A stretch of DNA of 64,000 nucleotides, from positions 1,281,348 through 1,345,347 of the forward strand of contig NC_017946.1 in NCBI RefSeq assembly GCF_000263735.1, read 5' to 3'. Position numbers and translations under genes: made by a program. Positions 1-64,000 of this stretch are shown one piece after another. The first letter of the stretch is position 1. Every line of letters starts with the position of its first letter. The notes beneath the pieces were generated by a model. The model saw only the letters and a list, made by a program, of their open reading frames with translations, was not told where the DNA came from and did no database searches. This DNA comes from Pyrococcus sp. ST04. Lineage in GTDB: Archaea; Methanobacteriota_B; Thermococci; Thermococcales; Thermococcaceae.

Positions 1-233
1 CGTATGAAATCAGGGGGCAGTTAAAACGGAGATTCGGCTTTGAACCAGCAACAGTTAGTTCATATGTGGTCTTATATAAACTTGAGGAAGCTGGTTATGT
101 GACTTCAGAGTGGCACGAAAGTGAGAGTGGGAGGCCTTCGAGAAAATACTATAAACTTACAGAGAAGGGGGAAAAGCTGTTTGAAGAGGGGATAAAGACA
201 ATAGAGAACGTACTCGAAATGCTTAGAGAGTGA
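1..233 (+). CDS. PadR-family transcriptional regulator, C-terminal fragment
   Basis: The reading frame is already open at the left edge (first full codon at base 3) and runs to TGA at 231-233, giving 76 residues of a truncated protein. The sequence reads as the second half of a winged helix, with a helix ending in SSYVVLYKLEEAGYV followed by a wing with SGRPSRKYYKLTEKG. The Y-x-LTEKG motif is typical of PadR proteins. A short C-terminal helix follows, as expected for the PadR dimerisation region. The regulated gene cannot be judged because the 5' part lies outside the window. Confidence 0.85.
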   Translation, partial: YEIRGQLKRRFGFEPATVSSYVVLYKLEEAGYVTSEWHESESGRPSRKYYKLTEKGEKLFEEGIKTIENVLEMLRE

Positions 234-431
<198 letters not shown>

Positions 432-474
432 TTATTGTCAAACTATATATAGGGGGAGAAACAAGCCTTATACC

Positions 475-768
475 ATGAGAAAAGAAACAATTGTAGGGGT
501 GTTATTCACGCTTGGAGTTAGCTTAACAATACTCTTTAGGGATTACATATTCCTTGTGCTTCCATCTTTTGGTATTCCAATTGCACTTGCCTATATAGAA
601 AGGAAGAAGAATATTCTGTCTCATTCTAAACTTTTTGATAAGGATACTCTCTTAATTATAGGAGCTATAGTGGGGGTAACGATTTTATTTAACTACATAG
701 CCGATCCAAGGCTCGGCCTTCTTCTCTTAGGTATTATAGCTCCAGTAGCCGTAGCGATGAATTCTTAA
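475..768 (+). CDS. small integral membrane protein of unknown function
   Basis: A 97-residue protein with about four hydrophobic stretches (roughly residues 6-22, 25-42, 58-75 and 80-95) and a basic patch ERKKN between the second and third. It is presumably a cytoplasmic-membrane protein; I do not recognise the family. The frame is open further upstream, but I chose ATG 475 because a TATA-like element (aaactatatata) ends at about 450, which places transcription start only a few bases before this ATG. It is transcribed divergently from rpl40e and converges on the kinase-like gene. Confidence 0.7.
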   Translation: MRKETIVGVLFTLGVSLTILFRDYIFLVLPSFGIPIALAYIERKKNILSHSKLFDKDTLLIIGAIVGVTILFNYIADPRLGLLLLGIIAPVAVAMNS

Positions 769-771
769 TAA

Positions 772-1428
772 TTATAGCAACATTAGAATGTCAAAAACCT
801 TTGAAGGATTTCCAGTTTTTTTGTACTCTCTCAATGCAGACTTGAGGAGACCCTTAAAATCTTCTGAAATATTGAAAGTGGTAACTACTCTCCTAGAGAT
901 AATATTCTCGGCAAGAAAGAGCATGGCAATGGCAGATGTTAAATTCTTTACCCTTCTCTGTGTGCTAGCTTTTTCAAAATCTATTATCCAAACATCCCTT
1001 CCTATCAAAATGTGCTTGCCCCCTTGAATCTGGCCATGATCTATACCAAGTTTATCAAGCGCATATGTTTTTCCAGCTATCCTAATTATGTGCCATTTCC
1101 TAATCTCCTTAAGATCCTTTAACAGCGTTCCCTCAAGGTACTCCCTAACGAGAACCTCTCTATTATCTATAACCGTATAAAGAACGATATCCCCTGTAAT
1201 TCCTCTATCTTTAAGCAACTTCAATATCTCTGCCTCTCTCCATAATGTCTTCCTGGGAGAATCCGGTCTTTGGAACTTAACAATTACCTTTTTTCCCTCG
1301 TACTCGCCAAGAAAAATAAAGCTAGTAGTTCCTTTACTCAAGAATTCAAGGACAGAAACACCAAAAGGTGACAATTTATCATTAAGGATTCTTATTTCAT
1401 CCTTAACAATTTCTTGGAACATATACAT
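772..1428 (-). CDS. predicted small serine/threonine protein kinase (RIO/Bud32-like fold)
   Basis: About 218 residues with kinase landmarks. A glycine-poor nucleotide loop (KGTTSFIFLGEYEG) is followed by an invariant-lysine candidate in KVIVKFQRP, a glutamate in WREAEILK, a hinge (VLVREYLEG), a catalytic-loop region IDHGQIQGGKH and a metal-binding segment IIDFEKA. The loop reads HGQ rather than H-x-D and the metal motif is DFE rather than DFG. This is a divergent archaeal kinase group, and activity cannot be assumed. The frame opens at 1440, but TATA-like elements near 1446-1462 lie so close that the ATGs at 1428 or 1422 fit better. It is divergent from the aminotransferase at 1485. Confidence 0.7.
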   Translation of the reverse strand: MYMFQEIVKDEIRILNDKLSPFGVSVLEFLSKGTTSFIFLGEYEGKKVIVKFQRPDSPRKTLWREAEILKLLKDRGITGDIVLYTVIDNREVLVREYLEGTLLKDLKEIRKWHIIRIAGKTYALDKLGIDHGQIQGGKHILIGRDVWIIDFEKASTQRRVKNLTSAIAMLFLAENIISRRVVTTFNISEDFKGLLKSALREYKKTGNPSKVFDILMLL

Positions 1429-1445
1429 CCCCAGGGGCAAATCAT

Positions 1446-1462
1446 TTTTATAGCTATAAAAC
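1446..1462. promoter_or_regulatory. divergent TATA-like promoter elements
   Basis: The sequence between the kinase and aminotransferase genes is a near-palindromic A/T tract (ttttatagctataaaact) that can serve as TATA box on either strand. Distances to the ATGs at 1428/1422 on the minus strand and 1485 on the plus strand fit short or absent leaders. No RNA data are available, so this is an inference from position. Confidence 0.5.
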
Positions 1463-1484
1463 TATAGTGGGAATGGTGAGAAAT

Positions 1485-2636
1485 ATGGAGTATGAAGAAG
1501 CCTTTAAAGAAGTTTATGAGATGGTAAAGCCAAAGTACAAGCTTTTTACAGCCGGTCCAGTAGCATGTTTCCCCGAAGTTCTTGAGATAATGAAAGTTCA
1601 GATGTTTAGCCACAGATCAAAGGAGTATAGAAAAGTTCACGTTGATACAGTTGAGAGGCTTAGGGACTTCCTAGAAGTCAAAAAGGGAGAAGTACTCCTG
1701 GTTCCAAGTTCTGGAACTGGAATAATGGAAGCAAGCATAAGAAATGGCGTCAGCAAAGGTGGAAAGGTTCTGGTAACAATCATTGGGGCATTTGGGAAGA
1801 GATACAAGGAGGTTGTAGAAACCAATGGTAGAAAAGCAATAGTCTTGGAATACGAGCCAGGAAAAGCTGTTAAGCCTGAGGACTTGGACGATGCACTTAA
1901 GAAGAATCCAGACGTAGAGGCCGTCACGATAACGTATAATGAAACATCAACCGGTGTCTTGAACCCACTTCCCGAGCTTGCAAAGGTTGCAAAGGAACAT
2001 GACAAGCTCGTTTTCGTTGATGCTGTCTCGGCAATGGGTGGTGCTGACATAAAGTTTGACAAATGGGAACTTGATGTAGTCTTCTCAAGCTCCCAGAAGG
2101 CATTTGGAGTTCCTCCAGGACTAGCAATTGGAGCCTTCAGTGAGAGATTCATTGAAATAGCCGAGAAAATGCCAGAAAGAGGTTGGTACTTTGACATTCC
2201 CCTGTACATTAAGTATCTAAAAGAAAAAGAGTCAACTCCCTCAACTCCACCAATGCCTCAGGTGTTTGGCCTAAACGTTGTCTTAAGAATAATTGAGAAG
2301 ATGGGCGGAAAGGAGAAATGGCTTGAGATGTATGAGAAGAGAGCAAAGATGATCAGAGAAGGAGTAAAGGAGATGGGACTTGGAATCCTCGCCGAAGAGG
2401 GCTACGAAAGTCCAACGATTACGGCAGTTCTCACACCAAAAGGAATTAAGGGAGACGAGGTTTACGAAGCAATGAGGAAGAGAGGGTTTGAACTTGCCAA
2501 GGGGTATGGAAGCGTCAAAGAAATAACCTTCAGAATAGGACATATGGGTTATATAACATTCGACGACATAAAAGAGATGCTCGACAACTTAAGAGAAGTA
2601 ATAGAAGAGTTAAAGAAAGAGAAGGGACTAACATAG
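1485..2636 (+). CDS. class V aminotransferase (alanine/serine-glyoxylate or -pyruvate type)
   Basis: This 383-residue PLP enzyme closely resembles, from memory, the Pyrococcus horikoshii protein annotated as serine aminotransferase (PH1308). The N-terminal FTAGPVACFPEVLEIM is the usual substrate-entry segment. SSGTGIMEAS binds the PLP phosphate, VDAVSAMGG carries the aspartate that pairs with the PLP ring nitrogen, and SSSQKAFGVPPG contains the Schiff-base lysine. The likely reaction is amino transfer between alanine or serine and glyoxylate or pyruvate in the cytosol. ATG 1485 was preferred over GTG 1467 because GGTGAG sits four bases upstream. The 3' end overlaps the convergent ATPase gene by nine bases. 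Confidence 0.9.
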   Translation: MEYEEAFKEVYEMVKPKYKLFTAGPVACFPEVLEIMKVQMFSHRSKEYRKVHVDTVERLRDFLEVKKGEVLLVPSSGTGIMEASIRNGVSKGGKVLVTIIGAFGKRYKEVVETNGRKAIVLEYEPGKAVKPEDLDDALKKNPDVEAVTITYNETSTGVLNPLPELAKVAKEHDKLVFVDAVSAMGGADIKFDKWELDVVFSSSQKAFGVPPGLAIGAFSERFIEIAEKMPERGWYFDIPLYIKYLKEKESTPSTPPMPQVFGLNVVLRIIEKMGGKEKWLEMYEKRAKMIREGVKEMGLGILAEEGYESPTITAVLTPKGIKGDEVYEAMRKRGFELAKGYGSVKEITFRIGHMGYITFDDIKEMLDNLREVIEELKKEKGLT

Positions 2637-3212
2637 CTTCTCTAACTTCTTGTTTCCTCTAATTTTGTATATGGCGTTAACCCTTCTATGTCCTGTTTTT
2701 ACATCCCTATAAAGTTCTATTACCAGTTCAAATTCCTTTAAAAGCTCGTCTGAAATTCTCAACCAGTGGGAAATTTCATCCCACAAATCCCTTGAAAGGA
2801 CGAGCGATGTGACTATGAATCCATAGTCACCTATTAGTGTCTCTAAAATTCTAGGAACATCAACGGTATGTATTGTGTCAATTATAACATAGTCGGGGTT
2901 TATTTTTCTTATCTCGTCAATAACATCTTCAGTTCTACTTTCTAAACTCCTGCCGTCAAACTCAGTATTGATAACATGGATGTTGTCTTTAAATGGCTTA
3001 AATTCATTATAGGCAGTTATAACAGCTATCTTCCATTCTTCAGGTATCAAAAATGTCAGGGCTTCAACAAGCTTTGTTTTTCCTGTTCTTGTTCCCCCAA
3101 CAATCAAGATATCCTCTTTTTTCACAAGACTATCCTTTATGACACTGAGACACTCTTCGGAGACAATTTCATACCTGAGAAGGTCTTCAGGAGTGAAGAT
3201 GTATATGCCCAC
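2628..3212 (-). CDS. short VirB11/PilT-like secretion-type ATPase
   Basis: About 194 residues. A Walker A motif GGTRTGKTK near residue 40 is followed by a Walker B-like strand (PDYVIIDTIHTVD) and a C-terminal segment with paired aspartates and glutamates. This corresponds to the minimal P-loop core of type II/IV secretion ATPases (CpaF/PilT/VirB11) without their N-terminal domain, so the protein is much shorter than true secretion motors. I chose GTG 3212 because GAGGTGG lies seven bases upstream; the longer frame to 3269 has no such signal. No pilin or secretion genes are adjacent, so its role is open. Confidence 0.65.
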   Translation of the reverse strand: MGIYIFTPEDLLRYEIVSEECLSVIKDSLVKKEDILIVGGTRTGKTKLVEALTFLIPEEWKIAVITAYNEFKPFKDNIHVINTEFDGRSLESRTEDVIDEIRKINPDYVIIDTIHTVDVPRILETLIGDYGFIVTSLVLSRDLWDEISHWLRISDELLKEFELVIELYRDVKTGHRRVNAIYKIRGNKKLEKLC

Positions 3213-3321
3213 ATTCAGCCACCTCACATCCCATAAAGAGATTGTAAAATAAAAACTTTTCAAAATCATGAGTAGGTTACATTAGGGGGTTCAACATGGA
3301 GAATAAACTACCAAAATTTAG

Positions 3322-3507
3322 TTCAACAAGAGTAGGAGACAAAACTTCATCCTCTCACACGTTTGGCGTTTCAATCACGTCATCAAACGGCTCAAAGAAG
3401 TCTCTGAAGAGTATGGCATTCGGGTTGTTGTGGATGTTGAGGCTTTCACTTCCAAAGCGGGCTTTAATGAAGCTCCTCAAACCTCCCCGTCAATGGTGAG
3501 GGGTTAA
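3322..3507 (+). pseudogene. tnpB remnant (IS605-type element), zinc-ribbon region deleted
   Basis: An open stretch ending in TAA 3505-3507 encodes the end of an IS605 TnpB. The parts are a helix resembling FILSHVWRFNHVIKRLKEV, then SEEYGIRVVVDVEAFTSK, the strand that normally leads into the TSxxCxxCG zinc ribbon. The text then jumps straight to GFNEAPQTSPSMVRG, which looks like the usual extreme C-terminus. All cysteines and the last catalytic region are missing, consistent with an in-frame internal deletion. Stops at 3304-3321 cut off everything upstream. The copy cannot encode a functional nuclease. Confidence 0.75.
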
Positions 3508-3547
3508 TTCGTTGGAACCCTCGCCCTTCAGGGCGGGGAGGAGGTCA
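3508..3547 (+). mobile_element. right end of an IS605-type element with terminal hairpin
   Basis: Directly after the tnpB stop, bases 3519-3540 form a strong hairpin: ccctcgccct pairs with agggcggggag across a two-base loop, with one G-T wobble. The reverse complement reads like the familiar IS200/IS605 end (tgacctcctccccgccctga), which the Y1 transposase recognises in active elements. No tnpA is present here, so this is an immobile relic. Confidence 0.7.
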
Positions 3548-3554
3548 GAGTAGG

Positions 3555-5973
<2,419 letters not shown>

Positions 5974-6027
5974 CTATGCACACCTCCGCACAAATGTATA
6001 TCGAAGCCAGATATCGACCGAAGAAGT

Positions 6028-6037
6028 TATATAAATT
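6028..6037 (-). promoter_or_regulatory. TATA box of gltP
   Basis: On the minus strand this reads atttatataa, which gives a transcription start near 6005 and a leader of about 30 bases containing GGAGGTG. A seven-base direct repeat atatcga (5998-6004 and 6011-6017) lies around the expected start and could be an operator; no regulator is known to me for it. Confidence 0.5.
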
Positions 6038-6160
6038 GTTAAACACGAACAGTTAAATATTCGGCATTTGCCTAATAATATTTCGACAAAATTTTTTCAA
6101 AATATTCTAGAATTGGAAATCAAAAATTATTAATGGTAACAAAGAATGCACAATTGCATT

Positions 6161-6220
6161 AAGTTTCAGCTAGCTCACCCACTCATCATCACATCAGAGG
6201 GGTAGGCTTCATCATCTCCA
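6161..6220 (-). ncRNA. C/D box sRNA (first of a tandem pair)
   Basis: On the minus strand the order is box C atgatga (6215-6209), an 11-base guide agcctacccct, box D' ctga (6197-6194), a 4-base spacer, box C' atgatga (6189-6183), a 13-base guide gtgggtgagctag, and box D ctga (6169-6166). This is the full archaeal layout bound by L7Ae, Nop5 and fibrillarin. Each guide should direct 2'-O-methylation at the target base paired five positions upstream of the D or D' box. I could not assign rRNA or tRNA targets by eye. It lies between the gltP promoter and the second sRNA. Confidence 0.88.
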
Positions 6221-6286
6221 ATAAAACTAACAAAGAAGAGATAAAAAGATTTAACTTCTCCCCAAAGGCAAAGTTTGAAAAAGGAA

Positions 6287-6343
6287 AAGGTCAGATACCC
6301 TAGGGCTCATCACAGCTCAGGTCTAGCGAACCTCATCATCCTA
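6287..6343 (-). ncRNA. C/D box sRNA (second of a tandem pair)
   Basis: The minus strand has box C atgatga (6339-6333), a 12-base guide ggttcgctagac shared up to box D' ctga (6320-6317), a 3-base spacer, box C' gtgatga (6313-6307), a 12-base guide gccctagggtat, and box D ctga (6294-6291). Both guides and the spacer have the canonical lengths. It starts about 26 bases after the gatE stop on the other side and lies 67 bases from the first sRNA, on the same strand, so both may share the gatE transcript or each have a promoter. Targets not assigned. Confidence 0.9.
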
Positions 6344-6368
6344 TATGCATATTCTCTAAGCATATTTA

Positions 6369-8261
6369 TTAGGATTGACTCTGGACTTCCTGAATCTTTT
6401 TTCTTACTATCTGACTTACGAGCTTTCCGTCTGCTTTTCCTCTCAGCTTAGCCATTGCCCTACCCATTATCAAACCCATTGCTCCCATTCCCTTGGCCTT
6501 GATGACATCTATATTCTGCTGGATAACTTCCTCAACTATTTTTTCCACTTCTTCCTTACTAAGCAGGGTGAGACCTTTTTCCTGAGCAACTTGCTCTGCA
6601 GTCTTTTCGGGATGAAGAGCAAGCTCCTTGAATATTTCCTCAAAAGCCTCCTTCGCTATCTTGCCCTCAAGGAACAACTTGAAGGCCCCTTTTATGTGCT
6701 CGTCAGTAATGTTCTCAATTGGTACTTCCTTCCTTAAACCCTTAAGAACAACCACGAGTATCGAGGCTGCAAGAGAAGGTTTAGCCCCCATTTCTATTAG
6801 CTCTTCAAACAGCTCATCCCTCTCATCATCCACTATAGTTTGAGCCATGCTCCTGTCTATTTTGAACTCTTTGACATACTTTTCAACCTTTGCTTGAGGA
6901 AGCTCGGGTAAGTTTTCCTTTATTTTTCTCTTAAGTTCATCTGGTATCCTTAATGGTGGGATATCAGTCTCTGGATACATTCTAGCCTTCCCTGGAAGGG
7001 GTCTCATGTATTGAGTGTTACCGTCTGGTAGCGCTCTCCTTGTTTCCTCAGGTACCCCCATTATTGCCTCCCTTGCCCTTATTATAACTTCTCTGAGTGC
7101 ATTCTTTGCAGTAGTCTCCTCAGCAGCAACTAGAACGAATGCATCCTCTTCTCCAAGTTTCAGCCTTTCAACAACTTTGTCAACTTCTTCCTGTGTAATT
7201 CCATAATTAGGTAATTCATCGATGTGGAATATCCCTGGAACGTACTTTCTTGCTCTGTCTGCAAACTCAGTCCCTAGCCTTCTCCCTGGCTGAATCTCTC
7301 TTCCTATTAGTCCTCTAAACTTTGGCAACTTTATCGCTAGAACTTTACCTCCCTTCTTTATTGTTCTGGCTATTATTTTTGATTTCGTGTTCTGGAATAT
7401 GTCAGTCACATCGTAGAATTCTTCTTTTATGTCCTCGGGCTTAACACCCCTCCTCTTCAACTCGTCCCGGATTTTGAGAAGGTTCAACTGCCTTTGGACT
7501 TCTCTCTCAATTATAAGTGGAATCATGTCAAGCTCTTGAACACCCTTTATCTCTATTCTGGCTCCTCCCTTGATTGAAACATTTAAATCTTGCCTTATTG
7601 TTCCAAGACCCCTTTTCACTTTCCTTGTTGCTCTCAAAGCATCACCTATAAACTTAGCAACGACTTTGGCCTGTTCCGGATGGTGGATGTCAGGGGTAGT
7701 GCTTATCTCTACTAAGGGGATTCCAAGCCTATCTATCCTATACACTACTTCTTTCTCTTTTTTCTCAATGATCCTCGCGGCGTCTTCCTCAAGGCATATA
7801 GTTGGTATTCCAACGGTTCCCCAGGGAGTTTCTACCTTCCCATCCGTTGCTATTATGGCAGTTCTCTGAAAGCCTGAAACGTTAGATCCGTCGATGACTA
7901 TTTTCCTCATATAATAAACTTCATCCACTGGCTTCGCGTTCAACAAATACGCGATCTGCAACGCAACTTCAAGTGCTTCCCTATCAGGGCCTCTTGGAGG
8001 CTCCTCGTCCATATAAACGAGGTCACTGAGTTCATTATTCCCTTCATATATGTAAACTCTCCCCTTCTTAAACTCCTCAAGTGCAGCTGGATCTACTTCT
8101 CCAAGCTCACTCATAGTTGGTCTCAGCCTTCTCTGAAACGTGAAGTCTACCTTGTCGCTGAGCTCACTTGGAACAGGAGAAAACAACTTTTTAGTGTCCA
8201 ACTGACGGTGAATTTCAAGCCCAACTTTCAACCCGATTTCCTCATAGTTTATATTTTCCAT
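6369..8261 (-). CDS. gatE: Glu-tRNA(Gln) amidotransferase subunit E
   Basis: About 630 residues, the length usual for archaeal GatE. The N-terminus [18 protein letters not shown] is the conserved GatB/GatE kinase core, followed by the acidic metal-binding segments ([17 protein letters not shown]) and a C-terminal GatB/Yqey-type helical tRNA-binding tail ending near [19 protein letters not shown]. With GatD it converts Glu-tRNA(Gln) into Gln-tRNA(Gln) in the cytosol; archaea of this group lack GlnRS. The frame opens at 8273, but ATG 8261 (MENINYEE) fits family starts better. GatD lies upstream on the same strand, separated by a DUF104 gene. Confidence 0.95.
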
Positions 8262-8328
8262 CTTACATCCCAAAACAATAAGAAAAGTAGAGGGTTAAAA
8301 TGGATTGCGTTGGATAAAAACCAAACCC

Positions 8329-8493
8329 TCACTCTGCCCAGGTAAGATACTCGTAGTAGTCTTCGTCCCAGCCCTCTAGTTTCTGCTCCTTAATTTCATC
8401 CCTAACTACTACCTCCACCTCAACTCCCTCCTCCAACTCTGCTGTATCAAGTGGCTTGAATACTCCATCCACGTAAACTGCTCTAATTCTCAT
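8329..8493 (-). CDS. DUF104 (AF2212-like) antitoxin-family protein, apparently orphan
   Basis: This 54-residue protein begins MRIRAVYVDGVFKPLD, matching the DUF104 pattern of a short beta-strand with GVFKPL followed by an acidic LEEGVEVEVVV strand. Members usually sit just upstream of a PIN-domain ribonuclease and act as its antitoxin. The C-terminal tail (WDEDYYEYLTWAE) is the acidic toxin-binding type. Start ATG 8493 follows a good GAGGTGAGGGAG. No PIN gene follows: gatE begins only about 70 bases downstream. It is either a solitary antitoxin remnant or one that acts in trans. Confidence 0.75.
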   Translation of the reverse strand: MRIRAVYVDGVFKPLDTAELEEGVEVEVVVRDEIKEQKLEGWDEDYYEYLTWAE

Positions 8494-8523
8494 CTCCCTC
8501 ACCTCGATTTTACCGAATGTCAT

Positions 8524-8737
8524 TCTGGAACAACACCCTATCTCAGGAAATTCTTAGATAAATATGACAAAAAACCTTATAAATGTTTTGGTATTTTACA
8601 ACAATAAATCAAATGTTATCGTCAAATGTTATCAAAACTTTAGACAATTGGTCAAATATACAAACAAGTTCAGGGAGAAATACTTGAACACCATTGCAAT
8701 TAAGAATGTAAAAAGGACAGAAAGGTACATTAGGATT
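8524..8737. other. intergenic A/T-rich stretch with a short tandem repeat
   Basis: No convincing gene. A 12-base sequence tcaaatgttatc occurs twice with a 13-base period (8609-8620 and 8622-8633). A plus-strand frame of 60 codons from 8564 is open but lysine/asparagine-rich and has no clear ribosome-binding site, so I treat it as noise or an eroded gene. The left part should hold the promoter of the DUF104 gene. Confidence 0.5.
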
Positions 8738-10054
8738 TCAAATTAGATAAGTATTTGGCTTAGTGTAAGGAGTTATCTCACCGGCATAGTTCTTTAGCAT
8801 CATTTCTCTGACTTCTTTGAGATCTTGAGTATGTCCAAGAACCCACATCAGCTTCACATAAGCAGTTTCAGGTAACATGTCTTCACAGGGTATAACACCA
8901 GCTTTAAGAAGCCTTCTTCCCGTGGCATAGACGTTCATGTTAACCCTTCCATATAAACATTGACTCGTCATGCACACCGCAACACCTTCCTCAACGGCCC
9001 TCTTTATAGCCGGAATCATGTCATTAGGGGTGTGTCCAAGTCCAGTTCCCTCTATAACTATCCCTTTGTATCCCTTGTCGACGAAGAAGTCTATTATCTC
9101 CGAGCTAATCCCAGGGTATATTTTCACGAGAGCTACCTTTTCTTCAAGCTTATCGTCAACCCAAACTTCCCCATCCCCTCTCCTTCTATAATCTTGCCTA
9201 AGAAACTCAACTCTACCATTGCTCCATATCTTAGCTATGGGAATGTCATTTATACTCCTAAAGGCATCTCTCCTACTTGTATGCATTTTCCTAACCTTCG
9301 TACCCCTATGTGCAAGACAGTACGTATCTCCTGTTTCCCCATGCATGACTACCATCACTTCAGCAACTTCACTTGTCGCCATTTTAACAGCACATATCAA
9401 ATTCATAGCTGCATCACTACTAGGCCTATCGCTACTCCTTTGGGCACCTACTAGAATTACGGGCTTTGTTAGATCTCGGAGCATGAAACTCAAAGCGGCT
9501 GCCGTGTAGCCCATAGTATCTGTTCCATGTGCAACTACAACTCCATAGTCCCCAGAATTTAAGGAGTTTGCAACCTCGTGAGCTATTTTAACCCAGTGCT
9601 TGGGCTTCATGTCCTCACTAAAGATATTAAACAAAAGCTTTGGCTTAACGTTGGCTATTTCAAATATTTCTGGAACAGCTTTAGCGAGCTCCTCTGCAGT
9701 AAACGCTGGATAGACTGCTCCTGTTTCATAATCTATCCTACTCGCAATTGTTCCTCCAGTGCCCAAAATTGTTACGTTTGGAAGTCCCTCTTTAGGTTCA
9801 AGCTCTGCTTTAAAGTGAACCTCAGGTTTGGCCTTGGCTTTTTCAAGAACCTCAATTATCTTTATCTTTTTCAGAGCTATACCAATGTTATACCCATTAT
9901 CCAGCTTTATAACGATAGTATCTCCTTCAGAGAGCTCATAGGGGGGCATTACGATTCCCCTATACTCAACTTCCTCTCCTTCTTCCTCCTTAATTATCCT
10001 GACGTAGTCGCCAATACTGATTCCCTTTTCTCTCATGAACTCCTCAGCTTTCAT
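8738..10054 (-). CDS. gatD: Glu-tRNA(Gln) amidotransferase subunit D
   Basis: This 438-residue protein has an N-terminal SH3-like barrel (about 1-85, with GDYVRI and GDTIVIKLDNGYNIG) followed by an asparaginase domain. The catalytic threonines sit in ILGTGGTIASR and AHGTDTMGYTAA, with a partner lysine expected near LVGAQRSSDRPSSDA. It releases ammonia from glutamine or asparagine and passes it to GatE. ATG 10054 (MKAEEFMREKG) matches the family start; the frame to 10303 would invade the divergent glycosidase gene. Transcribed toward gatE with the DUF104 gene between. Confidence 0.95.
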   Translation of the reverse strand: MKAEEFMREKGISIGDYVRIIKEEEGEEVEYRGIVMPPYELSEGDTIVIKLDNGYNIGIALKKIKIIEVLEKAKAKPEVHFKAELEPKEGLPNVTILGTGGTIASRIDYETGAVYPAFTAEELAKAVPEIFEIANVKPKLLFNIFSEDMKPKHWVKIAHEVANSLNSGDYGVVVAHGTDTMGYTAAALSFMLRDLTKPVILVGAQRSSDRPSSDAAMNLICAVKMATSEVAEVMVVMHGETGDTYCLAHRGTKVRKMHTSRRDAFRSINDIPIAKIWSNGRVEFLRQDYRRRGDGEVWVDDKLEEKVALVKIYPGISSEIIDFFVDKGYKGIVIEGTGLGHTPNDMIPAIKRAVEEGVAVCMTSQCLYGRVNMNVYATGRRLLKAGVIPCEDMLPETAYVKLMWVLGHTQDLKEVREMMLKNYAGEITPYTKPNTYLI

Positions 10055-10115
10055 ACTGATCCCCCATGAAGAAAAATGGGGTAAGGATATAAAGGTTTGT
10101 AGCCGAGAGGTTATT

Positions 10116-11840
10116 ATGAAATTGTTCGGAGGTTCGTCATTTGCAATCGTTGAGAATGATTCAGCTAGAATATTTATGCACGATACAGAATACTTTTCCA
10201 TTAAAGTGAGAATTCTAGGAAATGTTCTCGTGAAGAGAAAAAAGGCACTTAGAGGAAATTTATATAGGGAAACAATAGTAGTTGCTAACCCAACAAAAAG
10301 CAAAGTTCAATACGAGGCAAACCTCTATGTGAAACCAAAATTTAGAGATATCTTCGAGGTCAGAGGAATTCACCCCAGTATTGATAGAATTCCTGAAGCC
10401 TCAAGAGGTACATTTAAGTATAGAGGAATTGACGGTATAGTAAGGGAATTTTCCATAAGTATAAGAAAAGGAAAGGGGGAGCTATCCCCATACTCCTGGG
10501 AAAAGATAGTCGTTGAAGGAGAGATCAAAAATATCTTTAATCACATCCCACACTCTCCTAGAATTTTCGCAAAGGGATTGTGGGGTCTTTTAGAAAAGGC
10601 CTTGCAAGATATAAGGGCCCTAAGTGTTCTTATAAACTCTAATCCAATTTTATTCGCTGGAATCCCTGACTTTTTCTGTGTTTTTGGTAGAGACTCTATA
10701 ATATCCTCTCTGTTTCTCCTCCCTTATACCCCAGAATATGCCAAAGGGACTCTCAAGGTTCTCGCTAGTCTTCAAGGTAAAAACTTTAACAGCCATACTC
10801 TCGAAGAACCTGGGAAAATACCCCATGAATATAGGGTTGGAGAGCTTTCACTATCAGGAAAGTTACCGTTCTCCCCCTATTATGGGTCAATTGATGCAAC
10901 ACCTCTCTTTCTAATACTCGCGGAGGAATATCTAAAGTGGACTAATGATGAAGAGACAATAAAAGGGATTGGAAAAAATATAGAAATGGCCTTTGAGTGG
11001 GTTCTGGGAAAGCTTAGAGAAGGGTACATATATTATGAGTATTCAAATCCCTTCAGACCTATGAATCAGGGATGGAAAGATTCTGCAAATGGGATTCCGG
11101 ACGAAAATGGGATACCAGTGAAACCTCCAATAGCCCTCGTTGAGGTGCAAGGATATGCGTATGCAGCTCTGGTCAACTCGTACATTTTTGAGGATATAGT
11201 GGACGTTGACACAAAGAAACTCATAAATGAGGGGAAAAAGCTCAAAAAAAGGTTCAATAAGGATTTCATTGCTAGGAAGAAGAAATTTTATAAACTTGCT
11301 AAAAACTCCAGCGTGCTTGCATCTAACCAAGGGCACCTACTGGTTAGTGGAATAGCGGACTATCCTAACATTATAGTAGACTCTTTATTTTCAGAAAACA
11401 TCATGACTAGATGGGGAATCAGGACGCTAGCAGAGTATGAAAATGCATACGATCCGTTTAGCTATCACAATGGTAGCATATGGCCTCATGATAACGCCAT
11501 AATAGCCCTTGGCCTTCAAAAAAGTGGATTTCATGAAGAGGCAGAAGAACTTAGCTTGAGAGTTCTCTCGGCTCTTAGGGAGCTTAACTCAATACCTGAA
11601 CTTTATGCAGGTCTAGATTCCGAACTTCCTTTTGAAATCAAAAGAGCTAACAACCCACAGGCATGGAGTGCTACGTCAATATTCGCTTTTATCACGGCCT
11701 CTCTCGGAATTAGTCCCAATGAGATCGAAGAAGAGAAAACACTACTTCCGGATTTTAAGGTTTATCCAGTTTATATTGGAGGGAAAAAGATAAAGGTTGA
11801 GGTAAAGAATGGGGAAATTTTCACTTCAAGAATTCCCTAA
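10116..11840 (+). CDS. GH133/amylo-alpha-1,6-glucosidase-like glycosidase
   Basis: About 574 residues. The N-terminal beta-sandwich (about 1-180) resembles the bacterial debranching-enzyme N domain. The (alpha/alpha)6 barrel shows the COG3408 landmarks FGRDSIISSLF, LEEPGKIPHEYR, MNQGWKDSANGI, VEVQGYAYAAL and YHNGSIWPHDNAIIA. Such enzymes hydrolyse alpha-1,6 or related glycosidic bonds in glycogen-like oligosaccharides; the exact substrate here is unknown. There is no signal peptide, so it is cytosolic. A TATA-like tataaag (about 10088-10094) and gagagg before ATG 10116 support this start. Convergent overlap of 20 bases with the isomerase gene. Confidence 0.8.
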   Translation: MKLFGGSSFAIVENDSARIFMHDTEYFSIKVRILGNVLVKRKKALRGNLYRETIVVANPTKSKVQYEANLYVKPKFRDIFEVRGIHPSIDRIPEASRGTFKYRGIDGIVREFSISIRKGKGELSPYSWEKIVVEGEIKNIFNHIPHSPRIFAKGLWGLLEKALQDIRALSVLINSNPILFAGIPDFFCVFGRDSIISSLFLLPYTPEYAKGTLKVLASLQGKNFNSHTLEEPGKIPHEYRVGELSLSGKLPFSPYYGSIDATPLFLILAEEYLKWTNDEETIKGIGKNIEMAFEWVLGKLREGYIYYEYSNPFRPMNQGWKDSANGIPDENGIPVKPPIALVEVQGYAYAALVNSYIFEDIVDVDTKKLINEGKKLKKRFNKDFIARKKKFYKLAKNSSVLASNQGHLLVSGIADYPNIIVDSLFSENIMTRWGIRTLAEYENAYDPFSYHNGSIWPHDNAIIALGLQKSGFHEEAEELSLRVLSALRELNSIPELYAGLDSELPFEIKRANNPQAWSATSIFAFITASLGISPNEIEEEKTLLPDFKVYPVYIGGKKIKVEVKNGEIFTSRIP

Positions 11841-13269
11841 CATCTAAGGGATCCGTTAAATCTACTGGTTGTATTCCCCAAATTTTTGCCACAAACTTAA
11901 TTTCCTCCGTAAAGTCTCCTGGAACGAGTGATAGGTGATTTGCTCCCATGACTTGGATGAAATCCTGTGCATCTAATGGGTTTTTGATTGCCGTATGAGG
12001 CCACTGCTTTCCCCACTTGAGCTTTTTCTCAAGTTCTTCAGTTATTTCTACGCCCTCAGCCAAGAAATACAGGAGGTAATACTCCCCGTTTCTTCTTATG
12101 AGCCTAGCAACCGTGAACTCTGCAGGAGGTGTTCTGTAAGTTAAGGCCCCTCCACTCTTTCCTTGGCACTGGCCCTGGATAGTGACTCTTCTTAAGTTCT
12201 CCTCCGGATCATCACTAAGCGCAGCATAATAAAGGGACGATGCTCCACAGTTTGCTATTATAACCACATCATCATCAACATATTTTATATCCCCGAACAA
12301 TGGAGGTTTTCCGCTTAGGTAGTAGAGAAGGGAAGAAGAGATAGTCCCTTTTATGTCCCCTTCACATGTAGCTGGAACTACGGGCTTTTTCCCGAATGCA
12401 TCCATATTAAACGGGAAGAATGCAGGAATTAAACAGGCAGTAACACCATAAATTTCACTAAGCTCTGGTTGGCACTTTATAGATAAGCCAATCACTTTGT
12501 CTTTGTATCTCTCCCACACTCTCTTAGCCCCAAGGTACAATCTTATTTGCTTCCTAAGTGACTCCTTTGTAAGCATGGTATCATCAAACTTTACTTCGGC
12601 TTTTTCAAGAAGCCAGGAATAAAATCTATCCACTTCCTCCTCTGAGGTCGCCTCCCCTTCTTTAATGATCACATACTGATCAAGCATTATGAAGTCTCCA
12701 ACAAATCTCTTAAGCATTGGAAGATCATCCATGAGATGCTCCATTCCGAGGGTATAAGTTCCTCCCAGCAATAGTAGAGATCCCTCAGAAATCCTTTTAA
12801 CTGCTTCGGCTGCTCTAACCCATGCCTTCACCAGCTCAACATCCCCTATGACCCTTGAATGCCTAATTGCATAGTTATTGACTGCTGATTCCCAAAGTGA
12901 AGCTCCTACAGAAGTAACACAAGTTGCACCAGCCCATGCAGGGTCTCCATCTGTATATAAGAGCACAGGAACGTTTGCTTTCCTTAAGAAGTAGGTAACG
13001 AGGTTGCTCTCTGTCCAGTGCCACAAGCCGATGACAACACCACTGAGGCCTATTTTTTTCACAAGCCTCCCAGCCCTTATCGCCTCATCAACAGAGTGTA
13101 TTCCAAATATCTCCTCTCCATACTTTCCCAACTCAGCATTTATGTCAACAACTTCAAATTCATTCTTTAATTCATCAATTAAATAATTATGCTTTTGTTT
13201 AATTGCTTCCTCTCTTTCTTTGGAAAGCGCGGTAGGCCGTGGATCCGTAAATGTTACGACCCCAATCAT
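11821..13269 (-). CDS. L-fucose/L-arabinose isomerase-like sugar isomerase
   Basis: This 482-residue protein resembles the FucI/AraA superfamily. It has a Rossmann-like N-terminal domain (GVVTFTDPRPTALSKEREEAI), a middle domain with LGGTYTLGMEH, and a C-terminal beta-barrel with the metal-ligand-like segments CQPELSEIYG and PATCEGDIKGTIS and with QCQGKSGGALTYRTPPAEFTV. It probably interconverts an aldose and a ketose in the cytosol using a divalent metal. GGAGGTGG precedes ATG 13269. It lies 11 bases downstream of the TrmB-like regulator on the same strand, so the two are likely one operon. Confidence 0.75.
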   Translation of the reverse strand: MIGVVTFTDPRPTALSKEREEAIKQKHNYLIDELKNEFEVVDINAELGKYGEEIFGIHSVDEAIRAGRLVKKIGLSGVVIGLWHWTESNLVTYFLRKANVPVLLYTDGDPAWAGATCVTSVGASLWESAVNNYAIRHSRVIGDVELVKAWVRAAEAVKRISEGSLLLLGGTYTLGMEHLMDDLPMLKRFVGDFIMLDQYVIIKEGEATSEEEVDRFYSWLLEKAEVKFDDTMLTKESLRKQIRLYLGAKRVWERYKDKVIGLSIKCQPELSEIYGVTACLIPAFFPFNMDAFGKKPVVPATCEGDIKGTISSSLLYYLSGKPPLFGDIKYVDDDVVIIANCGASSLYYAALSDDPEENLRRVTIQGQCQGKSGGALTYRTPPAEFTVARLIRRNGEYYLLYFLAEGVEITEELEKKLKWGKQWPHTAIKNPLDAQDFIQVMGANHLSLVPGDFTEEIKFVAKIWGIQPVDLTDPLDVREFLK

Positions 13270-13280
13270 TTTCCCACCTC

Positions 13281-14300
13281 CTATATTAGGGTAAGCTTCA
13301 ATTTTGTACTTTCATAATCTTCTAGAACAGCAAACATCCCTCCTATCTTAAAAACCCCATTTTCTGTCTCTAAATCAAAGTTATCTATCCCCTCCTCAAC
13401 TGCGAGAGTATATCCAACGACTCTACCATGAAGCTCTTTAGTTTCGCCTGTTTTTAAGTTCTTACCAATTATGCTTGCGATAATCTCTCTGCTTGAAATA
13501 TACCTTCTTATTAAGTCAACTGCATGGAAATTTGCAAAGAACCTTATTTCTTTTTCATTCTTTATGACCTCTAGAACTAATGGAGAATCCCTAAAAGCCT
13601 CCCGAATAAAGCTATATTGGGCAAATATTATTTCCGGAAAAGTAGCTTTAAATGCAGGAGGATTTTTTTCATTGAACCCTATGTTCTGAATATTTATAAC
13701 TTCGTTTCCATCAAACATCCCAATCAAGTGATTAAGCTTTCTGAACTTACGCACAAAGACGTTTCCTTCAATTTTCATATCCCCAACTACCTCAGGATTC
13801 TCTGTGTATATAGAGAGAGTTACTCCTCTCTTCAACGCACCCTCAAGAGATTTTTTAAACTCTTCCAGAAACTTTGCAGGGAGAATAAGGATAACTTCGT
13901 ATTCCGAGTTTGAAATTGATGATCGTATCATTTCAAATGCGATTTCAATATCATTTGTCCTCCAAATTCCATGCCTTTCAACTTTCTCTATTTTTGCCCT
14001 TGTTAGTTCCTTTTCGAGTTCCTCTTTTATTTTGTCAATCTCTTTTTTTAGGTTTAGGAATGCTATTGATGGAGGATAAGCAACGTAGACTTTCGGATTA
14101 CCTTCGATTTCACTCACAAATTTCCTAGATTTTAGGGATGCTATTGTGTCATATATTCTATTATATGGGACACCACTTCTCTCAGAGATTTCCCTGGCCG
14201 TGCTGGGACCACTTATAAGAAGTGTCCAGTAAACAAGAACTTCATACTTTGTAAATCCTATCCTTGTTAACATCCCAATAATTTTATCCTGCGTCTCCAT
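13281..14300 (-). CDS. TrmB-family sugar-responsive transcriptional regulator
   Basis: 339 residues. The N-terminal winged helix (about 1-75) has [18 protein letters not shown] and [21 protein letters not shown], the typical TrmB recognition region. A coiled linker ([13 protein letters not shown]) follows, then an effector-binding domain like that of TrmB and TrmBL proteins, which bind maltose, trehalose or glucose. It is divergent from the PfkB kinase with about 60 bases between and cotranscribed with the isomerase, so it probably controls this sugar module. No TGM-type palindrome (TATCACn5GTGATA) was found in the divergent spacer. Confidence 0.8.
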
Positions 14301-14362
14301 AGCTTTAGCACCTCTACCTTTATTTGAGCTTAGGGTAAATAATTATTTTGAGGGAAACAAAG

Positions 14363-15298
14363 ATGATAACGGCATTTGGAGAGGTGCTCATAGACTTTAT
14401 AGCAACTGAAGAGGGCGAGCTAAAAAGAGTCAAAACTTTTGAAAAACATCCAGGAGGCGCTCCGGCTAATGTTGCTGTGGGTGTGAGGAGATTAGGGGTA
14501 AACTCAGCACTAATCAGCAAAGTTGGAAATGACCCTTTTGGGGATTTCCTTTTAGAAAAATTAAGAGCAGAAGGAGTCAATACAGAAGGTGTTGTCGTTG
14601 ATAAGGAGAAGCATACAGGAGTAGTCTTCGTTCAGCTTAAAGGGGCAAAACCATCCTTCATTCTATACGATGGCGTCGCATACTTTAACTTAACTCCAAA
14701 AGACATCAACTGGGAGATACTGAACGCTTCTCATATAGTTCACTTTGGCTCAGTCTTGCTTGCAAGAAGGCCTAGCAGGGAAACCACCATAGAAGTTATG
14801 GAAAGGATCCAAGGGTATTCACTGATAAGCTTTGACGTGAATTTAAGGCCTGATCTGTGGAAGGGCCAAGAAGAAAAACTCGCAGACACATTAAGGGCAG
14901 TTATTGAACTCGTTGATATACTGAAAATGAGTGATGAAGAAGAAAAAATTTTGAGGGAAATGGGAATTGAGGCAGAGGGAAAGTTGATAACAGCAATAAC
15001 ACTTGGAAAAGAAGGGTGTATTTTGAAAAGTAGAGAAGATGAAGTCAAAGTTCCAGGATATCCAGTAAAGCCAGTAGACACTACTGGAGCAGGGGATGCA
15101 TTCACAGCGGCTCTACTAGTTGGAGTATTAGCTTTTAGGGAGTACCTAACATGGGCAACTCTTGAAAAGATTGGAAAATTCTCAAACCTTATCGCCGGGC
15201 TCTCAACCCTTAAGAGGGGTGCATGGAGTGTTCCTAAGAGAGAAGAAATTGAAAAGTATAGAGAAGCCAGGGAAATCCTTAAACTACTCAAGTTTTAA
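14363..15298 (+). CDS. PfkB-family sugar kinase (fructokinase/ribokinase-like)
   Basis: 311 residues with both PfkB signatures: an N-terminal HPGGAPANVAVGVRRLG (about 34) and the C-terminal DTTGAGDAFTAALLVG (about 236), where the aspartate is the catalytic base and GAGD forms the anion hole. It phosphorylates a hexose or pentose hydroxyl with ATP in the cytosol. Fructose is a guess from resemblance to fructokinases; the neighbouring aldose-ketose isomerase would supply a ketose. ATG 14363 is preceded by gaggga; an upstream TTG at 14348 would overlap that site. The 3' end overlaps the convergent GNAT gene. Confidence 0.85.
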   Translation: MITAFGEVLIDFIATEEGELKRVKTFEKHPGGAPANVAVGVRRLGVNSALISKVGNDPFGDFLLEKLRAEGVNTEGVVVDKEKHTGVVFVQLKGAKPSFILYDGVAYFNLTPKDINWEILNASHIVHFGSVLLARRPSRETTIEVMERIQGYSLISFDVNLRPDLWKGQEEKLADTLRAVIELVDILKMSDEEEKILREMGIEAEGKLITAITLGKEGCILKSREDEVKVPGYPVKPVDTTGAGDAFTAALLVGVLAFREYLTWATLEKIGKFSNLIAGLSTLKRGAWSVPKREEIEKYREAREILKLLKF

Positions 15299-15811
15299 AA
15301 TAGCAAACTCTCCAAACCTCATTATCTCTTTGAACCCCCTCTTCAAGTAGTACTCGTAAGCTTTAAGATTTGGAAAAGTCACCACATGTGGAACTTTTCC
15401 AATCTTTCTCAACCTCTCTATAGCAATTGTCAATAACTTTCCACCAATTCCTTTGCCTCTGTACTTTTCATCTACCATAAAGAATTCTATAAGCCCAACA
15501 GCTTCGCTCTCCTTAAGGTCATCTGGTATCCACCATATGTTCTTTCCCTTCAGATTGTAAACAAGCGCTACTGTCCCAACAATATTTTCCTTATCCTTTA
15601 CTATGTACAGTTCGTCAAACTCCTCTCCAAGCCTAAATTTAAGGAAGGGCCTATACACCCGACTAAATCCTTCAAAATCATCTACACTTGGCTTTCTATC
15701 GACCCATTCAAGAGCCGGATACTTTCCGTTAGTGCTCTGATATATTCTAAACACAAATCTCATAAGTTCAGACTCAAGCTTCTCTGGCTCATCAACTTTT
15801 AATATTTCCAT
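15284..15811 (-). CDS. GNAT-family N-acetyltransferase
   Basis: 175 residues with a GNAT fold. The pyrophosphate-binding motif A is FMVDEKYRGKGIGGKLLTIAI (the R/Q-x-x-G-x-G/A loop is RGKGIGG), and the C-terminal LKAYEYYLKRGFKE is motif B. It transfers an acetyl group from acetyl-CoA to an unidentified amine or protein N-terminus. Start ATG 15811 follows GGGAGGCG, and the start lies inside the end of the nitroreductase gene (20-base overlap), so the two are translationally linked. Confidence 0.85.
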   Translation of the reverse strand: MEILKVDEPEKLESELMRFVFRIYQSTNGKYPALEWVDRKPSVDDFEGFSRVYRPFLKFRLGEEFDELYIVKDKENIVGTVALVYNLKGKNIWWIPDDLKESEAVGLIEFFMVDEKYRGKGIGGKLLTIAIERLRKIGKVPHVVTFPNLKAYEYYLKRGFKEIMRFGEFAILKLE

Positions 15812-16343
15812 TCCATCGCCTCCCATAGAAGTTGTGATGAACTTTCCACCATTCAAACACCTCTTCTCCATGGGGAGGCTTTTTCTCACCTGGAAATCCA
15901 ATTGCAATTATAAATGGAACCCTTAGATGAGAGGGGATACCTAAGATTTTTCTGACATACTCTTCGGAATCTTCTCCCTCAAAGGTCTTTCTTTTCATAA
16001 TTTGTATCCACACGCTTCCTAGGCCTAGAGCAAACGTAGCAAGATGAATATGTTCCGCCACTATGGAAGCATCTTCGAGCCAGACATCACTCTTTCTTTC
16101 ATCTGCGATTATTGCTATTGCTAAAGAAGCTCCAGCTAAAGGTTCGACCCCAGGTTTAGCTTTTGACAACTGTTTAAGTATCCTCTTATCATCTATAACT
16201 ATAAACTCCCATGGTCTCCTATTGTGAGAACTCGGTGATAAGAATGCCGCCTTCAAAATAAGTCCAACTACTTCCTTTGGAATCTTTTCACGTTTAAAAT
16301 TTCTAATGCTTCTCCTTTTTCTTAGGACTTCGAAGAACTCCAT
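15792..16343 (-). CDS. nitroreductase-family FMN oxidoreductase
   Basis: 183 residues. The N-terminal EVLRKRRSIRNFKREKIPKE carries the FMN-phosphate arginines (RRSIRNF). SPSSHNRRPWEFIVI is the second FMN contact, and the C-terminal FIIAIGFPGEKKPP is the usual family ending. It probably reduces flavin-accessible substrates or quinones with NAD(P)H as a dimer in the cytosol; the substrate is unknown. First gene of a two-gene unit with the GNAT. Confidence 0.85.
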   Translation of the reverse strand: MEFFEVLRKRRSIRNFKREKIPKEVVGLILKAAFLSPSSHNRRPWEFIVIDDKRILKQLSKAKPGVEPLAGASLAIAIIADERKSDVWLEDASIVAEHIHLATFALGLGSVWIQIMKRKTFEGEDSEEYVRKILGIPSHLRVPFIIAIGFPGEKKPPHGEEVFEWWKVHHNFYGRRWNGNIKS

Positions 16344-16377
16344 ACAAAATGTAATGAAAATTAAAGAGCTAAAAATG

Positions 16378-16638
16378 TTAAGCTCTAACTACATTGTTCC
16401 AACTCATGCTTTTCTCGATAAGTTCCTCCAAAGTTATGTCCCTCTCTTCAATTTTCCTGCCTTTCAACTTTTCGGCAATTTGCTCTGCAGATATTTTTGA
16501 ATCATCGAAAATTACTTTTGCAATTTTCGCATAGGGATTTATGAACACCCTGTATATTGAATCTTCCTTTGAGAGTTCATACTGAATGACCATTGCTTCC
16601 TCTGGGGTTAGAGCTATCTCAAACTTGCCCTCTTTCAT
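16378..16638 (-). CDS. small protein coupled to the radical SAM gene
   Basis: An 86-residue acidic/basic protein (MKEGKFEIALTPEEAMVIQY). No family recognised. It looks like a compact alpha/beta fold with a strand (YRVFINPYAKIAKVIFDD) and charged helices, and no cysteines. It begins five bases after the stop of the large radical SAM gene, and the ribosome-binding site (ggtgat) overlaps that stop. Tight coupling suggests a partner of the radical SAM enzyme, for example for substrate or cofactor delivery; this is inference from position only. Confidence 0.7.
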   Translation of the reverse strand: MKEGKFEIALTPEEAMVIQYELSKEDSIYRVFINPYAKIAKVIFDDSKISAEQIAEKLKGRKIEERDITLEELIEKSMSWNNVVRA

Positions 16639-16643
16639 TCCAA

Positions 16644-18407
16644 TCACCTTGCAAAGTAGTTTTCTATCTCGATGTAGGTCTTCCTGTAAAGCTCGCTTCT
16701 CTTCATTTTTTCAACGAACTCCTTGGTTCTCACATACTTGTCCTTCATGTAGTCCCAGTCTGGATGTAGCTTCTTCCATTCTTCCCAGGAATAGCTGAAC
16801 TGCCTCTGCACCTTATCCCTGTATATTTCTGGGATAACGTTAAAGGTACAGAAGGGCACTATTCTACCATCGGGCATTGCATAATGGATAACACACCTCT
16901 CAACTCTCTCGACGTCGTAGTTATACTCATCCATGAAGTGCATCATTCCAAGGAAGAGTGTTCTCGTATGGAACTTACCAAGGGCGTCGTAGTTACCATA
17001 CATAAAGGCATTTTTTATCAAACCAAGTACATCCAAGCCCTTTGGAGCATTTTTCTCATCATAGAATTGCTTAAACTTCAAGAATACTGTTTCTCCTATG
17101 GCCTTTAACTTTGCAAGTCCTTTAAATCTTGCTTTTTCTATTTCGTCTGCTTTCTCGAGTAAAAACTCAACGAACCCCTCAACGTCGAGGAATCTTGGAA
17201 TTGGGATTACTTTCTTTTCTTCTTTATCTAAGAATACATAAGTAGCCGCCCCACACGCGAAATGACTTGTCATGTAGTATTTACTTCCTGTAAACACTTC
17301 AAAGAACCTAGCAATGTGTCCGGCTATCGGAATTGGATACCAGTCTTCCTTTGCTATGGCACCGTTGGTTTGCTCCTCGATTTTCTTTATTGCCCCTGCA
17401 ATAGTTATCCTGAACCTCTGCCTCTCCTTTTTTGGAACTCTTCCAACTAAGGAGATCGGCTGGAAGTTTACTCCCCTGACTATATCGAGGTGATTGAGAC
17501 CAAAGTTTATTATGGCTCCAGCTTCATGATCGTTAACGTTTCTTATAAGCGTTGGAACAAGAACAATTCCCGGACCTCCCGCTTTCCTGACGTTTTCGAA
17601 GATCAGAGGAATTTCCCAATGGTTCTTCCAGTTTGTCTGGGGAGTCATGCCATCATAACTTAAGTAGAGAGTATTAACTCCAGCCTCCCTTATCTTCTTT
17701 ACAAGTTCCGGCTCGAATGCGAGTCTTATTCCATCGGTATTTAGCTGTACATGATCATACCCTTCTTCTTTAGCGATTTTTATTATCTCTATTAGATCAT
17801 CCCTGAGCGTTGGCTCCCCTCCTGTGAATTGAACTGCATTTGCCCCTATTGGATGCTCCTTCTTTGCATTCCTCAGCATCATTCTAATTTGCTCTAGGGT
17901 GGGCTCGTATATTGGCTCTCCTTCCCTTGCATAGAAGAAACAGTACCAACAGTTAAGATTGCACCTATTGGTAAGGACTATGTTCAAAAGGCTTGTATGT
18001 GACCTATGCCTAGCACAAAGGCCACAATCGAAGGGACAATTGATACCTGTGTTTTCAACATTTACTGAGAAGAGCTTTTTCTCTTCAAACTTCCATCTTG
18101 AAAATCTGTAATATAGATCAACATCTTCATAATACAGGTCAGTTATCATGCCCTCTGGACACTTCTTCGTTATCCATACCATACCATCTTTTTCCCATAC
18201 TACGGCAGGAACTACTCTTCTACTTTCGGGGCATAGTGAATACGTTCTATGAGGAAGGGGAGAGCCATATCCTCTACTCGCAGTTCTTAGCATTTTTTCA
18301 AACTCTTCTTCAGAAATTTCGGGAAATTCTATAATTTCCCGCATTTTTTTGGTTAGAGTTTCGAATTCTTTTTCACCACTAGGTACCTCTCCCACGTTTT
18401 CAGCCAT
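16644..18407 (-). CDS. Tes/MJ0619-like radical SAM protein
   Basis: 587 residues. The radical SAM motif is TNRCNLNCWYCFF (C-x3-C-x2-C, about residue 146). It is preceded by CPFDCGLCARHRSH, the extra cysteine/histidine motif that marks the MJ0619 group, which includes tetraether lipid synthase (Tes) and related lipid-modifying enzymes. Further cysteines occur in SLCPESRR, HFACGAATY and CVIHYAMPDGRIVPFC, so three or more clusters are possible. The likely role is C-C bond formation or modification on archaeal membrane lipids. Whether it makes GDGT, bridged GMGT or something else cannot be told by eye. A TATA box is visible at about 18433-18450. Confidence 0.7.
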   Translation of the reverse strand: MAENVGEVPSGEKEFETLTKKMREIIEFPEISEEEFEKMLRTASRGYGSPLPHRTYSLCPESRRVVPAVVWEKDGMVWITKKCPEGMITDLYYEDVDLYYRFSRWKFEEKKLFSVNVENTGINCPFDCGLCARHRSHTSLLNIVLTNRCNLNCWYCFFYAREGEPIYEPTLEQIRMMLRNAKKEHPIGANAVQFTGGEPTLRDDLIEIIKIAKEEGYDHVQLNTDGIRLAFEPELVKKIREAGVNTLYLSYDGMTPQTNWKNHWEIPLIFENVRKAGGPGIVLVPTLIRNVNDHEAGAIINFGLNHLDIVRGVNFQPISLVGRVPKKERQRFRITIAGAIKKIEEQTNGAIAKEDWYPIPIAGHIARFFEVFTGSKYYMTSHFACGAATYVFLDKEEKKVIPIPRFLDVEGFVEFLLEKADEIEKARFKGLAKLKAIGETVFLKFKQFYDEKNAPKGLDVLGLIKNAFMYGNYDALGKFHTRTLFLGMMHFMDEYNYDVERVERCVIHYAMPDGRIVPFCTFNVIPEIYRDKVQRQFSYSWEEWKKLHPDWDYMKDKYVRTKEFVEKMKRSELYRKTYIEIENYFAR

Positions 18408-18542
18408 AACACCACCTGCCGATTTTTCTTGTTATAAGTATAAAAAGTTTTGCGTAAATATGAAGATACACATTCATAGGTGTGCAAAATTCTATTATCG
18501 AACACTCTTCCAAGTTTTGGTCATTAATGTCTTCAACTTTTG

Positions 18543-18593
18543 GTTGTAAACTTTGAGGTTCGGGGCAAACATTTATAAAAGTTTGTTCTAAAC
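18543..18593 (+). promoter_or_regulatory. mbs operon promoter with two SurR-like sites
   Basis: A TATA element (catttataaaa, about 18568-18578) lies about 25 bases before a likely start near 18604. It is bracketed by two perfect matches to the SurR half-motif GTTn3AAC: GTTGTAAAC at 18543-18551 and GTTCTAAAC at 18585-18593. The first is followed by another GTT after six bases (consensus five). The second lies between TATA and start, where bound SurR would block transcription. That agrees with the known release of SurR repression by elemental sulfur at this operon in P. furiosus. Confidence 0.7.
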
Positions 18594-18650
18594 CAATGGT
18601 GTATTTAGTGGAAAAAAATTTCATACGAAACTAGTTTTGGAGGGTCCAAA

Positions 18651-19157
18651 ATGGCTGAGGCCAGCCGAATTAGCAAGTTCCTTTATACGTTCATAGTCCT
18701 CTTCATTATATGGCTTTTCTTAACGGCAAGCGTTGATCCTCAGGAACTAACAATTGGTCTCGTATTCTCGTTCATAGTGGCACTGCTTACCCACGACATC
18801 TTCACCACTAGGGGCCTTGCTAATCTCCATCCAAGAAGAGTTGCATACTTCATAGCCTACATCCCATACTTTCTATGGGCTATGCTAATGGCAAATTTAG
18901 ATGTCGCTTACAGAGTTCTACACCCCAAGAGACCAATAAATCCGGGAATAGTAGAATGCAAGACAGAACTTAAAAATGAAGTTGGAAAACTGGCCCTAGC
19001 AAATTCCATAACTCTTACCCCAGGAACAATAACGCTAGATGTGGATGGAGACAGGTACTTCATTCACTGGATAGATGTTAAGGATGCCTCCGTAGAAGGA
19101 GCATCTGAGAACATAACGAGACCTTTTGAAAAGTTCCTGAAGGTGATTTTCGAATGA
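18651..19157 (+). CDS. mbsA: Mbs subunit A (MnhE-like antiporter subunit)
   Basis: This 168-residue membrane protein is homologous to the MnhE/MrpE subunit, with hydrophobic segments near the N-terminus (residues 10-50 and 65-90) and a soluble C-terminal part containing ANSITLTPGTITLDVDGD, the typical MrpE motif. It is the first gene of the mbs (earlier mbx) operon and part of the sodium-translocating membrane module that couples sulfane-sulfur reduction to an ion gradient. The start is preceded by ggaggg. Confidence 0.92.
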   Translation: MAEASRISKFLYTFIVLFIIWLFLTASVDPQELTIGLVFSFIVALLTHDIFTTRGLANLHPRRVAYFIAYIPYFLWAMLMANLDVAYRVLHPKRPINPGIVECKTELKNEVGKLALANSITLTPGTITLDVDGDRYFIHWIDVKDASVEGASENITRPFEKFLKVIFE

Positions 19158-19408
19158 TAGGAATTAACATTTATCTCCTAATCATAGCGATAGCAACCTT
19201 ACTTAGTATGTACAGAGTTTTCAGGGGACCAACAACCGTCGATAGGCTTGTTGCTGTAGATATTATGACAACAATCACAGTAGGACTAATGGTTCTCTTT
19301 GCCCTATACTATAAGAGGGCAATATTCTTGGATGTTGCACTTGTATACGCAATACTATCCTTTGCGGGAGTCATAGCATTTGCGAGATACTTGGAGGGAG
19401 GCCTATGA
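19154..19408 (+). CDS. mbsB: Mbs subunit B (MnhF-like)
   Basis: 84 residues, three transmembrane helices, with the MrpF pattern YRVFRGPTTVDRLVAVDI. Overlaps the end of mbsA by four bases (ATGA), so translation is coupled. A small membrane subunit of the Mrp-like antiporter module. Confidence 0.92.
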   Translation: MIGINIYLLIIAIATLLSMYRVFRGPTTVDRLVAVDIMTTITVGLMVLFALYYKRAIFLDVALVYAILSFAGVIAFARYLEGGL

Positions 19409-19776
19409 GTGCCTTAGCAGGAATTGGAGAGTTCTTGGTATTATTTGGAACGGTATTCTACTTTCTCTCAACATTAGGTCTCATTAGAATGCCTGATGTC
19501 TATAACAGAATGCAAACAGCAACCAAAAGTGCAACCCTCGGGTCACTTGGAGTTATCATCGGAACAGGTATTTGGGCAATTGGAGAGGGATTGAGTATAG
19601 CCTGGCTGACCAAGACCCTAATAATAGCGGTATTTCTCCTACTTACTAATCCAATAAGCGCCCATGCACTCATTAGGGGAGCTTACAAGTCAGGAATACC
19701 TCTCTGGGAAGGAAGCGTTGTTGATAAGTACAAAGAGCATCTTGAAAAGAAGTCCCAGGAAGGTGGTGAGGAATGA
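19405..19776 (+). CDS. mbsC: Mbs subunit C (MnhG-like)
   Basis: 123 residues, three transmembrane helices and the MrpG signature LGLIRMPDVYNRMQTATKSATLG, in which the arginine and proline are conserved. ATGA overlap with mbsB. A structural part of the sodium/proton antiporter module; the charged C-terminal tail (about 35 residues) faces the cytosol. Confidence 0.92.
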   Translation: MSALAGIGEFLVLFGTVFYFLSTLGLIRMPDVYNRMQTATKSATLGSLGVIIGTGIWAIGEGLSIAWLTKTLIIAVFLLLTNPISAHALIRGAYKSGIPLWEGSVVDKYKEHLEKKSQEGGEE

Positions 19777-20057
19777 ACTGTATAGCTTGTATTGAATACA
19801 TAATAGTAGCCCTCATGATAATTTCAGCAATACTGTCAGTGGAGTGGAGAGACTTACTTGCGGCCGCAGTTGGAATGGCCGCAGTGAGCTTGTTTGCATC
19901 AATACTGTTCTTCTTCCTTCAAGCTCCAGACGTGGCTATGACAGAAGCCGCTATAGGGGCAGCTCTCAGCGGAGCAGTGTTCATCTTTGCAATTAAGAGA
20001 TCCTATAGGTATGAAACTGAAGAAGAGGAGAAGCCTGGCTGGTGGGTGAGGTGGTGA
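19773..20057 (+). CDS. mbsD: Mbs subunit D (MrpA C-terminal/DUF4040-like)
   Basis: 94 residues with three transmembrane helices and the conserved LQAPDVAMTEAAIGAALSGAVF segment seen in the MrpA-C (DUF4040) subunits. The glutamate in TEAA is the conserved ion-path residue. ATGA overlap with mbsC. Counterpart of mbhD in the other cluster. Confidence 0.9.
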   Translation: MNCIACIEYIIVALMIISAILSVEWRDLLAAAVGMAAVSLFASILFFFLQAPDVAMTEAAIGAALSGAVFIFAIKRSYRYETEEEEKPGWWVRW

Positions 20058-20059
20058 GT

Positions 20060-20767
20060 ATGCTAAAGAGAATCCTCGCAATTATTGCAATCCTTATCAT
20101 TGGATATTGGCTTGCCCAAGGTCTTGCAAATGTCCCATTTGGACAAGACAAAATGTTAGTGGGGAAGTATTACCTAGAGCATGTAAAGGATCAAACAGGA
20201 GCCGTTAATGCTGTCACTGCCGTTGTCGTTAATTATAGAGGGTTTGATACCCTTGGTGAAGTTACCGTACTCTTCATAGCCTCAACTGGAGTTGGAGCTC
20301 TCCTTTGGAGGAAGAAGAGAAAAAGGACTGCAAAGACTGAGGGATCTGTTGTTCTAACTACTGGCTCAAAGCTTCTGTTCCCATTCATAATGCTATTTGG
20401 GATGTACATATTCATTCACGGTCACCTCACCCCAGGTGGAGGATTTCCAGGCGGGGCAACTATAGCAACGGCGTTCTTGCTGATGTACATGGCATTTACA
20501 ATATATGAAATACCACACAAGGAATTTGAAGTCACGGAAGGCTTTGCGGGAATGGGGTATGTTCTCGTAGGTTTACTTGGCCTAGCAATAGGAGGGTATT
20601 TCTTATTCGACTGGATATGGCAGACATGGCATCTCGGGACAAGTAACATAGGCAGATTGTTCAGCGGAGGATTCATCCCGATAATATACACGATAATCGG
20701 AATAAAGGTAGGAACCGAGCTCAGTGGAATCATAGATAACATGCTCAAAGAGGAGGTGAAAGAATGA
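20060..20767 (+). CDS. mbsF: Mbs subunit E-F fusion (MrpA/MrpB-like)
   Basis: 235 residues. The first 90 correspond to the stand-alone mbhE subunit of the sister operon (shared YRGFDTLGEVTVLF versus YRGYDTLGEATVLF). The rest corresponds to MbhF/MrpB (GHLTPGGGFPGGATIATAF). The junction is a basic loop, WRKKRKRTAKTEG. The 13-gene mbs operon therefore has one polypeptide where mbh has two, as in the P. furiosus operon where mbxF carries both parts. ATG 20060 is preceded by gaggtggtg and fits better than 20042. Confidence 0.88.
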   Translation: MLKRILAIIAILIIGYWLAQGLANVPFGQDKMLVGKYYLEHVKDQTGAVNAVTAVVVNYRGFDTLGEVTVLFIASTGVGALLWRKKRKRTAKTEGSVVLTTGSKLLFPFIMLFGMYIFIHGHLTPGGGFPGGATIATAFLLMYMAFTIYEIPHKEFEVTEGFAGMGYVLVGLLGLAIGGYFLFDWIWQTWHLGTSNIGRLFSGGFIPIIYTIIGIKVGTELSGIIDNMLKEEVKE

Positions 20768-21108
20768 TATCAGCGTATTACTTTGGAGCAATAGCCCTTG
20801 TTCTAATTGGCCTGTACGCAGTACTAGTAAAGAAGAACCTTCTTAAGATCCTGATAGGACTAAGCATAATGGAGACAGGAGTAAATCTGCTATTGATTAG
20901 TATTGGATATGTTTCTGGCAGATCTGCACCAATTCTTAGCGAAGGAATAACCGCAAGTAAGGCTGTAGATCCAATTCCACAGGCTCTTGTCCTGACGGCA
21001 ATAGTTATAGGTGTTGCAACTACTGCAATGGCTCTTAGCGTTGCTATAATCTTGTATGAGAAGTATGGGACACTTAATATAGAAGAAATAAGGAGGTTGA
21101 GAGGATGA
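20764..21108 (+). CDS. mbsG: Mbs subunit G (MrpC/NuoK-like)
   Basis: 114 residues, three transmembrane helices. The NuoK/MrpC pattern is visible in LIGLSIMETGVNLLLI, with the conserved membrane glutamate, and in PIPQALVLTAIVIGVA. ATGA overlap with the preceding gene and a four-base overlap with the next. Part of the ion-translocating arm. Confidence 0.92.
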   Translation: MISAYYFGAIALVLIGLYAVLVKKNLLKILIGLSIMETGVNLLLISIGYVSGRSAPILSEGITASKAVDPIPQALVLTAIVIGVATTAMALSVAIILYEKYGTLNIEEIRRLRG

Positions 21109-22586
21109 GCCAAGTTGCGGCTCTCTTAATAGCTCTCCCTCTCATCAGTGCATTCTTCGTTCCAGTACTAAAGCAAATAAGTAAGAACTTGATTAAACCG
21201 TATTTAGTCCTGATAACATTAGTTCAAACAGGCATAGCTGCATGGGTGTTTAACGAAGTTTACTCAACAGGAAAGCCCATTTTGGTCTATGCCGGTGGAT
21301 GGAAGCCTCCAGTTGGAATAAACCTCTACATAGGACACTTCGCTGCCTTATTCGTTCTAATAATCGCAATAGTAAGTTTCCTGATGGCAATATTTAGCTT
21401 TAAAGCTGTTAATATTGAACCAATAGACAAATACGCAATGCTATTCCTCCTATTGATGCTCGGAGCAACAGGAATGATTGCTACCGGTGATATCTTTAAC
21501 CTTTTCGTATTCATGGAGATCACAGCAATAACGGCATATGCACTAACAGCATATAATAAGACAGGAGAGGCAGCTGAAGCTTCGATGAAGTATATAGTTT
21601 TGGGAGGAATTGGATCCAGCTTTTTCCTAATAGGTGTAGCACTCCTTTATGGTGCAACTGGAACGCTGAACATGGCCCAGCTTGCAGAATTCGCTAAAAG
21701 TATAAATCCAGTAGTTGCTCAGGTAGGTCTAGCATTGATAGTGTTTGGCCTGGCCGTAGAGGCCGAGCTATTCCCATTAAATGCATGGGCTCCTGATGCG
21801 TACCAAGCAGCTCCTCATCCAGTCACCGTTATGTTTTCAGCATTTGTCGTGAAGGCTGGAATTTATGCCCTAGCAAGGCTACTTTATCTGCTACAAAAGG
21901 CAAGTGGATGGTCTTCTGTCCTCAGGTTGCTTCTGATAATGGCAACCTTAACGGTAATCTTCGCGGAGCTATCAGCTCTCAGACAGAAAGATGTGAAAAG
22001 AATGATAGCCTATTCAAGCATTGGACAGATAGGACTTGTAGCACTTGCATTCTCTCTAGGAACGCAGGCAGGTGTTGACGCAGGAGTATTCCACATGGTT
22101 AATCATGCAATAGTCAAAGCTCTCCTCTTCCTTGGAGTCGGATACGTTGGAATAACGCTTGGAGGAACAAAGCTGGAGAACTTTGAGGGGCTGGGAAGAA
22201 GAATGCCCCTGACAGCCCTTGCAATCACAATAGGAGCTATTGCAACAGTAGGAGTTCCACTATTCAACGTATTTTGGAGCAAATTAAGGATAATACTAGC
22301 AACTCTAAACGCCGGATTCTTGTGGCCTGCCATCCTGGTGCTATTTGCAAGCGTTGTTGAAGCCGTTTATTACTTCAGATTAGTGCATAGAATCTGGTTC
22401 ATGGGAACTGGTGAGAGAGCCAAAGAAGGTGTTATAGCCGGAATACTCATAGTGCTGGCAATCATCGTCGTTGCTATTGGAATTGACCCAACACCATTGT
22501 GGAATATCGTGACGAAGGCTGGGAATGATTTGTTTAATGTCGCTACCTATATTAAGAACGTTCCTCTAATGGGGGTGGGACCATGA
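21105..22586 (+). CDS. mbsH: Mbs antiporter-like subunit H (MrpD/NuoN-like, first copy)
   Basis: 493 residues and about 14 transmembrane helices. The discontinuous-helix lysine/glutamate signatures of Mrp-type subunits are visible: MEITAITAYALTAY (glutamate on TM5), FGLAVEAELFPLNAWAPDAYQAAP and LRQKDVKRMIAYSSIGQIG. One of two antiporter-like subunits in this operon; mbh has only one. Which of the two is called H and which H' in published nomenclature I could not verify. Confidence 0.88.
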   Translation: MSQVAALLIALPLISAFFVPVLKQISKNLIKPYLVLITLVQTGIAAWVFNEVYSTGKPILVYAGGWKPPVGINLYIGHFAALFVLIIAIVSFLMAIFSFKAVNIEPIDKYAMLFLLLMLGATGMIATGDIFNLFVFMEITAITAYALTAYNKTGEAAEASMKYIVLGGIGSSFFLIGVALLYGATGTLNMAQLAEFAKSINPVVAQVGLALIVFGLAVEAELFPLNAWAPDAYQAAPHPVTVMFSAFVVKAGIYALARLLYLLQKASGWSSVLRLLLIMATLTVIFAELSALRQKDVKRMIAYSSIGQIGLVALAFSLGTQAGVDAGVFHMVNHAIVKALLFLGVGYVGITLGGTKLENFEGLGRRMPLTALAITIGAIATVGVPLFNVFWSKLRIILATLNAGFLWPAILVLFASVVEAVYYFRLVHRIWFMGTGERAKEGVIAGILIVLAIIVVAIGIDPTPLWNIVTKAGNDLFNVATYIKNVPLMGVGP

Positions 22587-24439
22587 ATGAGCTCCTGCTT
22601 ATAGTATTTTCACCATTAATTGCAGGATTCCTCGCCTGGTTACTAAGGGTTAAAGGAGTTAAAGAAGCTGTAGGAATTATCGGCTCTTTAATTCCTTTGA
22701 TACTACTAATCAAAGCTTACCCTTCACTCTCTCAGAATAATTTAACATTCACACTCAATGTAGCAGGATTCGAAGTTGGCTTTATGCTTTCACGTCTTAG
22801 CTGGGTATTCTCCATGATAGCAGCTGTTGTTGGTTTCACGGCAATCCTGGGTATGGCATCTACGGCAAAAGATAGCTATGAATGGCTCTTTGCTTTGATG
22901 AGCCTCACTGGAGTCCTCGGAGTGTTTACTGCCAATGACCTCATAACGTTCTTTGTATTCTGGGAAGTCATGACCTTTGCCAGCTTCATGATGGTCTTCA
23001 AGTTTAACAGAGGTGCCTCACTAAAGTACTTTGTGCTTAGCATTATTGGAGCATATGCAATGCTCGTTGCGATAGGAATTATCTATGCAAAGACTGGGAG
23101 CATAACATTTGCAGATATATCCACAGCATTCTCAAAGGATGCAATGAGTAAGATGCTTGGAGGTTCTGGAATATTCACGAAAACCGAAACAATGTTGATT
23201 TATGGGCTCTTCTTGCTGGCTTTTGGAGTTAAGGCAGGAATGTTTCCACTCCACGTCTGGGCCCCAGATGCATATAGTGAGACCAATCAAAGTTATACCG
23301 CAATGTTCAGCGGAGTCCTAAGTAAGGCAGGAGTCTATGGTTTCATTCTCTTGTACGTCCTCATGTATGGAAAGCTGATAGTTGAGTTTGGGCACTTCAG
23401 AAGCGCTCCAGCGTTTGGATACATAATAGCCTTCCTAGGAGGTCTAACGATAATCGTAGGAGGTATCCTTGCGGCGTTACAAGAGGATATAAGGAAACTC
23501 TTTGCATATTCCAGTATAAGCCAGATTGGATACATCCTAGTAGGAATTGGCGTTGGAACAGCTCTAAGCATAGAGGCCGCTATCTACCACGCAATAAGCC
23601 ATGCACTCTTTAAAGGGTTGTTCTTCCTTATAGTTGCTACCATTATCTATAGGACAGGAAAAACAGAGTTCAAAGATTTTGGAGGGCTAGCAGAAAAGAT
23701 GCCATTTACATTTGCAATGGCATTCATAGCAATATTAAGCCTGGCCGGAATTCCTCCACTAGTTGGATTCGCAAGCAAATGGCTTATCTTCGAAGCAGTT
23801 ATCCATGAAAATCTGCCCATTCTCGGAGGCATGGTTTTCTTTGGAAGTGCAATTGGATTCGTGTATTTGATAAGATTCACCTATGCGGTATGGTTCGGCC
23901 AAAGGCCAAGTGATATAGAGAACACGAAGGATGCCCCACTTCCACTTGCAATAGCTATGGGAATTCTAGGAACACTAAACGTTATCTTTGGAGTTGCACC
24001 TGGTCTCGTAGCCCAAGAGCTGAACAAGCTGTTCGGTCAGCAAATTATTGGGGGGAACATTTGGGAGTTAGATCTTGGCTTCGGAAGGTACAACGGATTG
24101 CTATTAACTATTTGGATGACGATAGGTCTTCTAATAGCCGCTATAGTATACTTCCTTGGTGCTAGTGTAAGAAAGGTACCAGTCACAGACACATACCAGT
24201 CAGGTAACCCTGTAACGATGGAGTACAATCTAACTATAAGAAGGAACTTCTTCCTTCCACTTAAAGAGGCCATGGCATTCTGGTTAAGGATAAGCTTTGA
24301 CAAACTGTACCACGATATCTGGAAGAGCATGGAGGACTTTGCAGAAACTGCGAGAAATTACATCTATAATGGTAATGTTCAAGCTTATGCTTGGTATCTG
24401 GCAATAATCTTAATAATATTAGCTGCAATGGGGGTGTGA
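22583..24439 (+). CDS. mbsH': Mbs antiporter-like subunit H' (MrpA/NuoL-like, second copy)
   Basis: 618 residues, longer than its neighbour because of a C-terminal extension after the 14-helix core. Signature segments are FWEVMTFASFMMVFKF, FGVKAGMFPLHVWAPDAYSE and LQEDIRKLFAYSSISQIGY. The extension (about residues 500-618) carries a further helix and an amphipathic stretch, in the manner of NuoL's lateral helix. The duplication relative to mbh is known for the P. furiosus sulfane reductase. Overlaps mbsH by four bases. Confidence 0.88.
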   Translation: MNELLLIVFSPLIAGFLAWLLRVKGVKEAVGIIGSLIPLILLIKAYPSLSQNNLTFTLNVAGFEVGFMLSRLSWVFSMIAAVVGFTAILGMASTAKDSYEWLFALMSLTGVLGVFTANDLITFFVFWEVMTFASFMMVFKFNRGASLKYFVLSIIGAYAMLVAIGIIYAKTGSITFADISTAFSKDAMSKMLGGSGIFTKTETMLIYGLFLLAFGVKAGMFPLHVWAPDAYSETNQSYTAMFSGVLSKAGVYGFILLYVLMYGKLIVEFGHFRSAPAFGYIIAFLGGLTIIVGGILAALQEDIRKLFAYSSISQIGYILVGIGVGTALSIEAAIYHAISHALFKGLFFLIVATIIYRTGKTEFKDFGGLAEKMPFTFAMAFIAILSLAGIPPLVGFASKWLIFEAVIHENLPILGGMVFFGSAIGFVYLIRFTYAVWFGQRPSDIENTKDAPLPLAIAMGILGTLNVIFGVAPGLVAQELNKLFGQQIIGGNIWELDLGFGRYNGLLLTIWMTIGLLIAAIVYFLGASVRKVPVTDTYQSGNPVTMEYNLTIRRNFFLPLKEAMAFWLRISFDKLYHDIWKSMEDFAETARNYIYNGNVQAYAWYLAIILIILAAMGV

Positions 24440-24442
24440 AGG

Positions 24443-25372
24443 ATGTTTGGGACTTTCCTTAAAGCCCTCCTCATAATTTTGTATGCCACCTTTGTGGGCT
24501 TCATGTTCATGGGAATCATTAGGAAAGTTACGGCAAGGATTCACAGAAGAATAGGCCCACCAATATATCAGCCCATAATAGACACTATAAAGTTCCTTAG
24601 CAAAAAGGAAAACATAACACACGGCATAATTTACGACTTCGGAATAATATTCGCCCTCGGAGCTACAATTTTAGCCTTGATGTTCATTCCACTTGGAAGT
24701 ATAAGCATAATGAGGGCATATGGAGATTTGATCCTGATTACGTTCTTGCTTGAAATTCCAATGCTCGGAATAATGTTTGCTGCAATGAGCTCAGGAAACC
24801 CATATGCAGGGATAGGTGCCCAGAGAGCTCTGTTAACTCTCCTTGCAATTCAAGTACCATTAGGATTTGCCATTGTGGCACTCGCTGAATTCTATGGAAC
24901 ATTTAGCACTTACGAAATAGTTATGGCTCAGCAGACGAGCGGATGGAGCATATTCCACCTACCATTACTCCTGGCTGCAATAGCTTATGACATAGTCCTC
25001 CAAGCGATGTTCGGAAAAGAACCATTCGACATCATGATAGCACCTGGAGAAATATCATTAGGTCCAATGGTCGAGTTTGGTGGAAAACATATGGGAATAC
25101 TCCAAATACAGCATGCAATGGGTCTATTTGCAGAGACCTTATTCTTCTCGAACATATTCCTGGGAGGAGCAGTGATAACGACGTTTTCAAGTCCAATACT
25201 CAACACCCTTGCAACCCTTGCAGTCCTATTGGTTAAGCAACTAGCAGTTCTTCTAATTGCAATATTTGTCAGCACGATATTCCCGAGGTTCACAATTGAC
25301 CAAGCAGCAAAGTTCTACTGGAAGTGGCCGACAATAATAGCCGCTTTAGGAGCAATATTAGCGAGCCTGTGA
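24443..25372 (+). CDS. mbsM: Mbs subunit M (NuoH-like)
   Basis: 309 residues with about eight transmembrane helices. The NuoH/MbhM pattern is present (RIHRRIGPPIYQPIIDTIKF at the N-terminus; EIPMLGIMFAAMSSGNPY; PFDIMIAPGEISLGPMVEFGG). It links the membrane arm to the hydrophilic iron-sulfur arm. In mbs it precedes J-K-L-N, whereas in the mbh operon the equivalent gene follows mbhL. Confidence 0.9.
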   Translation: MFGTFLKALLIILYATFVGFMFMGIIRKVTARIHRRIGPPIYQPIIDTIKFLSKKENITHGIIYDFGIIFALGATILALMFIPLGSISIMRAYGDLILITFLLEIPMLGIMFAAMSSGNPYAGIGAQRALLTLLAIQVPLGFAIVALAEFYGTFSTYEIVMAQQTSGWSIFHLPLLLAAIAYDIVLQAMFGKEPFDIMIAPGEISLGPMVEFGGKHMGILQIQHAMGLFAETLFFSNIFLGGAVITTFSSPILNTLATLAVLLVKQLAVLLIAIFVSTIFPRFTIDQAAKFYWKWPTIIAALGAILASL

Positions 25373-25382
25373 GGTGGTGGGT

Positions 25383-25961
25383 ATGGTAGATTGGAGGTTG
25401 TTTGAGCCACTGTTCAATTGGGCGAGAAAGAAGAGCCTTTGGATTGTATCATTTTGTACTGGGTGCGGTGGTATAGAGATGCCACCTCTCATGACTTCAA
25501 GATACGACATAGAGAGATTCGGTATAATACCAGATCCAAGCCCGAGACAGTACGATCTCTTCCTAATAACCGGATACGTTACTCCAAAGACTCTCAAGAG
25601 AATAATCATAACTTACGAAATGGCTCCTGATCCCAAATGGGTTTTAGCTCACGGTTCATGCCCTCTCAACGGTGGAATTTACTGGGACTCTTACAATGCC
25701 ATAAAGCACCTCGATAAATACATCCCAGTTGATGTGTTCATAGCAGGGTGCATGCCCAGACCGGAAGCAGTTCTCGACGGAATACACAAGCTAATGGAGA
25801 TGATCGAAAACGGAGAAGCCGATGGCTGGAAGAGATACAAGGAGAATTACGAATGGTATAGAAAGAATCAGGAAGAACTTCTTGGCGAGGGATGGAGAGA
25901 AAAAGAGGCAAGAAAGTGGATTCCATGGTTAATGGACAAGAAAAAGGAGGTTAAAGAATGA
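25383..25961 (+). CDS. mbsJ: Mbs subunit J (NiFe-hydrogenase small-subunit-like, NuoB type)
   Basis: 192 residues. Ligands of one proximal 4Fe-4S cluster are FCTGCGG, GSCPLNGG and AGCMPRPEA. The chain matches MbhJ/NuoB, with a longer charged C-terminus. It passes electrons from MbsN to the site in MbsL, where sulfane sulfur is reduced. ATG 25383 lies after gaggtggtgggt and is better placed than 25374. Confidence 0.92.
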   Translation: MVDWRLFEPLFNWARKKSLWIVSFCTGCGGIEMPPLMTSRYDIERFGIIPDPSPRQYDLFLITGYVTPKTLKRIIITYEMAPDPKWVLAHGSCPLNGGIYWDSYNAIKHLDKYIPVDVFIAGCMPRPEAVLDGIHKLMEMIENGEADGWKRYKENYEWYRKNQEELLGEGWREKEARKWIPWLMDKKKEVKE

Positions 25962-26482
25962 CATGGGAAGTTGGAGAGAACTTAGTAAAGTCAATACTCG
26001 AAAAGGCACCATATGCAGAGGGTAAGGTAAGAAGAGAGAGAAGGCTTGAGTTTAAAGTTCCAGCCGAAAGGATCAGAGAATTCCTCATGATAATGAAGGA
26101 GCATAACTTTCCATTAATGCTGCAAATAACGGCCGTCGACTGGCCCAAGGAAGGAGAGATTGAGCTGGTATATCATTTAATGAACATTGAACTTGGCACC
26201 CATGCAATGGTCAAGACCAGAATACCAAGAGATTTAGATAAAGCAAAAATGCCAACAGTAAGAGACCTATACCCAGCCGCTGAAACGTATGAAAGGGACG
26301 TTCATGACTTCTTTGGAGTGTACTTTGAAGGCAACGAGAAGATGGAAATGCCCTGGATACTAGATGACCCAGAACAAGGGCTATATCCCCATAGGAAAGA
26401 TTTCGACATGTTAGGCTATGTAAAGAAGAAATACAAGATCTTAGACAGATTTGACGAAAATAAGGACAGGTATGTAATTTGA
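25958..26482 (+). CDS. mbsK: Mbs subunit K (NuoC-like)
   Basis: 174 residues. NuoC/30-kDa-subunit pattern with LYPAAETYERDVHDFFGVYFEGN and a C-terminal LYPHRKDFDM. A soluble subunit that packs beside MbsL on the cytosolic arm. Overlaps mbsJ by four bases. Confidence 0.9.
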   Translation: MTWEVGENLVKSILEKAPYAEGKVRRERRLEFKVPAERIREFLMIMKEHNFPLMLQITAVDWPKEGEIELVYHLMNIELGTHAMVKTRIPRDLDKAKMPTVRDLYPAAETYERDVHDFFGVYFEGNEKMEMPWILDDPEQGLYPHRKDFDMLGYVKKKYKILDRFDENKDRYVI

Positions 26483-26493
26483 GGTGTTGGGTT

Positions 26494-27669
26494 ATGGTCA
26501 CCCAAGAAGAGCTAATTAGAGAAGCGAGAGAGAATGGTATGGAATTGTTCCCCATAGATAAGGATACATACGAATTATTCTTTGGTCCACAACACATGGC
26601 AACTGAAAACTTCAGTATAATCCTAAAAATGGACGGAAACAGAGTTGTTAAGGCTATTGCAAATCCAGGTTTTCTCCACAGAGGGTTCGAGAAACTTGCA
26701 GAGTTTAGACCTTGGTACACAAATATAGCACTACTCCTAAGAATATGTGTTCCCGAATCTGACGTTCCTGAAGCAATTTATTCAATGGCAGTCGATGAAA
26801 TCATAGGATGGGAAGTCCCAGAAAGAGCGCAATGGATAAGGACAGTAGTGCTTGAGATGGCTAGAGTCTCTGCATACCTCTTCTGGATTATGGGACTAAG
26901 CTTTAAGTTAGGTGTTTACACGGCAGGACAATGGGCAGCTGCCTATAGAGAGAGATTTATGAGGCTCTTTGAAGAGCTAACGGGAGCAAGAGTATACCAC
27001 ATCTACACAATCCCAGGTGGAGTAAGAAGAGATATCCCAGGTGACAAATGGCTCAGACAACTTAGAGATACCGTGGAGTACGTTAAATCAAAGCTACCCG
27101 ACTTTGACAACCTAGTCTTCGAGAACTACATAACATATAGGAGAATGGAAGGAATTGGAGTCATGGACAAGAAATTCGCACTCAGGGAAGGTGTTACCGG
27201 GCCAAACCTCAGGGCAACTGGGGTCGCATATGATGTTAGGAAAGATGACCCCTATCTCCTTTATTCAGAGCTGGACTTTGAAGTTCCAACGATGAAAGAG
27301 GGAGATGCCCTAGCCAGAGCTCTTGTGAGGAGATATGAGATCGAACAAGACCTTTACATACTAGAACAACTCCTCGAAATGGGGCCACCAAGCGGACCAT
27401 ATAAGGTGGAAGACCCAAGACTCAAGAACTTACCCAGATTTAAAGTTCCTGCAGGAGATGCATTTGCTCATGTAGAATCAACGAAAGGAGACTTTGGTGC
27501 CTATGTTGTGAGTGACGGTGGAAATAAACCCTATAGGGTTCACGTGAGAGGGCCGAGCATAGCTCATGGTATTAGGGTTCTTGAGCAGTTGTTGGTTGGA
27601 GCTAGAATAGCCGATGTTCCCGTGATATTGATGAGTCTCGATAACTGCCCACCCGACATAGACAGGTGA
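26494..27669 (+). CDS. mbsL: Mbs large subunit L (NuoD-like), lacking paired Ni-Fe cysteines
   Basis: 391 residues related to the NiFe-hydrogenase large subunit. Where hydrogenases have two C-x2-C pairs, this protein has single cysteines: RICVPES (Cys85) and SLDNCPPDID (Cys385). It therefore cannot hold a NiFe centre, which identifies the operon as the sulfane-sulfur reductase Mbs rather than a second hydrogenase. The remaining family segments (GFLHRGFEKLAE, IPGGVRRDIPGDKW, VTGPNLRATGVAYDVR) are intact. ATG 26494 (MVTQEEL) follows gaggtg; GTG 26479 lacks such a signal. Confidence 0.93.
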   Translation: MVTQEELIREARENGMELFPIDKDTYELFFGPQHMATENFSIILKMDGNRVVKAIANPGFLHRGFEKLAEFRPWYTNIALLLRICVPESDVPEAIYSMAVDEIIGWEVPERAQWIRTVVLEMARVSAYLFWIMGLSFKLGVYTAGQWAAAYRERFMRLFEELTGARVYHIYTIPGGVRRDIPGDKWLRQLRDTVEYVKSKLPDFDNLVFENYITYRRMEGIGVMDKKFALREGVTGPNLRATGVAYDVRKDDPYLLYSELDFEVPTMKEGDALARALVRRYEIEQDLYILEQLLEMGPPSGPYKVEDPRLKNLPRFKVPAGDAFAHVESTKGDFGAYVVSDGGNKPYRVHVRGPSIAHGIRVLEQLLVGARIADVPVILMSLDNCPPDIDR

Positions 27670-27674
27670 TGGTA

Positions 27675-28301
27675 ATGCCGGCTAAGGTTGTGGGGGAAGA
27701 GAAGGTTAAAAAGAGTCCATCCTTTGTAAAACCCTGGCTTGGCCTTAAATATCTCTTCAAAAAGCCCGTAACGATAAAAATACCCGAGGAGAAGATAGAA
27801 CCAGCACCCAAGTACAGAGGATTTCACACACTCGACTGGAAAAAATGTGTAGGCTGCAACTTCTGTGGCCAAATATGTCCAGCGAGAGCTATTGAAATGA
27901 CGTGGATAGAAGTTGATGGAAAGATGGAAAAGAGACCTCATCCAAAGATAGATTATGGTAGATGTACATTCTGCCAGTTCTGTGTCGATGTATGTCCGAC
28001 TGGAGCACTCGGGTTTATTGAAAGTTACATACTCACAACAACAGGAGACGAGGAAGAGCTACAACTCTATGACTGGGTACCAATACACCCAGACAAGTTT
28101 AAAGAGATTCAAGATCAGTACAGGGACTGGAGATTCCCCGTAGAGAAGATTGAGGTTAATGAAGAAACTAGAGAGGTAACTTATTATCTGAGAAACGGAG
28201 AGACATTCAAGTTTAAGATAGTAGGGTATGGCATAAGACCTCCAAAGCCTCCAACAAAGCCCGCTCCAAAGAAGGAAGAGAAAAAAGATTCAAAACAGTA
28301 A
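27675..28301 (+). CDS. mbsN: Mbs subunit N (two-4Fe-4S ferredoxin-like, NuoI type)
   Basis: 208 residues. Two 4Fe-4S motifs are present: KCVGCNFCGQICP and RCTFCQFCVDVCP. An N-terminal basic segment and a long C-terminal extension rich in proline and lysine (PPKPPTKPAPKKEEKKDS) are seen. It accepts electrons from reduced ferredoxin or NADPH-linked carriers. Last gene of the operon. ATG 27675 follows aggtgatg. The tail overlaps the convergent coaBC gene by 12 bases. Confidence 0.92.
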   Translation: MPAKVVGEEKVKKSPSFVKPWLGLKYLFKKPVTIKIPEEKIEPAPKYRGFHTLDWKKCVGCNFCGQICPARAIEMTWIEVDGKMEKRPHPKIDYGRCTFCQFCVDVCPTGALGFIESYILTTTGDEEELQLYDWVPIHPDKFKEIQDQYRDWRFPVEKIEVNEETREVTYYLRNGETFKFKIVGYGIRPPKPPTKPAPKKEEKKDSKQ

Positions 28302-29504
28302 CTTCTCTATCTCATCCCATATTTTTTCGGCCACTTCGCTCTTTTTCATCCTTGGTAATTTCTTCACGCCATCTCTAGTTACAAGAATAACTTCATTCTC
28401 ATCACTACCAAAGGCTTCCAATGTGTTCCCCACTACCAAATCAACACCTGCCCTTTCAATTTGCTTTTTGGCCTCTTCAACTACTCTGTCAGCAGAAGTT
28501 TCTGCCTTAAATCCAACAAGGAGTACATCTGGCTGCAATTCCTTTATCCTGTCTATGATCTTTGGATTTGGGACAAGTTCAAGAGTTACTGTTCTATCAC
28601 TCTTTATCTTTTCACTAGAGACTATCTTTGGCCTGAAGTCACTTACAGCCGCTGCCATAATCACGACATCATACTTCTTCTCACTAAGCTCTCTTTCTAT
28701 TACCTTAAGCATCTCTTCAACGGTCTCCACGATTATTTGGTTCTCGACAAAGCTCTTGACGCTACCTTTCGTTTTTATTAAGGTAACCTCTGCCCCTCTG
28801 AAGTCTGCCTCCTCCGCAAGAGCTACCCCCATTTTGCCGCTACTCGCATTAGTTATAAAGCGAATAGGATCTATGTACTCCCTGGTAGCTCCAGCGGTTA
28901 CAAGGACTTTTTTTCCTTTTAGACTTTTTGGATGAAGCTTTCTAATGACATTATAGACAATCTCATCAATTGTCGCAACTTTTGCCTTTCCTTCTTCAAT
29001 TCTCGGACCTATAAATTCTACACCAAGCCTCTTTAGCTTCTCAATGTTCTCTCTAACTATCGGATGCCTATACATGCTCTCATGCATGGCGGGGGCTATC
29101 ATTATTGGAATATGAGAAAAGGCAGTAGTAACCACTGTTGTTACTGGCGTGTCATCTATACCACATGCAATTTTACTTATCGTGTTGGCAGTAGCAGGAC
29201 ATATAAGTATTAAGTCTGCCTTGTTCTCATGCTCTCCGGCAAGCTCAACATGCTCTATGAATCCCGTGATTTCAGTTACTACAGGATTTCCTGTCGCGAA
29301 TTCCATTGCGTATGGGTGAATTATTTTCGTCGCGCTCTCGCTCATCACCGCATGAACCTCAGCACCGTGCCTAATTAACTCCCTAGCAAGCTTAACACAC
29401 TCTACAGCTGCTATACTCCCCGGAATTGCAAGTACTATCTTTTTGCCAACCAGCTTTCTACTCTTCGTTGCGTAGATAAGCTTCACATGATGAAGCATTT
29501 TCAT
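28290..29504 (-). CDS. coaBC: bifunctional phosphopantothenoylcysteine decarboxylase/phosphopantothenate-cysteine ligase
   Basis: 404 residues. The N-terminal flavoprotein domain (CoaC) begins VGKKIVLAIPGSIAAVE and shows ICPATANTISKIACGIDDTP with the FMN- and substrate-binding asparagine, and APAMHESMYRHP. The C-terminal ligase domain (CoaB, from about 195) shows KKVLVTAGATREYIDPIR and TNASSGKMG. It catalyses two steps of coenzyme A synthesis from 4'-phosphopantothenate. It stands alone between the mbs operon and the DUF4870 gene, on the opposite strand from both. Confidence 0.93.
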   Translation of the reverse strand: MKMLHHVKLIYATKSRKLVGKKIVLAIPGSIAAVECVKLARELIRHGAEVHAVMSESATKIIHPYAMEFATGNPVVTEITGFIEHVELAGEHENKADLILICPATANTISKIACGIDDTPVTTVVTTAFSHIPIMIAPAMHESMYRHPIVRENIEKLKRLGVEFIGPRIEEGKAKVATIDEIVYNVIRKLHPKSLKGKKVLVTAGATREYIDPIRFITNASSGKMGVALAEEADFRGAEVTLIKTKGSVKSFVENQIIVETVEEMLKVIERELSEKKYDVVIMAAAVSDFRPKIVSSEKIKSDRTVTLELVPNPKIIDRIKELQPDVLLVGFKAETSADRVVEEAKKQIERAGVDLVVGNTLEAFGSDENEVILVTRDGVKKLPRMKKSEVAEKIWDEIEKLLF

Positions 29505-29572
29505 CCACCAAAGAAAGCTTTATTTAGAATTGTTTTTAAGTTCCTCGAATTTCTCATATAAGGTGGATACAT

Positions 29573-29917
29573 ATGGAAAAGAAGAGAACATCTTTGGGAT
29601 TGGAAGAAAATGTTGAAGCTGCTTTGTCTTATATAGCAGGATTTATAAGTGGAGTAATTCTACTCGCTCTCGAAAAGGACAGTGAGTTTGTTAGATTTCA
29701 CGCAATGCAGTCTACTGTGACATTTCTTGGATTATTTATACTTTGGGCATTATTTTCTTGGATACCCTTCTTTGGATGGTTTTTCGTCGTGATAATAAAG
29801 ATAACTGCTCTAATAGCTTGGATCATTGGGATAATAAAGGCATACCAGGGAGAGATGTTTAAATTCCCAATAGCAGGGGAGTTAGCAGAAAACCTGCTCC
29901 CAAAGGTAAAGTTATAA
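29573..29917 (+). CDS. DUF4870-type membrane protein
   Basis: 114 residues. An N-terminal amphipathic region is followed by the typical DUF4870 core: AALSYIAGFISGVILLALEKDSEFVRFHAMQS, then two to three further hydrophobic helices and a short basic C-terminus. Integral to the cytoplasmic membrane; function unknown. Divergent from coaBC. Confidence 0.85.
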   Translation: MEKKRTSLGLEENVEAALSYIAGFISGVILLALEKDSEFVRFHAMQSTVTFLGLFILWALFSWIPFFGWFFVVIIKITALIAWIIGIIKAYQGEMFKFPIAGELAENLLPKVKL

Positions 29918-29966
29918 GCGAAACCCGTATATAATCTTCTGTCCCTTTTATTTTTGGTGGCTGAAA

Positions 29967-31880
29967 ATGAGAAAAACTGCTATAATTCTTATTTTTGCGA
30001 TTCTTGGTCTCATGCTACAACCAATTCTCGCACAGTGTCCATGTGAAGGCAGAACAGTAATATTAAAAGCCCCTGCAGTTTCAATGACATCAACTGGAGA
30101 AATGGTTGGAGTTCCCACTGAATTCGTAATTACTGTGGCTCCAGGAAGTGGGCACGTATATGTCGAAACATGGCCATTAACAGAGGTTGACATGCAGGCA
30201 TCAGCGAGACTAGCAGCAGAGGTCGCTGGTAGGGTTTTAGGAATTAACATGGATAAATATGATGTGTTCATTCAAGTAAGAGCAGACTCTCCAATTATTG
30301 GCGGACCTTCAGCAGGAGGAACAATGACTGTCGGAATAATAGCAGCACTAATGGGGTGGAAGGTAAGGAGCGATGTCATGATGACTGGAATGATAAATCC
30401 GGACGGAAGCATAGGACCAGTAGGGGGTATTCTTGAGAAGGCTTCAGCAGCTCACCAAGCAGGAGCAAAGATATTCCTGATTCCAGAGGGTCAAAGAATT
30501 CAAATTGTTACGGAAACCCAAAAGAGACAGATAGGTCCAATAACCCAGATAACAACCACCGAAAGAAAAGTTGATGTGGCAAAGTACGCTGAGGAAAGGT
30601 GGGGGCTAAAAGTCATAGAAGTTAAGGACATATACGACGCGGTTTACTATTTTACGGGACATAGAATAGAAAGGCCTAAACCTAAAGGTCACGTCATAAT
30701 AACGACAACATTTCTTGAGAAGGATGCAAAAGATGACTACGACTCAACAATGTCGTACTATGAGAAGATCGAGAACAAGCTCAAGAACAGCGATGTTAGT
30801 TATTCCACATACAGCTACCTAAAATCGGCCCTTGATGATGCATATAAGACACTCCAAAATGCGAAATCTGCTTTGGATAGTGGTAAATATTATACCGCAA
30901 TGAGCCTCGACTTTCAAGCCAGGATAATAATAAGGCACGTAGACTGGTACATCGACGTGTATGAGGGAAAAGACATAGAGGAGATATTTCTAGAAGTTAA
31001 GAGGGAAATAAACAACGTCGAGTCCTATGTCTCAAATCTTACAATAAAAGGAGTTACAATGCTTCAAGCAGTTGCGGCTAGTGAAACTAGGATAGAAGAC
31101 GCAAAGGAATATCTCAAGAAAGCACAGGCAGCTTACTACAAGCAAGACTACTGGGATGCAGTAAGCAATGCAGCATACGCCTATGAGAGGGCCAAAACAG
31201 CCGAACTCTGGGCAAAGCTAGGTGAAAGATATGCAAGAGGCCAAGTAATCTCTCGAGAAGCAATTAAAAAGGCTGCAAGGAACCAGCTTGACAATGCTAG
31301 GCTTATCGTGACATACATAACTTCAATGTTTGGCCAACAGAACCTGCAGGATCTTGTTGATACCCTTAATAAGGGAGAGCAGTATTACGAAGATGGCAAA
31401 TACTCTGCCGCCTTGTTCTCAGCGATGGAAGCTAGAATAAGAGGAGAAGTTATTCTGGACACAATAGGCATTGACAATGTTACTGTCCTTGAGGACAAGC
31501 TCAAGATGATGAAAGAAGAGGCTAAGACTGCAATAGGGCTAGCCCAGGAGGGAGGAACAGTTCCACTACTATCAATGGCATACTATGAGTTCGCAGAGAG
31601 TTACGAAGCCAAGGGAGACGTCCAGGATATAATAACTGCGATGGTCTTCTATCAATATGCAAAGGAGACAGCCCTTGTATTCCTTGGATGGAAGTCCTAC
31701 AATACTACAACGACAACCACAATATCATCTCCAATTAAGACAACAACCTCGACTCCTACTCAACAACCCTCAACAACAACCACAACTTCAGCAGAGAAGG
31801 GGGAGAAAACCCAAAGCGTGTGTGGACCAGTAGCTTTGCTTCTCTTAGCCATAATACCCCTTGCCTTTAGACGTCGCTAG
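29967..31880 (+). CDS. secreted Lon-like (S16) Ser-Lys protease with CGP-type C-terminal anchor
   Basis: 637 residues. A signal peptide (about 1-23) precedes a Lon-type protease domain with the catalytic serine in GGPSAGGTM (Ser115) and the catalytic lysine in GGILEKASAAH (Lys158). No AAA domain is present. Residues about 240-580 are charged, mostly helical repeats (HEPN-like or TPR-like). A Thr/Ser-rich linker follows, and the protein ends with VCGPVALLLLAIIPLAFRRR. That tail has the Cys-Gly-Pro, hydrophobic helix and RRR layout of the Thermococcales CGP-CTERM sorting signal. It is predicted to be anchored outside the membrane. A homologue lies between the mbs and mbh genes in P. furiosus. 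Confidence 0.82.
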   Translation: MRKTAIILIFAILGLMLQPILAQCPCEGRTVILKAPAVSMTSTGEMVGVPTEFVITVAPGSGHVYVETWPLTEVDMQASARLAAEVAGRVLGINMDKYDVFIQVRADSPIIGGPSAGGTMTVGIIAALMGWKVRSDVMMTGMINPDGSIGPVGGILEKASAAHQAGAKIFLIPEGQRIQIVTETQKRQIGPITQITTTERKVDVAKYAEERWGLKVIEVKDIYDAVYYFTGHRIERPKPKGHVIITTTFLEKDAKDDYDSTMSYYEKIENKLKNSDVSYSTYSYLKSALDDAYKTLQNAKSALDSGKYYTAMSLDFQARIIIRHVDWYIDVYEGKDIEEIFLEVKREINNVESYVSNLTIKGVTMLQAVAASETRIEDAKEYLKKAQAAYYKQDYWDAVSNAAYAYERAKTAELWAKLGERYARGQVISREAIKKAARNQLDNARLIVTYITSMFGQQNLQDLVDTLNKGEQYYEDGKYSAALFSAMEARIRGEVILDTIGIDNVTVLEDKLKMMKEEAKTAIGLAQEGGTVPLLSMAYYEFAESYEAKGDVQDIITAMVFYQYAKETALVFLGWKSYNTTTTTTISSPIKTTTSTPTQQPSTTTTTSAEKGEKTQSVCGPVALLLLAIIPLAFRRR

Positions 31881-33150
31881 CCCTCTTATTTTTCATTATT
31901 TCTGGAAGGTAGCCAAGTCTATCAAGAAGGTCTATTTCCCATTGGGCCAAGCTGGGACACACTGTACAGCCTAACCTGTAGAAGCCTTGATAGTAGAGAG
32001 GATGTAACTCCAGGCCATTCATAAGTATATAGAGCTGAACCATTGCACCACTCCAGAACTTTATTGGCATAACCTCGAGCAATTTTCCAAATGGAGTGTG
32101 TCTTTCAATTACAGGAGGCTTTAACCTTCTCTTAGCACTTTCAGCATCTCTATCCCCAACTACGAGAACTGGATTTTCAATTTCCTTAACGGCATTATAA
32201 AGAGCCTCAACTTTCATTCTTGTACACCATCTATTAGCATGGGTGGGCATTCCATGCTTTTCTATGGGCATCGGAACATCTACTTTAACTACATTGACCC
32301 TAAGCTTCTTAGCTACCTTTTCCACGTACTCATCAGTAAGGGGCATCTCATACTCCATTTTTACATAAACAGCAGTGACATCGTCAAAGACTTTACTAGC
32401 AAGTATCAAGGCGGCCGTAGAGTCTTTACCCCCGCTCCAGGGAACCACAACATTCTTGTCCTTAAACTTTTCTAAGAATTCAATGCTTGCCTTTTCAAAG
32501 GCTTTGATATATCCTTCATTTGCCTTTACCGTTTTTTTGAGAGATACATTTTCAAGCGCAGGAATCTTCCATCTAACATCTGTCGGCCTACCAAGTATCT
32601 TCGCTATCTCTGCTATTTTATTGGGTCCTGAATAATACTCTTCAACATTCATAGTTTTCCTCAAAACTAATGCAACATCTCCCGGATCAACATCCAGTAA
32701 TGCCTTCATGTTGCGTCTGAACCCTTCTCCAAATGCCAGGTATATGTCATAGTCAGGATTTATTTCAACTCCCAATTGGTTTTCAGGAGTTAGAATATAA
32801 TGATCATTATCCCAAGATACTCCCAACCTAAATCTTGCCTTTATCTCCTCTATGTGAGAGTACAGCTCGTCAACTCTCATGTTCCGCACTTTCTTTGTTC
32901 TAAGTATCCTAATGAAGAATGGTTCCTTAATTTCAGCCATTATGTCCTTGGCAAGCTCCTTTTCTTTTTCCCCGAAGAGAAGTATTGGAATGTAAGAACT
33001 CTCCAACGCTTCCTCTAAGCTGTCTCTTACCTCCTCTAGTCTCCTCCCCCCACCCAGAGTAGATACCTTGAGGTAACCTCCATAGTTCCTTTCATTTATG
33101 TATTGGATAGCCTTTGCATCTTTTCTTGCTCTAACTATTATGTTGAACAT
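31867..33150 (-). CDS. PAPS reductase-like PP-loop protein
   Basis: About 427 residues. An N-terminal alpha/beta domain (about 1-120) is followed by a PUA-like or linker region, then a PP-loop ATP-pyrophosphatase domain with VVPWSGGKDSTAAL (about 240) and RWCTRMKVEAL, the PAPS-reductase-like cysteine motif. Near the C-terminus is LGCTVCPSLAQWE. It may activate a substrate with ATP and transfer sulfur, or modify RNA. ATG 33150 (MFNIIVRARKD) lies about 25 bases from a TATA-like cttttaatt, so it is probably leaderless. Convergent with the protease gene (14-base overlap). Confidence 0.7.
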   Translation of the reverse strand: MFNIIVRARKDAKAIQYINERNYGGYLKVSTLGGGRRLEEVRDSLEEALESSYIPILLFGEKEKELAKDIMAEIKEPFFIRILRTKKVRNMRVDELYSHIEEIKARFRLGVSWDNDHYILTPENQLGVEINPDYDIYLAFGEGFRRNMKALLDVDPGDVALVLRKTMNVEEYYSGPNKIAEIAKILGRPTDVRWKIPALENVSLKKTVKANEGYIKAFEKASIEFLEKFKDKNVVVPWSGGKDSTAALILASKVFDDVTAVYVKMEYEMPLTDEYVEKVAKKLRVNVVKVDVPMPIEKHGMPTHANRWCTRMKVEALYNAVKEIENPVLVVGDRDAESAKRRLKPPVIERHTPFGKLLEVMPIKFWSGAMVQLYILMNGLELHPLYYQGFYRLGCTVCPSLAQWEIDLLDRLGYLPEIMKNKRASDV

Positions 33151-33230
33151 CAATATTTTAAAGAAAGGGTGCAATTAAAAGGATACCGGAGATAACCTTT
33201 ACACCAAAACAAAAATGTAAGGAAATGAAG

Positions 33231-33289
33231 GAAGATGATGAAAACTCCCTGACCTGAAAAAAGATGATGAAGACCGGTTCACTGACTCT
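33231..33289 (+). ncRNA. C/D box sRNA overlapping the mbhN 3' end
   Basis: Plus strand: box C atgatga (33235-33241), 12-base guide aaactccctgac, box D' ctga (33254-33257), 6-base spacer, box C' atgatga (33264-33270), 11-base guide agaccggttca, box D ctga (33282-33285). All four boxes are canonical. Box D lies opposite the last sense codon of mbhN (stop complement at 33279-33281), so the sRNA is antisense to the end of that mRNA as well as a potential methylation guide. Targets not identified. Confidence 0.85.
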
Positions 33290-33692
33290 TCTTTGCTTTT
33301 GCCTTTTTGAGCTCTTCCTGCTTTCTCTTTATCTCCTCAGCCTCCTCAGGGGTTAGATAGATAAACTTGTCATCATATTTATCGTAACTTGCGAGTAGAA
33401 ATTCATCGCTCATTTGAAGTGCGCCTGTTGGGCATACATCAACACACTGCTTACAGAACACGCACCTTCCCGTCCAGAGAGCCACCTTCCTTATCTCTGG
33501 AAGATAAACAAAGACTCCAGCAGGACAAACCGTAACACACATCCTACACCCAACGCACTTATCGACATTATACACTATTTTTCCTCTAAAGCCTTCTGGA
33601 ACAGGAACTGGTTCAGTTTTTGGGAATAAATTTGTTGCTGGCTTTTTGAACATGTTTTTAATCACTGTGGATAGGAGAGGAAGGCGAATCAT
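33279..33692 (-). CDS. mbhN: Membrane-bound hydrogenase subunit N (2x4Fe-4S)
   Basis: 137 residues. Two 4Fe-4S motifs: KCVGCRMCVTVCP and RCVFCKQCVDVCP. It receives electrons from reduced ferredoxin and passes them to the cluster in MbhJ. It lacks the long C-terminal extension of MbsN. Last gene of the mbh operon; overlaps mbhM by four bases. Confidence 0.93.
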   Translation of the reverse strand: MIRLPLLSTVIKNMFKKPATNLFPKTEPVPVPEGFRGKIVYNVDKCVGCRMCVTVCPAGVFVYLPEIRKVALWTGRCVFCKQCVDVCPTGALQMSDEFLLASYDKYDDKFIYLTPEEAEEIKRKQEELKKAKAKKSQ

Positions 33693-34654
33693 ATTATCAC
33701 CCCCATCGCCAAGATCAGAGATCCAATAACACTAGCAGCAAAAACTCTCGTCCAGAGAATGTTTATTGCTTGGCTAATCTTTAGCCTTCCAGTTACTGCC
33801 CTAAAAACAGTCTTAGCAATGAGCAATACTATGAACACCTTGGCAGTATGGAGGAGTAGATTAACGATATACCCTACAACACCTGGAATTGGGACTTGCC
33901 ACGGGAATAATACAGCGACAACTAATGAAGCAGCTATGAATTCCTTTATTGATTCTGCAAGCTTTATTATTGCCAAATATCTCCCACTATACTCTACGAG
34001 TGTTCCTTCAGCTATTTCCTCCTCAGCCTCTGGTATGTTGAAGAATCCTGTCTCTATCTCACTGGCCAACCAAGCCATGAACACGTACACAAGTATTGCC
34101 CCTGCTACCCATGCCATTGGTCCCAGCTCCCAGATATTATGCTCGTAGAGACTCGACAAGCTGAAAGGCTTCTGGACACCAAGCTTTGAGATACCCCACA
34201 TGATTGCAAATACCCCAAGCATCATGGCCGGTTCTCTAGATACAAGCATTGCAACTTCTCTTGATGCTCCTATTCTCCCATAAGGACTTCCAGAGCTCAT
34301 AACACCGATAACCAAGAAGAAGTCCGCCAATGTTAGGAGGTATATAAATACTATAATGTCGCCCTTTGTTGCAAACAATGGAGCAAATCCCATAGGTGTG
34401 TAAGCTAAAAGGGCTATTGTGGTTGCCAGCATCAAAACTGGTGCCGCTTTGAACATGAAGTTTGCTGTATTGGGAATTATAGTTTCCTTACTAATGAGCT
34501 TTAAGAAGTCATAGAAGGGCTGAAGTATTGGAGGCCCTACCCTTCTCTGCATCCTGGCAACTAGTTTTCTATCTATACCGCTGAAGAGTAAGGAGATTAT
34601 AGAGACATAAACATAAAGTCCTATCACTCCCAGTAACGCATAAACAGTGTTCAT
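33689..34654 (-). CDS. mbhM: Membrane-bound hydrogenase subunit M (NuoH-like)
   Basis: 321 residues, about eight transmembrane helices, beginning MNTVYALLGVIGLYVYV, with RMQRRVGPPILQPFYDFLKL and VIGVMSSGSPYGR. The subunit connects the hydrogenase module to the antiporter arm. ATG 34654 sits five bases after ggggggtg; this gives 321 residues, the length I recall for the P. furiosus protein. Confidence 0.92.
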   Translation of the reverse strand: MNTVYALLGVIGLYVYVSIISLLFSGIDRKLVARMQRRVGPPILQPFYDFLKLISKETIIPNTANFMFKAAPVLMLATTIALLAYTPMGFAPLFATKGDIIVFIYLLTLADFFLVIGVMSSGSPYGRIGASREVAMLVSREPAMMLGVFAIMWGISKLGVQKPFSLSSLYEHNIWELGPMAWVAGAILVYVFMAWLASEIETGFFNIPEAEEEIAEGTLVEYSGRYLAIIKLAESIKEFIAASLVVAVLFPWQVPIPGVVGYIVNLLLHTAKVFIVLLIAKTVFRAVTGRLKISQAINILWTRVFAASVIGSLILAMGVII

Positions 34655-35943
34655 AGTAACACCCCCCTTGAGCATCCAACTCCAGCAGGCGTTGGATCGC
34701 CTTTAACCTCCGGGTTAATTTCCCTGGTCTTCTTTATTGACAGCCTGAGAAGGTCTTTCTCAGTTAGAACTATCCTCTCTCCCTCTTTTATCACAGCAAC
34801 TCTATCCGTACAGCTTAAACAGGGATCTATTGAGGCTATAGCAACGACAACATCAGCCAGTTGGTTGCCCTCAAGGCCTTTTGCTACTGCAAAGAGGTTT
34901 GGAAACGTTGGTTCTCTCATCTTCCACCTAACTGGTCCATCCCTTCCTTTCTTGCCCTTCACATAGTGAACCAGTTCTCCTCTTGGGGCTTCATATCTTC
35001 CAACTCCCTCTCCATCTCCAAGAATTTTGAGTTTGGCAACTAGAACATTATCCTTCGGAAATGTCTTTATTTTTCCTTCTGGCATTTGGTCTAGGGCATG
35101 TTCAATTAACTCCAAGCTCTGCCAGAGCTCTCCAATTCTTACGGCCATTCTATCGTACACGTCCCCTCTAGCCTTTTCTCCAGTAACATCCTCGGGCATC
35201 ACGGGCTTTATGCCTAGCTCTGGATAAACTCCAAGCTGCTCACTCCATCTAGCATCATCTTTAACTCCTGAACCCCTAGCCGTTGGACCGACAGCTCCAA
35301 GATCCCTCGCAACCTTCTTAGATATGATGGCTGAATTCCTAAGCCTAGCTTCTATTGTTGAATCGTGTAAGAATACATCCTCTATCTGTGGCAGAACTTC
35401 CCTGTAGTATTTTATCATGTCTAAAAGAAGCCTCTTGTGCCTCTCTTCTATATCCCTTCTTACACCACCAATAGTCATCATAGAGTAATTAACCCTATTT
35501 CCTGTTATGGCCTCCAAGACATCCATGACTCTCTCCCTGGCCAGCCATGTTAAATGCAAAACCGTATCATAACCTATATCATGGCCAACCACACCAAGGT
35601 TCAGAAGGTGTGAATGAATTCTTTCTAGCTCCCCAATGATCACCCTAATATATTCAGCTCTCTCTGGAACCTCAATGCCTGCCATCTCCTCAACAGCTCT
35701 AACATACGTGTGATTATGGGAGAAGGAGCAGATTCCACATATTCTCTCTGCAAGGTACATTACTTGAACATAATTCCTTCTCATTGCTATCCACTGAATT
35801 CCACGCAAGTTATACCCAAGCTTGACATCAACGCTTACTATTCTCTCTCCATCCAATGTGAGAATGAACTTCTCAGGTTCCTCTAATCCTGGATGAATTG
35901 GACCGAATGGAACTTTAACCCAATATTCCACTTTTTTTGTCAT
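34651..35943 (-). CDS. mbhL: Membrane-bound [NiFe] hydrogenase large subunit L
   Basis: 430 residues. The four Ni-Fe ligands are present as two C-x2-C pairs: RICGICSFSHNHT (Cys69, Cys72) and DPCLSCTDR (Cys375, Cys378). These contrast with the single cysteines of MbsL and show a genuine H2-evolving site. Other conserved segments are PFGPIHPGLEEP, IGGVRRDIEERH and VGPTARGSGVKDDAR. Electrons from ferredoxin reduce protons here, coupled to sodium/proton pumping by the membrane arm. Overlaps mbhK by four bases. Confidence 0.96.
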   Translation of the reverse strand: MTKKVEYWVKVPFGPIHPGLEEPEKFILTLDGERIVSVDVKLGYNLRGIQWIAMRRNYVQVMYLAERICGICSFSHNHTYVRAVEEMAGIEVPERAEYIRVIIGELERIHSHLLNLGVVGHDIGYDTVLHLTWLARERVMDVLEAITGNRVNYSMMTIGGVRRDIEERHKRLLLDMIKYYREVLPQIEDVFLHDSTIEARLRNSAIISKKVARDLGAVGPTARGSGVKDDARWSEQLGVYPELGIKPVMPEDVTGEKARGDVYDRMAVRIGELWQSLELIEHALDQMPEGKIKTFPKDNVLVAKLKILGDGEGVGRYEAPRGELVHYVKGKKGRDGPVRWKMREPTFPNLFAVAKGLEGNQLADVVVAIASIDPCLSCTDRVAVIKEGERIVLTEKDLLRLSIKKTREINPEVKGDPTPAGVGCSRGVLL

Positions 35944-36461
35944 TTTCCTCCCCTCCTCAGGAGATAGGGATGGCCAGCATTCTTAACCATCTCTTCTGGA
36001 ATACCTTTCTCGTCAAGCCTGAGCGGATATATCCCTTCTGGAAAGTCGTCTGGAAGGAACAACCTTCTCTTATCTGGAGCATTTTCGAAATCTATGCCGA
36101 TCATTTCCATTGCTTCCCTTTCAAACTGAAGGGAAATTGGGAAGATGTCGCTGATGTCTGGAAGAACTGGATCATCCTTTGGGACTGTCGTCTTAACTAG
36201 CAATGAAATCCCCGGAGCATCTTCAAATTTTAAGAGGAAGTGAATTGTGAAGTCTATACTATCTCCAATGTCTTCTTCTATCGCTATGGAGTAATGAGTA
36301 TCTTCATCAAACTCTTTTAGGAACTTCATGAAAGCTCTGAAGCTTTCTCTAGGTATTTTAACCCAGACTCTCTTTCTTCCCCATTTATTCTCCTTTATTT
36401 CAACATCAGCATTTGGAAACGTCTTTTTTACAAGTTCAACAAAGTACTCTTCCTTGCTCAT
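35940..36461 (-). CDS. mbhK: Membrane-bound hydrogenase subunit K (NuoC-like)
   Basis: 173 residues, NuoC-type, with ISDIFPISLQFEREAMEMIGIDFEN and LPDDFPEGIYPLRLDEKG. A soluble subunit packed against MbhL. Overlaps mbhJ by four bases. Confidence 0.92.
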   Translation of the reverse strand: MSKEEYFVELVKKTFPNADVEIKENKWGRKRVWVKIPRESFRAFMKFLKEFDEDTHYSIAIEEDIGDSIDFTIHFLLKFEDAPGISLLVKTTVPKDDPVLPDISDIFPISLQFEREAMEMIGIDFENAPDKRRLFLPDDFPEGIYPLRLDEKGIPEEMVKNAGHPYLLRRGGK

Positions 36462-36979
36462 TCTTCTCCCTCCTCAGGTGGAATCTCACCTTTTATCATC
36501 TTAGCGAGCTTCTCCAATGCCAAAACAACACCATAGAGAATAGCCTCTGGCCTTGGTGGACAGCCTGGAACAAAGACATCGACAGGAATAACGTTATCTA
36601 GCGGGGCGTTGGTGAAGGGACTTTCATAGAAAACGCTTCCTCCAGTAGGACATGCTCCTACTGCAATCACAATCTTTGGATCTGGCGTTTGTTCATAGAC
36701 AAGTTTAACCCTTTCAAGGCTCTGATTTGTCACAGGACCTGTTACAAGTAGTATGTCAGCATGTCTTGGACTTCCTACAAGCTTTACTCCAAACCTTTCA
36801 GCATCGTACCTAGGGGTTAGAGCAGCTATTATCTCTATGTCACATCCATTACAGCTACCGCTATTTACATGGAACACCCATGGTGACCTTCCGATGAAGC
36901 GACATAGTTGAGCTATCCTCTTTTCAAGCTTTTTCCTCTCGTTTGCTTCTTTTTGATCTGCAGGAATCTTAATCGTCAT
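36458..36979 (-). CDS. mbhJ: Membrane-bound hydrogenase small subunit J (NuoB-like)
   Basis: 173 residues. 4Fe-4S ligands are seen in NSGSCNGCDIE, GACPTGGSV and PGCPPRPEA, giving the proximal cluster that feeds the Ni-Fe site. The N-terminus is short and basic. ggggtga lies before ATG 36979. Four-base overlap with the next gene. Confidence 0.94.
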   Translation of the reverse strand: MTIKIPADQKEANERKKLEKRIAQLCRFIGRSPWVFHVNSGSCNGCDIEIIAALTPRYDAERFGVKLVGSPRHADILLVTGPVTNQSLERVKLVYEQTPDPKIVIAVGACPTGGSVFYESPFTNAPLDNVIPVDVFVPGCPPRPEAILYGVVLALEKLAKMIKGEIPPEEGEE

Positions 36980-36983
36980 TTAT

Positions 36984-37340
36984 TCACCCCCTGAGTATGA
37001 TGATAACTAGTATAAATGCAGTCGTCATTAGAAGGTAGCTAACGTAGTCAGTTAGAAGGCCAGTGTGGTCTGCTTTTAGAGTTACAAAGAATTTTCTGAC
37101 TCCATTTATTAATCCCCACATGGTGTTCTTTCCGGTATGAAACCCTTCCAAGTGCTCAAATCCAGGAATAACTTTGTCGGGATCTTCACCACTAATAAAT
37201 ATCTTAGTTCCATCGCCAACCTCTCTCGTTCCCATACCTACACTCTTAGCCCATCTCTCGAGTAAGTAAGCTAAGATAAGACCAAGTATGAATACTAAAA
37301 CGAAGTAAAGAGCATCCCAATAACCAAACACTTCAACCAC
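36984..37340 (-). CDS. mbhI: Membrane-bound hydrogenase subunit I
   Basis: 118 residues with two transmembrane helices, near residues 8-28 and 95-115, separated by a soluble stretch (about 30-80) with glycine and charged residues. It has no obvious counterpart in the mbs operon as arranged here. In Mbh structures subunit I helps fix the antiporter arm to the hydrogenase arm. Overlaps mbhH by eight bases. Confidence 0.88.
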   Translation of the reverse strand: MVEVFGYWDALYFVLVFILGLILAYLLERWAKSVGMGTREVGDGTKIFISGEDPDKVIPGFEHLEGFHTGKNTMWGLINGVRKFFVTLKADHTGLLTDYVSYLLMTTAFILVIIILRG

Positions 37341-38865
37341 CTCCCATGAGGGAAGCTATGTACCCCATAACATCCCATAACGCCCTTGCAGCTGGAACCA
37401 TGAACTTGTCACTTATTTGCCATGGGAAGAATCCCATCACTACTATCGCCAACACCAAGATGAACATTGGAAGTAACATTGCAATCCCTGGATCTTTCGC
37501 ATTCATTACTTTTTCACTGGGCCTGCCAAAGAATGTGAAGAGAACCCTAACGTATGCTGCAGTACAAAAAGCTGTTCCTATTATTGCTATTGCACCTATT
37601 ATTGGATTGAAAAGTGCTGAGCTCTCATATATTAGCCACTTGCTTGCGAATCCATTAAGTGGGGGCATTCCAACTATCGCCGCAGCTCCAACTAAGAATG
37701 CAAAGGAAGTTTTAGGCATAGTTTTCGCGAGTCCACTAAGTTCGTTGAGATTTCTAGTTCCTAGCTCGTGAATAACTGCACCAGCGACAAGGAAGAGAAG
37801 GGCCTTCATTATGGCATGATTAACTGTATGATATATAGCTCCAGCCAAGGCAACTTCGCCAATTTTTGTTCCGTAAGCAACCATACCAATTCCAAGACCA
37901 AGGAGAATGTATCCTATCTGGCCAACTGAAGAATATGCCAAAAGTCTTTTCATGTCCTCTTGTACAACCGCCATTGCGTTTCCAACTATCAGTGTTATGC
38001 AGGCGAACAAGATGATTATCCACCCAACTGTGGTCAAGTTCACCGCTGGGGAGAAGATACTGAACACTACTCTGGCCATCGCGTATATTCCACCTATCTT
38101 TATCACGAGACCCGAAAGCATTGCCGAGATGGAACTTGGAGCTGCTGGGTGCGCGTCTGCAAGCCACATGTGCACTGGAGATGCACCGCTCTTGAAGAGC
38201 AGGCCACCGAGGAAAAGAGCCAGTGCAATCTTTGCAACGATGGTTGGGTTCTCCGACATCTTTACTGCAAGATACCCCATTGTGAGTGTTCCGTACTGAC
38301 CGTAAAGCAGCGTTATCCCAAGTAGGATAAAGCTACTGGCTAAAGAGCCTACAAACATATATTTTATACCTGCCTCAATTCCCTCCCATGTATCATTTCT
38401 GAAAGCTACTAGAGCGTAGCTGGCTATGCTCATTATCTCAAGGAATACGTAGAAGTTGAAGATATCTCCAGTTATCGCAATACCAAGCATTCCCAGCTCG
38501 AGTATTAGAATTAGTGTGTAAAACTTTTCAAGTCCAGTATCATGCTTCATGTATTCAATCGAGTAAATTATTGCAAGGAAGCTAACGAAAGTTACTATTA
38601 GAACCATTATTGCCCCAAACTTGTCCACTTCCCACACTATCCTAATTGGGAACGTCGCTTTTCCAAATGGGTTCTTCGCTCCAAGAGTGTAGACTATAGT
38701 ACCGCCATTCCAGACCTCCCTAAAGACATCAATTCCCACTATCAACGTTGCAAAGCTTACTATTGTGGCCCACGCCTCTTTAGCTTTCCCTCCTATTAAG
38801 CTCACTATTGGCATTGAGAATGCTCCAAATAAGGGGATGATTATGAGGAACGGCAACCACGTCAT
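37333..38865 (-). CDS. mbhH: Membrane-bound hydrogenase subunit H (antiporter-like, MrpD)
   Basis: 510 residues, about 14 transmembrane helices. Key segments are LEIMSIASYALVAFRND, FKSGASPVHMWLADAHPAAPSS and VQEDMKRLLAYSSVGQIGY. This is the only large antiporter-like subunit of Mbh and the presumed route for proton or sodium translocation. Coupled by a four-base overlap to mbhG. Confidence 0.94.
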   Translation of the reverse strand: MTWLPFLIIIPLFGAFSMPIVSLIGGKAKEAWATIVSFATLIVGIDVFREVWNGGTIVYTLGAKNPFGKATFPIRIVWEVDKFGAIMVLIVTFVSFLAIIYSIEYMKHDTGLEKFYTLILILELGMLGIAITGDIFNFYVFLEIMSIASYALVAFRNDTWEGIEAGIKYMFVGSLASSFILLGITLLYGQYGTLTMGYLAVKMSENPTIVAKIALALFLGGLLFKSGASPVHMWLADAHPAAPSSISAMLSGLVIKIGGIYAMARVVFSIFSPAVNLTTVGWIIILFACITLIVGNAMAVVQEDMKRLLAYSSVGQIGYILLGLGIGMVAYGTKIGEVALAGAIYHTVNHAIMKALLFLVAGAVIHELGTRNLNELSGLAKTMPKTSFAFLVGAAAIVGMPPLNGFASKWLIYESSALFNPIIGAIAIIGTAFCTAAYVRVLFTFFGRPSEKVMNAKDPGIAMLLPMFILVLAIVVMGFFPWQISDKFMVPAARALWDVMGYIASLMGGG

Positions 38866-39215
38866 CCTCTCAACCTCCTGAGCTTTGTTACATCAAGCGT
38901 TCCATAATGCTTGTATGCATTAACCGTGAGGGCAACCGCAAGCGAAAGCACACACACTCCAATTACTATGCTCGTCAGAACGAGAGCCTGGGGAATTGGT
39001 GCCACCATCGCTCCTCCTTCATAGCCAGTATAGATTGGCGCTGTGGGAGGGAGACCGTTCTCCATCCTATAACCTTCACTTATTAGGAGAAGGTGAATTC
39101 CGGAGTCTATCAAATCTAAGGCAAGTATTAGCTTGATTAGGTTTCTCTTGTACAGGAGGGCATAAATTCCTAGGGCCACCATTATTATAGCCGTTAGATA
39201 CTGAAATGCTATCAT
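38862..39215 (-). CDS. mbhG: Membrane-bound hydrogenase subunit G (MrpC/NuoK-like)
   Basis: 117 residues, three transmembrane helices, with LALDLIDSGIHLLLISEG and APIPQALVLTSIVIGVC. The aspartate in DLIDSG replaces the glutamate that its counterpart MbsG has at this spot. ATG 39215 has GGAGGTG six bases upstream and is preferred to the upstream start at 39224. Confidence 0.92.
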   Translation of the reverse strand: MIAFQYLTAIIMVALGIYALLYKRNLIKLILALDLIDSGIHLLLISEGYRMENGLPPTAPIYTGYEGGAMVAPIPQALVLTSIVIGVCVLSLAVALTVNAYKHYGTLDVTKLRRLRG

Positions 39216-39658
39216 TTGTTCCACCTCCTAAATAATGAGAGAGCAAATACTGCAGAGACTAGACCAGTGAACACTTTAAGACCAACTCCAAGATTCATTA
39301 TTGGTAGAAATCCTGCGGAGAGCAGTGTTCCTGGTTTTCCATTGAAAAGCGGACCATTATGCCAGAGTGTATTATAGAAGAATGCAACGCTTAAGCCAAG
39401 CATTGCAGCCCCCAAAAACACTAAACCTCCAACGCCTTCCAATGCAGAATATAAGTTCTTGTTTATTTTCTCCTTTGCAGCCTTGATTCCAAAGGCTACT
39501 AGAAACAATATCCCTGCCCCAGCAATTGTCGCACCACCCTGGAATCCACCGCCAGGGGTAAGATGACCGTGCATAACTACATAAGCTCCAAATATTCCTA
39601 TGAATGGAATGAGAGCCCTTGCATTTGTTCTCACAATAACTCCCATATCATCCCTCAT
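39212..39658 (-). CDS. mbhF: Membrane-bound hydrogenase subunit F (MrpB-like)
   Basis: 148 residues, four transmembrane helices, MrpB core GHLTPGGGFQGGATIAGAG near residue 32. GGAGGGAG precedes the ATG. Separate gene here, whereas in the mbs cluster it is fused to the E part. Confidence 0.92.
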   Translation of the reverse strand: MRDDMGVIVRTNARALIPFIGIFGAYVVMHGHLTPGGGFQGGATIAGAGILFLVAFGIKAAKEKINKNLYSALEGVGGLVFLGAAMLGLSVAFFYNTLWHNGPLFNGKPGTLLSAGFLPIMNLGVGLKVFTGLVSAVFALSLFRRWNK

Positions 39659-39950
39659 TTTTCTCCCTCCTCCACGGCCTTAGAAGGGCAATTGCTCCAG
39701 CTATTGCAGTAAATAGAACAGTCGCTTCCCCCAGGGTATCATAGCCTCTATAGTCAAACACTATATCGGTCACTATATTGTTCCCACCTACTTCCTCAAC
39801 ACCATGCTGAATGTAGTAGTTGTCTGTATACCTGTATTTCAACCAGTCATCTCCCCCAAATCCAAATTTTATTCCATATTTAGGAGTAAGAGCTAGCATT
39901 AGCCCAGCAAATATAACCAGTAATGACAGGAATCCTAAGGCTCTCTTCAT
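39648..39950 (-). CDS. mbhE: Membrane-bound hydrogenase subunit E
   Basis: 100 residues, two transmembrane helices with a loop of about 40 residues (TDNYYIQHGVEEVGGNNIV) outside and FDYRGYDTLGEATVLF in the second helix region, the MrpA-tail pattern. Overlaps mbhF by 11 bases and mbhD by four. Confidence 0.9.
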   Translation of the reverse strand: MKRALGFLSLLVIFAGLMLALTPKYGIKFGFGGDDWLKYRYTDNYYIQHGVEEVGGNNIVTDIVFDYRGYDTLGEATVLFTAIAGAIALLRPWRREKNEG

Positions 39951-40204
39951 GGGGCTTCACGCTCCCACCTTTCGGTTTTTGCAATAGCATAAATTACGAC
40001 AGCCGTGACAACACCAGCACCAACAGCTGCCTCCGCTATTGCCACGTCAGGAGCATGGAGCATATAGAACTCCAGACTCAAGAGCAGACTCATAGCTGCA
40101 GCTGCAACAGCCGCTGCTAAGAGATCTCTAAGAGTTATCATTAGAACTGAAGACACTATAATGCCAAGTAGGACCAAAAACTGGATGATCATATCAACAT
40201 TCAT
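39947..40204 (-). CDS. mbhD: Membrane-bound hydrogenase subunit D (DUF4040-like)
   Basis: 85 residues, three transmembrane helices, conserved HAPDVAIAEAAVGAGVVTAVV. The glutamate in AEAA corresponds to that of MbsD. Eleven-base overlap with mbhC. Confidence 0.92.
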   Translation of the reverse strand: MNVDMIIQFLVLLGIIVSSVLMITLRDLLAAAVAAAAMSLLLSLEFYMLHAPDVAIAEAAVGAGVVTAVVIYAIAKTERWEREAP

Positions 40205-40565
40205 TTTCCTCCCTCCTCTTTAGATAAGCATCAACAACAGCTCTCTTTGGCATATAGCCACTAATGTGAGCAGCTTTTGCAATTGCATGAGCTCCCACCG
40301 GGTTAGTCATGAGAAGTGCAAACAGTGCAACAAAGCTATGAATTGCCATTTGAAGGTATTTGGGATTTCCAGTTTCCCTAAGTCTAACGAGTGAATGCAC
40401 TATCACTGCAAACACTGCGAAGATCGTCCCAAAGGTTGTACATTTAGTTGCTCCATGTAGCCTGGTATAAACATCCGGGAACCTGTGAAGGGCTATACTC
40501 CCAAGAAAGTTGAAAGTCACGCTTATTGCAAGGAATGCCATTATCAAGTAATCCGCAGTACTCAT
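40194..40565 (-). CDS. mbhC: Membrane-bound hydrogenase subunit C (MrpG-like)
   Basis: 123 residues, three transmembrane helices, conserved IALHRFPDVYTRLHGATKC. Same length as MbsC. ATGA overlap with mbhB. Confidence 0.92.
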   Translation of the reverse strand: MSTADYLIMAFLAISVTFNFLGSIALHRFPDVYTRLHGATKCTTFGTIFAVFAVIVHSLVRLRETGNPKYLQMAIHSFVALFALLMTNPVGAHAIAKAAHISGYMPKRAVVDAYLKRREENEC

Positions 40566-40816
40566 GATAATCCCCCCTGGAGGTATTTTGCAATAATCAG
40601 CGTTCCAACATAGCTTAAAAGAGCGTACACTATTGCAATGTCAATGTAAATTGCCCTTTCATAAGCTGCTCCCAAAAGAACCATCGCTGCAACCACGAGG
40701 GTATTCATAGTGTCCAATGCAACAACCCTGTCTGGAACAGAAGGGCCCAGGATCAGCCTGAGCAGGGTTATCAATCCCGCGATTCCTATTAAGAGAGTGG
40801 CATAGAAGAACATCAT
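40562..40816 (-). CDS. mbhB: Membrane-bound hydrogenase subunit B (MrpF-like)
   Basis: 84 residues, three transmembrane helices, with RLILGPSVPDRVVALDTMN. ATG 40816 overlaps the mbhA stop and has GAGGAGG eight bases upstream; this gives the same length as MbsB, so I prefer it to 40837. Confidence 0.92.
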   Translation of the reverse strand: MMFFYATLLIGIAGLITLLRLILGPSVPDRVVALDTMNTLVVAAMVLLGAAYERAIYIDIAIVYALLSYVGTLIIAKYLQGGLS

Positions 40817-41316
40817 TTTCCCAACCTCCTCGCCCACTTTTCAAATGGTCCAGAAACTGGCTCAGAAGTCTGTGGCCATTCTTGCCCCTCAGGAATGTTT
40901 ATCCAGTGAACGTAGAGAGCTTTTTCATCTGGACATGCTTCAACTGTAAGCGTTCCTGGGGTTAAGGTAATTGAATTGGACAAAATTGTATACTGTGCAT
41001 CGTTCTCAAGATCAACTGGAACTCTAACTATTCCCGGTCTTATCTTTCCTGTTATAACCCTATAAGCAACATCGAGGTTAGCTTTAACCATTCCCCAAAA
41101 CAATACCGGGAAGTAAGCAACAAAGAGTACCCATTTTCCTGGATTCAGGAACCTTGATGCTTTTTCCCCAATTATGTCCCTCGTTGCATACGCTACTATC
41201 AATGAGAACACTAGACCAGCCACGAGCTCCTGCACGCTCCATAGCATCCCCTTGCTTCCCGCCGTTAAGACGAGCCATAGGAAATATGCCCACACAAACG
41301 CTGTAATGAATGACAT
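40813..41316 (-). CDS. mbhA: Membrane-bound hydrogenase subunit A (MrpE-like)
   Basis: 167 residues with two to three N-terminal hydrophobic segments and the C-terminal SNSITLTPGTLTVEACPDEK motif of MrpE. ATG 41316 (MSFITAF) has GAGGGGG six bases upstream; the TTG at 41322 has no separate signal. First gene of the mbh operon. Confidence 0.92.
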   Translation of the reverse strand: MSFITAFVWAYFLWLVLTAGSKGMLWSVQELVAGLVFSLIVAYATRDIIGEKASRFLNPGKWVLFVAYFPVLFWGMVKANLDVAYRVITGKIRPGIVRVPVDLENDAQYTILSNSITLTPGTLTVEACPDEKALYVHWINIPEGQEWPQTSEPVSGPFEKWARRLGK

Positions 41317-41338
41317 TACCAAACCCCCTCAACTCTTG

Positions 41339-41455
41339 GTTTGAAACAGTATTTTACACGCTTAATTCGTTCTCTTCCAAGAGAAGTTGCCCGCAAAATC
41401 TTAAAAGGGTTTTTTAAAGCGATGAATTGAAAATAAAAGTCCTTAACTTTTGGTT
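41339..41455. promoter_or_regulatory. mbh/trxB divergent regulatory region with SurR-like motifs
   Basis: The 229-base spacer between mbhA and trxB contains one perfect GTTn3AAC (GTTTGAAAC, 41339-41347) near the mbhA start and one extended site GTCn3AACn5GTT (41439-41455), which differs from the SurR consensus GTTn3AACn5GTT by one base. On the minus strand the TATA-like tttaaaaaac (about 41410-41419) lies about 20 bases downstream of the extended site. This is an activator position for mbh. A TATA for trxB (cttttaaata) is at 41501-41510. Confidence 0.65.
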
Positions 41456-41551
41456 TACGAGCTTAAGTTTAGCTATGTTACACATGACTGTCCCAAAATG
41501 CTTTTAAATATTCACCAGCTATTTTGTTCCAGCAAAAGGAGGTGAGGTGAG

Positions 41552-42544
41552 ATGTTTAGCCTGGGGGGATTAACAAAAAGTACAGTTGACGAAAGCAAGG
41601 TTTGGGATGTTATAATCATCGGAGCAGGTCCAGCCGGTTATACGGCTGCAATTTACGCGGCGAGATTTGGACTTGACACTATAATAGTAACCAAGGATCT
41701 AGGAGGAAACATGGCGATAACAGACCTAATAGAGAACTATCCAGGCTTCCCAGAGGGAATAAGCGGAGCCGAGTTGTCTAACAGGATGTATGAGCAGGTC
41801 AAGAAATATGGAGTAGATGTTGTTTTTGATGAGGTTGTGAGGATTGACCCAACTGAATGCGCATACTATGAAGGCCCATGCCACTTTAGCGTTAAAACGG
41901 CAAATGGCAAGGAGTACAAAGCAAAAACAATAATAATTGCTGTCGGTGCAGAGCCTAGAAAGCTTAACGTCCCAGGTGAGAAAGAATTTACAGGAAGGGG
42001 AGTTAGCTACTGTGCAACATGTGACGGCCCGCTCTTCGTTGGAAAAGAGGTTATTGTAGTCGGAGGAGGCAACACTGCACTTCAAGAAGCCCTATACCTA
42101 CACAGTATTGGAGTAAAGGTAACGCTTGTACACAGAAGAGACAAATTTAGGGCAGACAAGATACTCCAAGATAGGCTCAAACAAGCCGGAATACCTACTA
42201 TACTTAACACAGTAGTCACCGAGATAAAAGGGACAAATAAGGTCGAGAGTGTTGTTCTTAGAAATGTGAAAACAGGAGAAACATTTGAAAAGAAAGTTGA
42301 TGGTGTGTTTATATTCATTGGGTACGAGCCAAAGACAGACTTCGTAAAGCATCTTGGGATTACAGATGAATATGGTTACATAAAAGTTGATATGTATATG
42401 AGGACTAAAGTCCCTGGAATATTTGCAGCCGGGGATATAACCAATGTATTCAAACAGATAGCCGTGGCAGTTGGACAGGGTGCCATTGCTGCAAACTCAG
42501 CTAAGGAGTTTATAGAAAGCTGGAACGGAAAGAGTATTGAGTGA
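41552..42544 (+). CDS. trxB: thioredoxin reductase
   Basis: 330 residues. FAD-binding GAGPAGYTAAIYA near residue 27, redox pair CATC in SYCATCDGP, NADPH-binding VVGGGNTALQEALYL, and C-terminal GIFAAGDITN. A cytosolic flavoenzyme that reduces the glutaredoxin-like Pdo and thereby the SurR disulphide in P. furiosus. It shares a spacer with mbh that holds SurR-like sites. Start preceded by ggaggtgagg. Confidence 0.95.
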   Translation: MFSLGGLTKSTVDESKVWDVIIIGAGPAGYTAAIYAARFGLDTIIVTKDLGGNMAITDLIENYPGFPEGISGAELSNRMYEQVKKYGVDVVFDEVVRIDPTECAYYEGPCHFSVKTANGKEYKAKTIIIAVGAEPRKLNVPGEKEFTGRGVSYCATCDGPLFVGKEVIVVGGGNTALQEALYLHSIGVKVTLVHRRDKFRADKILQDRLKQAGIPTILNTVVTEIKGTNKVESVVLRNVKTGETFEKKVDGVFIFIGYEPKTDFVKHLGITDEYGYIKVDMYMRTKVPGIFAAGDITNVFKQIAVAVGQGAIAANSAKEFIESWNGKSIE

Positions 42545-42633
42545 ACTCTTCTTTTCTCTGAAAATTTTTCGAACAAAGATGCTCAATTTCGAGCTTAAAG
42601 TTAAAAGTATGTCCCCCAACTTTCTCCGGGTGA

Positions 42634-44004
<1,371 letters not shown>

Positions 44005-44038
44005 TTATATCTCTCTTCCCTTTCATTTCATTTTCAAC

Positions 44039-44072
44039 TGACATCTTCCCTGCCTCAAAAGGCAAGGTTTTC
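44039..44072 (+). mobile_element. diverged IS605-type end remnant upstream of the trehalose operon
   Basis: The sequence starting tgacatcttccctgcctcaa closely parallels the reverse complement of the IS605 end at 3519-3547, including the imperfect hairpin (ccctgcct/aggcaagg, one mismatch). There is no transposase nearby. It may mark a past insertion edge of the trehalose/maltose genes, which in P. furiosus and T. litoralis lie in an IS-bounded transferred segment. The match is by eye and short. Confidence 0.45.
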
Positions 44073-44215
44073 AAAAAGTGAATATAATCTGAGGTTGATC
44101 CTCGAAGTACTTCTCCTACAGCTTGTTAAATCTTAAGAGAGTCCATCCCTTCGGATCTTTTTGTATGTATTTTAAGTATCAACTAAAATGACATATTTAA
44201 AAATATCCCACAAAG

Positions 44216-44232
44216 CATATATACTTTTAGTA
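44216..44232 (+). promoter_or_regulatory. TATA and operator-like palindrome of the trehalose/maltose operon
   Basis: A TATA element catatatac (44216-44224) is immediately followed and overlapped by TACTTTTAGTA (44222-44232). The inverted arms resemble the TACTTT...AGTA element bound by TrmB at the P. furiosus and T. litoralis TM promoters, though the central spacing differs. A second palindrome, gaagtacttc, lies at 44104-44113. A regulator bound here would block TBP/TFB, in agreement with sugar-relieved repression. Confidence 0.5.
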
Positions 44233-44256
44233 CAAACTACTAACTAGGTGACCTCA

Positions 44257-45531
44257 ATGAAGTTAAGCGCAATTTCCCTACTCCTTGTTGCAGTTCTATT
44301 GGTAGGTTTTGTTGGAGGATGTATTGGGGGACAAACAACCACTGTCAAGGAAACTGTAACCCAAAAAGAAACTGAAACTATAACAACGACAAAAACAGAG
44401 AAAGTCATAACACTGAAAGTAATAGGACCATGGTCAGGGGCTGAATTGGAGGCATTTATGGAAGTTCTAAAAGCCTTCGAGGCAAAACATCCAAATATAA
44501 AAATTGAGTATAAGACATATAGAGCGGAGGATCTTGCAACAATACTACCCTTACAATTTGAATCGGGAGACACACCTGCAGATGTAATCGCTATGTGGGG
44601 ATGGTTCATAGCAGAGATGGGGAAGAAGGGCCATCTTCTAGATTTCACAGGAAAAATAAATCCAGATGACTATGTACCTGGCATCCTAGATCCAATAACA
44701 GTTAATGGGAAGATATATGGAGTACCCTTCACCGCAGCAGCAAAACCCGGTTTCTGGTACAGAAAATCATTCTTCGAGAAACACGGCTTGAAACCACCTC
44801 AAACCTGGGATGAATTTGTAGCTCTTCTGGAGCAGATAAAGAAGATACCAGGGATAAAAGCACCAATAGCTAGTGGGGATAGTGTTGGATGGCCACTATC
44901 CGATGTTACAGAGCACTTCATTTTAACATTTGGAGGGAGAGACCTCCAGCTTAAGTTGATAAATGGGGAAGTCAAATGGGAGGATCCACAAGTTAGAGAG
45001 ATTTTCGAAAAGAGATTAGTCCCACTATTAAAGAAGGGATATTTCAGTGATCCCATAGAATGGACTTCTGCCGTAGACTTATGGTGGAAAGGAGAGTACG
45101 CCTTATACTTCATGGGAACGTGGATAACCGGAATGGTTGATGATCCAAATGATCTCGGCCTAATATCCCTACCAGGAGTCAAAGCAATGGTAATAGCCCC
45201 CGACTATTTCATGGTTCCAAAATATACCAAACATCCAAAGGAGGCTATGGAGCTTGCCTTATTCTTGGCAACTGAAGGTCAGAGGATACACGTAGGAACA
45301 AAGTCAGGAAAGTTAGCAACCTGGAAGAAAGTTAGCATAGAGGATTACTGGGAACCAATGAGAGACGTCGCAAAGATAGTAAGTAAAGTAGAATCTGCCC
45401 CCGATCTAGACGATAGTGTTGGAGGAGAGTGGCAGAAAGTATTCTGGGACCAATTAAAGCTTCTATGGGTTCAGCCAGACAGATTAGACGAAGTTCTAAA
45501 GACATTGGATGAAAAGTTCCCTAAAAAATAG
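44257..45531 (+). CDS. malE: trehalose/maltose ABC transporter, substrate-binding lipoprotein
   Basis: 424 residues. A signal peptide with a lipobox-like FVGGCIGG (Cys22) is followed by a Thr/Lys-rich linker and a type-B solute-binding fold (LKVIGPWSGAELEAFMEVLK, GVPFTAAAKPGFWYRK, TWDEFVALLEQIK). It captures alpha-glucosides outside the membrane. Start ATG 44257 follows aggtga; the GTG at 44248 lies within that signal. First gene of a five-gene operon. It is related to, but not a close match for, the MalE of the mobile TM region as I recall it. Confidence 0.85.
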   Translation: MKLSAISLLLVAVLLVGFVGGCIGGQTTTVKETVTQKETETITTTKTEKVITLKVIGPWSGAELEAFMEVLKAFEAKHPNIKIEYKTYRAEDLATILPLQFESGDTPADVIAMWGWFIAEMGKKGHLLDFTGKINPDDYVPGILDPITVNGKIYGVPFTAAAKPGFWYRKSFFEKHGLKPPQTWDEFVALLEQIKKIPGIKAPIASGDSVGWPLSDVTEHFILTFGGRDLQLKLINGEVKWEDPQVREIFEKRLVPLLKKGYFSDPIEWTSAVDLWWKGEYALYFMGTWITGMVDDPNDLGLISLPGVKAMVIAPDYFMVPKYTKHPKEAMELALFLATEGQRIHVGTKSGKLATWKKVSIEDYWEPMRDVAKIVSKVESAPDLDDSVGGEWQKVFWDQLKLLWVQPDRLDEVLKTLDEKFPKK

Positions 45532-45543
45532 CGGTGGGGAATC

Positions 45544-46422
45544 ATGAATAGAAGGCTTACCTTCTTTTATTTTCTTTTGCCGGCTTTGATCCTTATGATA
45601 CCCTTCGTTATTTATCCTGTCTTTAAAACTGTGTATTTGAGCTTCTTCTTGGATGACAAATTTGTAGGTCTTGAGAATTATAAGGAAGTCCTCTTTAGTA
45701 AAGACATAGTAAACCTTGATAGGTTTCCTACAAAGTCCCCACCTTGGGGAGCTTTAATTCACAATGCAGTCTTAATAGCGATTCATCTGCCAACAACAGT
45801 TTTTCTTGGACTAGGAATAGCCATTGTGCTCAGGAAAAAAGAGGTAATTGGGAGCTCTATAATAAAATCGATAGTATTCCTTGGAATGGTCATTCCAATG
45901 GTCGTCGGTGGTTTGATAATTAGATTTCTGTTTGAAGAGGGAGCGGGAGTAATTCCTGCTATATTTAAAATCCTCGGAATAGAAAAACTATCAATAACCT
46001 GGACAGCATATCCAGAAACTGCACTCTTTGCAGTTATACTAGGTTCAATATGGATATGGACAGGGTTTAGTATGTTAATGTACTCTGCAGGGTTAGCTTC
46101 AATACCTAAAGATTATATTGAGGCAGCACTAATAGACGGAGCTTCAAGTTTTCAAATTTTCAGATACGTAATATGGCCACAACTTAAGCCCATTACAATC
46201 GTCGTTGTAGCAATGACGCTTCTTTGGGATCTTAAGATATTCGATGTAGTCTACGTAGCAACTGGAGGGGGTCCAGGAGGTGCATCTACCGTTCTAGCCC
46301 TTCAAATGTGGGATTACTTTGCAAGATCCCTTAATTATAATTATGCAGCTGTAGTTGCAGTATTATTAACTCTTCTAACTCTAATCCCCGCAATTTGGCT
46401 AATTAGGAGGAGAGCAACATGA
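45544..46422 (+). CDS. malF: trehalose/maltose ABC transporter permease (MalF-like)
   Basis: 292 residues, six transmembrane helices, with the EAA loop EAALIDGASSFQIFRYVIWP that contacts the ATPase. A large loop after the first helix carries a DDKFVGLENYKEV segment as in other MalF proteins. Overlaps malG by four bases. Confidence 0.9.
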   Translation: MNRRLTFFYFLLPALILMIPFVIYPVFKTVYLSFFLDDKFVGLENYKEVLFSKDIVNLDRFPTKSPPWGALIHNAVLIAIHLPTTVFLGLGIAIVLRKKEVIGSSIIKSIVFLGMVIPMVVGGLIIRFLFEEGAGVIPAIFKILGIEKLSITWTAYPETALFAVILGSIWIWTGFSMLMYSAGLASIPKDYIEAALIDGASSFQIFRYVIWPQLKPITIVVVAMTLLWDLKIFDVVYVATGGGPGGASTVLALQMWDYFARSLNYNYAAVVAVLLTLLTLIPAIWLIRRRAT

Positions 46423-47264
46423 AAATCAAGAGATATAAACTAAAAGATTACCTTATAAGTAATGGAATCGCATGGCTAATTGGAATAGCATGGCTAATTC
46501 CATTCATTGGAGTTTTCATGGCCTCGATCAGGCCCTATGAGGAGATAGTTAGCGGATGGTGGCACTTTCATCCACTGACAATAACACTTCAAAATTATAT
46601 AAACGCACTAAACCACCCAATGTTTCCAATAAGCCAGGGATTAAAGAATTCTCTAATAGTAGCTATCCCCTCTACAATAACTCCAGTTCTGGTTGGAGCT
46701 TTAGCTGCATACTCATTTGCAAGGTATAGTTTCCCAATAAAGAACTATCTGTTCGCCTCAATAGTGTTTCTCATGGCCCTCCCTCAGCAGATGACCGTAG
46801 TTCCATTGTACTTCCTGCTCAGACAACTTCATCTTCTGAACAAGTTTACCGGAATAATTTTAGTTCACTCAGCTTGGGGATTAGCTTGGATAATATTCTT
46901 CATGAGGAACTACTTCTCAATGTTGCCCACGGATGTAGAAGAGGCAGCGAAAATCGATGGAGCATCAGATTTTCAAGTCTTCAGAATGATAGTTCTTCCA
47001 ATGGCACTCCCAGGGATAATATCGGCATCAATTCTACAATTTACCTGGGTTTGGAGTGATTTCTTCCTGGCTTTAGTTTTCCTACAAAATCCAGAAAAAT
47101 ACGTTGCTACTCAGAGATTACCCCTTCTGAGAGGACAATATTTCGTAGACTGGGGCCTTCTAACTGCAGCTTCAATTCTAGTTATGATAGTCCCTCTACT
47201 TGTGTACGCCGTGTTCCAGAAGTATTACATTAGTGGTATGGTTGGATGGTCAGTTGAAAAATAG
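46419..47264 (+). CDS. malG: trehalose/maltose ABC transporter permease (MalG-like)
   Basis: 281 residues, six transmembrane helices, EAA loop EEAAKIDGASDFQVFRMIVLP, and a C-terminal segment YYISGMVGWSVEK typical of MalG. Coupled to malF by ATGA overlap. The second half of the import channel in the cytoplasmic membrane. Confidence 0.9.
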   Translation: MKIKRYKLKDYLISNGIAWLIGIAWLIPFIGVFMASIRPYEEIVSGWWHFHPLTITLQNYINALNHPMFPISQGLKNSLIVAIPSTITPVLVGALAAYSFARYSFPIKNYLFASIVFLMALPQQMTVVPLYFLLRQLHLLNKFTGIILVHSAWGLAWIIFFMRNYFSMLPTDVEEAAKIDGASDFQVFRMIVLPMALPGIISASILQFTWVWSDFFLALVFLQNPEKYVATQRLPLLRGQYFVDWGLLTAASILVMIVPLLVYAVFQKYYISGMVGWSVEK

Positions 47265-47276
47265 GGGGGATCCAAG

Positions 47277-48515
47277 ATGTTTGAAGTTAAAAAATTTGAA
47301 GGAGAAGGGAAAAAGTTGGAGGATTATAGAGAAATAATTGGAGAACAGTCATACCTGAGAATACTCGAAAAAGCTGAAAACTTGAAAGATAAAGAAGTCG
47401 TGCATATAAATTCAACATCATTTGGCGGCGGCGTTGCAGAGATACTCCACAACCTCGTTCCACTAATGAACAGCATTGGAGTTAACACCAAATGGTTCGT
47501 AATAGAAGGCTCACAAGAGTTCTTTAACGTGACCAAAACCATCCATAATGCCCTACAAGGCAATATGGAACTTAAATTTACGGAGGATATGAAAGAAATA
47601 TATCTGAAAACTAATGAAGAAAATGCCAAGGATAGAGATTTAGAAGAATTCGATTTTATAATTGTTCATGACCCCCAACCACTCCCCCTCATAAGGTTTT
47701 ATAGAAAAACAAAACCTTGGATCTGGAGATGTCACATAGACGTTAGTGAACCAAATCCCGAATTCTGGAATTATCTATACCCAATAGTTGAAATGTATGA
47801 CAAATACATATTCCACCTTGAAGAATACATTAGACCAGAGCTCACAAGGGACAAAGCAGTTGTAATGCCACCTTCAATAGATCCTCTGAGTGAAAAGAAC
47901 AGAGAGCTAAGTTACTCAGAGGTAATAAGGATATTAGAAAAATTTGACGTAGATCCAGAAAGGCCAATAATAACTCAGGTATCACGGTTTGACCCATGGA
48001 AAGGTATTTTTGATGTAATACAAGTATACAGAAAAGTTAAGGAAAGAATTCCAGAAGTACAACTCCTTTTAGTTAGTGTAATGGCCCATGATGATCCCGA
48101 AGCATGGACTTATTTTGAAAAGGTTCTAAGGAAAATTGGAGAGGATTATGATATCAAAGTGCTCACAAATTTGATAGGTGTCCATGCAAGAGAAGTTAAT
48201 GCATTCCAAAGAGCTAGTGACATAATCCTTCAGCTTTCTACAAGAGAAGGGTTCGGACTCGCCGTGACCGAGGCTATGTGGAAAGAAAAGCCAGTAATTG
48301 GTAGAGCTGTTGGAGGAATAAAGATACAAATAATAGATGGAAAAACAGGTTACCTTGTTAAGGATGTTAAAGAAGCAGCCGAAAAAACTGTCTATTTACT
48401 AAGGCACCCAGAAATTGCAAAGGAAATGGGCAAAAATGCAAAGGCCAGAGTATTGCAAGAGTTCATAATAACTAAGCATTTAGAGAGGTATCTTGACTTA
48501 CTATCTTCTTTATAA
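47277..48515 (+). CDS. treT: trehalose glycosyltransferring synthase
   Basis: 412 residues, GT4 glycosyltransferase. Segments match TreT of P. horikoshii and T. litoralis from memory: NSTSFGGGVAEILHNLVPLMNS, IVHDPQPLPLI, RPIITQVSRFDPWKGIFDV and REGFGLAVTEAMWKEKPVIG, the E-x7-E type donor site. It makes trehalose from a nucleoside-diphosphate glucose and glucose, or runs in reverse to give NDP-glucose from imported trehalose. ggggggatccaag precedes the ATG. In the mobile TM regions of other Thermococcales treT sits in the same order between the permeases and malK. Confidence 0.93.
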   Translation: MFEVKKFEGEGKKLEDYREIIGEQSYLRILEKAENLKDKEVVHINSTSFGGGVAEILHNLVPLMNSIGVNTKWFVIEGSQEFFNVTKTIHNALQGNMELKFTEDMKEIYLKTNEENAKDRDLEEFDFIIVHDPQPLPLIRFYRKTKPWIWRCHIDVSEPNPEFWNYLYPIVEMYDKYIFHLEEYIRPELTRDKAVVMPPSIDPLSEKNRELSYSEVIRILEKFDVDPERPIITQVSRFDPWKGIFDVIQVYRKVKERIPEVQLLLVSVMAHDDPEAWTYFEKVLRKIGEDYDIKVLTNLIGVHAREVNAFQRASDIILQLSTREGFGLAVTEAMWKEKPVIGRAVGGIKIQIIDGKTGYLVKDVKEAAEKTVYLLRHPEIAKEMGKNAKARVLQEFIITKHLERYLDLLSSL

Positions 48516-48531
48516 CCGGGGGTGCTAAGTT

Positions 48532-49617
48532 TTGGCGGGTGTTGTTTTGGTTGGTGTTTGGAAGGTTTTTGGGGATTTCGTTGCAGTGAGGGATTTAAAC
48601 TTGGAGGTAAAGGATGGGGAATTCCTAGTCCTCCTCGGCCCAAGTGGGTGCGGAAAAACAACAACACTAAGAATGATTGCAGGATTAGAGGAACCAAGCA
48701 AGGGGAGAATATACATTGGAGAAAAACTAGTGGCTGATGCTGAAAAAGGAGTATTCATTCCACCAAAGGAGAGGGACGTGGCAATGGTCTTTCAAAGCTA
48801 TGCCCTCTACCCCCACATGACAGTGTACGAGAACATAGCCTTCCCACTAAAACTCAGAAAAACTCCAAAACAAGAAATCGAGAAGAGGGTTAGGGAAGTG
48901 GCGGAAATGCTCGGACTAGAAGAACTACTAAACAGGAAGCCAAGAGAATTATCAGGAGGACAAAGACAAAGAGTCGCACTAGGAAGGGCCATAATTAGAA
49001 GACCAAAAGTCTTCCTAATGGACGAGCCGTTAAGTAATTTAGATGCAAAGTTGAGGGTGAGGATGAGGAGTGAGTTGAAGAGGTTACAGAGGAGGTTGGG
49101 GGTTACTACAATTTACGTTACTCATGATCAAGTTGAGGCAATGACGATGGGGGACAGGATTGCAGTCATGAACAAGGGCATCCTCCAACAAATAGGAACC
49201 CCCGAAGAAATCTACCACAAACCAAAAAACACCTTCACAGCAAGCTTCATAGGAACACCACCCATAAACCTTATTCCAGGAACTGTGACGGAGAACCTTG
49301 ATATTGACGTTGGGGAATTTATTATCACCTTACTAGATGAACAAAAAGAGCTTCTAAAAGACTACATTGGAAAAGAAGTTATACTTGGAATAAGGCCAGA
49401 AGATGTCTATCCATCTCCCTCTGGATTCTCAATGAAAATTGATCTCATAGAGAACCTCGGTGGGGATGTTATTCTACATCTCACAAGAGGAGATGTGGAA
49501 ATATTAGCGAAACTAACTAAGAGCAGAGAATTTAAGGAAGGAGAGACAATAAAAGTTGTATTTAACAAAGAGAGAATCCATGTTTTCGATAAAAGCTCTG
49601 GTGAAGCAATCTTCTAA
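48532..49617 (+). CDS. malK: trehalose/maltose ABC transporter ATPase (MalK-like)
   Basis: 361 residues. Walker A is [18 protein letters not shown], signature [15 protein letters not shown], Walker [16 protein letters not shown] and the H-loop THDQVEAMT. The C-terminal OB-type regulatory domain (about 240-361) has [10 protein letters not shown]. The start is TTG 48532 with gggggtg upstream. In other TM regions trmB intervenes before malK; here treT is followed directly by malK, with no regulator gene. The tail overlaps the convergent HAD gene by four bases. Confidence 0.92.
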
Positions 49618-50312
49618 AGAAGCGAAAGCACGTGTCTTATACCTTCAGCTCCTCCTTTTCCGTATGTATTTTTTGTGACATAGTCAGCACTTGCCTTCAA
49701 AGACTCTGGAGCTTGGGCTACAGCAATTCTATAACCAACAACCTTGAACGCATCTAGATCATTTTCCCCATCTCCTATATGGGCGACCTCCTTAGGGTTT
49801 ATCCCCAATAACTCGCATGCCTTTTCTATTCCAAATCCCTTATTTATCCATGGCTTCTTAACGTGTATAGCAAAACCAGAATCCACCGCAACTAAGTTAA
49901 GACCAAGTTCCTTTATAATGCTCCTAACTGTTTCAACATCTATAGTCTCTCTCATTATCACCAAACCTGCCCTCCTATCAGGCATGGTGTGACTCGTTCT
50001 AGCGTTTGGGTATCTCTTTTTGATTTCGTTCCATAGCACCCACTCCTCGTCCATTGTAGCTAAAAATATCCTCTTCTTCTTGTAAGAAAGAGCACCTCCA
50101 TCTTCAGCAACTACAGGTCCAGAAGTGCCCAGGAGTATGCTAGCGGCTTCGGCAAACTGAACTGTGTTGCCAGTAACAAGCATTATAGGAATTCCTTGAG
50201 ATTCAGCTTCCCTTATAGCTTTCAGGGCCTCCTCATCAACCTTTCTATCGGGATATGTTATTGTTCCATCTATATCAATTGAGATTGCCCTTATTCTCAC
50301 TTTACTCCCCAT
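49614..50312 (-). CDS. HAD-type phosphatase (phosphoglycolate phosphatase family)
   Basis: 232 residues. Motif I is [14 protein letters not shown] with the nucleophilic aspartate, motif II VTGNTVQ, and motifs [18 protein letters not shown]2-type cap lies between. The closest protein from memory is PH1421 of P. horikoshii, reported as a magnesium-dependent phosphatase of the phosphoglycolate phosphatase group. It hydrolyses small phosphate esters in the cytosol. The start ATG 50312 is about 20 bases from a TATA-like element, so the transcript may be leaderless. Confidence 0.85.
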
Positions 50313-50332
50313 TATAGGGGTGTGAAATTAAG

Positions 50333-50342
50333 GTTTTTAAAG
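50333..50342. promoter_or_regulatory. divergent A/T promoter between HAD gene and ncRNA
   Basis: The tract gtttttaaag can act as TATA on both strands. On the minus strand it lies about 20-25 bases before the HAD start (50312). On the plus strand it is about 25 bases before 50362, where the GC-rich ncRNA begins. Confidence 0.5.
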
Positions 50343-50361
50343 TGAGTGTTTTAACTTGAAC

Positions 50362-50515
50362 TGACCGGAGCCGAGGAGATGAACCGAAACCGGCAACGGG
50401 AGTAGGCAATCCTTTGGCTCCGTAGGGGCGATGGCGCCCGCCCGGGGCAGCTTCGAGCCCGAACCGCCTCCCGTCGGGAGGCTGATGGCGCCTGTTCTGA
50501 GAACTTTCGGGAGGC
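50362..50515 (+). ncRNA. GC-rich structured ncRNA candidate (hgc-type)
   Basis: About 150 bases at roughly 65% GC in an otherwise A/T-rich genome. Perfect helices are visible: CGGAGCC/GGCTCCG (50366-50372 with 50416-50422) closing a large loop, GGGCG/CGCCC with an ATGG loop (50426-50439), GCCTCCC/GGGAGGC with a GTC loop (50466-50482), and GTTC/GAAC with a TGA loop (50494-50504). High-GC islands in Pyrococcus are known to encode ncRNAs (the hgc genes), several of which are H/ACA guides. I see no clear ACA box, so the class is open. It could also be the leader of the gene at 50522. Confidence 0.6.
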
Positions 50516-50521
50516 GAGAGT

Positions 50522-51385
50522 ATGGGCTCGAAGCTTGATGAACTCAGCAGATTTGTTAATGTTCAAAAGGTTTTGGAGTATCTAGAAAAAAGAAGGCATG
50601 AGGATGGAGGATACTGTTTCGTTTCCCAACTCGCAGATACCAATATAAACGACACATATTACGCAGTAAAGACATACTTACTCTTAGGTCTCGAAGTCCC
50701 AGAGAAAGAGAGGACAATAGAATTCCTATACAAATCCGCTCAGATGCAGACAGCAGCTGTCGGTGTAGCAATAGCCATTGAAGCCCTATCCCTCCTGGGG
50801 GCTAAGGATTTAGCCAGAGAGAAATTAGAACTACTATTTAAAAAGTACAACCCAACCGAGAACAAGTTCGCAGTTGGACTTGGTGGAAGTGAGGAATTTG
50901 GAACTGCAACCCCCCTAGAGGCTACTTATTGGGCCTCAAAGGCCATGAAGGCACTTAACTATAAGCCAACAAGGGAAATGAGTGAAAAGATGATTGAATT
51001 TATAAACAGCTTCAAAATGGGGGATGGCTTTGGAGTTGAACATCCAACAACAACAATGACGTATCAGGCAATATTCTCATTGAGATTTCTTGGCAAGAGA
51101 ATAGAAACGAAACACTTCGAAAAATGTGAGGTTTGTGGTGACTGGGGAGGATTCACTGAGGTGCCAAATTCTCTTCCCCCCTACATAGAACCAACATTTT
51201 ACGCTCTAAGGGGATTGGAGTTACTCGGCAAGAGGGCAACATGTGTCAGAAGGCATATAAGATTCATCAGATCACTGCAGAATCCAAATGGAGGTTTTAG
51301 AAGAAGCTACGAGCTTGGAATTTCAAATTTCCAGAACACATACAGAGCAATGGCCAGCTTGGAGGTTCTACTTAAATGGCTGTGA
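50522..51385 (+). CDS. prenyltransferase/squalene-cyclase-fold protein
   Basis: 287 residues with an (alpha/alpha) toroid pattern: repeats such as RRHEDGGYCFVS, EATYWASKAMKAL, GGFTEVPNSLPPYIEPTFYALRGLELL and LQNPNGGFRRSYELG, the QNxxGGF type seen in prenyltransferase beta subunits and terpene cyclases. The catalytic D-x-D-D of cyclases is absent, and the zinc ligands of protein prenyltransferases are not complete (KCEVCGDWGGF has a C-x2-C). The function is probably binding or a new transferase. ggaggcgagagt supplies the ribosome-binding site and lies at the end of the ncRNA region. First gene of a likely four-gene unit. Confidence 0.65.
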   Translation: MGSKLDELSRFVNVQKVLEYLEKRRHEDGGYCFVSQLADTNINDTYYAVKTYLLLGLEVPEKERTIEFLYKSAQMQTAAVGVAIAIEALSLLGAKDLAREKLELLFKKYNPTENKFAVGLGGSEEFGTATPLEATYWASKAMKALNYKPTREMSEKMIEFINSFKMGDGFGVEHPTTTMTYQAIFSLRFLGKRIETKHFEKCEVCGDWGGFTEVPNSLPPYIEPTFYALRGLELLGKRATCVRRHIRFIRSLQNPNGGFRRSYELGISNFQNTYRAMASLEVLLKWL

Positions 51386-51690
51386 GAGAATATTGGGTCT
51401 CATATGAAGACATTGAAAGTATAAAGGCCAAAAAGAAAGTCATTAAGAAAATCCTATCCAGCGAAGAACTCACTAGAAAGGCTATACTTTTCTTTCATTA
51501 TTCTTTCCTTATCAGAAAGAAAACTGAGCTAGAAAATAGATTAGCTCTCGTAAAGGGTCAATACCAGCGGTTTTTAAAGCTAAAAAAGAAGGCAAACAAC
51601 GATAGAGAATTTCTGAAAAGAGTGAGATTAGAACTACACAGAGAGAATGAGAGGCTAAGAGAAAAGCTTCTTAGAGGGAAGTTAAAATGA
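51376..51690 (+). CDS. small coiled-coil protein
   Basis: 104 residues, nearly all helical and very charged, with a C-terminal coiled coil (ENRLALVKGQYQRFLKLKKK and LHRENERLREKLLRGKLK). I do not recognise a family. The start lies inside the last codons of the preceding gene (ten-base overlap), indicating translational coupling. Confidence 0.7.
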   Translation: MAVREYWVSYEDIESIKAKKKVIKKILSSEELTRKAILFFHYSFLIRKKTELENRLALVKGQYQRFLKLKKKANNDREFLKRVRLELHRENERLREKLLRGKLK

Positions 51691-52091
51691 AAGTAATATT
51701 CAGAGCTAGTAGGATTAAAAAGGTTACCATAGAGATACCCGATAATGTTGTCAAGTTAGTTGAAGAGAGTGGCTTTGATATCAAAGAGTTCGTGCTCAAT
51801 CTTGCAAAAAATGAAACCTTTGAATTTGAAAATATCTCGGAAGAGGACATTGATACAGTAAAACGAGAAATTTCAAGGCTTGAGAGAGAGCTCTTCAATA
51901 TTGAAGGCAAATGGGCATCTCTAAAATTTCAAACATACGGCCTAACTAGGGACAACAAAAATCTCAGCATCCAGATCTCCGGAATGATAGCAGAGAATAA
52001 GAGGCTGAGGGAGATGCTGGGATTGCCACCAAATGATTACACTCAAATTAAGGAGCTGATAAGATATTATTTAAATATCCGTCAGGAATAA
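51687..52091 (+). CDS. coiled-coil protein with an N-terminal small domain
   Basis: 134 residues. The first 45 (VTIEIPDNVVKLVEESGFDIKEF) resemble a short beta-alpha unit like that of ribbon-helix proteins. The rest is a coiled coil (IDTVKREISRLERELFNIEG; ISGMIAENKRLREMLGLPP). Overlaps the previous gene by four bases. Together with it, this looks like a heteromeric coiled-coil pair associated with the prenyltransferase-fold protein; function unknown. Confidence 0.7.
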   Translation: MKVIFRASRIKKVTIEIPDNVVKLVEESGFDIKEFVLNLAKNETFEFENISEEDIDTVKREISRLERELFNIEGKWASLKFQTYGLTRDNKNLSIQISGMIAENKRLREMLGLPPNDYTQIKELIRYYLNIRQE

Positions 52092-52100
52092 TGGAAAGAG

Positions 52101-53102
52101 ATGGCACTTGGAGTGAAAGTTCCCAAAAAGGATGGAGAAAAGATAAGGAGGATGCTAATTGATATTGGAGCATATAATCCAGAATATAAGATAAAAAGAG
52201 AGGGAGACTTCCTTATAATACCAGTAAAGTATCCAGTAGAGGGATTAACCGTAATTGAGGCCGATCTCGAGAGAGTGAATAGAAGGCCAAATAGTTACAA
52301 AGAGATTGTTAATATTCCCCCCTCTCTCAAGACCCTCCTCCCCACATCCTTTGATATAATTGGGGACATTGCAATAATAGAGATACCAGAGAAGCTGCTG
52401 GAGTACAGAAAGGAGATTGGAGAGGCAATACTGAAAGTTCACAAGGGAATAAAAGCCGTTTTTATGAAGGGAAGCAAAGTTCAGGGGAAATATAGGGTCA
52501 GAGAGTTAATTCACATAGCAGGAGTTAGAAAAACCGAGACAATTCACAGGGAAAATGGGATAAGACTAAAACTTGATGTGTCAAAAGTCTACTTCTCCCC
52601 AAGACTGGCAACGGAAAGGAGAAGAATTTATGAGAGAAGTAAGGAAGGAGAAATAGTATTCGACATGTTCGCTGGAGTTGGCCCATATTCAATTCTTCTA
52701 GCAAAGAAGGTAAAGATGGTGTTTGCATGTGATATAAATCCATGGGCCATTATTTACCTGGAGGAGAACATCAGAATTAACAAAATTAACAATGTTGTTC
52801 CAATTCTTGGGGACGTTAGAAAAGTTGCAGGTAAGTTAAAGGCGGACAGAATAATAATGAACCTACCAAGATATGCAGGTGAATTCCTCAGAGAAGCATT
52901 TATGAGCATAAAAAATGAAGGAGTTATCCATTATTATGGCTTTGGACCTGAACATGATCCATATGGAGAGCATATAGCAAGAATTGAGAAAATTTCTGAG
53001 GAATTCGACGCCAAAATAAAGATTCTAGATAAAAGAATAATAAGGAACTATGCTCCAAGACAGTACAACATCGCCCTGGACTTCCAAGTCATCTTTTCAT
53101 AA
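52101..53102 (+). CDS. trm5: tRNA (guanine-37)-methyltransferase, Trm5 family
   Basis: 333 residues. The AdoMet-binding Rossmann motif is [17 protein letters not shown], followed by [17 protein letters not shown] and a catalytic [10 protein letters not shown] (the N-x-P motif). A D1-like N-terminal part (about 1-75) and D2 domain precede it, with [14 protein letters not shown]-type strands typical of archaeal Trm5. It methylates N1 of G37 in tRNA. Some archaeal paralogues (Taw22) also act on wyosine precursors, and I cannot tell which this is. Convergent overlap of 14 bases with the FEN1 gene. Confidence 0.85.
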
Positions 53103-54114
53103 ACCAACTTTCAAGCGTAGATTGTTTTCCAGCTTTTACTGCCTTTTTGAGCCTTTCTAAACCATTTTTCACTCTTTCTTCACTGAAGTCATGCTCATCG
53201 CACAAGAACCTTAGAATACCCTCTTCATCCGGCTCTCTCCATTGCAATTTATAATCATCCGTGACGGGAGGGTTCAGAAAGAACTCCTTTATTGCATAAA
53301 GATCTACATCACTCTGTCTCTGGAACTTTGCAAGTGGATCCTTAGAGTGTCTTACTATTTCTAACGCCTTCTTTGGTCCTATGCCTTTTATCCCGCCAGG
53401 ATTGTAGTCAGTGCCGACTAAGATGGCAAGCTCAATTAACTTCTCTCTTGTTAGCTTGAGCGAGCTGAGAACTTCATCAAGAACTATCAGCTCAGGTTTT
53501 ATCTCAACGTAGATGTTCTTGCCAGGAAGTTTCCTCTTTCCAGTTATCGTTAAGTTTCTGACTAGTCTTGGAGCACCAAAGAGGAGAGAATCGTAATCTT
53601 GACTTGCAGAGGCATAAACCTTTCCCTTTGATGCCATATATGCCGCTTGGGCCTCTCCTTCACTGGGGGCCTGAATCACGGGAATTCCCATTAGCTCAAG
53701 CAACTTTTTGGCATCCTCTATCAGCATCTCATTTACTCTAGTTGCTCTCTGGGCATATTTCCGGGCCTCTTCGATGTCCCCCTTAGCTAACGCTTCTTTC
53801 CATTTGATTTCCGCTTCTTCTCTCGCCTCTTTTCTTTTCTCTAGCTCCCTCTTTTTGAATTCTGGAGGCTTTCCATCAAAGACGTATGCAGGCTTTATAC
53901 CAGCTTCCATAAGGTTAATTGTCCTGTAAAACAGTCCACTCAAGTGTGATGTTATCCTTCCCTTAGAGTCCATAAGAGGAGTCCCATCCCTCTGTCTTAT
54001 TGTTGAAAGGAATTGGTAAATAGCGTTAAGTGCATCTATAGCTACTTTTCTTCCATATAAACTCTCGAGTTCAATCTCCTTCCTAGGAACCAGCTCTCCT
54101 ATGGGAACTCCCAT
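53089..54114 (-). CDS. fen: flap endonuclease 1
   Basis: 341 residues, nearly identical to Pyrococcus FEN1 sequences I know. The N and I domains show the metal ligands Asp27 (KVAIDALN), [32 protein letters not shown] and GTDYNPGG. The helix-hairpin-helix is [14 protein letters not shown], and the C-terminal PCNA-binding box is QSTLESWF. It removes 5' flaps in Okazaki fragment maturation and repair. A C/D sRNA lies directly upstream on the same strand. Confidence 0.97.
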
Positions 54115-54119
54115 AATAT

Positions 54120-54180
54120 CACCTCAGCCTACCGGTGTGCTCATCACCATTCAGATGAGGGGAAGGATCATCATCGAAGA
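54120..54180 (-). ncRNA. C/D box sRNA next to the fen start
   Basis: Minus strand: box C atgatga (54174-54168), 13-base guide tccttcccctcat, box D' ctga (54154-54151), 3-base spacer, box C' gtgatga (54147-54141), 13-base guide gcacaccggtagg, box D ctga (54127-54124). Box D ends 10 bases before the fen ATG (54114), so the sRNA and the mRNA leader overlap or are cotranscribed, and the sRNA would need processing from a common RNA. Targets not assigned. Confidence 0.88.
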
Positions 54181-54207
54181 GAATATCTTGCAAAGTTAGT
54201 TATTAAA

Positions 54208-54588
54208 TTAATCTTCCCCATGTAACCCTTTAGTTAAGTTAACATATATCCATCCAAGGACTAAAACTATAGCTGCAAGACCAAATAGCGTTAATGGTTC
54301 TATACTTTTAACAACCATTATCTTTCTAACTATCGCCATTATTCCCAGCTCAGCAACTCTTCTCATGCTCACATGATGCTCTTTAAGATATAGGGATAGG
54401 AGCTCATAAAGCTCAAGGAGTATTAGGACTAGGAGAAAGTTTTCGAGGGCAACTTCAAGATTACTCAATATCAAGGAGTTAAGAACCTTGTAAAGAGCTA
54501 GCCCTATAAAGCCTATTATAATAACCTCAAGAATGCCCACTATCACATCAAACACTGATTCTAAAACTGAAATTATCCCATCTCTCAT
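54208..54588 (-). CDS. PsiE-like membrane protein
   Basis: 126 residues with four transmembrane segments (about 10-30, 45-62, 80-95 and 100-118) and the PsiE-type segments LVLILLELYELLSLYLKEHHVSMRRVAELG and AIVRKIMVVK. Function unknown; bacterial PsiE is induced by phosphate starvation. A single gene between the sRNA and the oligopeptide transporter, in the same direction. Confidence 0.75.
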   Translation of the reverse strand: MRDGIISVLESVFDVIVGILEVIIIGFIGLALYKVLNSLILSNLEVALENFLLVLILLELYELLSLYLKEHHVSMRRVAELGIMAIVRKIMVVKSIEPLTLFGLAAIVLVLGWIYVNLTKGLHGED

Positions 54589-54615
54589 ATCAAAATAAGA
54601 AAAGAGAAGGGATAT

Positions 54616-55596
54616 TTAAGCTTTGGCATAAAGCCAGCACGCAACGTAGTGATCCTTTTCCACTTCTACCATGGGAGGTTCTTCTTTGTCACAGAGACCA
54701 GCCTTGGCAAATGGACATCTTGGATGGAATCTACAGCCTTTTGGTGGGTTAATTGGACTTGGTGGTTCTCCCGTAACTTTCATCCTTTTCTTCTTCATTT
54801 CCCTTGCTATGTCAGGATCGGGAATTGGAATCGCCGAGAGCAACATCTTTGTGTAAGGATGCAAGGGATTTTCGAATATTCTGTCAGCTGGCCCAACCTC
54901 AACTAGCTTACCTAGGTACATGACGCCTATCCTGTCACTCATGTATTTTACTACACCCAGATCGTGGCTTATGAAGAGATATGTAAATCCGTGCTTCTCT
55001 TGAAGTTCCTTTAATGTGTTGAGGATGTTAGCCTGGACAGAGACATCTAATGCTGATGTTGGCTCATCCAGGACTATGAACTCAGGTTTTAATGCAAGTA
55101 ACCTGGCTAGAGCTATCCTCTGTCTCTGACCGCCAGAGAATTCATGGGGATAACGGTAGAGGTGCATTTCATTAAGTCCAACGCTTTCAAGTAACCTTAC
55201 AACGAACTCTTCTGGGTCATCTACCTGAATGCCATGAAATCTAACTGGTTCCATTATTATCTGAAAGACAGTTTGTCTAGGATTGAGTGAAGAATAAGGA
55301 TCCTGGAACATTATCTGAGCTTTTCTTCTAAACCACTTCAGCTCTTCTCCTTTGAGCTTTGTCACATCCTTTCCCATGAAGAGTATCCTGCCTGAAGTGG
55401 GCTCGATAAGCCTAAGTATTGTCCTTCCAGTTGTTGTTTTTCCACACCCACTTTCCCCAACCAGACCAAAGGTTTCTCCCTTGTAAATTTCGAAGCTTAT
55501 GTCATCAACTGCCTTAACCCATCCAACGGTTCTGAATAGACCCCTAACAGGGAAATACTTCTTCAGATGTTCAACTTTAAGTACAGGCTCGGTCAT
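54616..55596 (-). CDS. oligopeptide ABC transporter ATPase (DppF/OppF)
   Basis: 326 residues. Walker A is [19 protein letters not shown], signature [18 protein letters not shown], Walker [15 protein letters not shown], and the C-terminal oligopeptide motif [22 protein letters not shown], where cysteines in OppD/F proteins often bind a 4Fe-4S cluster (later CDKEEP and VACW). One of the paired ATPases of the peptide importer. Last gene of the five-gene set. Confidence 0.93.
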
Positions 55597-55607
55597 CTTC
55601 TCTCACC

Positions 55608-56597
55608 TCAGTATAGGTGGCACGCAACAAAGTGTCCAGGCTCGATTTCCTTAAGCTCAGGCACTTTCTCCTTACAGATCTGCATGGCCTTTGGACACCT
55701 TGGATGGAACCTACATCCACCTGGAGGTGTTATTAGATTCGGCACCGTTCCAGGAATTGCCTCTAGCTTTTCTATCTTGGTCATTGGATTCGGAACAGCC
55801 TTCAGTAATCCCTGGGTGTATGGGTGAAGGGGATTCTTGAAAATCTGATCCACAGAACCTATTTCGACTATCTTTCCAGCGTACATTACAGCAACCCTAT
55901 CTGCGGTTTCAGCAACGACACCAAGGTTGTGGGTGATTAGAATTATAGTGGCTTTGTACTCTTTCTTCATTTTTTCAAGCAACTCCAGTATCTGCGCCTG
56001 AACTGTAACATCAAGAGCCGTTGTTGGCTCATCGGCAATTAAAATTCTTGGATTATTTGAAACTCCTATTCCTATCACTACTCTCTGCTTCATTCCACCT
56101 GAAAGCTCGTGGGGGTAATTATTTACTCTCCTTTCAGGGTCTGGTATTAGAACTGATCTTAGAATGTCAACTGCCCTCCTTATTCCTTCCTTAATGCTCT
56201 TTATCTTTCCATGAACCTCCATTGCCTCGGCTATTTGATAGCCCACCGTGTATAGTGGATCTAATGAAGCATGAGGATCCTGGAATATGTAGGCTATTTC
56301 ATTCCCTCTAATCTTCCTGATCTCCTCTTCGCTGAGTTTGAGTAGATCTACAACACTTCCATCATCCCTATAATAAAGCACTTGACCTTCAACAATTCTC
56401 CCAGGACTTTCTATTAGCTGAGTTAAAGCTCTTGAAGTAACACTTTTCCCACAGCCTGTTTCTCCAACCAAGGCGAATGTTTCACCCTTGTAGACGTCGA
56501 AGGATACTTTCTCTATTGCCTTAACTATTCCAGCATAAGTGTAAAAGTGAACGGTGAGGTTTCTAACTTGAAGTATGGGTTCAGGCACCCTCCTCAC
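55608..56597 (-). CDS. oligopeptide ABC transporter ATPase (DppD/OppD)
   Basis: 329 residues. Walker A is LVGETGCGKSVTSRALTQL, signature ELSGGMKQRVVIGIGVS, Walker B RILIADEPTTALDVTVQA, and the C-terminal motif [19 protein letters not shown] with cysteines like those of its partner. The start is GTG 56597, overlapping the end of the DppC gene by 17 bases; a GTG at 56588 is also possible. Confidence 0.92.
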   Translation of the reverse strand: MRRVPEPILQVRNLTVHFYTYAGIVKAIEKVSFDVYKGETFALVGETGCGKSVTSRALTQLIESPGRIVEGQVLYYRDDGSVVDLLKLSEEEIRKIRGNEIAYIFQDPHASLDPLYTVGYQIAEAMEVHGKIKSIKEGIRRAVDILRSVLIPDPERRVNNYPHELSGGMKQRVVIGIGVSNNPRILIADEPTTALDVTVQAQILELLEKMKKEYKATIILITHNLGVVAETADRVAVMYAGKIVEIGSVDQIFKNPLHPYTQGLLKAVPNPMTKIEKLEAIPGTVPNLITPPGGCRFHPRCPKAMQICKEKVPELKEIEPGHFVACHLY

Positions 56598-57732
56598 CCT
56601 CCTTCTTCTTTACCTTAAATTCTATGCTCCTTCTTGTCTTAGGATCAAGGATATCTCTAAGTCCATCTCCCAGAAGGTTCCATCCTAAGGCTGTTAATAG
56701 AACTGCCAGACCTGGGTAGAACACCAACCACCACGAGGCTGGGAAGTACTGGGCTCCATCGTAGACTATTCTACCCCAGTCTGCTATTGGAGGCGTAGCA
56801 CCCAAACCAAGGAAGCTTAAACCAGCTTCCATCAGCACTACTCCACCGAAATCCAAGGTTATGTAAACTAGGATTGGTCCTATTATATTTGGCAGTATAT
56901 GCTTGAACAATATTGTCCTAGTCGGCAGGCCTATGGCCCTGGCGGCCTCCACATAGAGTTTTTCCCTCTCAGTTAGCGTTGAACCTCTAGTTATCCTCGC
57001 ATATCCAGGCCACCACACGATTATCATTGCAACTATTACTGCAAGTAATCTTCCAAGGTTACCAGCTTCTCTTTTATCAAGAGCGAAGATCACTAAGACT
57101 AGCTTCTCAAGTAAAGGATGACTTGTTATAAGAGCCTGTAATCTATCGGGCAATACTGCCGAAAATGCTATTGCAAGAATCAATGCCGGAAATGATAGGA
57201 ACATGTCAGTTATACGCATTATCAACTCGTCAACTTTTCCTCCATAGTATCCAGCTATTAGTCCCAGGATTATTCCAAGAGGAACGCCTAGAGCTATAAC
57301 TATTATTGAGATAACGAAACTTGTTCTAGCACCTTGGAGAATTAAGCTCAAAAGATCTCTCCCGTAATGGTCGGAGCCTAGTGGATAGTGTATCACAGTA
57401 TTGTTGTAGTACTCTAACACCGCTTCACTACCTGGAGGAACACGGACTACTGCCGAATAATTAGCCGTATAAAGTGCTGGAAGGAAGTTATATTTCCATG
57501 GTGCAAGATAAGGTCCGAATATTCCAACAAATATGAATATTAAGACAAGGAATAGACCAATTAACGCGGGGGGAGATCTATTTAGTGCATACAACATTAA
57601 TCTCCATTCTTCCAACTTTGACTTATTTTTCTCCATCCAACCTCTCTTAAACAGGCTAATGAATTTACCTAAACCAAAGACTATTTTATCAGCGAGCTTG
57701 TCAAGTATCGTCTTCTTGTACTCTTCCCTCAT
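56581..57732 (-). CDS. oligopeptide ABC transporter permease (DppC)
   Basis: 383 residues, longer than typical DppC because of an N-terminal basic extension (about 50 residues) and a large loop after the first helix (about 75-120). The EAA loop is VEAARAIGLPTRTILFKHILPN. Six membrane helices with the LGLIAGYYGGKVDELIMRITD segment typical of DppC. Permease half of the peptide importer. Confidence 0.9.
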   Translation of the reverse strand: MREEYKKTILDKLADKIVFGLGKFISLFKRGWMEKNKSKLEEWRLMLYALNRSPPALIGLFLVLIFIFVGIFGPYLAPWKYNFLPALYTANYSAVVRVPPGSEAVLEYYNNTVIHYPLGSDHYGRDLLSLILQGARTSFVISIIVIALGVPLGIILGLIAGYYGGKVDELIMRITDMFLSFPALILAIAFSAVLPDRLQALITSHPLLEKLVLVIFALDKREAGNLGRLLAVIVAMIIVWWPGYARITRGSTLTEREKLYVEAARAIGLPTRTILFKHILPNIIGPILVYITLDFGGVVLMEAGLSFLGLGATPPIADWGRIVYDGAQYFPASWWLVFYPGLAVLLTALGWNLLGDGLRDILDPKTRRSIEFKVKKKEGEEGA

Positions 57733-57743
57733 GACTAATCACC

Positions 57744-58742
57744 TCAGTATCTAACTCTTGGATCAATTATTGCATACAAGATGTCTACGATCAAGTTCAT
57801 AATCACGTAGATTAGGGCATATATGAACGTCACAGCAACAACAACTGGAAAGTCCAGGTTCTGGATCGCTTGAACTGCATATCTACCCATTCCTGGCAAA
57901 CCAAAGACTGTCTCCGTTATTGGCGTTCCACCAAGAAGTCCACCAAATTGAAGTCCTAGAACGGTAACTATTGGGACAAGGGCATTCTTTAGGGTGTGCT
58001 TGTATATTCTCATCTTGGGAACGCCCTTAGCTTTTAAAAACTGCACAAAGTCCGAACTTAAAGCCTCCAAGAAGCTGTTTCTTACGAATCTGGCAGTAAC
58101 ACCCATCCCCAAGAATCCTAAGGTGAATCCAGGGAGCCAGAATCTTGCTAAGTGCTGCTTGAACAACGTAAAGTCTCCTCTCAGCAGAGCATCTATTATT
58201 GGAACACCAGTTATCTTTGGAGGGAATGGAGGAACTCCCGCAATTGTAGTTACCCTGTACTTTACGAAGAATATGTACAGCATTAGGTAACCCAACCAGA
58301 AAGCTGGGGTAGAGACTCCAAGAAGTGCAAAAATTCTAACTGCAGTATCAACCCAACTGTTTCTCTTTAGAGCTGAGATTATTCCAAGAGGTATACCAAT
58401 TATCACCATAAACGTGAACGCTATTATAGCTAGCTGGAAAGTTATTGGAAATCTCTTTCCAACGTCTTCCATTACAGGGTTAGAAGTCCTTGGATCAATG
58501 ATCGTATTAGTTAATAAGCCCTTCATCAAAAACACATACTGATCATACCATGGCTTATCAAGATGGTACTGCTTTATTATTAGTTCCATTGCCTCTTTAG
58601 TTGCCTTTTCACCACCGGCCCATGCCTTTACTGGATCCGCAGGTATTTTGTATGCAATTAAGAATACTATTAGCGTAACTCCAATTATTGTTGGTATAAA
58701 TGTCAACATCCTCCTTATTAGGAACTTTTTCAGATTCGCCAT
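57744..58742 (-). CDS. oligopeptide ABC transporter permease (DppB)
   Basis: 332 residues, six membrane helices, N-terminal FLIRRMLTFIPTIIGVTLIVFLI and EAA-type loop QFLKAKGVPKMRIYKHTLKNALVP. GGTPITETVFGLPGMGRYAV is a conserved DppB segment. Eleven bases before the DppC gene. Confidence 0.92.
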   Translation of the reverse strand: MANLKKFLIRRMLTFIPTIIGVTLIVFLIAYKIPADPVKAWAGGEKATKEAMELIIKQYHLDKPWYDQYVFLMKGLLTNTIIDPRTSNPVMEDVGKRFPITFQLAIIAFTFMVIIGIPLGIISALKRNSWVDTAVRIFALLGVSTPAFWLGYLMLYIFFVKYRVTTIAGVPPFPPKITGVPIIDALLRGDFTLFKQHLARFWLPGFTLGFLGMGVTARFVRNSFLEALSSDFVQFLKAKGVPKMRIYKHTLKNALVPIVTVLGLQFGGLLGGTPITETVFGLPGMGRYAVQAIQNLDFPVVVAVTFIYALIYVIMNLIVDILYAIIDPRVRY

Positions 58743-58849
58743 CTTTGTCCCTCCATGAACATTGTCACATTTAAATTCGCATCTGAGAATATGACATTTC
58801 CAAATAAAAATAATTTGGTCTCAAAAGTATAAAAGAAAATAGGAAGAAA

Positions 58850-61000
58850 TCAGCCAGATACGTTTATGTTAACTTCTTTGAATTCAGTAGCACCATAGAG
58901 GAATGGGCCAACCCAGTTGTCTGAGTCAAGGTAATCTGGAACCCAACCGACGATGTAGACGTCGAAGTCACCCTTTTCAGTCTTTCCAAGGTATACTGGC
59001 CATTCATAGCTCTCAACTGTAACTTGGAAGCCCAACTGGCTCCAGATATTTTGAATTAGTGTCATTACCTTCTCACGCTGTGTGTTACCAGCGTTGTAGA
59101 TCAACTTAATGCTGTACTTCGTTGGATCAATTCCAGCCTCATCTAACATCTGCTTGGCCTTTGCAATGTTGTAGGTGTACTTGATTATGCCGTACTCAGT
59201 ATAACCTGGCCATGGTTTTGGTATTGGACCCCAGTTCCTCTCAAGCAGTCCATTATAAACAACCTTTGCAATCTGGTCATATGGAATTGCATATGCTAGA
59301 GCCTGCCTAACTTTTACATTGTCGAATGGCTCTTTCTGGGTGTTGAAGACTATGAACGTGAGTATTGGTAGTAATAGATCTGTCTGGACAACGATCTTGT
59401 AGTTGCCCATTGTGACTCCCTTAACGTCTTCAATCTTATCTGTTGGTATTGCAGCAACATCAGCTGTACCAGTTGTCAACAATTGAACTCTCGCGACAGC
59501 ATCGTTGTTGATTATGTAGATAACTCTCTTGTGACCTGGGTTCTTAGTTGCGTTCCAGTAGTATGGGTTGTACTCAAGTACTATGTAGCTGTTCTCTTGG
59601 TAATCCTTAACATAGAATGGTCCAGTTCCGACTGGCTTCTTGTGCATTAGCTGGTGGGTTGGATCATTCGCACCCTTCTGAACATAAGCTTCCCAAGCAT
59701 CTGGGTTCTTTCCATAGTTGCTGGCCTTTAATGCTTCTTCATACTTATCTCCAAGGAGGTACTCCATTGGAACTACACTGAGGAATGGATCGGCGAGTAT
59801 GTTAAGAACAGCTGCATATGGGTGTGGTAGTACAAGCTTGAATACTCCTGCAGTCTCTCCCTTGTATCCGAAGAAGTCGAGTAATTCTTGTAATGACTTA
59901 ACCTCCTTGGTCTTTCCATGATATTCGGCAATCAATGGGTGGCTCTTGAGGTACTCATTGAACTCCTCTTCGGTTAGAGCCTGGGAAGCTGAAACGTTCA
60001 TGAACGTAGTAACCATCCAGCTAACTGAGTGTCCTAGCCTTGCAACACGCCAGAACGTGAAGACAACGTCAGTTGCATCAATTGGATAAGTCTTGTCGTT
60101 CCATGGATCGTAGGCCTTAACCCCTCCCCTGATAACGAAGTACCACTCAGTACCCTCCTTGTTGTGAGCCCATGCAACTGCCAGGTCTGGTGTTACTTCT
60201 TCAGTTTCTTCCTTCCAATATGTTACCAATGTATCACCAATCTCGTGCCAGATCTCCCATCCAAATGTTTCATAGGTCCAAGCTGGGTCAAAGCTCTCTG
60301 GCCATCCAATTGTTGCTATGACATATGTTTCTGGATCATTCTTGTATTCTCCAATTCCAGTATCGACAACTGGGGCGTTCTTGTCCTCCCATAGGAGGTC
60401 ATACCTCTCTGGGAGAGTTGGGTGGTAGTATCTTCCCTTGACCCAGTCCCAGTAGACACGTAGCTGCCTGTTTTGTCCTAATATAACCTCTGGCACATAG
60501 TAGTTGCCCAGGATGTAGAGGGCCTTAAATAGTTCAGTTCTTATCTCCGGGTTTGTCTCCCTTCTTGCGGCAATAACTAGTGCATCAACGTTTGTATTCC
60601 TGAAGAATGCTGGGTTAATTGCACCGAAACCTTGGCCTTCCTCCATCAACTTCTTCACGGGAACAGTTTTCTCCTCATCAACGACATATGTGACAGTTAT
60701 TACCTTCTTTCCGCTGGGGATTGAAACTGAAGGCTTTGATCCCTTTGGACCTACAACAACTATTGCAGTACCAGTATCGATGACAGTAACCTTTCCTAGT
60801 TCAAGAATTGCTTTTGTCACTCCAGTAGGCTGTGTCTGCGTTTGTGTCTGTGTCTGAGTCTGTGTTTGTGTCTGCGTTTGAGTTTGGGTTTGAGTTGGGG
60901 ACTGGGTTTGTGTCTGTGTGCCCCCTCCTATACATCCACTGGCAAATGTACCAAATACAAGTATTCCAACCAACAGAAGAGTCAACAACGCCCTATTCAT
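58850..61000 (-). CDS. oligopeptide-binding lipoprotein (DppA/OppA-like)
   Basis: 716 residues, large for the SBP_bac_5 family. The lipobox ASGCIGGG (Cys23) is followed by a Gln-Thr dipeptide linker (residues about 29-57) that probably spaces the binding domain from the membrane. An extra domain of about 150 residues (60-210) precedes the family core (TYVIATIGWPESFDPAWTYE; PFDNVKVRQALAYAIPYDQ; GWVPDYLDSDNWVGPF). First gene of the operon. GAGGTGATGG precedes ATG 61000. Confidence 0.9.
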   Translation of the reverse strand: MNRALLTLLLVGILVFGTFASGCIGGGTQTQTQSPTQTQTQTQTQTQTQTQTQTQTQPTGVTKAILELGKVTVIDTGTAIVVVGPKGSKPSVSIPSGKKVITVTYVVDEEKTVPVKKLMEEGQGFGAINPAFFRNTNVDALVIAARRETNPEIRTELFKALYILGNYYVPEVILGQNRQLRVYWDWVKGRYYHPTLPERYDLLWEDKNAPVVDTGIGEYKNDPETYVIATIGWPESFDPAWTYETFGWEIWHEIGDTLVTYWKEETEEVTPDLAVAWAHNKEGTEWYFVIRGGVKAYDPWNDKTYPIDATDVVFTFWRVARLGHSVSWMVTTFMNVSASQALTEEEFNEYLKSHPLIAEYHGKTKEVKSLQELLDFFGYKGETAGVFKLVLPHPYAAVLNILADPFLSVVPMEYLLGDKYEEALKASNYGKNPDAWEAYVQKGANDPTHQLMHKKPVGTGPFYVKDYQENSYIVLEYNPYYWNATKNPGHKRVIYIINNDAVARVQLLTTGTADVAAIPTDKIEDVKGVTMGNYKIVVQTDLLLPILTFIVFNTQKEPFDNVKVRQALAYAIPYDQIAKVVYNGLLERNWGPIPKPWPGYTEYGIIKYTYNIAKAKQMLDEAGIDPTKYSIKLIYNAGNTQREKVMTLIQNIWSQLGFQVTVESYEWPVYLGKTEKGDFDVYIVGWVPDYLDSDNWVGPFLYGATEFKEVNINVSG
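60830..60916 (-). repeat. Gln-Thr coding tandem repeat
   Basis: A roughly 90-base tract of repeated six-base units (CAG/CAA-ACN) encodes about 14 Gln-Thr dipeptides in the linker of the binding protein. Codon variation between units (both CAG and CAA, several Thr codons) suggests age or selection rather than a fresh slippage tract. It may vary in length among strains. Confidence 0.85.
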
Positions 61001-61270
61001 ATCTCCATCACCTCAAGAGTTTCACGAATGAATTTAAGGGGACATTTAGCTAATAAACTTTTCGTCAATTTTAGACCATTTTGGGGACATTTTAAAGAAA
61101 AATGTAGCTATAATGTGCTATTAGTTAATATAAATTAGAACATATAGACACATAAAATTTCTCTACTTTAAAGATATTTACACAAAGCATTGAATTTTTA
61201 TGACTAAAAATATACGCCACTCTAAGTGACTAAAGTAATGAGCAAACAAAGAATATTGAAACAAGAAGTA
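61001..61270 (-). promoter_or_regulatory. promoter region of the oligopeptide transporter
   Basis: A TATA-like agtttattag on the minus strand (61060-61051) gives a start near 61030. The decamer ggggacattt occurs twice on the plus strand (61038-61047 and 61083-61092), 45 bases apart. One copy lies between TATA and start, the other upstream, which would suit an operator pair. No gene or ncRNA is seen in the remaining A/T-rich part toward pyrH. Confidence 0.45.
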
Positions 61271-63282
<2,012 letters not shown>

Positions 63283-63286
63283 ATAG

Positions 63287-64000
63287 TCACCTCAGCCTTA
63301 TAGTGTCTAAGTTGTTTGGAGCCCTTGTTGATATGCCAAACTTCTTATGAATACTCGTGGCAAGGTCAAGACACTTCTGAGGCTCACCATGAACCGTGAT
63401 GACTCTCTCTGGTCTTGGTCTGACCTTTGCAACATAGTTCATCAGCTCTCTCCTGTCAGCGTGACCGGAAAATCCATCTATTGTATGGACATCCATGTTG
63501 ACTTTTATAACCTCCGTCCTTCCTCCCTCGCCTATCATTGGAATTTCCCTAGCTCCATTCTGCACTTGTCTTCCTAGAGTACCTTCCGCTTGGTAGCTAA
63601 CGAAGATTATTGCATTCTTAGGATCTGGAGCCAACTGCTTAAAGTATTCAACACTCGGACCCCCAACCAGCATGCCTGAAGACGCAATTATTATTGCGGG
63701 CTCCTTGCTGTCAATGATATCCTGTCTCTCTCTTGAATTTGCCACAGGATGGAATATCTCACTAAGGAAGGGGTTATAGCCCTCCTTGAATATCTGCTCC
63801 CTAAGCCTTCTGCTCAAGTACTCAGGGTAAGCGGTGTGGATTGCAGTTGCCTCCCAAATCATGCCATCTAGGTATATGGGGGCATCTATTCCCCCTATTC
63901 TCGCGTATTCTTCAAGTACCATCATGACTTCCTGTGCCCTTCCAACGGCCATTGCAGGGATTAGAACCTTTCCTCCCCTCTTTATTGTGTGATGGATTAC
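63287..64000 (-). CDS. beta-CASP ribonuclease aCPSF1 (FttA), C-terminal part only
   Basis: The 238 visible residues are open to the right edge, so the 5' portion (KH domains and the first half of the metallo-beta-lactamase core) lies outside. Visible parts are KVLIPAMAVGRAQEVMMVL, IIIASSGMLVGGPSVEYFKQL, DVHTIDGFSGHADRRELMNYV and ITVHGEPQKC, the beta-CASP motifs B (histidine in SGHAD) and C (histidine in VHGE). This matches aCPSF1, the transcription-termination endonuclease of archaea. The ATG at 63952 is internal, since the frame continues upstream without a stop. Confidence 0.93.
   Translation of the reverse strand, partial: VIHHTIKRGGKVLIPAMAVGRAQEVMMVLEEYARIGGIDAPIYLDGMIWEATAIHTAYPEYLSRRLREQIFKEGYNPFLSEIFHPVANSRERQDIIDSKEPAIIIASSGMLVGGPSVEYFKQLAPDPKNAIIFVSYQAEGTLGRQVQNGAREIPMIGEGGRTEVIKVNMDVHTIDGFSGHADRRELMNYVAKVRPRPERVITVHGEPQKCLDLATSIHKKFGISTRAPNNLDTIRLR

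Follow-up and report, generated by a model that had tools for sequence, protein, structure and literature searches.

The window analyzed here is the whole stretch of 64,000 nucleotides from Pyrococcus sp. ST04, and the island and leader features described below lie on its plus strand. At positions 50362–50515 the GC content is 0.669, versus 0.42 in the window and 0.421 in the 500 nt on either side; this is the segment of 154 nt richest in GC, equaled by seven of 63,846 windows, all of which start at 50361–50367. The segment folds with −72.8 kcal/mol, none of 830 overlapping 154-nt tiles is as stable, and the three most stable tiles of the window all overlie this locus. When its letters are shuffled, 7 of 200 permutations reach an energy as low (z −2.03); by this measure the stability is only moderately unusual, so that the helices of the island need comparative support. 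A TATA-like element, TTTTTAAA, is located at 50334–50341, approximately 25 nt upstream, and from its spacing the start of transcription is predicted at about 50362–50366. The last position of the island, 50515, falls inside the Shine-Dalgarno stretch GGGAGGCG (50509–50516) of the gene starting at 50522; by sequence and duplex energies this stretch is a copy of the 3' strand of the helix P3 described below. Thus, the GC-rich island in an A/T-rich region, its own TATA-like element and its end at a ribosome-binding site, all noticed in an earlier sequence-only reading, are real.

The gene (50522–51385) opens with ATG GGC TCG AAG CTT, which is complementary to the leader, and encodes a 287-aa alpha/alpha-toroid (prenyltransferase-fold) protein (Pfam PF00432, E 1.3e-15). 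The AlphaFold2 model of this protein has a pLDDT of 89, and its best PDB matches are RabGGTase beta structures (TM about 0.7 by query, about 15% identity), while a sequence search found no close solved relative and a PHROG search gave no match. As modeled, the protein is a short toroid whose fold resembles that of the protein prenyltransferase beta subunit.

A whole-window Rfam scan (cmscan) identified a fluoride riboswitch aptamer (RF01734) at 50418–50501 with 41.3 bits, well over the gathering cut-off of 34, which gives a class to a structure previously described as having none. Its first stem GGCG/CGCC (50427–50430 with 50439–50442) is paired in 100% of cells in 48 distinct sequences, with one pair changed on both sides, and the pseudoknot (50433–50438 with 50487–50492) is likewise paired in 100% of cells, with one covarying pair (U-A to C-G). 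A hairpin recognized by sequence and duplex energies (50444–50460) is an insertion that separates the first stem from P3 (GCCTCCC/GGGAGGC, 50466–50472 with 50476–50482), the latter being supported by pairing, duplex energy and alignment analyses. Taken together, the 19 pairs of these four helices are formed in 99.3% of cells in the 48 distinct sequences, and six of them have changed on both sides, with none of 500 shuffles as good. Compensatory changes, on whose presence the sequence-only reading had staked the RNA, are therefore found in the aptamer helices, as they are in the 5' module described below. Judged by its sequence, 50418–50501 is a fluoride riboswitch aptamer, and it presumably binds fluoride. 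A k-turn is not supported for the two pieces earlier taken as k-turn-like: gctgatgg corresponds to the conserved aptamer motif CUGAUG, and ttctgaga to the linker that follows.

At E up to 0.001, 38 of 61 relatives have an aptamer match, which exceeds the cut-off in 36; for the phylum the figures are 92 and 88, respectively, of 115 genomes; in the Thermococcaceae, the family of the window's own genome, 33 of 37 genomes have one. Additional fluoride riboswitches were observed at L036, L224, L233 and L077 (genomes G018, G107, G069 and G058, respectively), the first three without the inserted hairpin; the gene downstream of all four presumably encodes a membrane subunit of a group 4 hydrogenase.

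Each of the 33 aptamer-bearing Thermococcaceae genomes has an aptamer about 100 nt upstream of the same prenyltransferase-fold gene, which bears out the earlier suggestion of a cis-acting leader of this operon. A protein search for the same gene family yielded 18 loci (two of which, L203 and L204, duplicate genomes of the first set), and all 18 have the aptamer over the cut-off. The position of crcB differs between the genera: outside Pyrococcus, all 25 Thermococcaceae loci have it 1–4 kb downstream and in the same orientation, and it follows the prenyltransferase-fold gene in none of the eight Pyrococcus loci, so that the picture is mixed for location upstream of a fluoride-resistance gene, which is a mark of such riboswitches. 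In the window's genome crcB is about 57 kb away from the aptamer locus; the genome contains a single aptamer match and hence crcB there has none. One genome, G005, has lost both the aptamer and crcB and kept the prenyltransferase-fold gene, upstream of which the aptamer's tail can still be recognized. At this locus (L190, approximately 1450–1500) the aptamer is deleted, the tail GATGGCGCCTATTCT is left before the gene, and the genome gives no crcB match. In G013 the prenyltransferase-fold gene is broken and there is no aptamer match.

An earlier T. kodakarensis report states that the crcB RNA is transcribed and lies upstream of TK0513 rather than of crcB, and that crcB is transcribed from a separate start site (PMC4247193); the aptamer and this unusual location are thus already published, and, given that start site, riboswitch control of crcB itself seems doubtful. 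From the gene layout, TK0513 is probably the counterpart of the prenyltransferase-fold gene.

The inserted hairpin and P3 connect the aptamer with the start of the gene. The sequence AGCTTCGAGCCC (50449–50460), the 3' part of the inserted hairpin, is the exact reverse complement of GGGCTCGAAGCT (50524–50535) in the first codons, and CGCCTCCC of the P3 5' strand is complementary to the Shine-Dalgarno stretch. Complementarity of the inserted hairpin and the P3 5' strand to codons 2–5 and the Shine-Dalgarno sequence is found in all 33 loci, with a mean duplex energy of −37.4 kcal/mol, and one of 9,900 shuffles is as low. When the 18 protein-search loci were scored in the same way, the sequence pattern missed the aptamer in L196 and L198 and 16 loci were scorable: in ten of these at most one of 300 shuffles was as low, and in the other six about 4–27 of 300. 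When each leader is folded together with 45 nt of the coding sequence, the closed state has the minimum energy in the three leaders inspected. Opening the start site in 15 leaders costs 11–29 kcal/mol at 37 °C and 3.6–13.9 kcal/mol at 80 °C, and the high stability of the closed form at 37 °C is a point against the switch model.

Codons 2 and 3 read GGC TCG in 33 of 33 loci, and the codon entropy is zero at Gly2 and Ser3, as against 0.76–2.11 in 16 other conserved Gly columns and 0.98–2.31 in five other Ser columns. These codons are kept in all 46 distinct sequences with the canonical hairpin and in five of eight with an altered or missing hairpin, the other three being changed (Fisher p 0.0023 for 54 distinct sequences, relatedness ignored here as in the other counts). 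This count leaves out those sources, 18 of 85, that do not have this gene start (second riboswitches, crcB loci, outgroups and others). In G005 the GGC TCG codons are retained despite the deletion of the aptamer. The long-range helix pairs in 95.3% of cells, versus 29–48% for slid versions; all its changes are one-sided, and it does no better than column shuffles, so that its support is the complementarity together with the fixed synonymous sites. Each strand is also constrained by aptamer pairing or by coding, and this double constraint may explain the missing covariation.

Ahead of the aptamer, Pyrococcus leaders are about 60 nt longer: the distance from the TATA-like element to the aptamer is 84–91 nt in eight Pyrococcus leaders and 23–27 nt in 26 others. 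The additional segment (50366–50422 in the window) is a 5' module found in Pyrococcus leaders only, whose homology to the stem of an omegaRNA-like repeat is indicated by two models and whose helices show compensatory changes. It consists of a long outer stem, an internal loop, a GAAA/GAGUA internal loop and a CCG-GCAA-CGG hairpin with a GNRA loop; the fold of the alignment gives CCG-GNRA-CGG as the inner helix. In seven distinct sequences 95% of the cells of the module helices are paired and 21 cells have changed on both sides, which none of 500 shuffles equals. The same 8-mer TTTTTAAA is present in all eight Pyrococcus leaders, 45–51 nt ahead of the module core. Read by eye, the internal loop of the module is a possible K-turn, with tandem G.A pairs and a 3-nt bulge; in the window its 3' strand is without the needed G. 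Pairing of the module core with a P3 strand, also proposed by eye, was dropped because it is broken in G007.

A covariance model, R2, built from non-leader repeats only, matches the module at 50376–50420 (32.6 bits, E 7.6e-6 in the window), and a repeat profile matches at 50378–50410 (E 2.7e-7), covering only model positions 41–73 of 184. Among 48 loci (386 kb) R2 matches all eight Pyrococcus leaders and nothing else, and it gave no match in the 18 protein-search loci and G005. The module of the window and several repeats have 27 identical letters in one run. The pattern of the module core was found in 23 of 61 relatives, in up to nine copies, whereas the reversed pattern was found in none; the exact core gave no hit in viral contigs.

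The copies outside leaders are parts of a longer repeat, which typically ends with GGAGGTCAG followed by variable sequence; in 20 further repeat surroundings inspected, some repeats are truncated or degenerate. The repeat overlaps the 3' end of a tnpB reading frame in G002 and follows tnpB in G000 and G007; only three of 15 distinct tnpB loci tested have it downstream, one of them, an open frame, lying in the genome of the window, and this low count weighs against the reading of the module proposed below. The layout of the repeat is that of the omegaRNA (reRNA) of IS200/IS605 elements, which is located at the 3' end of tnpB and in which a guide comes after the scaffold. The leader module and the omegaRNA-like repeats have in common one stem and its 27-letter core, but the leader copy comprises the stem only, without tnpB, the scaffold end GGAGGTCAG or a guide, and is thus a relative of one omegaRNA part rather than an omegaRNA.

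We consider it highly probable that the island is the leader of the prenyltransferase-fold gene and acts as a translation-ON fluoride riboswitch, preceded in Pyrococcus by a 5' module captured from an omegaRNA-like element. The Pyrococcus transcript alone would start with the extra hairpin module before the aptamer. Without fluoride, one strand of the inserted hairpin and the P3 5' strand would pair with codons 2–5 and the Shine-Dalgarno sequence, and the two resulting helices, flanking the AUG, would block ribosome entry. Fluoride would stabilize the pseudoknotted aptamer, which would retain both strands and free the start site. As far as sequence can tell, translational control is the likely mechanism, with the leader hiding the start site by pairing.

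The sequence-only reading had also considered a separate structured non-coding RNA (hgc-type, a box C/D or H/ACA guide, or an L7Ae-binding RNA), and the high GC content of the island and its separate TATA-like element, within an AT-rich genome, would fit one. We regard this as extremely improbable, since the fluoride riboswitch is the only Rfam family over its cut-off at the island, the same scan detects three C/D RNAs elsewhere in the window, one gene follows at a conserved distance of about 100 nt, and the quoted motifs belong to the aptamer core and linker. The three other Rfam matches in this stretch at E up to 10 are all far below their own cut-offs; they include no hgc or H/ACA family, and the best C/D match has 9.8 bits versus a cut-off of 50. 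The Rfam and ARAGORN scans thus ruled out hgc, C/D, H/ACA and tRNA identities, and a suspected likeness to yybP-ykoY (GGGAGUAG) gave no Rfam match even at E 10. A fluoride riboswitch could instead act on transcription or RNA stability, with the complementarity to the start being incidental and codons 2–5 held constant by the needs of the protein or of efficient initiation. The retention of GGC TCG in five of eight altered-hairpin sequences and in G005, which has no aptamer, is in line with this, as is the long helix without covariation. We nevertheless find it quite unlikely: the fixed sites are synonymous, all 33 loci having the same codons for Gly2 and Ser3 while all other conserved Gly and Ser columns vary, a single one of the 9,900 shuffles pairs as well, and all three observed codon changes are within the altered-hairpin group.

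The homology of the module to the repeats, seen with R2 and in the 27-letter run, and the presence of a leader copy only in Pyrococcus argue that it would be a captured piece of the element. The module reads as a piece of the tnpB-associated repeat, apparently kept under selection in Pyrococcus; the simplest history would be capture at the base of this genus and retention since then as a 5'-terminal RNA structure, possibly for protection, insulation or protein binding. Alternatively, the likeness might reflect a common building block, a GNRA hairpin with a GAAA/AGUA internal loop recognized by a shared cellular protein, with no transposon origin, as could be expected from the outer stem sequences, which are unlike those of the repeats, and from the finding of no other repeat part near the leader. 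This alternative appears unlikely in view of the 27 identical letters shared by the window and several repeats: the core hairpin stem and tetraloop vary freely among other repeats, so that chance reinvention of the entire run is improbable; moreover, the repeats occur across the family and the leader copy in Pyrococcus only. Going beyond simple capture, the leader may be composite, the TnpB-omegaRNA stem having been retained for as long as the genus has existed and being bound by TnpB or another repeat-binding protein as a second input to the switch, which we mention as a speculative possibility.

Compared with the known fluoride riboswitch (crcB motif, RF01734), including the case of T. kodakarensis TK0513, the aptamer core, pseudoknot and P3 are the same, while the leader described here has the inserted hairpin complementary to the coding start and Pyrococcus leaders add the 5' module. 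To our knowledge, experiments exist for few natural archaeal riboswitches; a T. kodakarensis fluoride riboswitch is said to be among them (Speed et al. 2018). Our literature search found no paper joining a fluoride riboswitch with a prenyltransferase, and none joining TnpB, Pyrococcus and reRNA. Within the literature searched, the leader module and the fixed start codons may be new. The T. kodakarensis switch presumably regulates translation according to PMC8241225, and Phok et al. 2011 (PMC3124441) list the P. abyssi crcB element as a candidate. The same study describes the P. abyssi RNAs sRk48 and sRk52 as repetitive, conserved in Thermococcales and related to orfB/tnpB 3' ends (PMC3124441), in all of which they are like the omegaRNA-like repeats. 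Identity of the two is not supported: the coordinates published there, read in G001 (taken as P. abyssi), miss the repeat profile.

These observations pose the questions whether an archaeal switch hides a start codon with a strand borrowed from its aptamer, why a prenyltransferase-fold protein would be under fluoride control even where the gene of the crcB exporter is elsewhere, and whether parts of a mobile-element guide RNA can become a host regulatory RNA.

Several other structured RNAs were observed. The three C/D RNAs that exceed the cut-off (box C/D, RF00095) are located at window positions 6288–6342, 33231–33288 and 54121–54178. At 3340–3557 of the window, a broken tnpB-like fragment, recognized by eye, runs into the 3' half of the omegaRNA-like repeat described above (profile E 1.3e-21); this region directly precedes an open frame at 3555 and belongs to the group of folds that come next in stability in the window. 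In the repeats L163–L168 a short loop replaces the GNRA hairpin of the stem shared with the module, and the hairpin is thus optional in the mobile elements. Finally, at L095, L111 and L179 (G014 and G034) a degenerate omegaRNA-like copy is the leader of a downstream gene, which we take to encode ribosomal protein L10e, and may represent a second capture.
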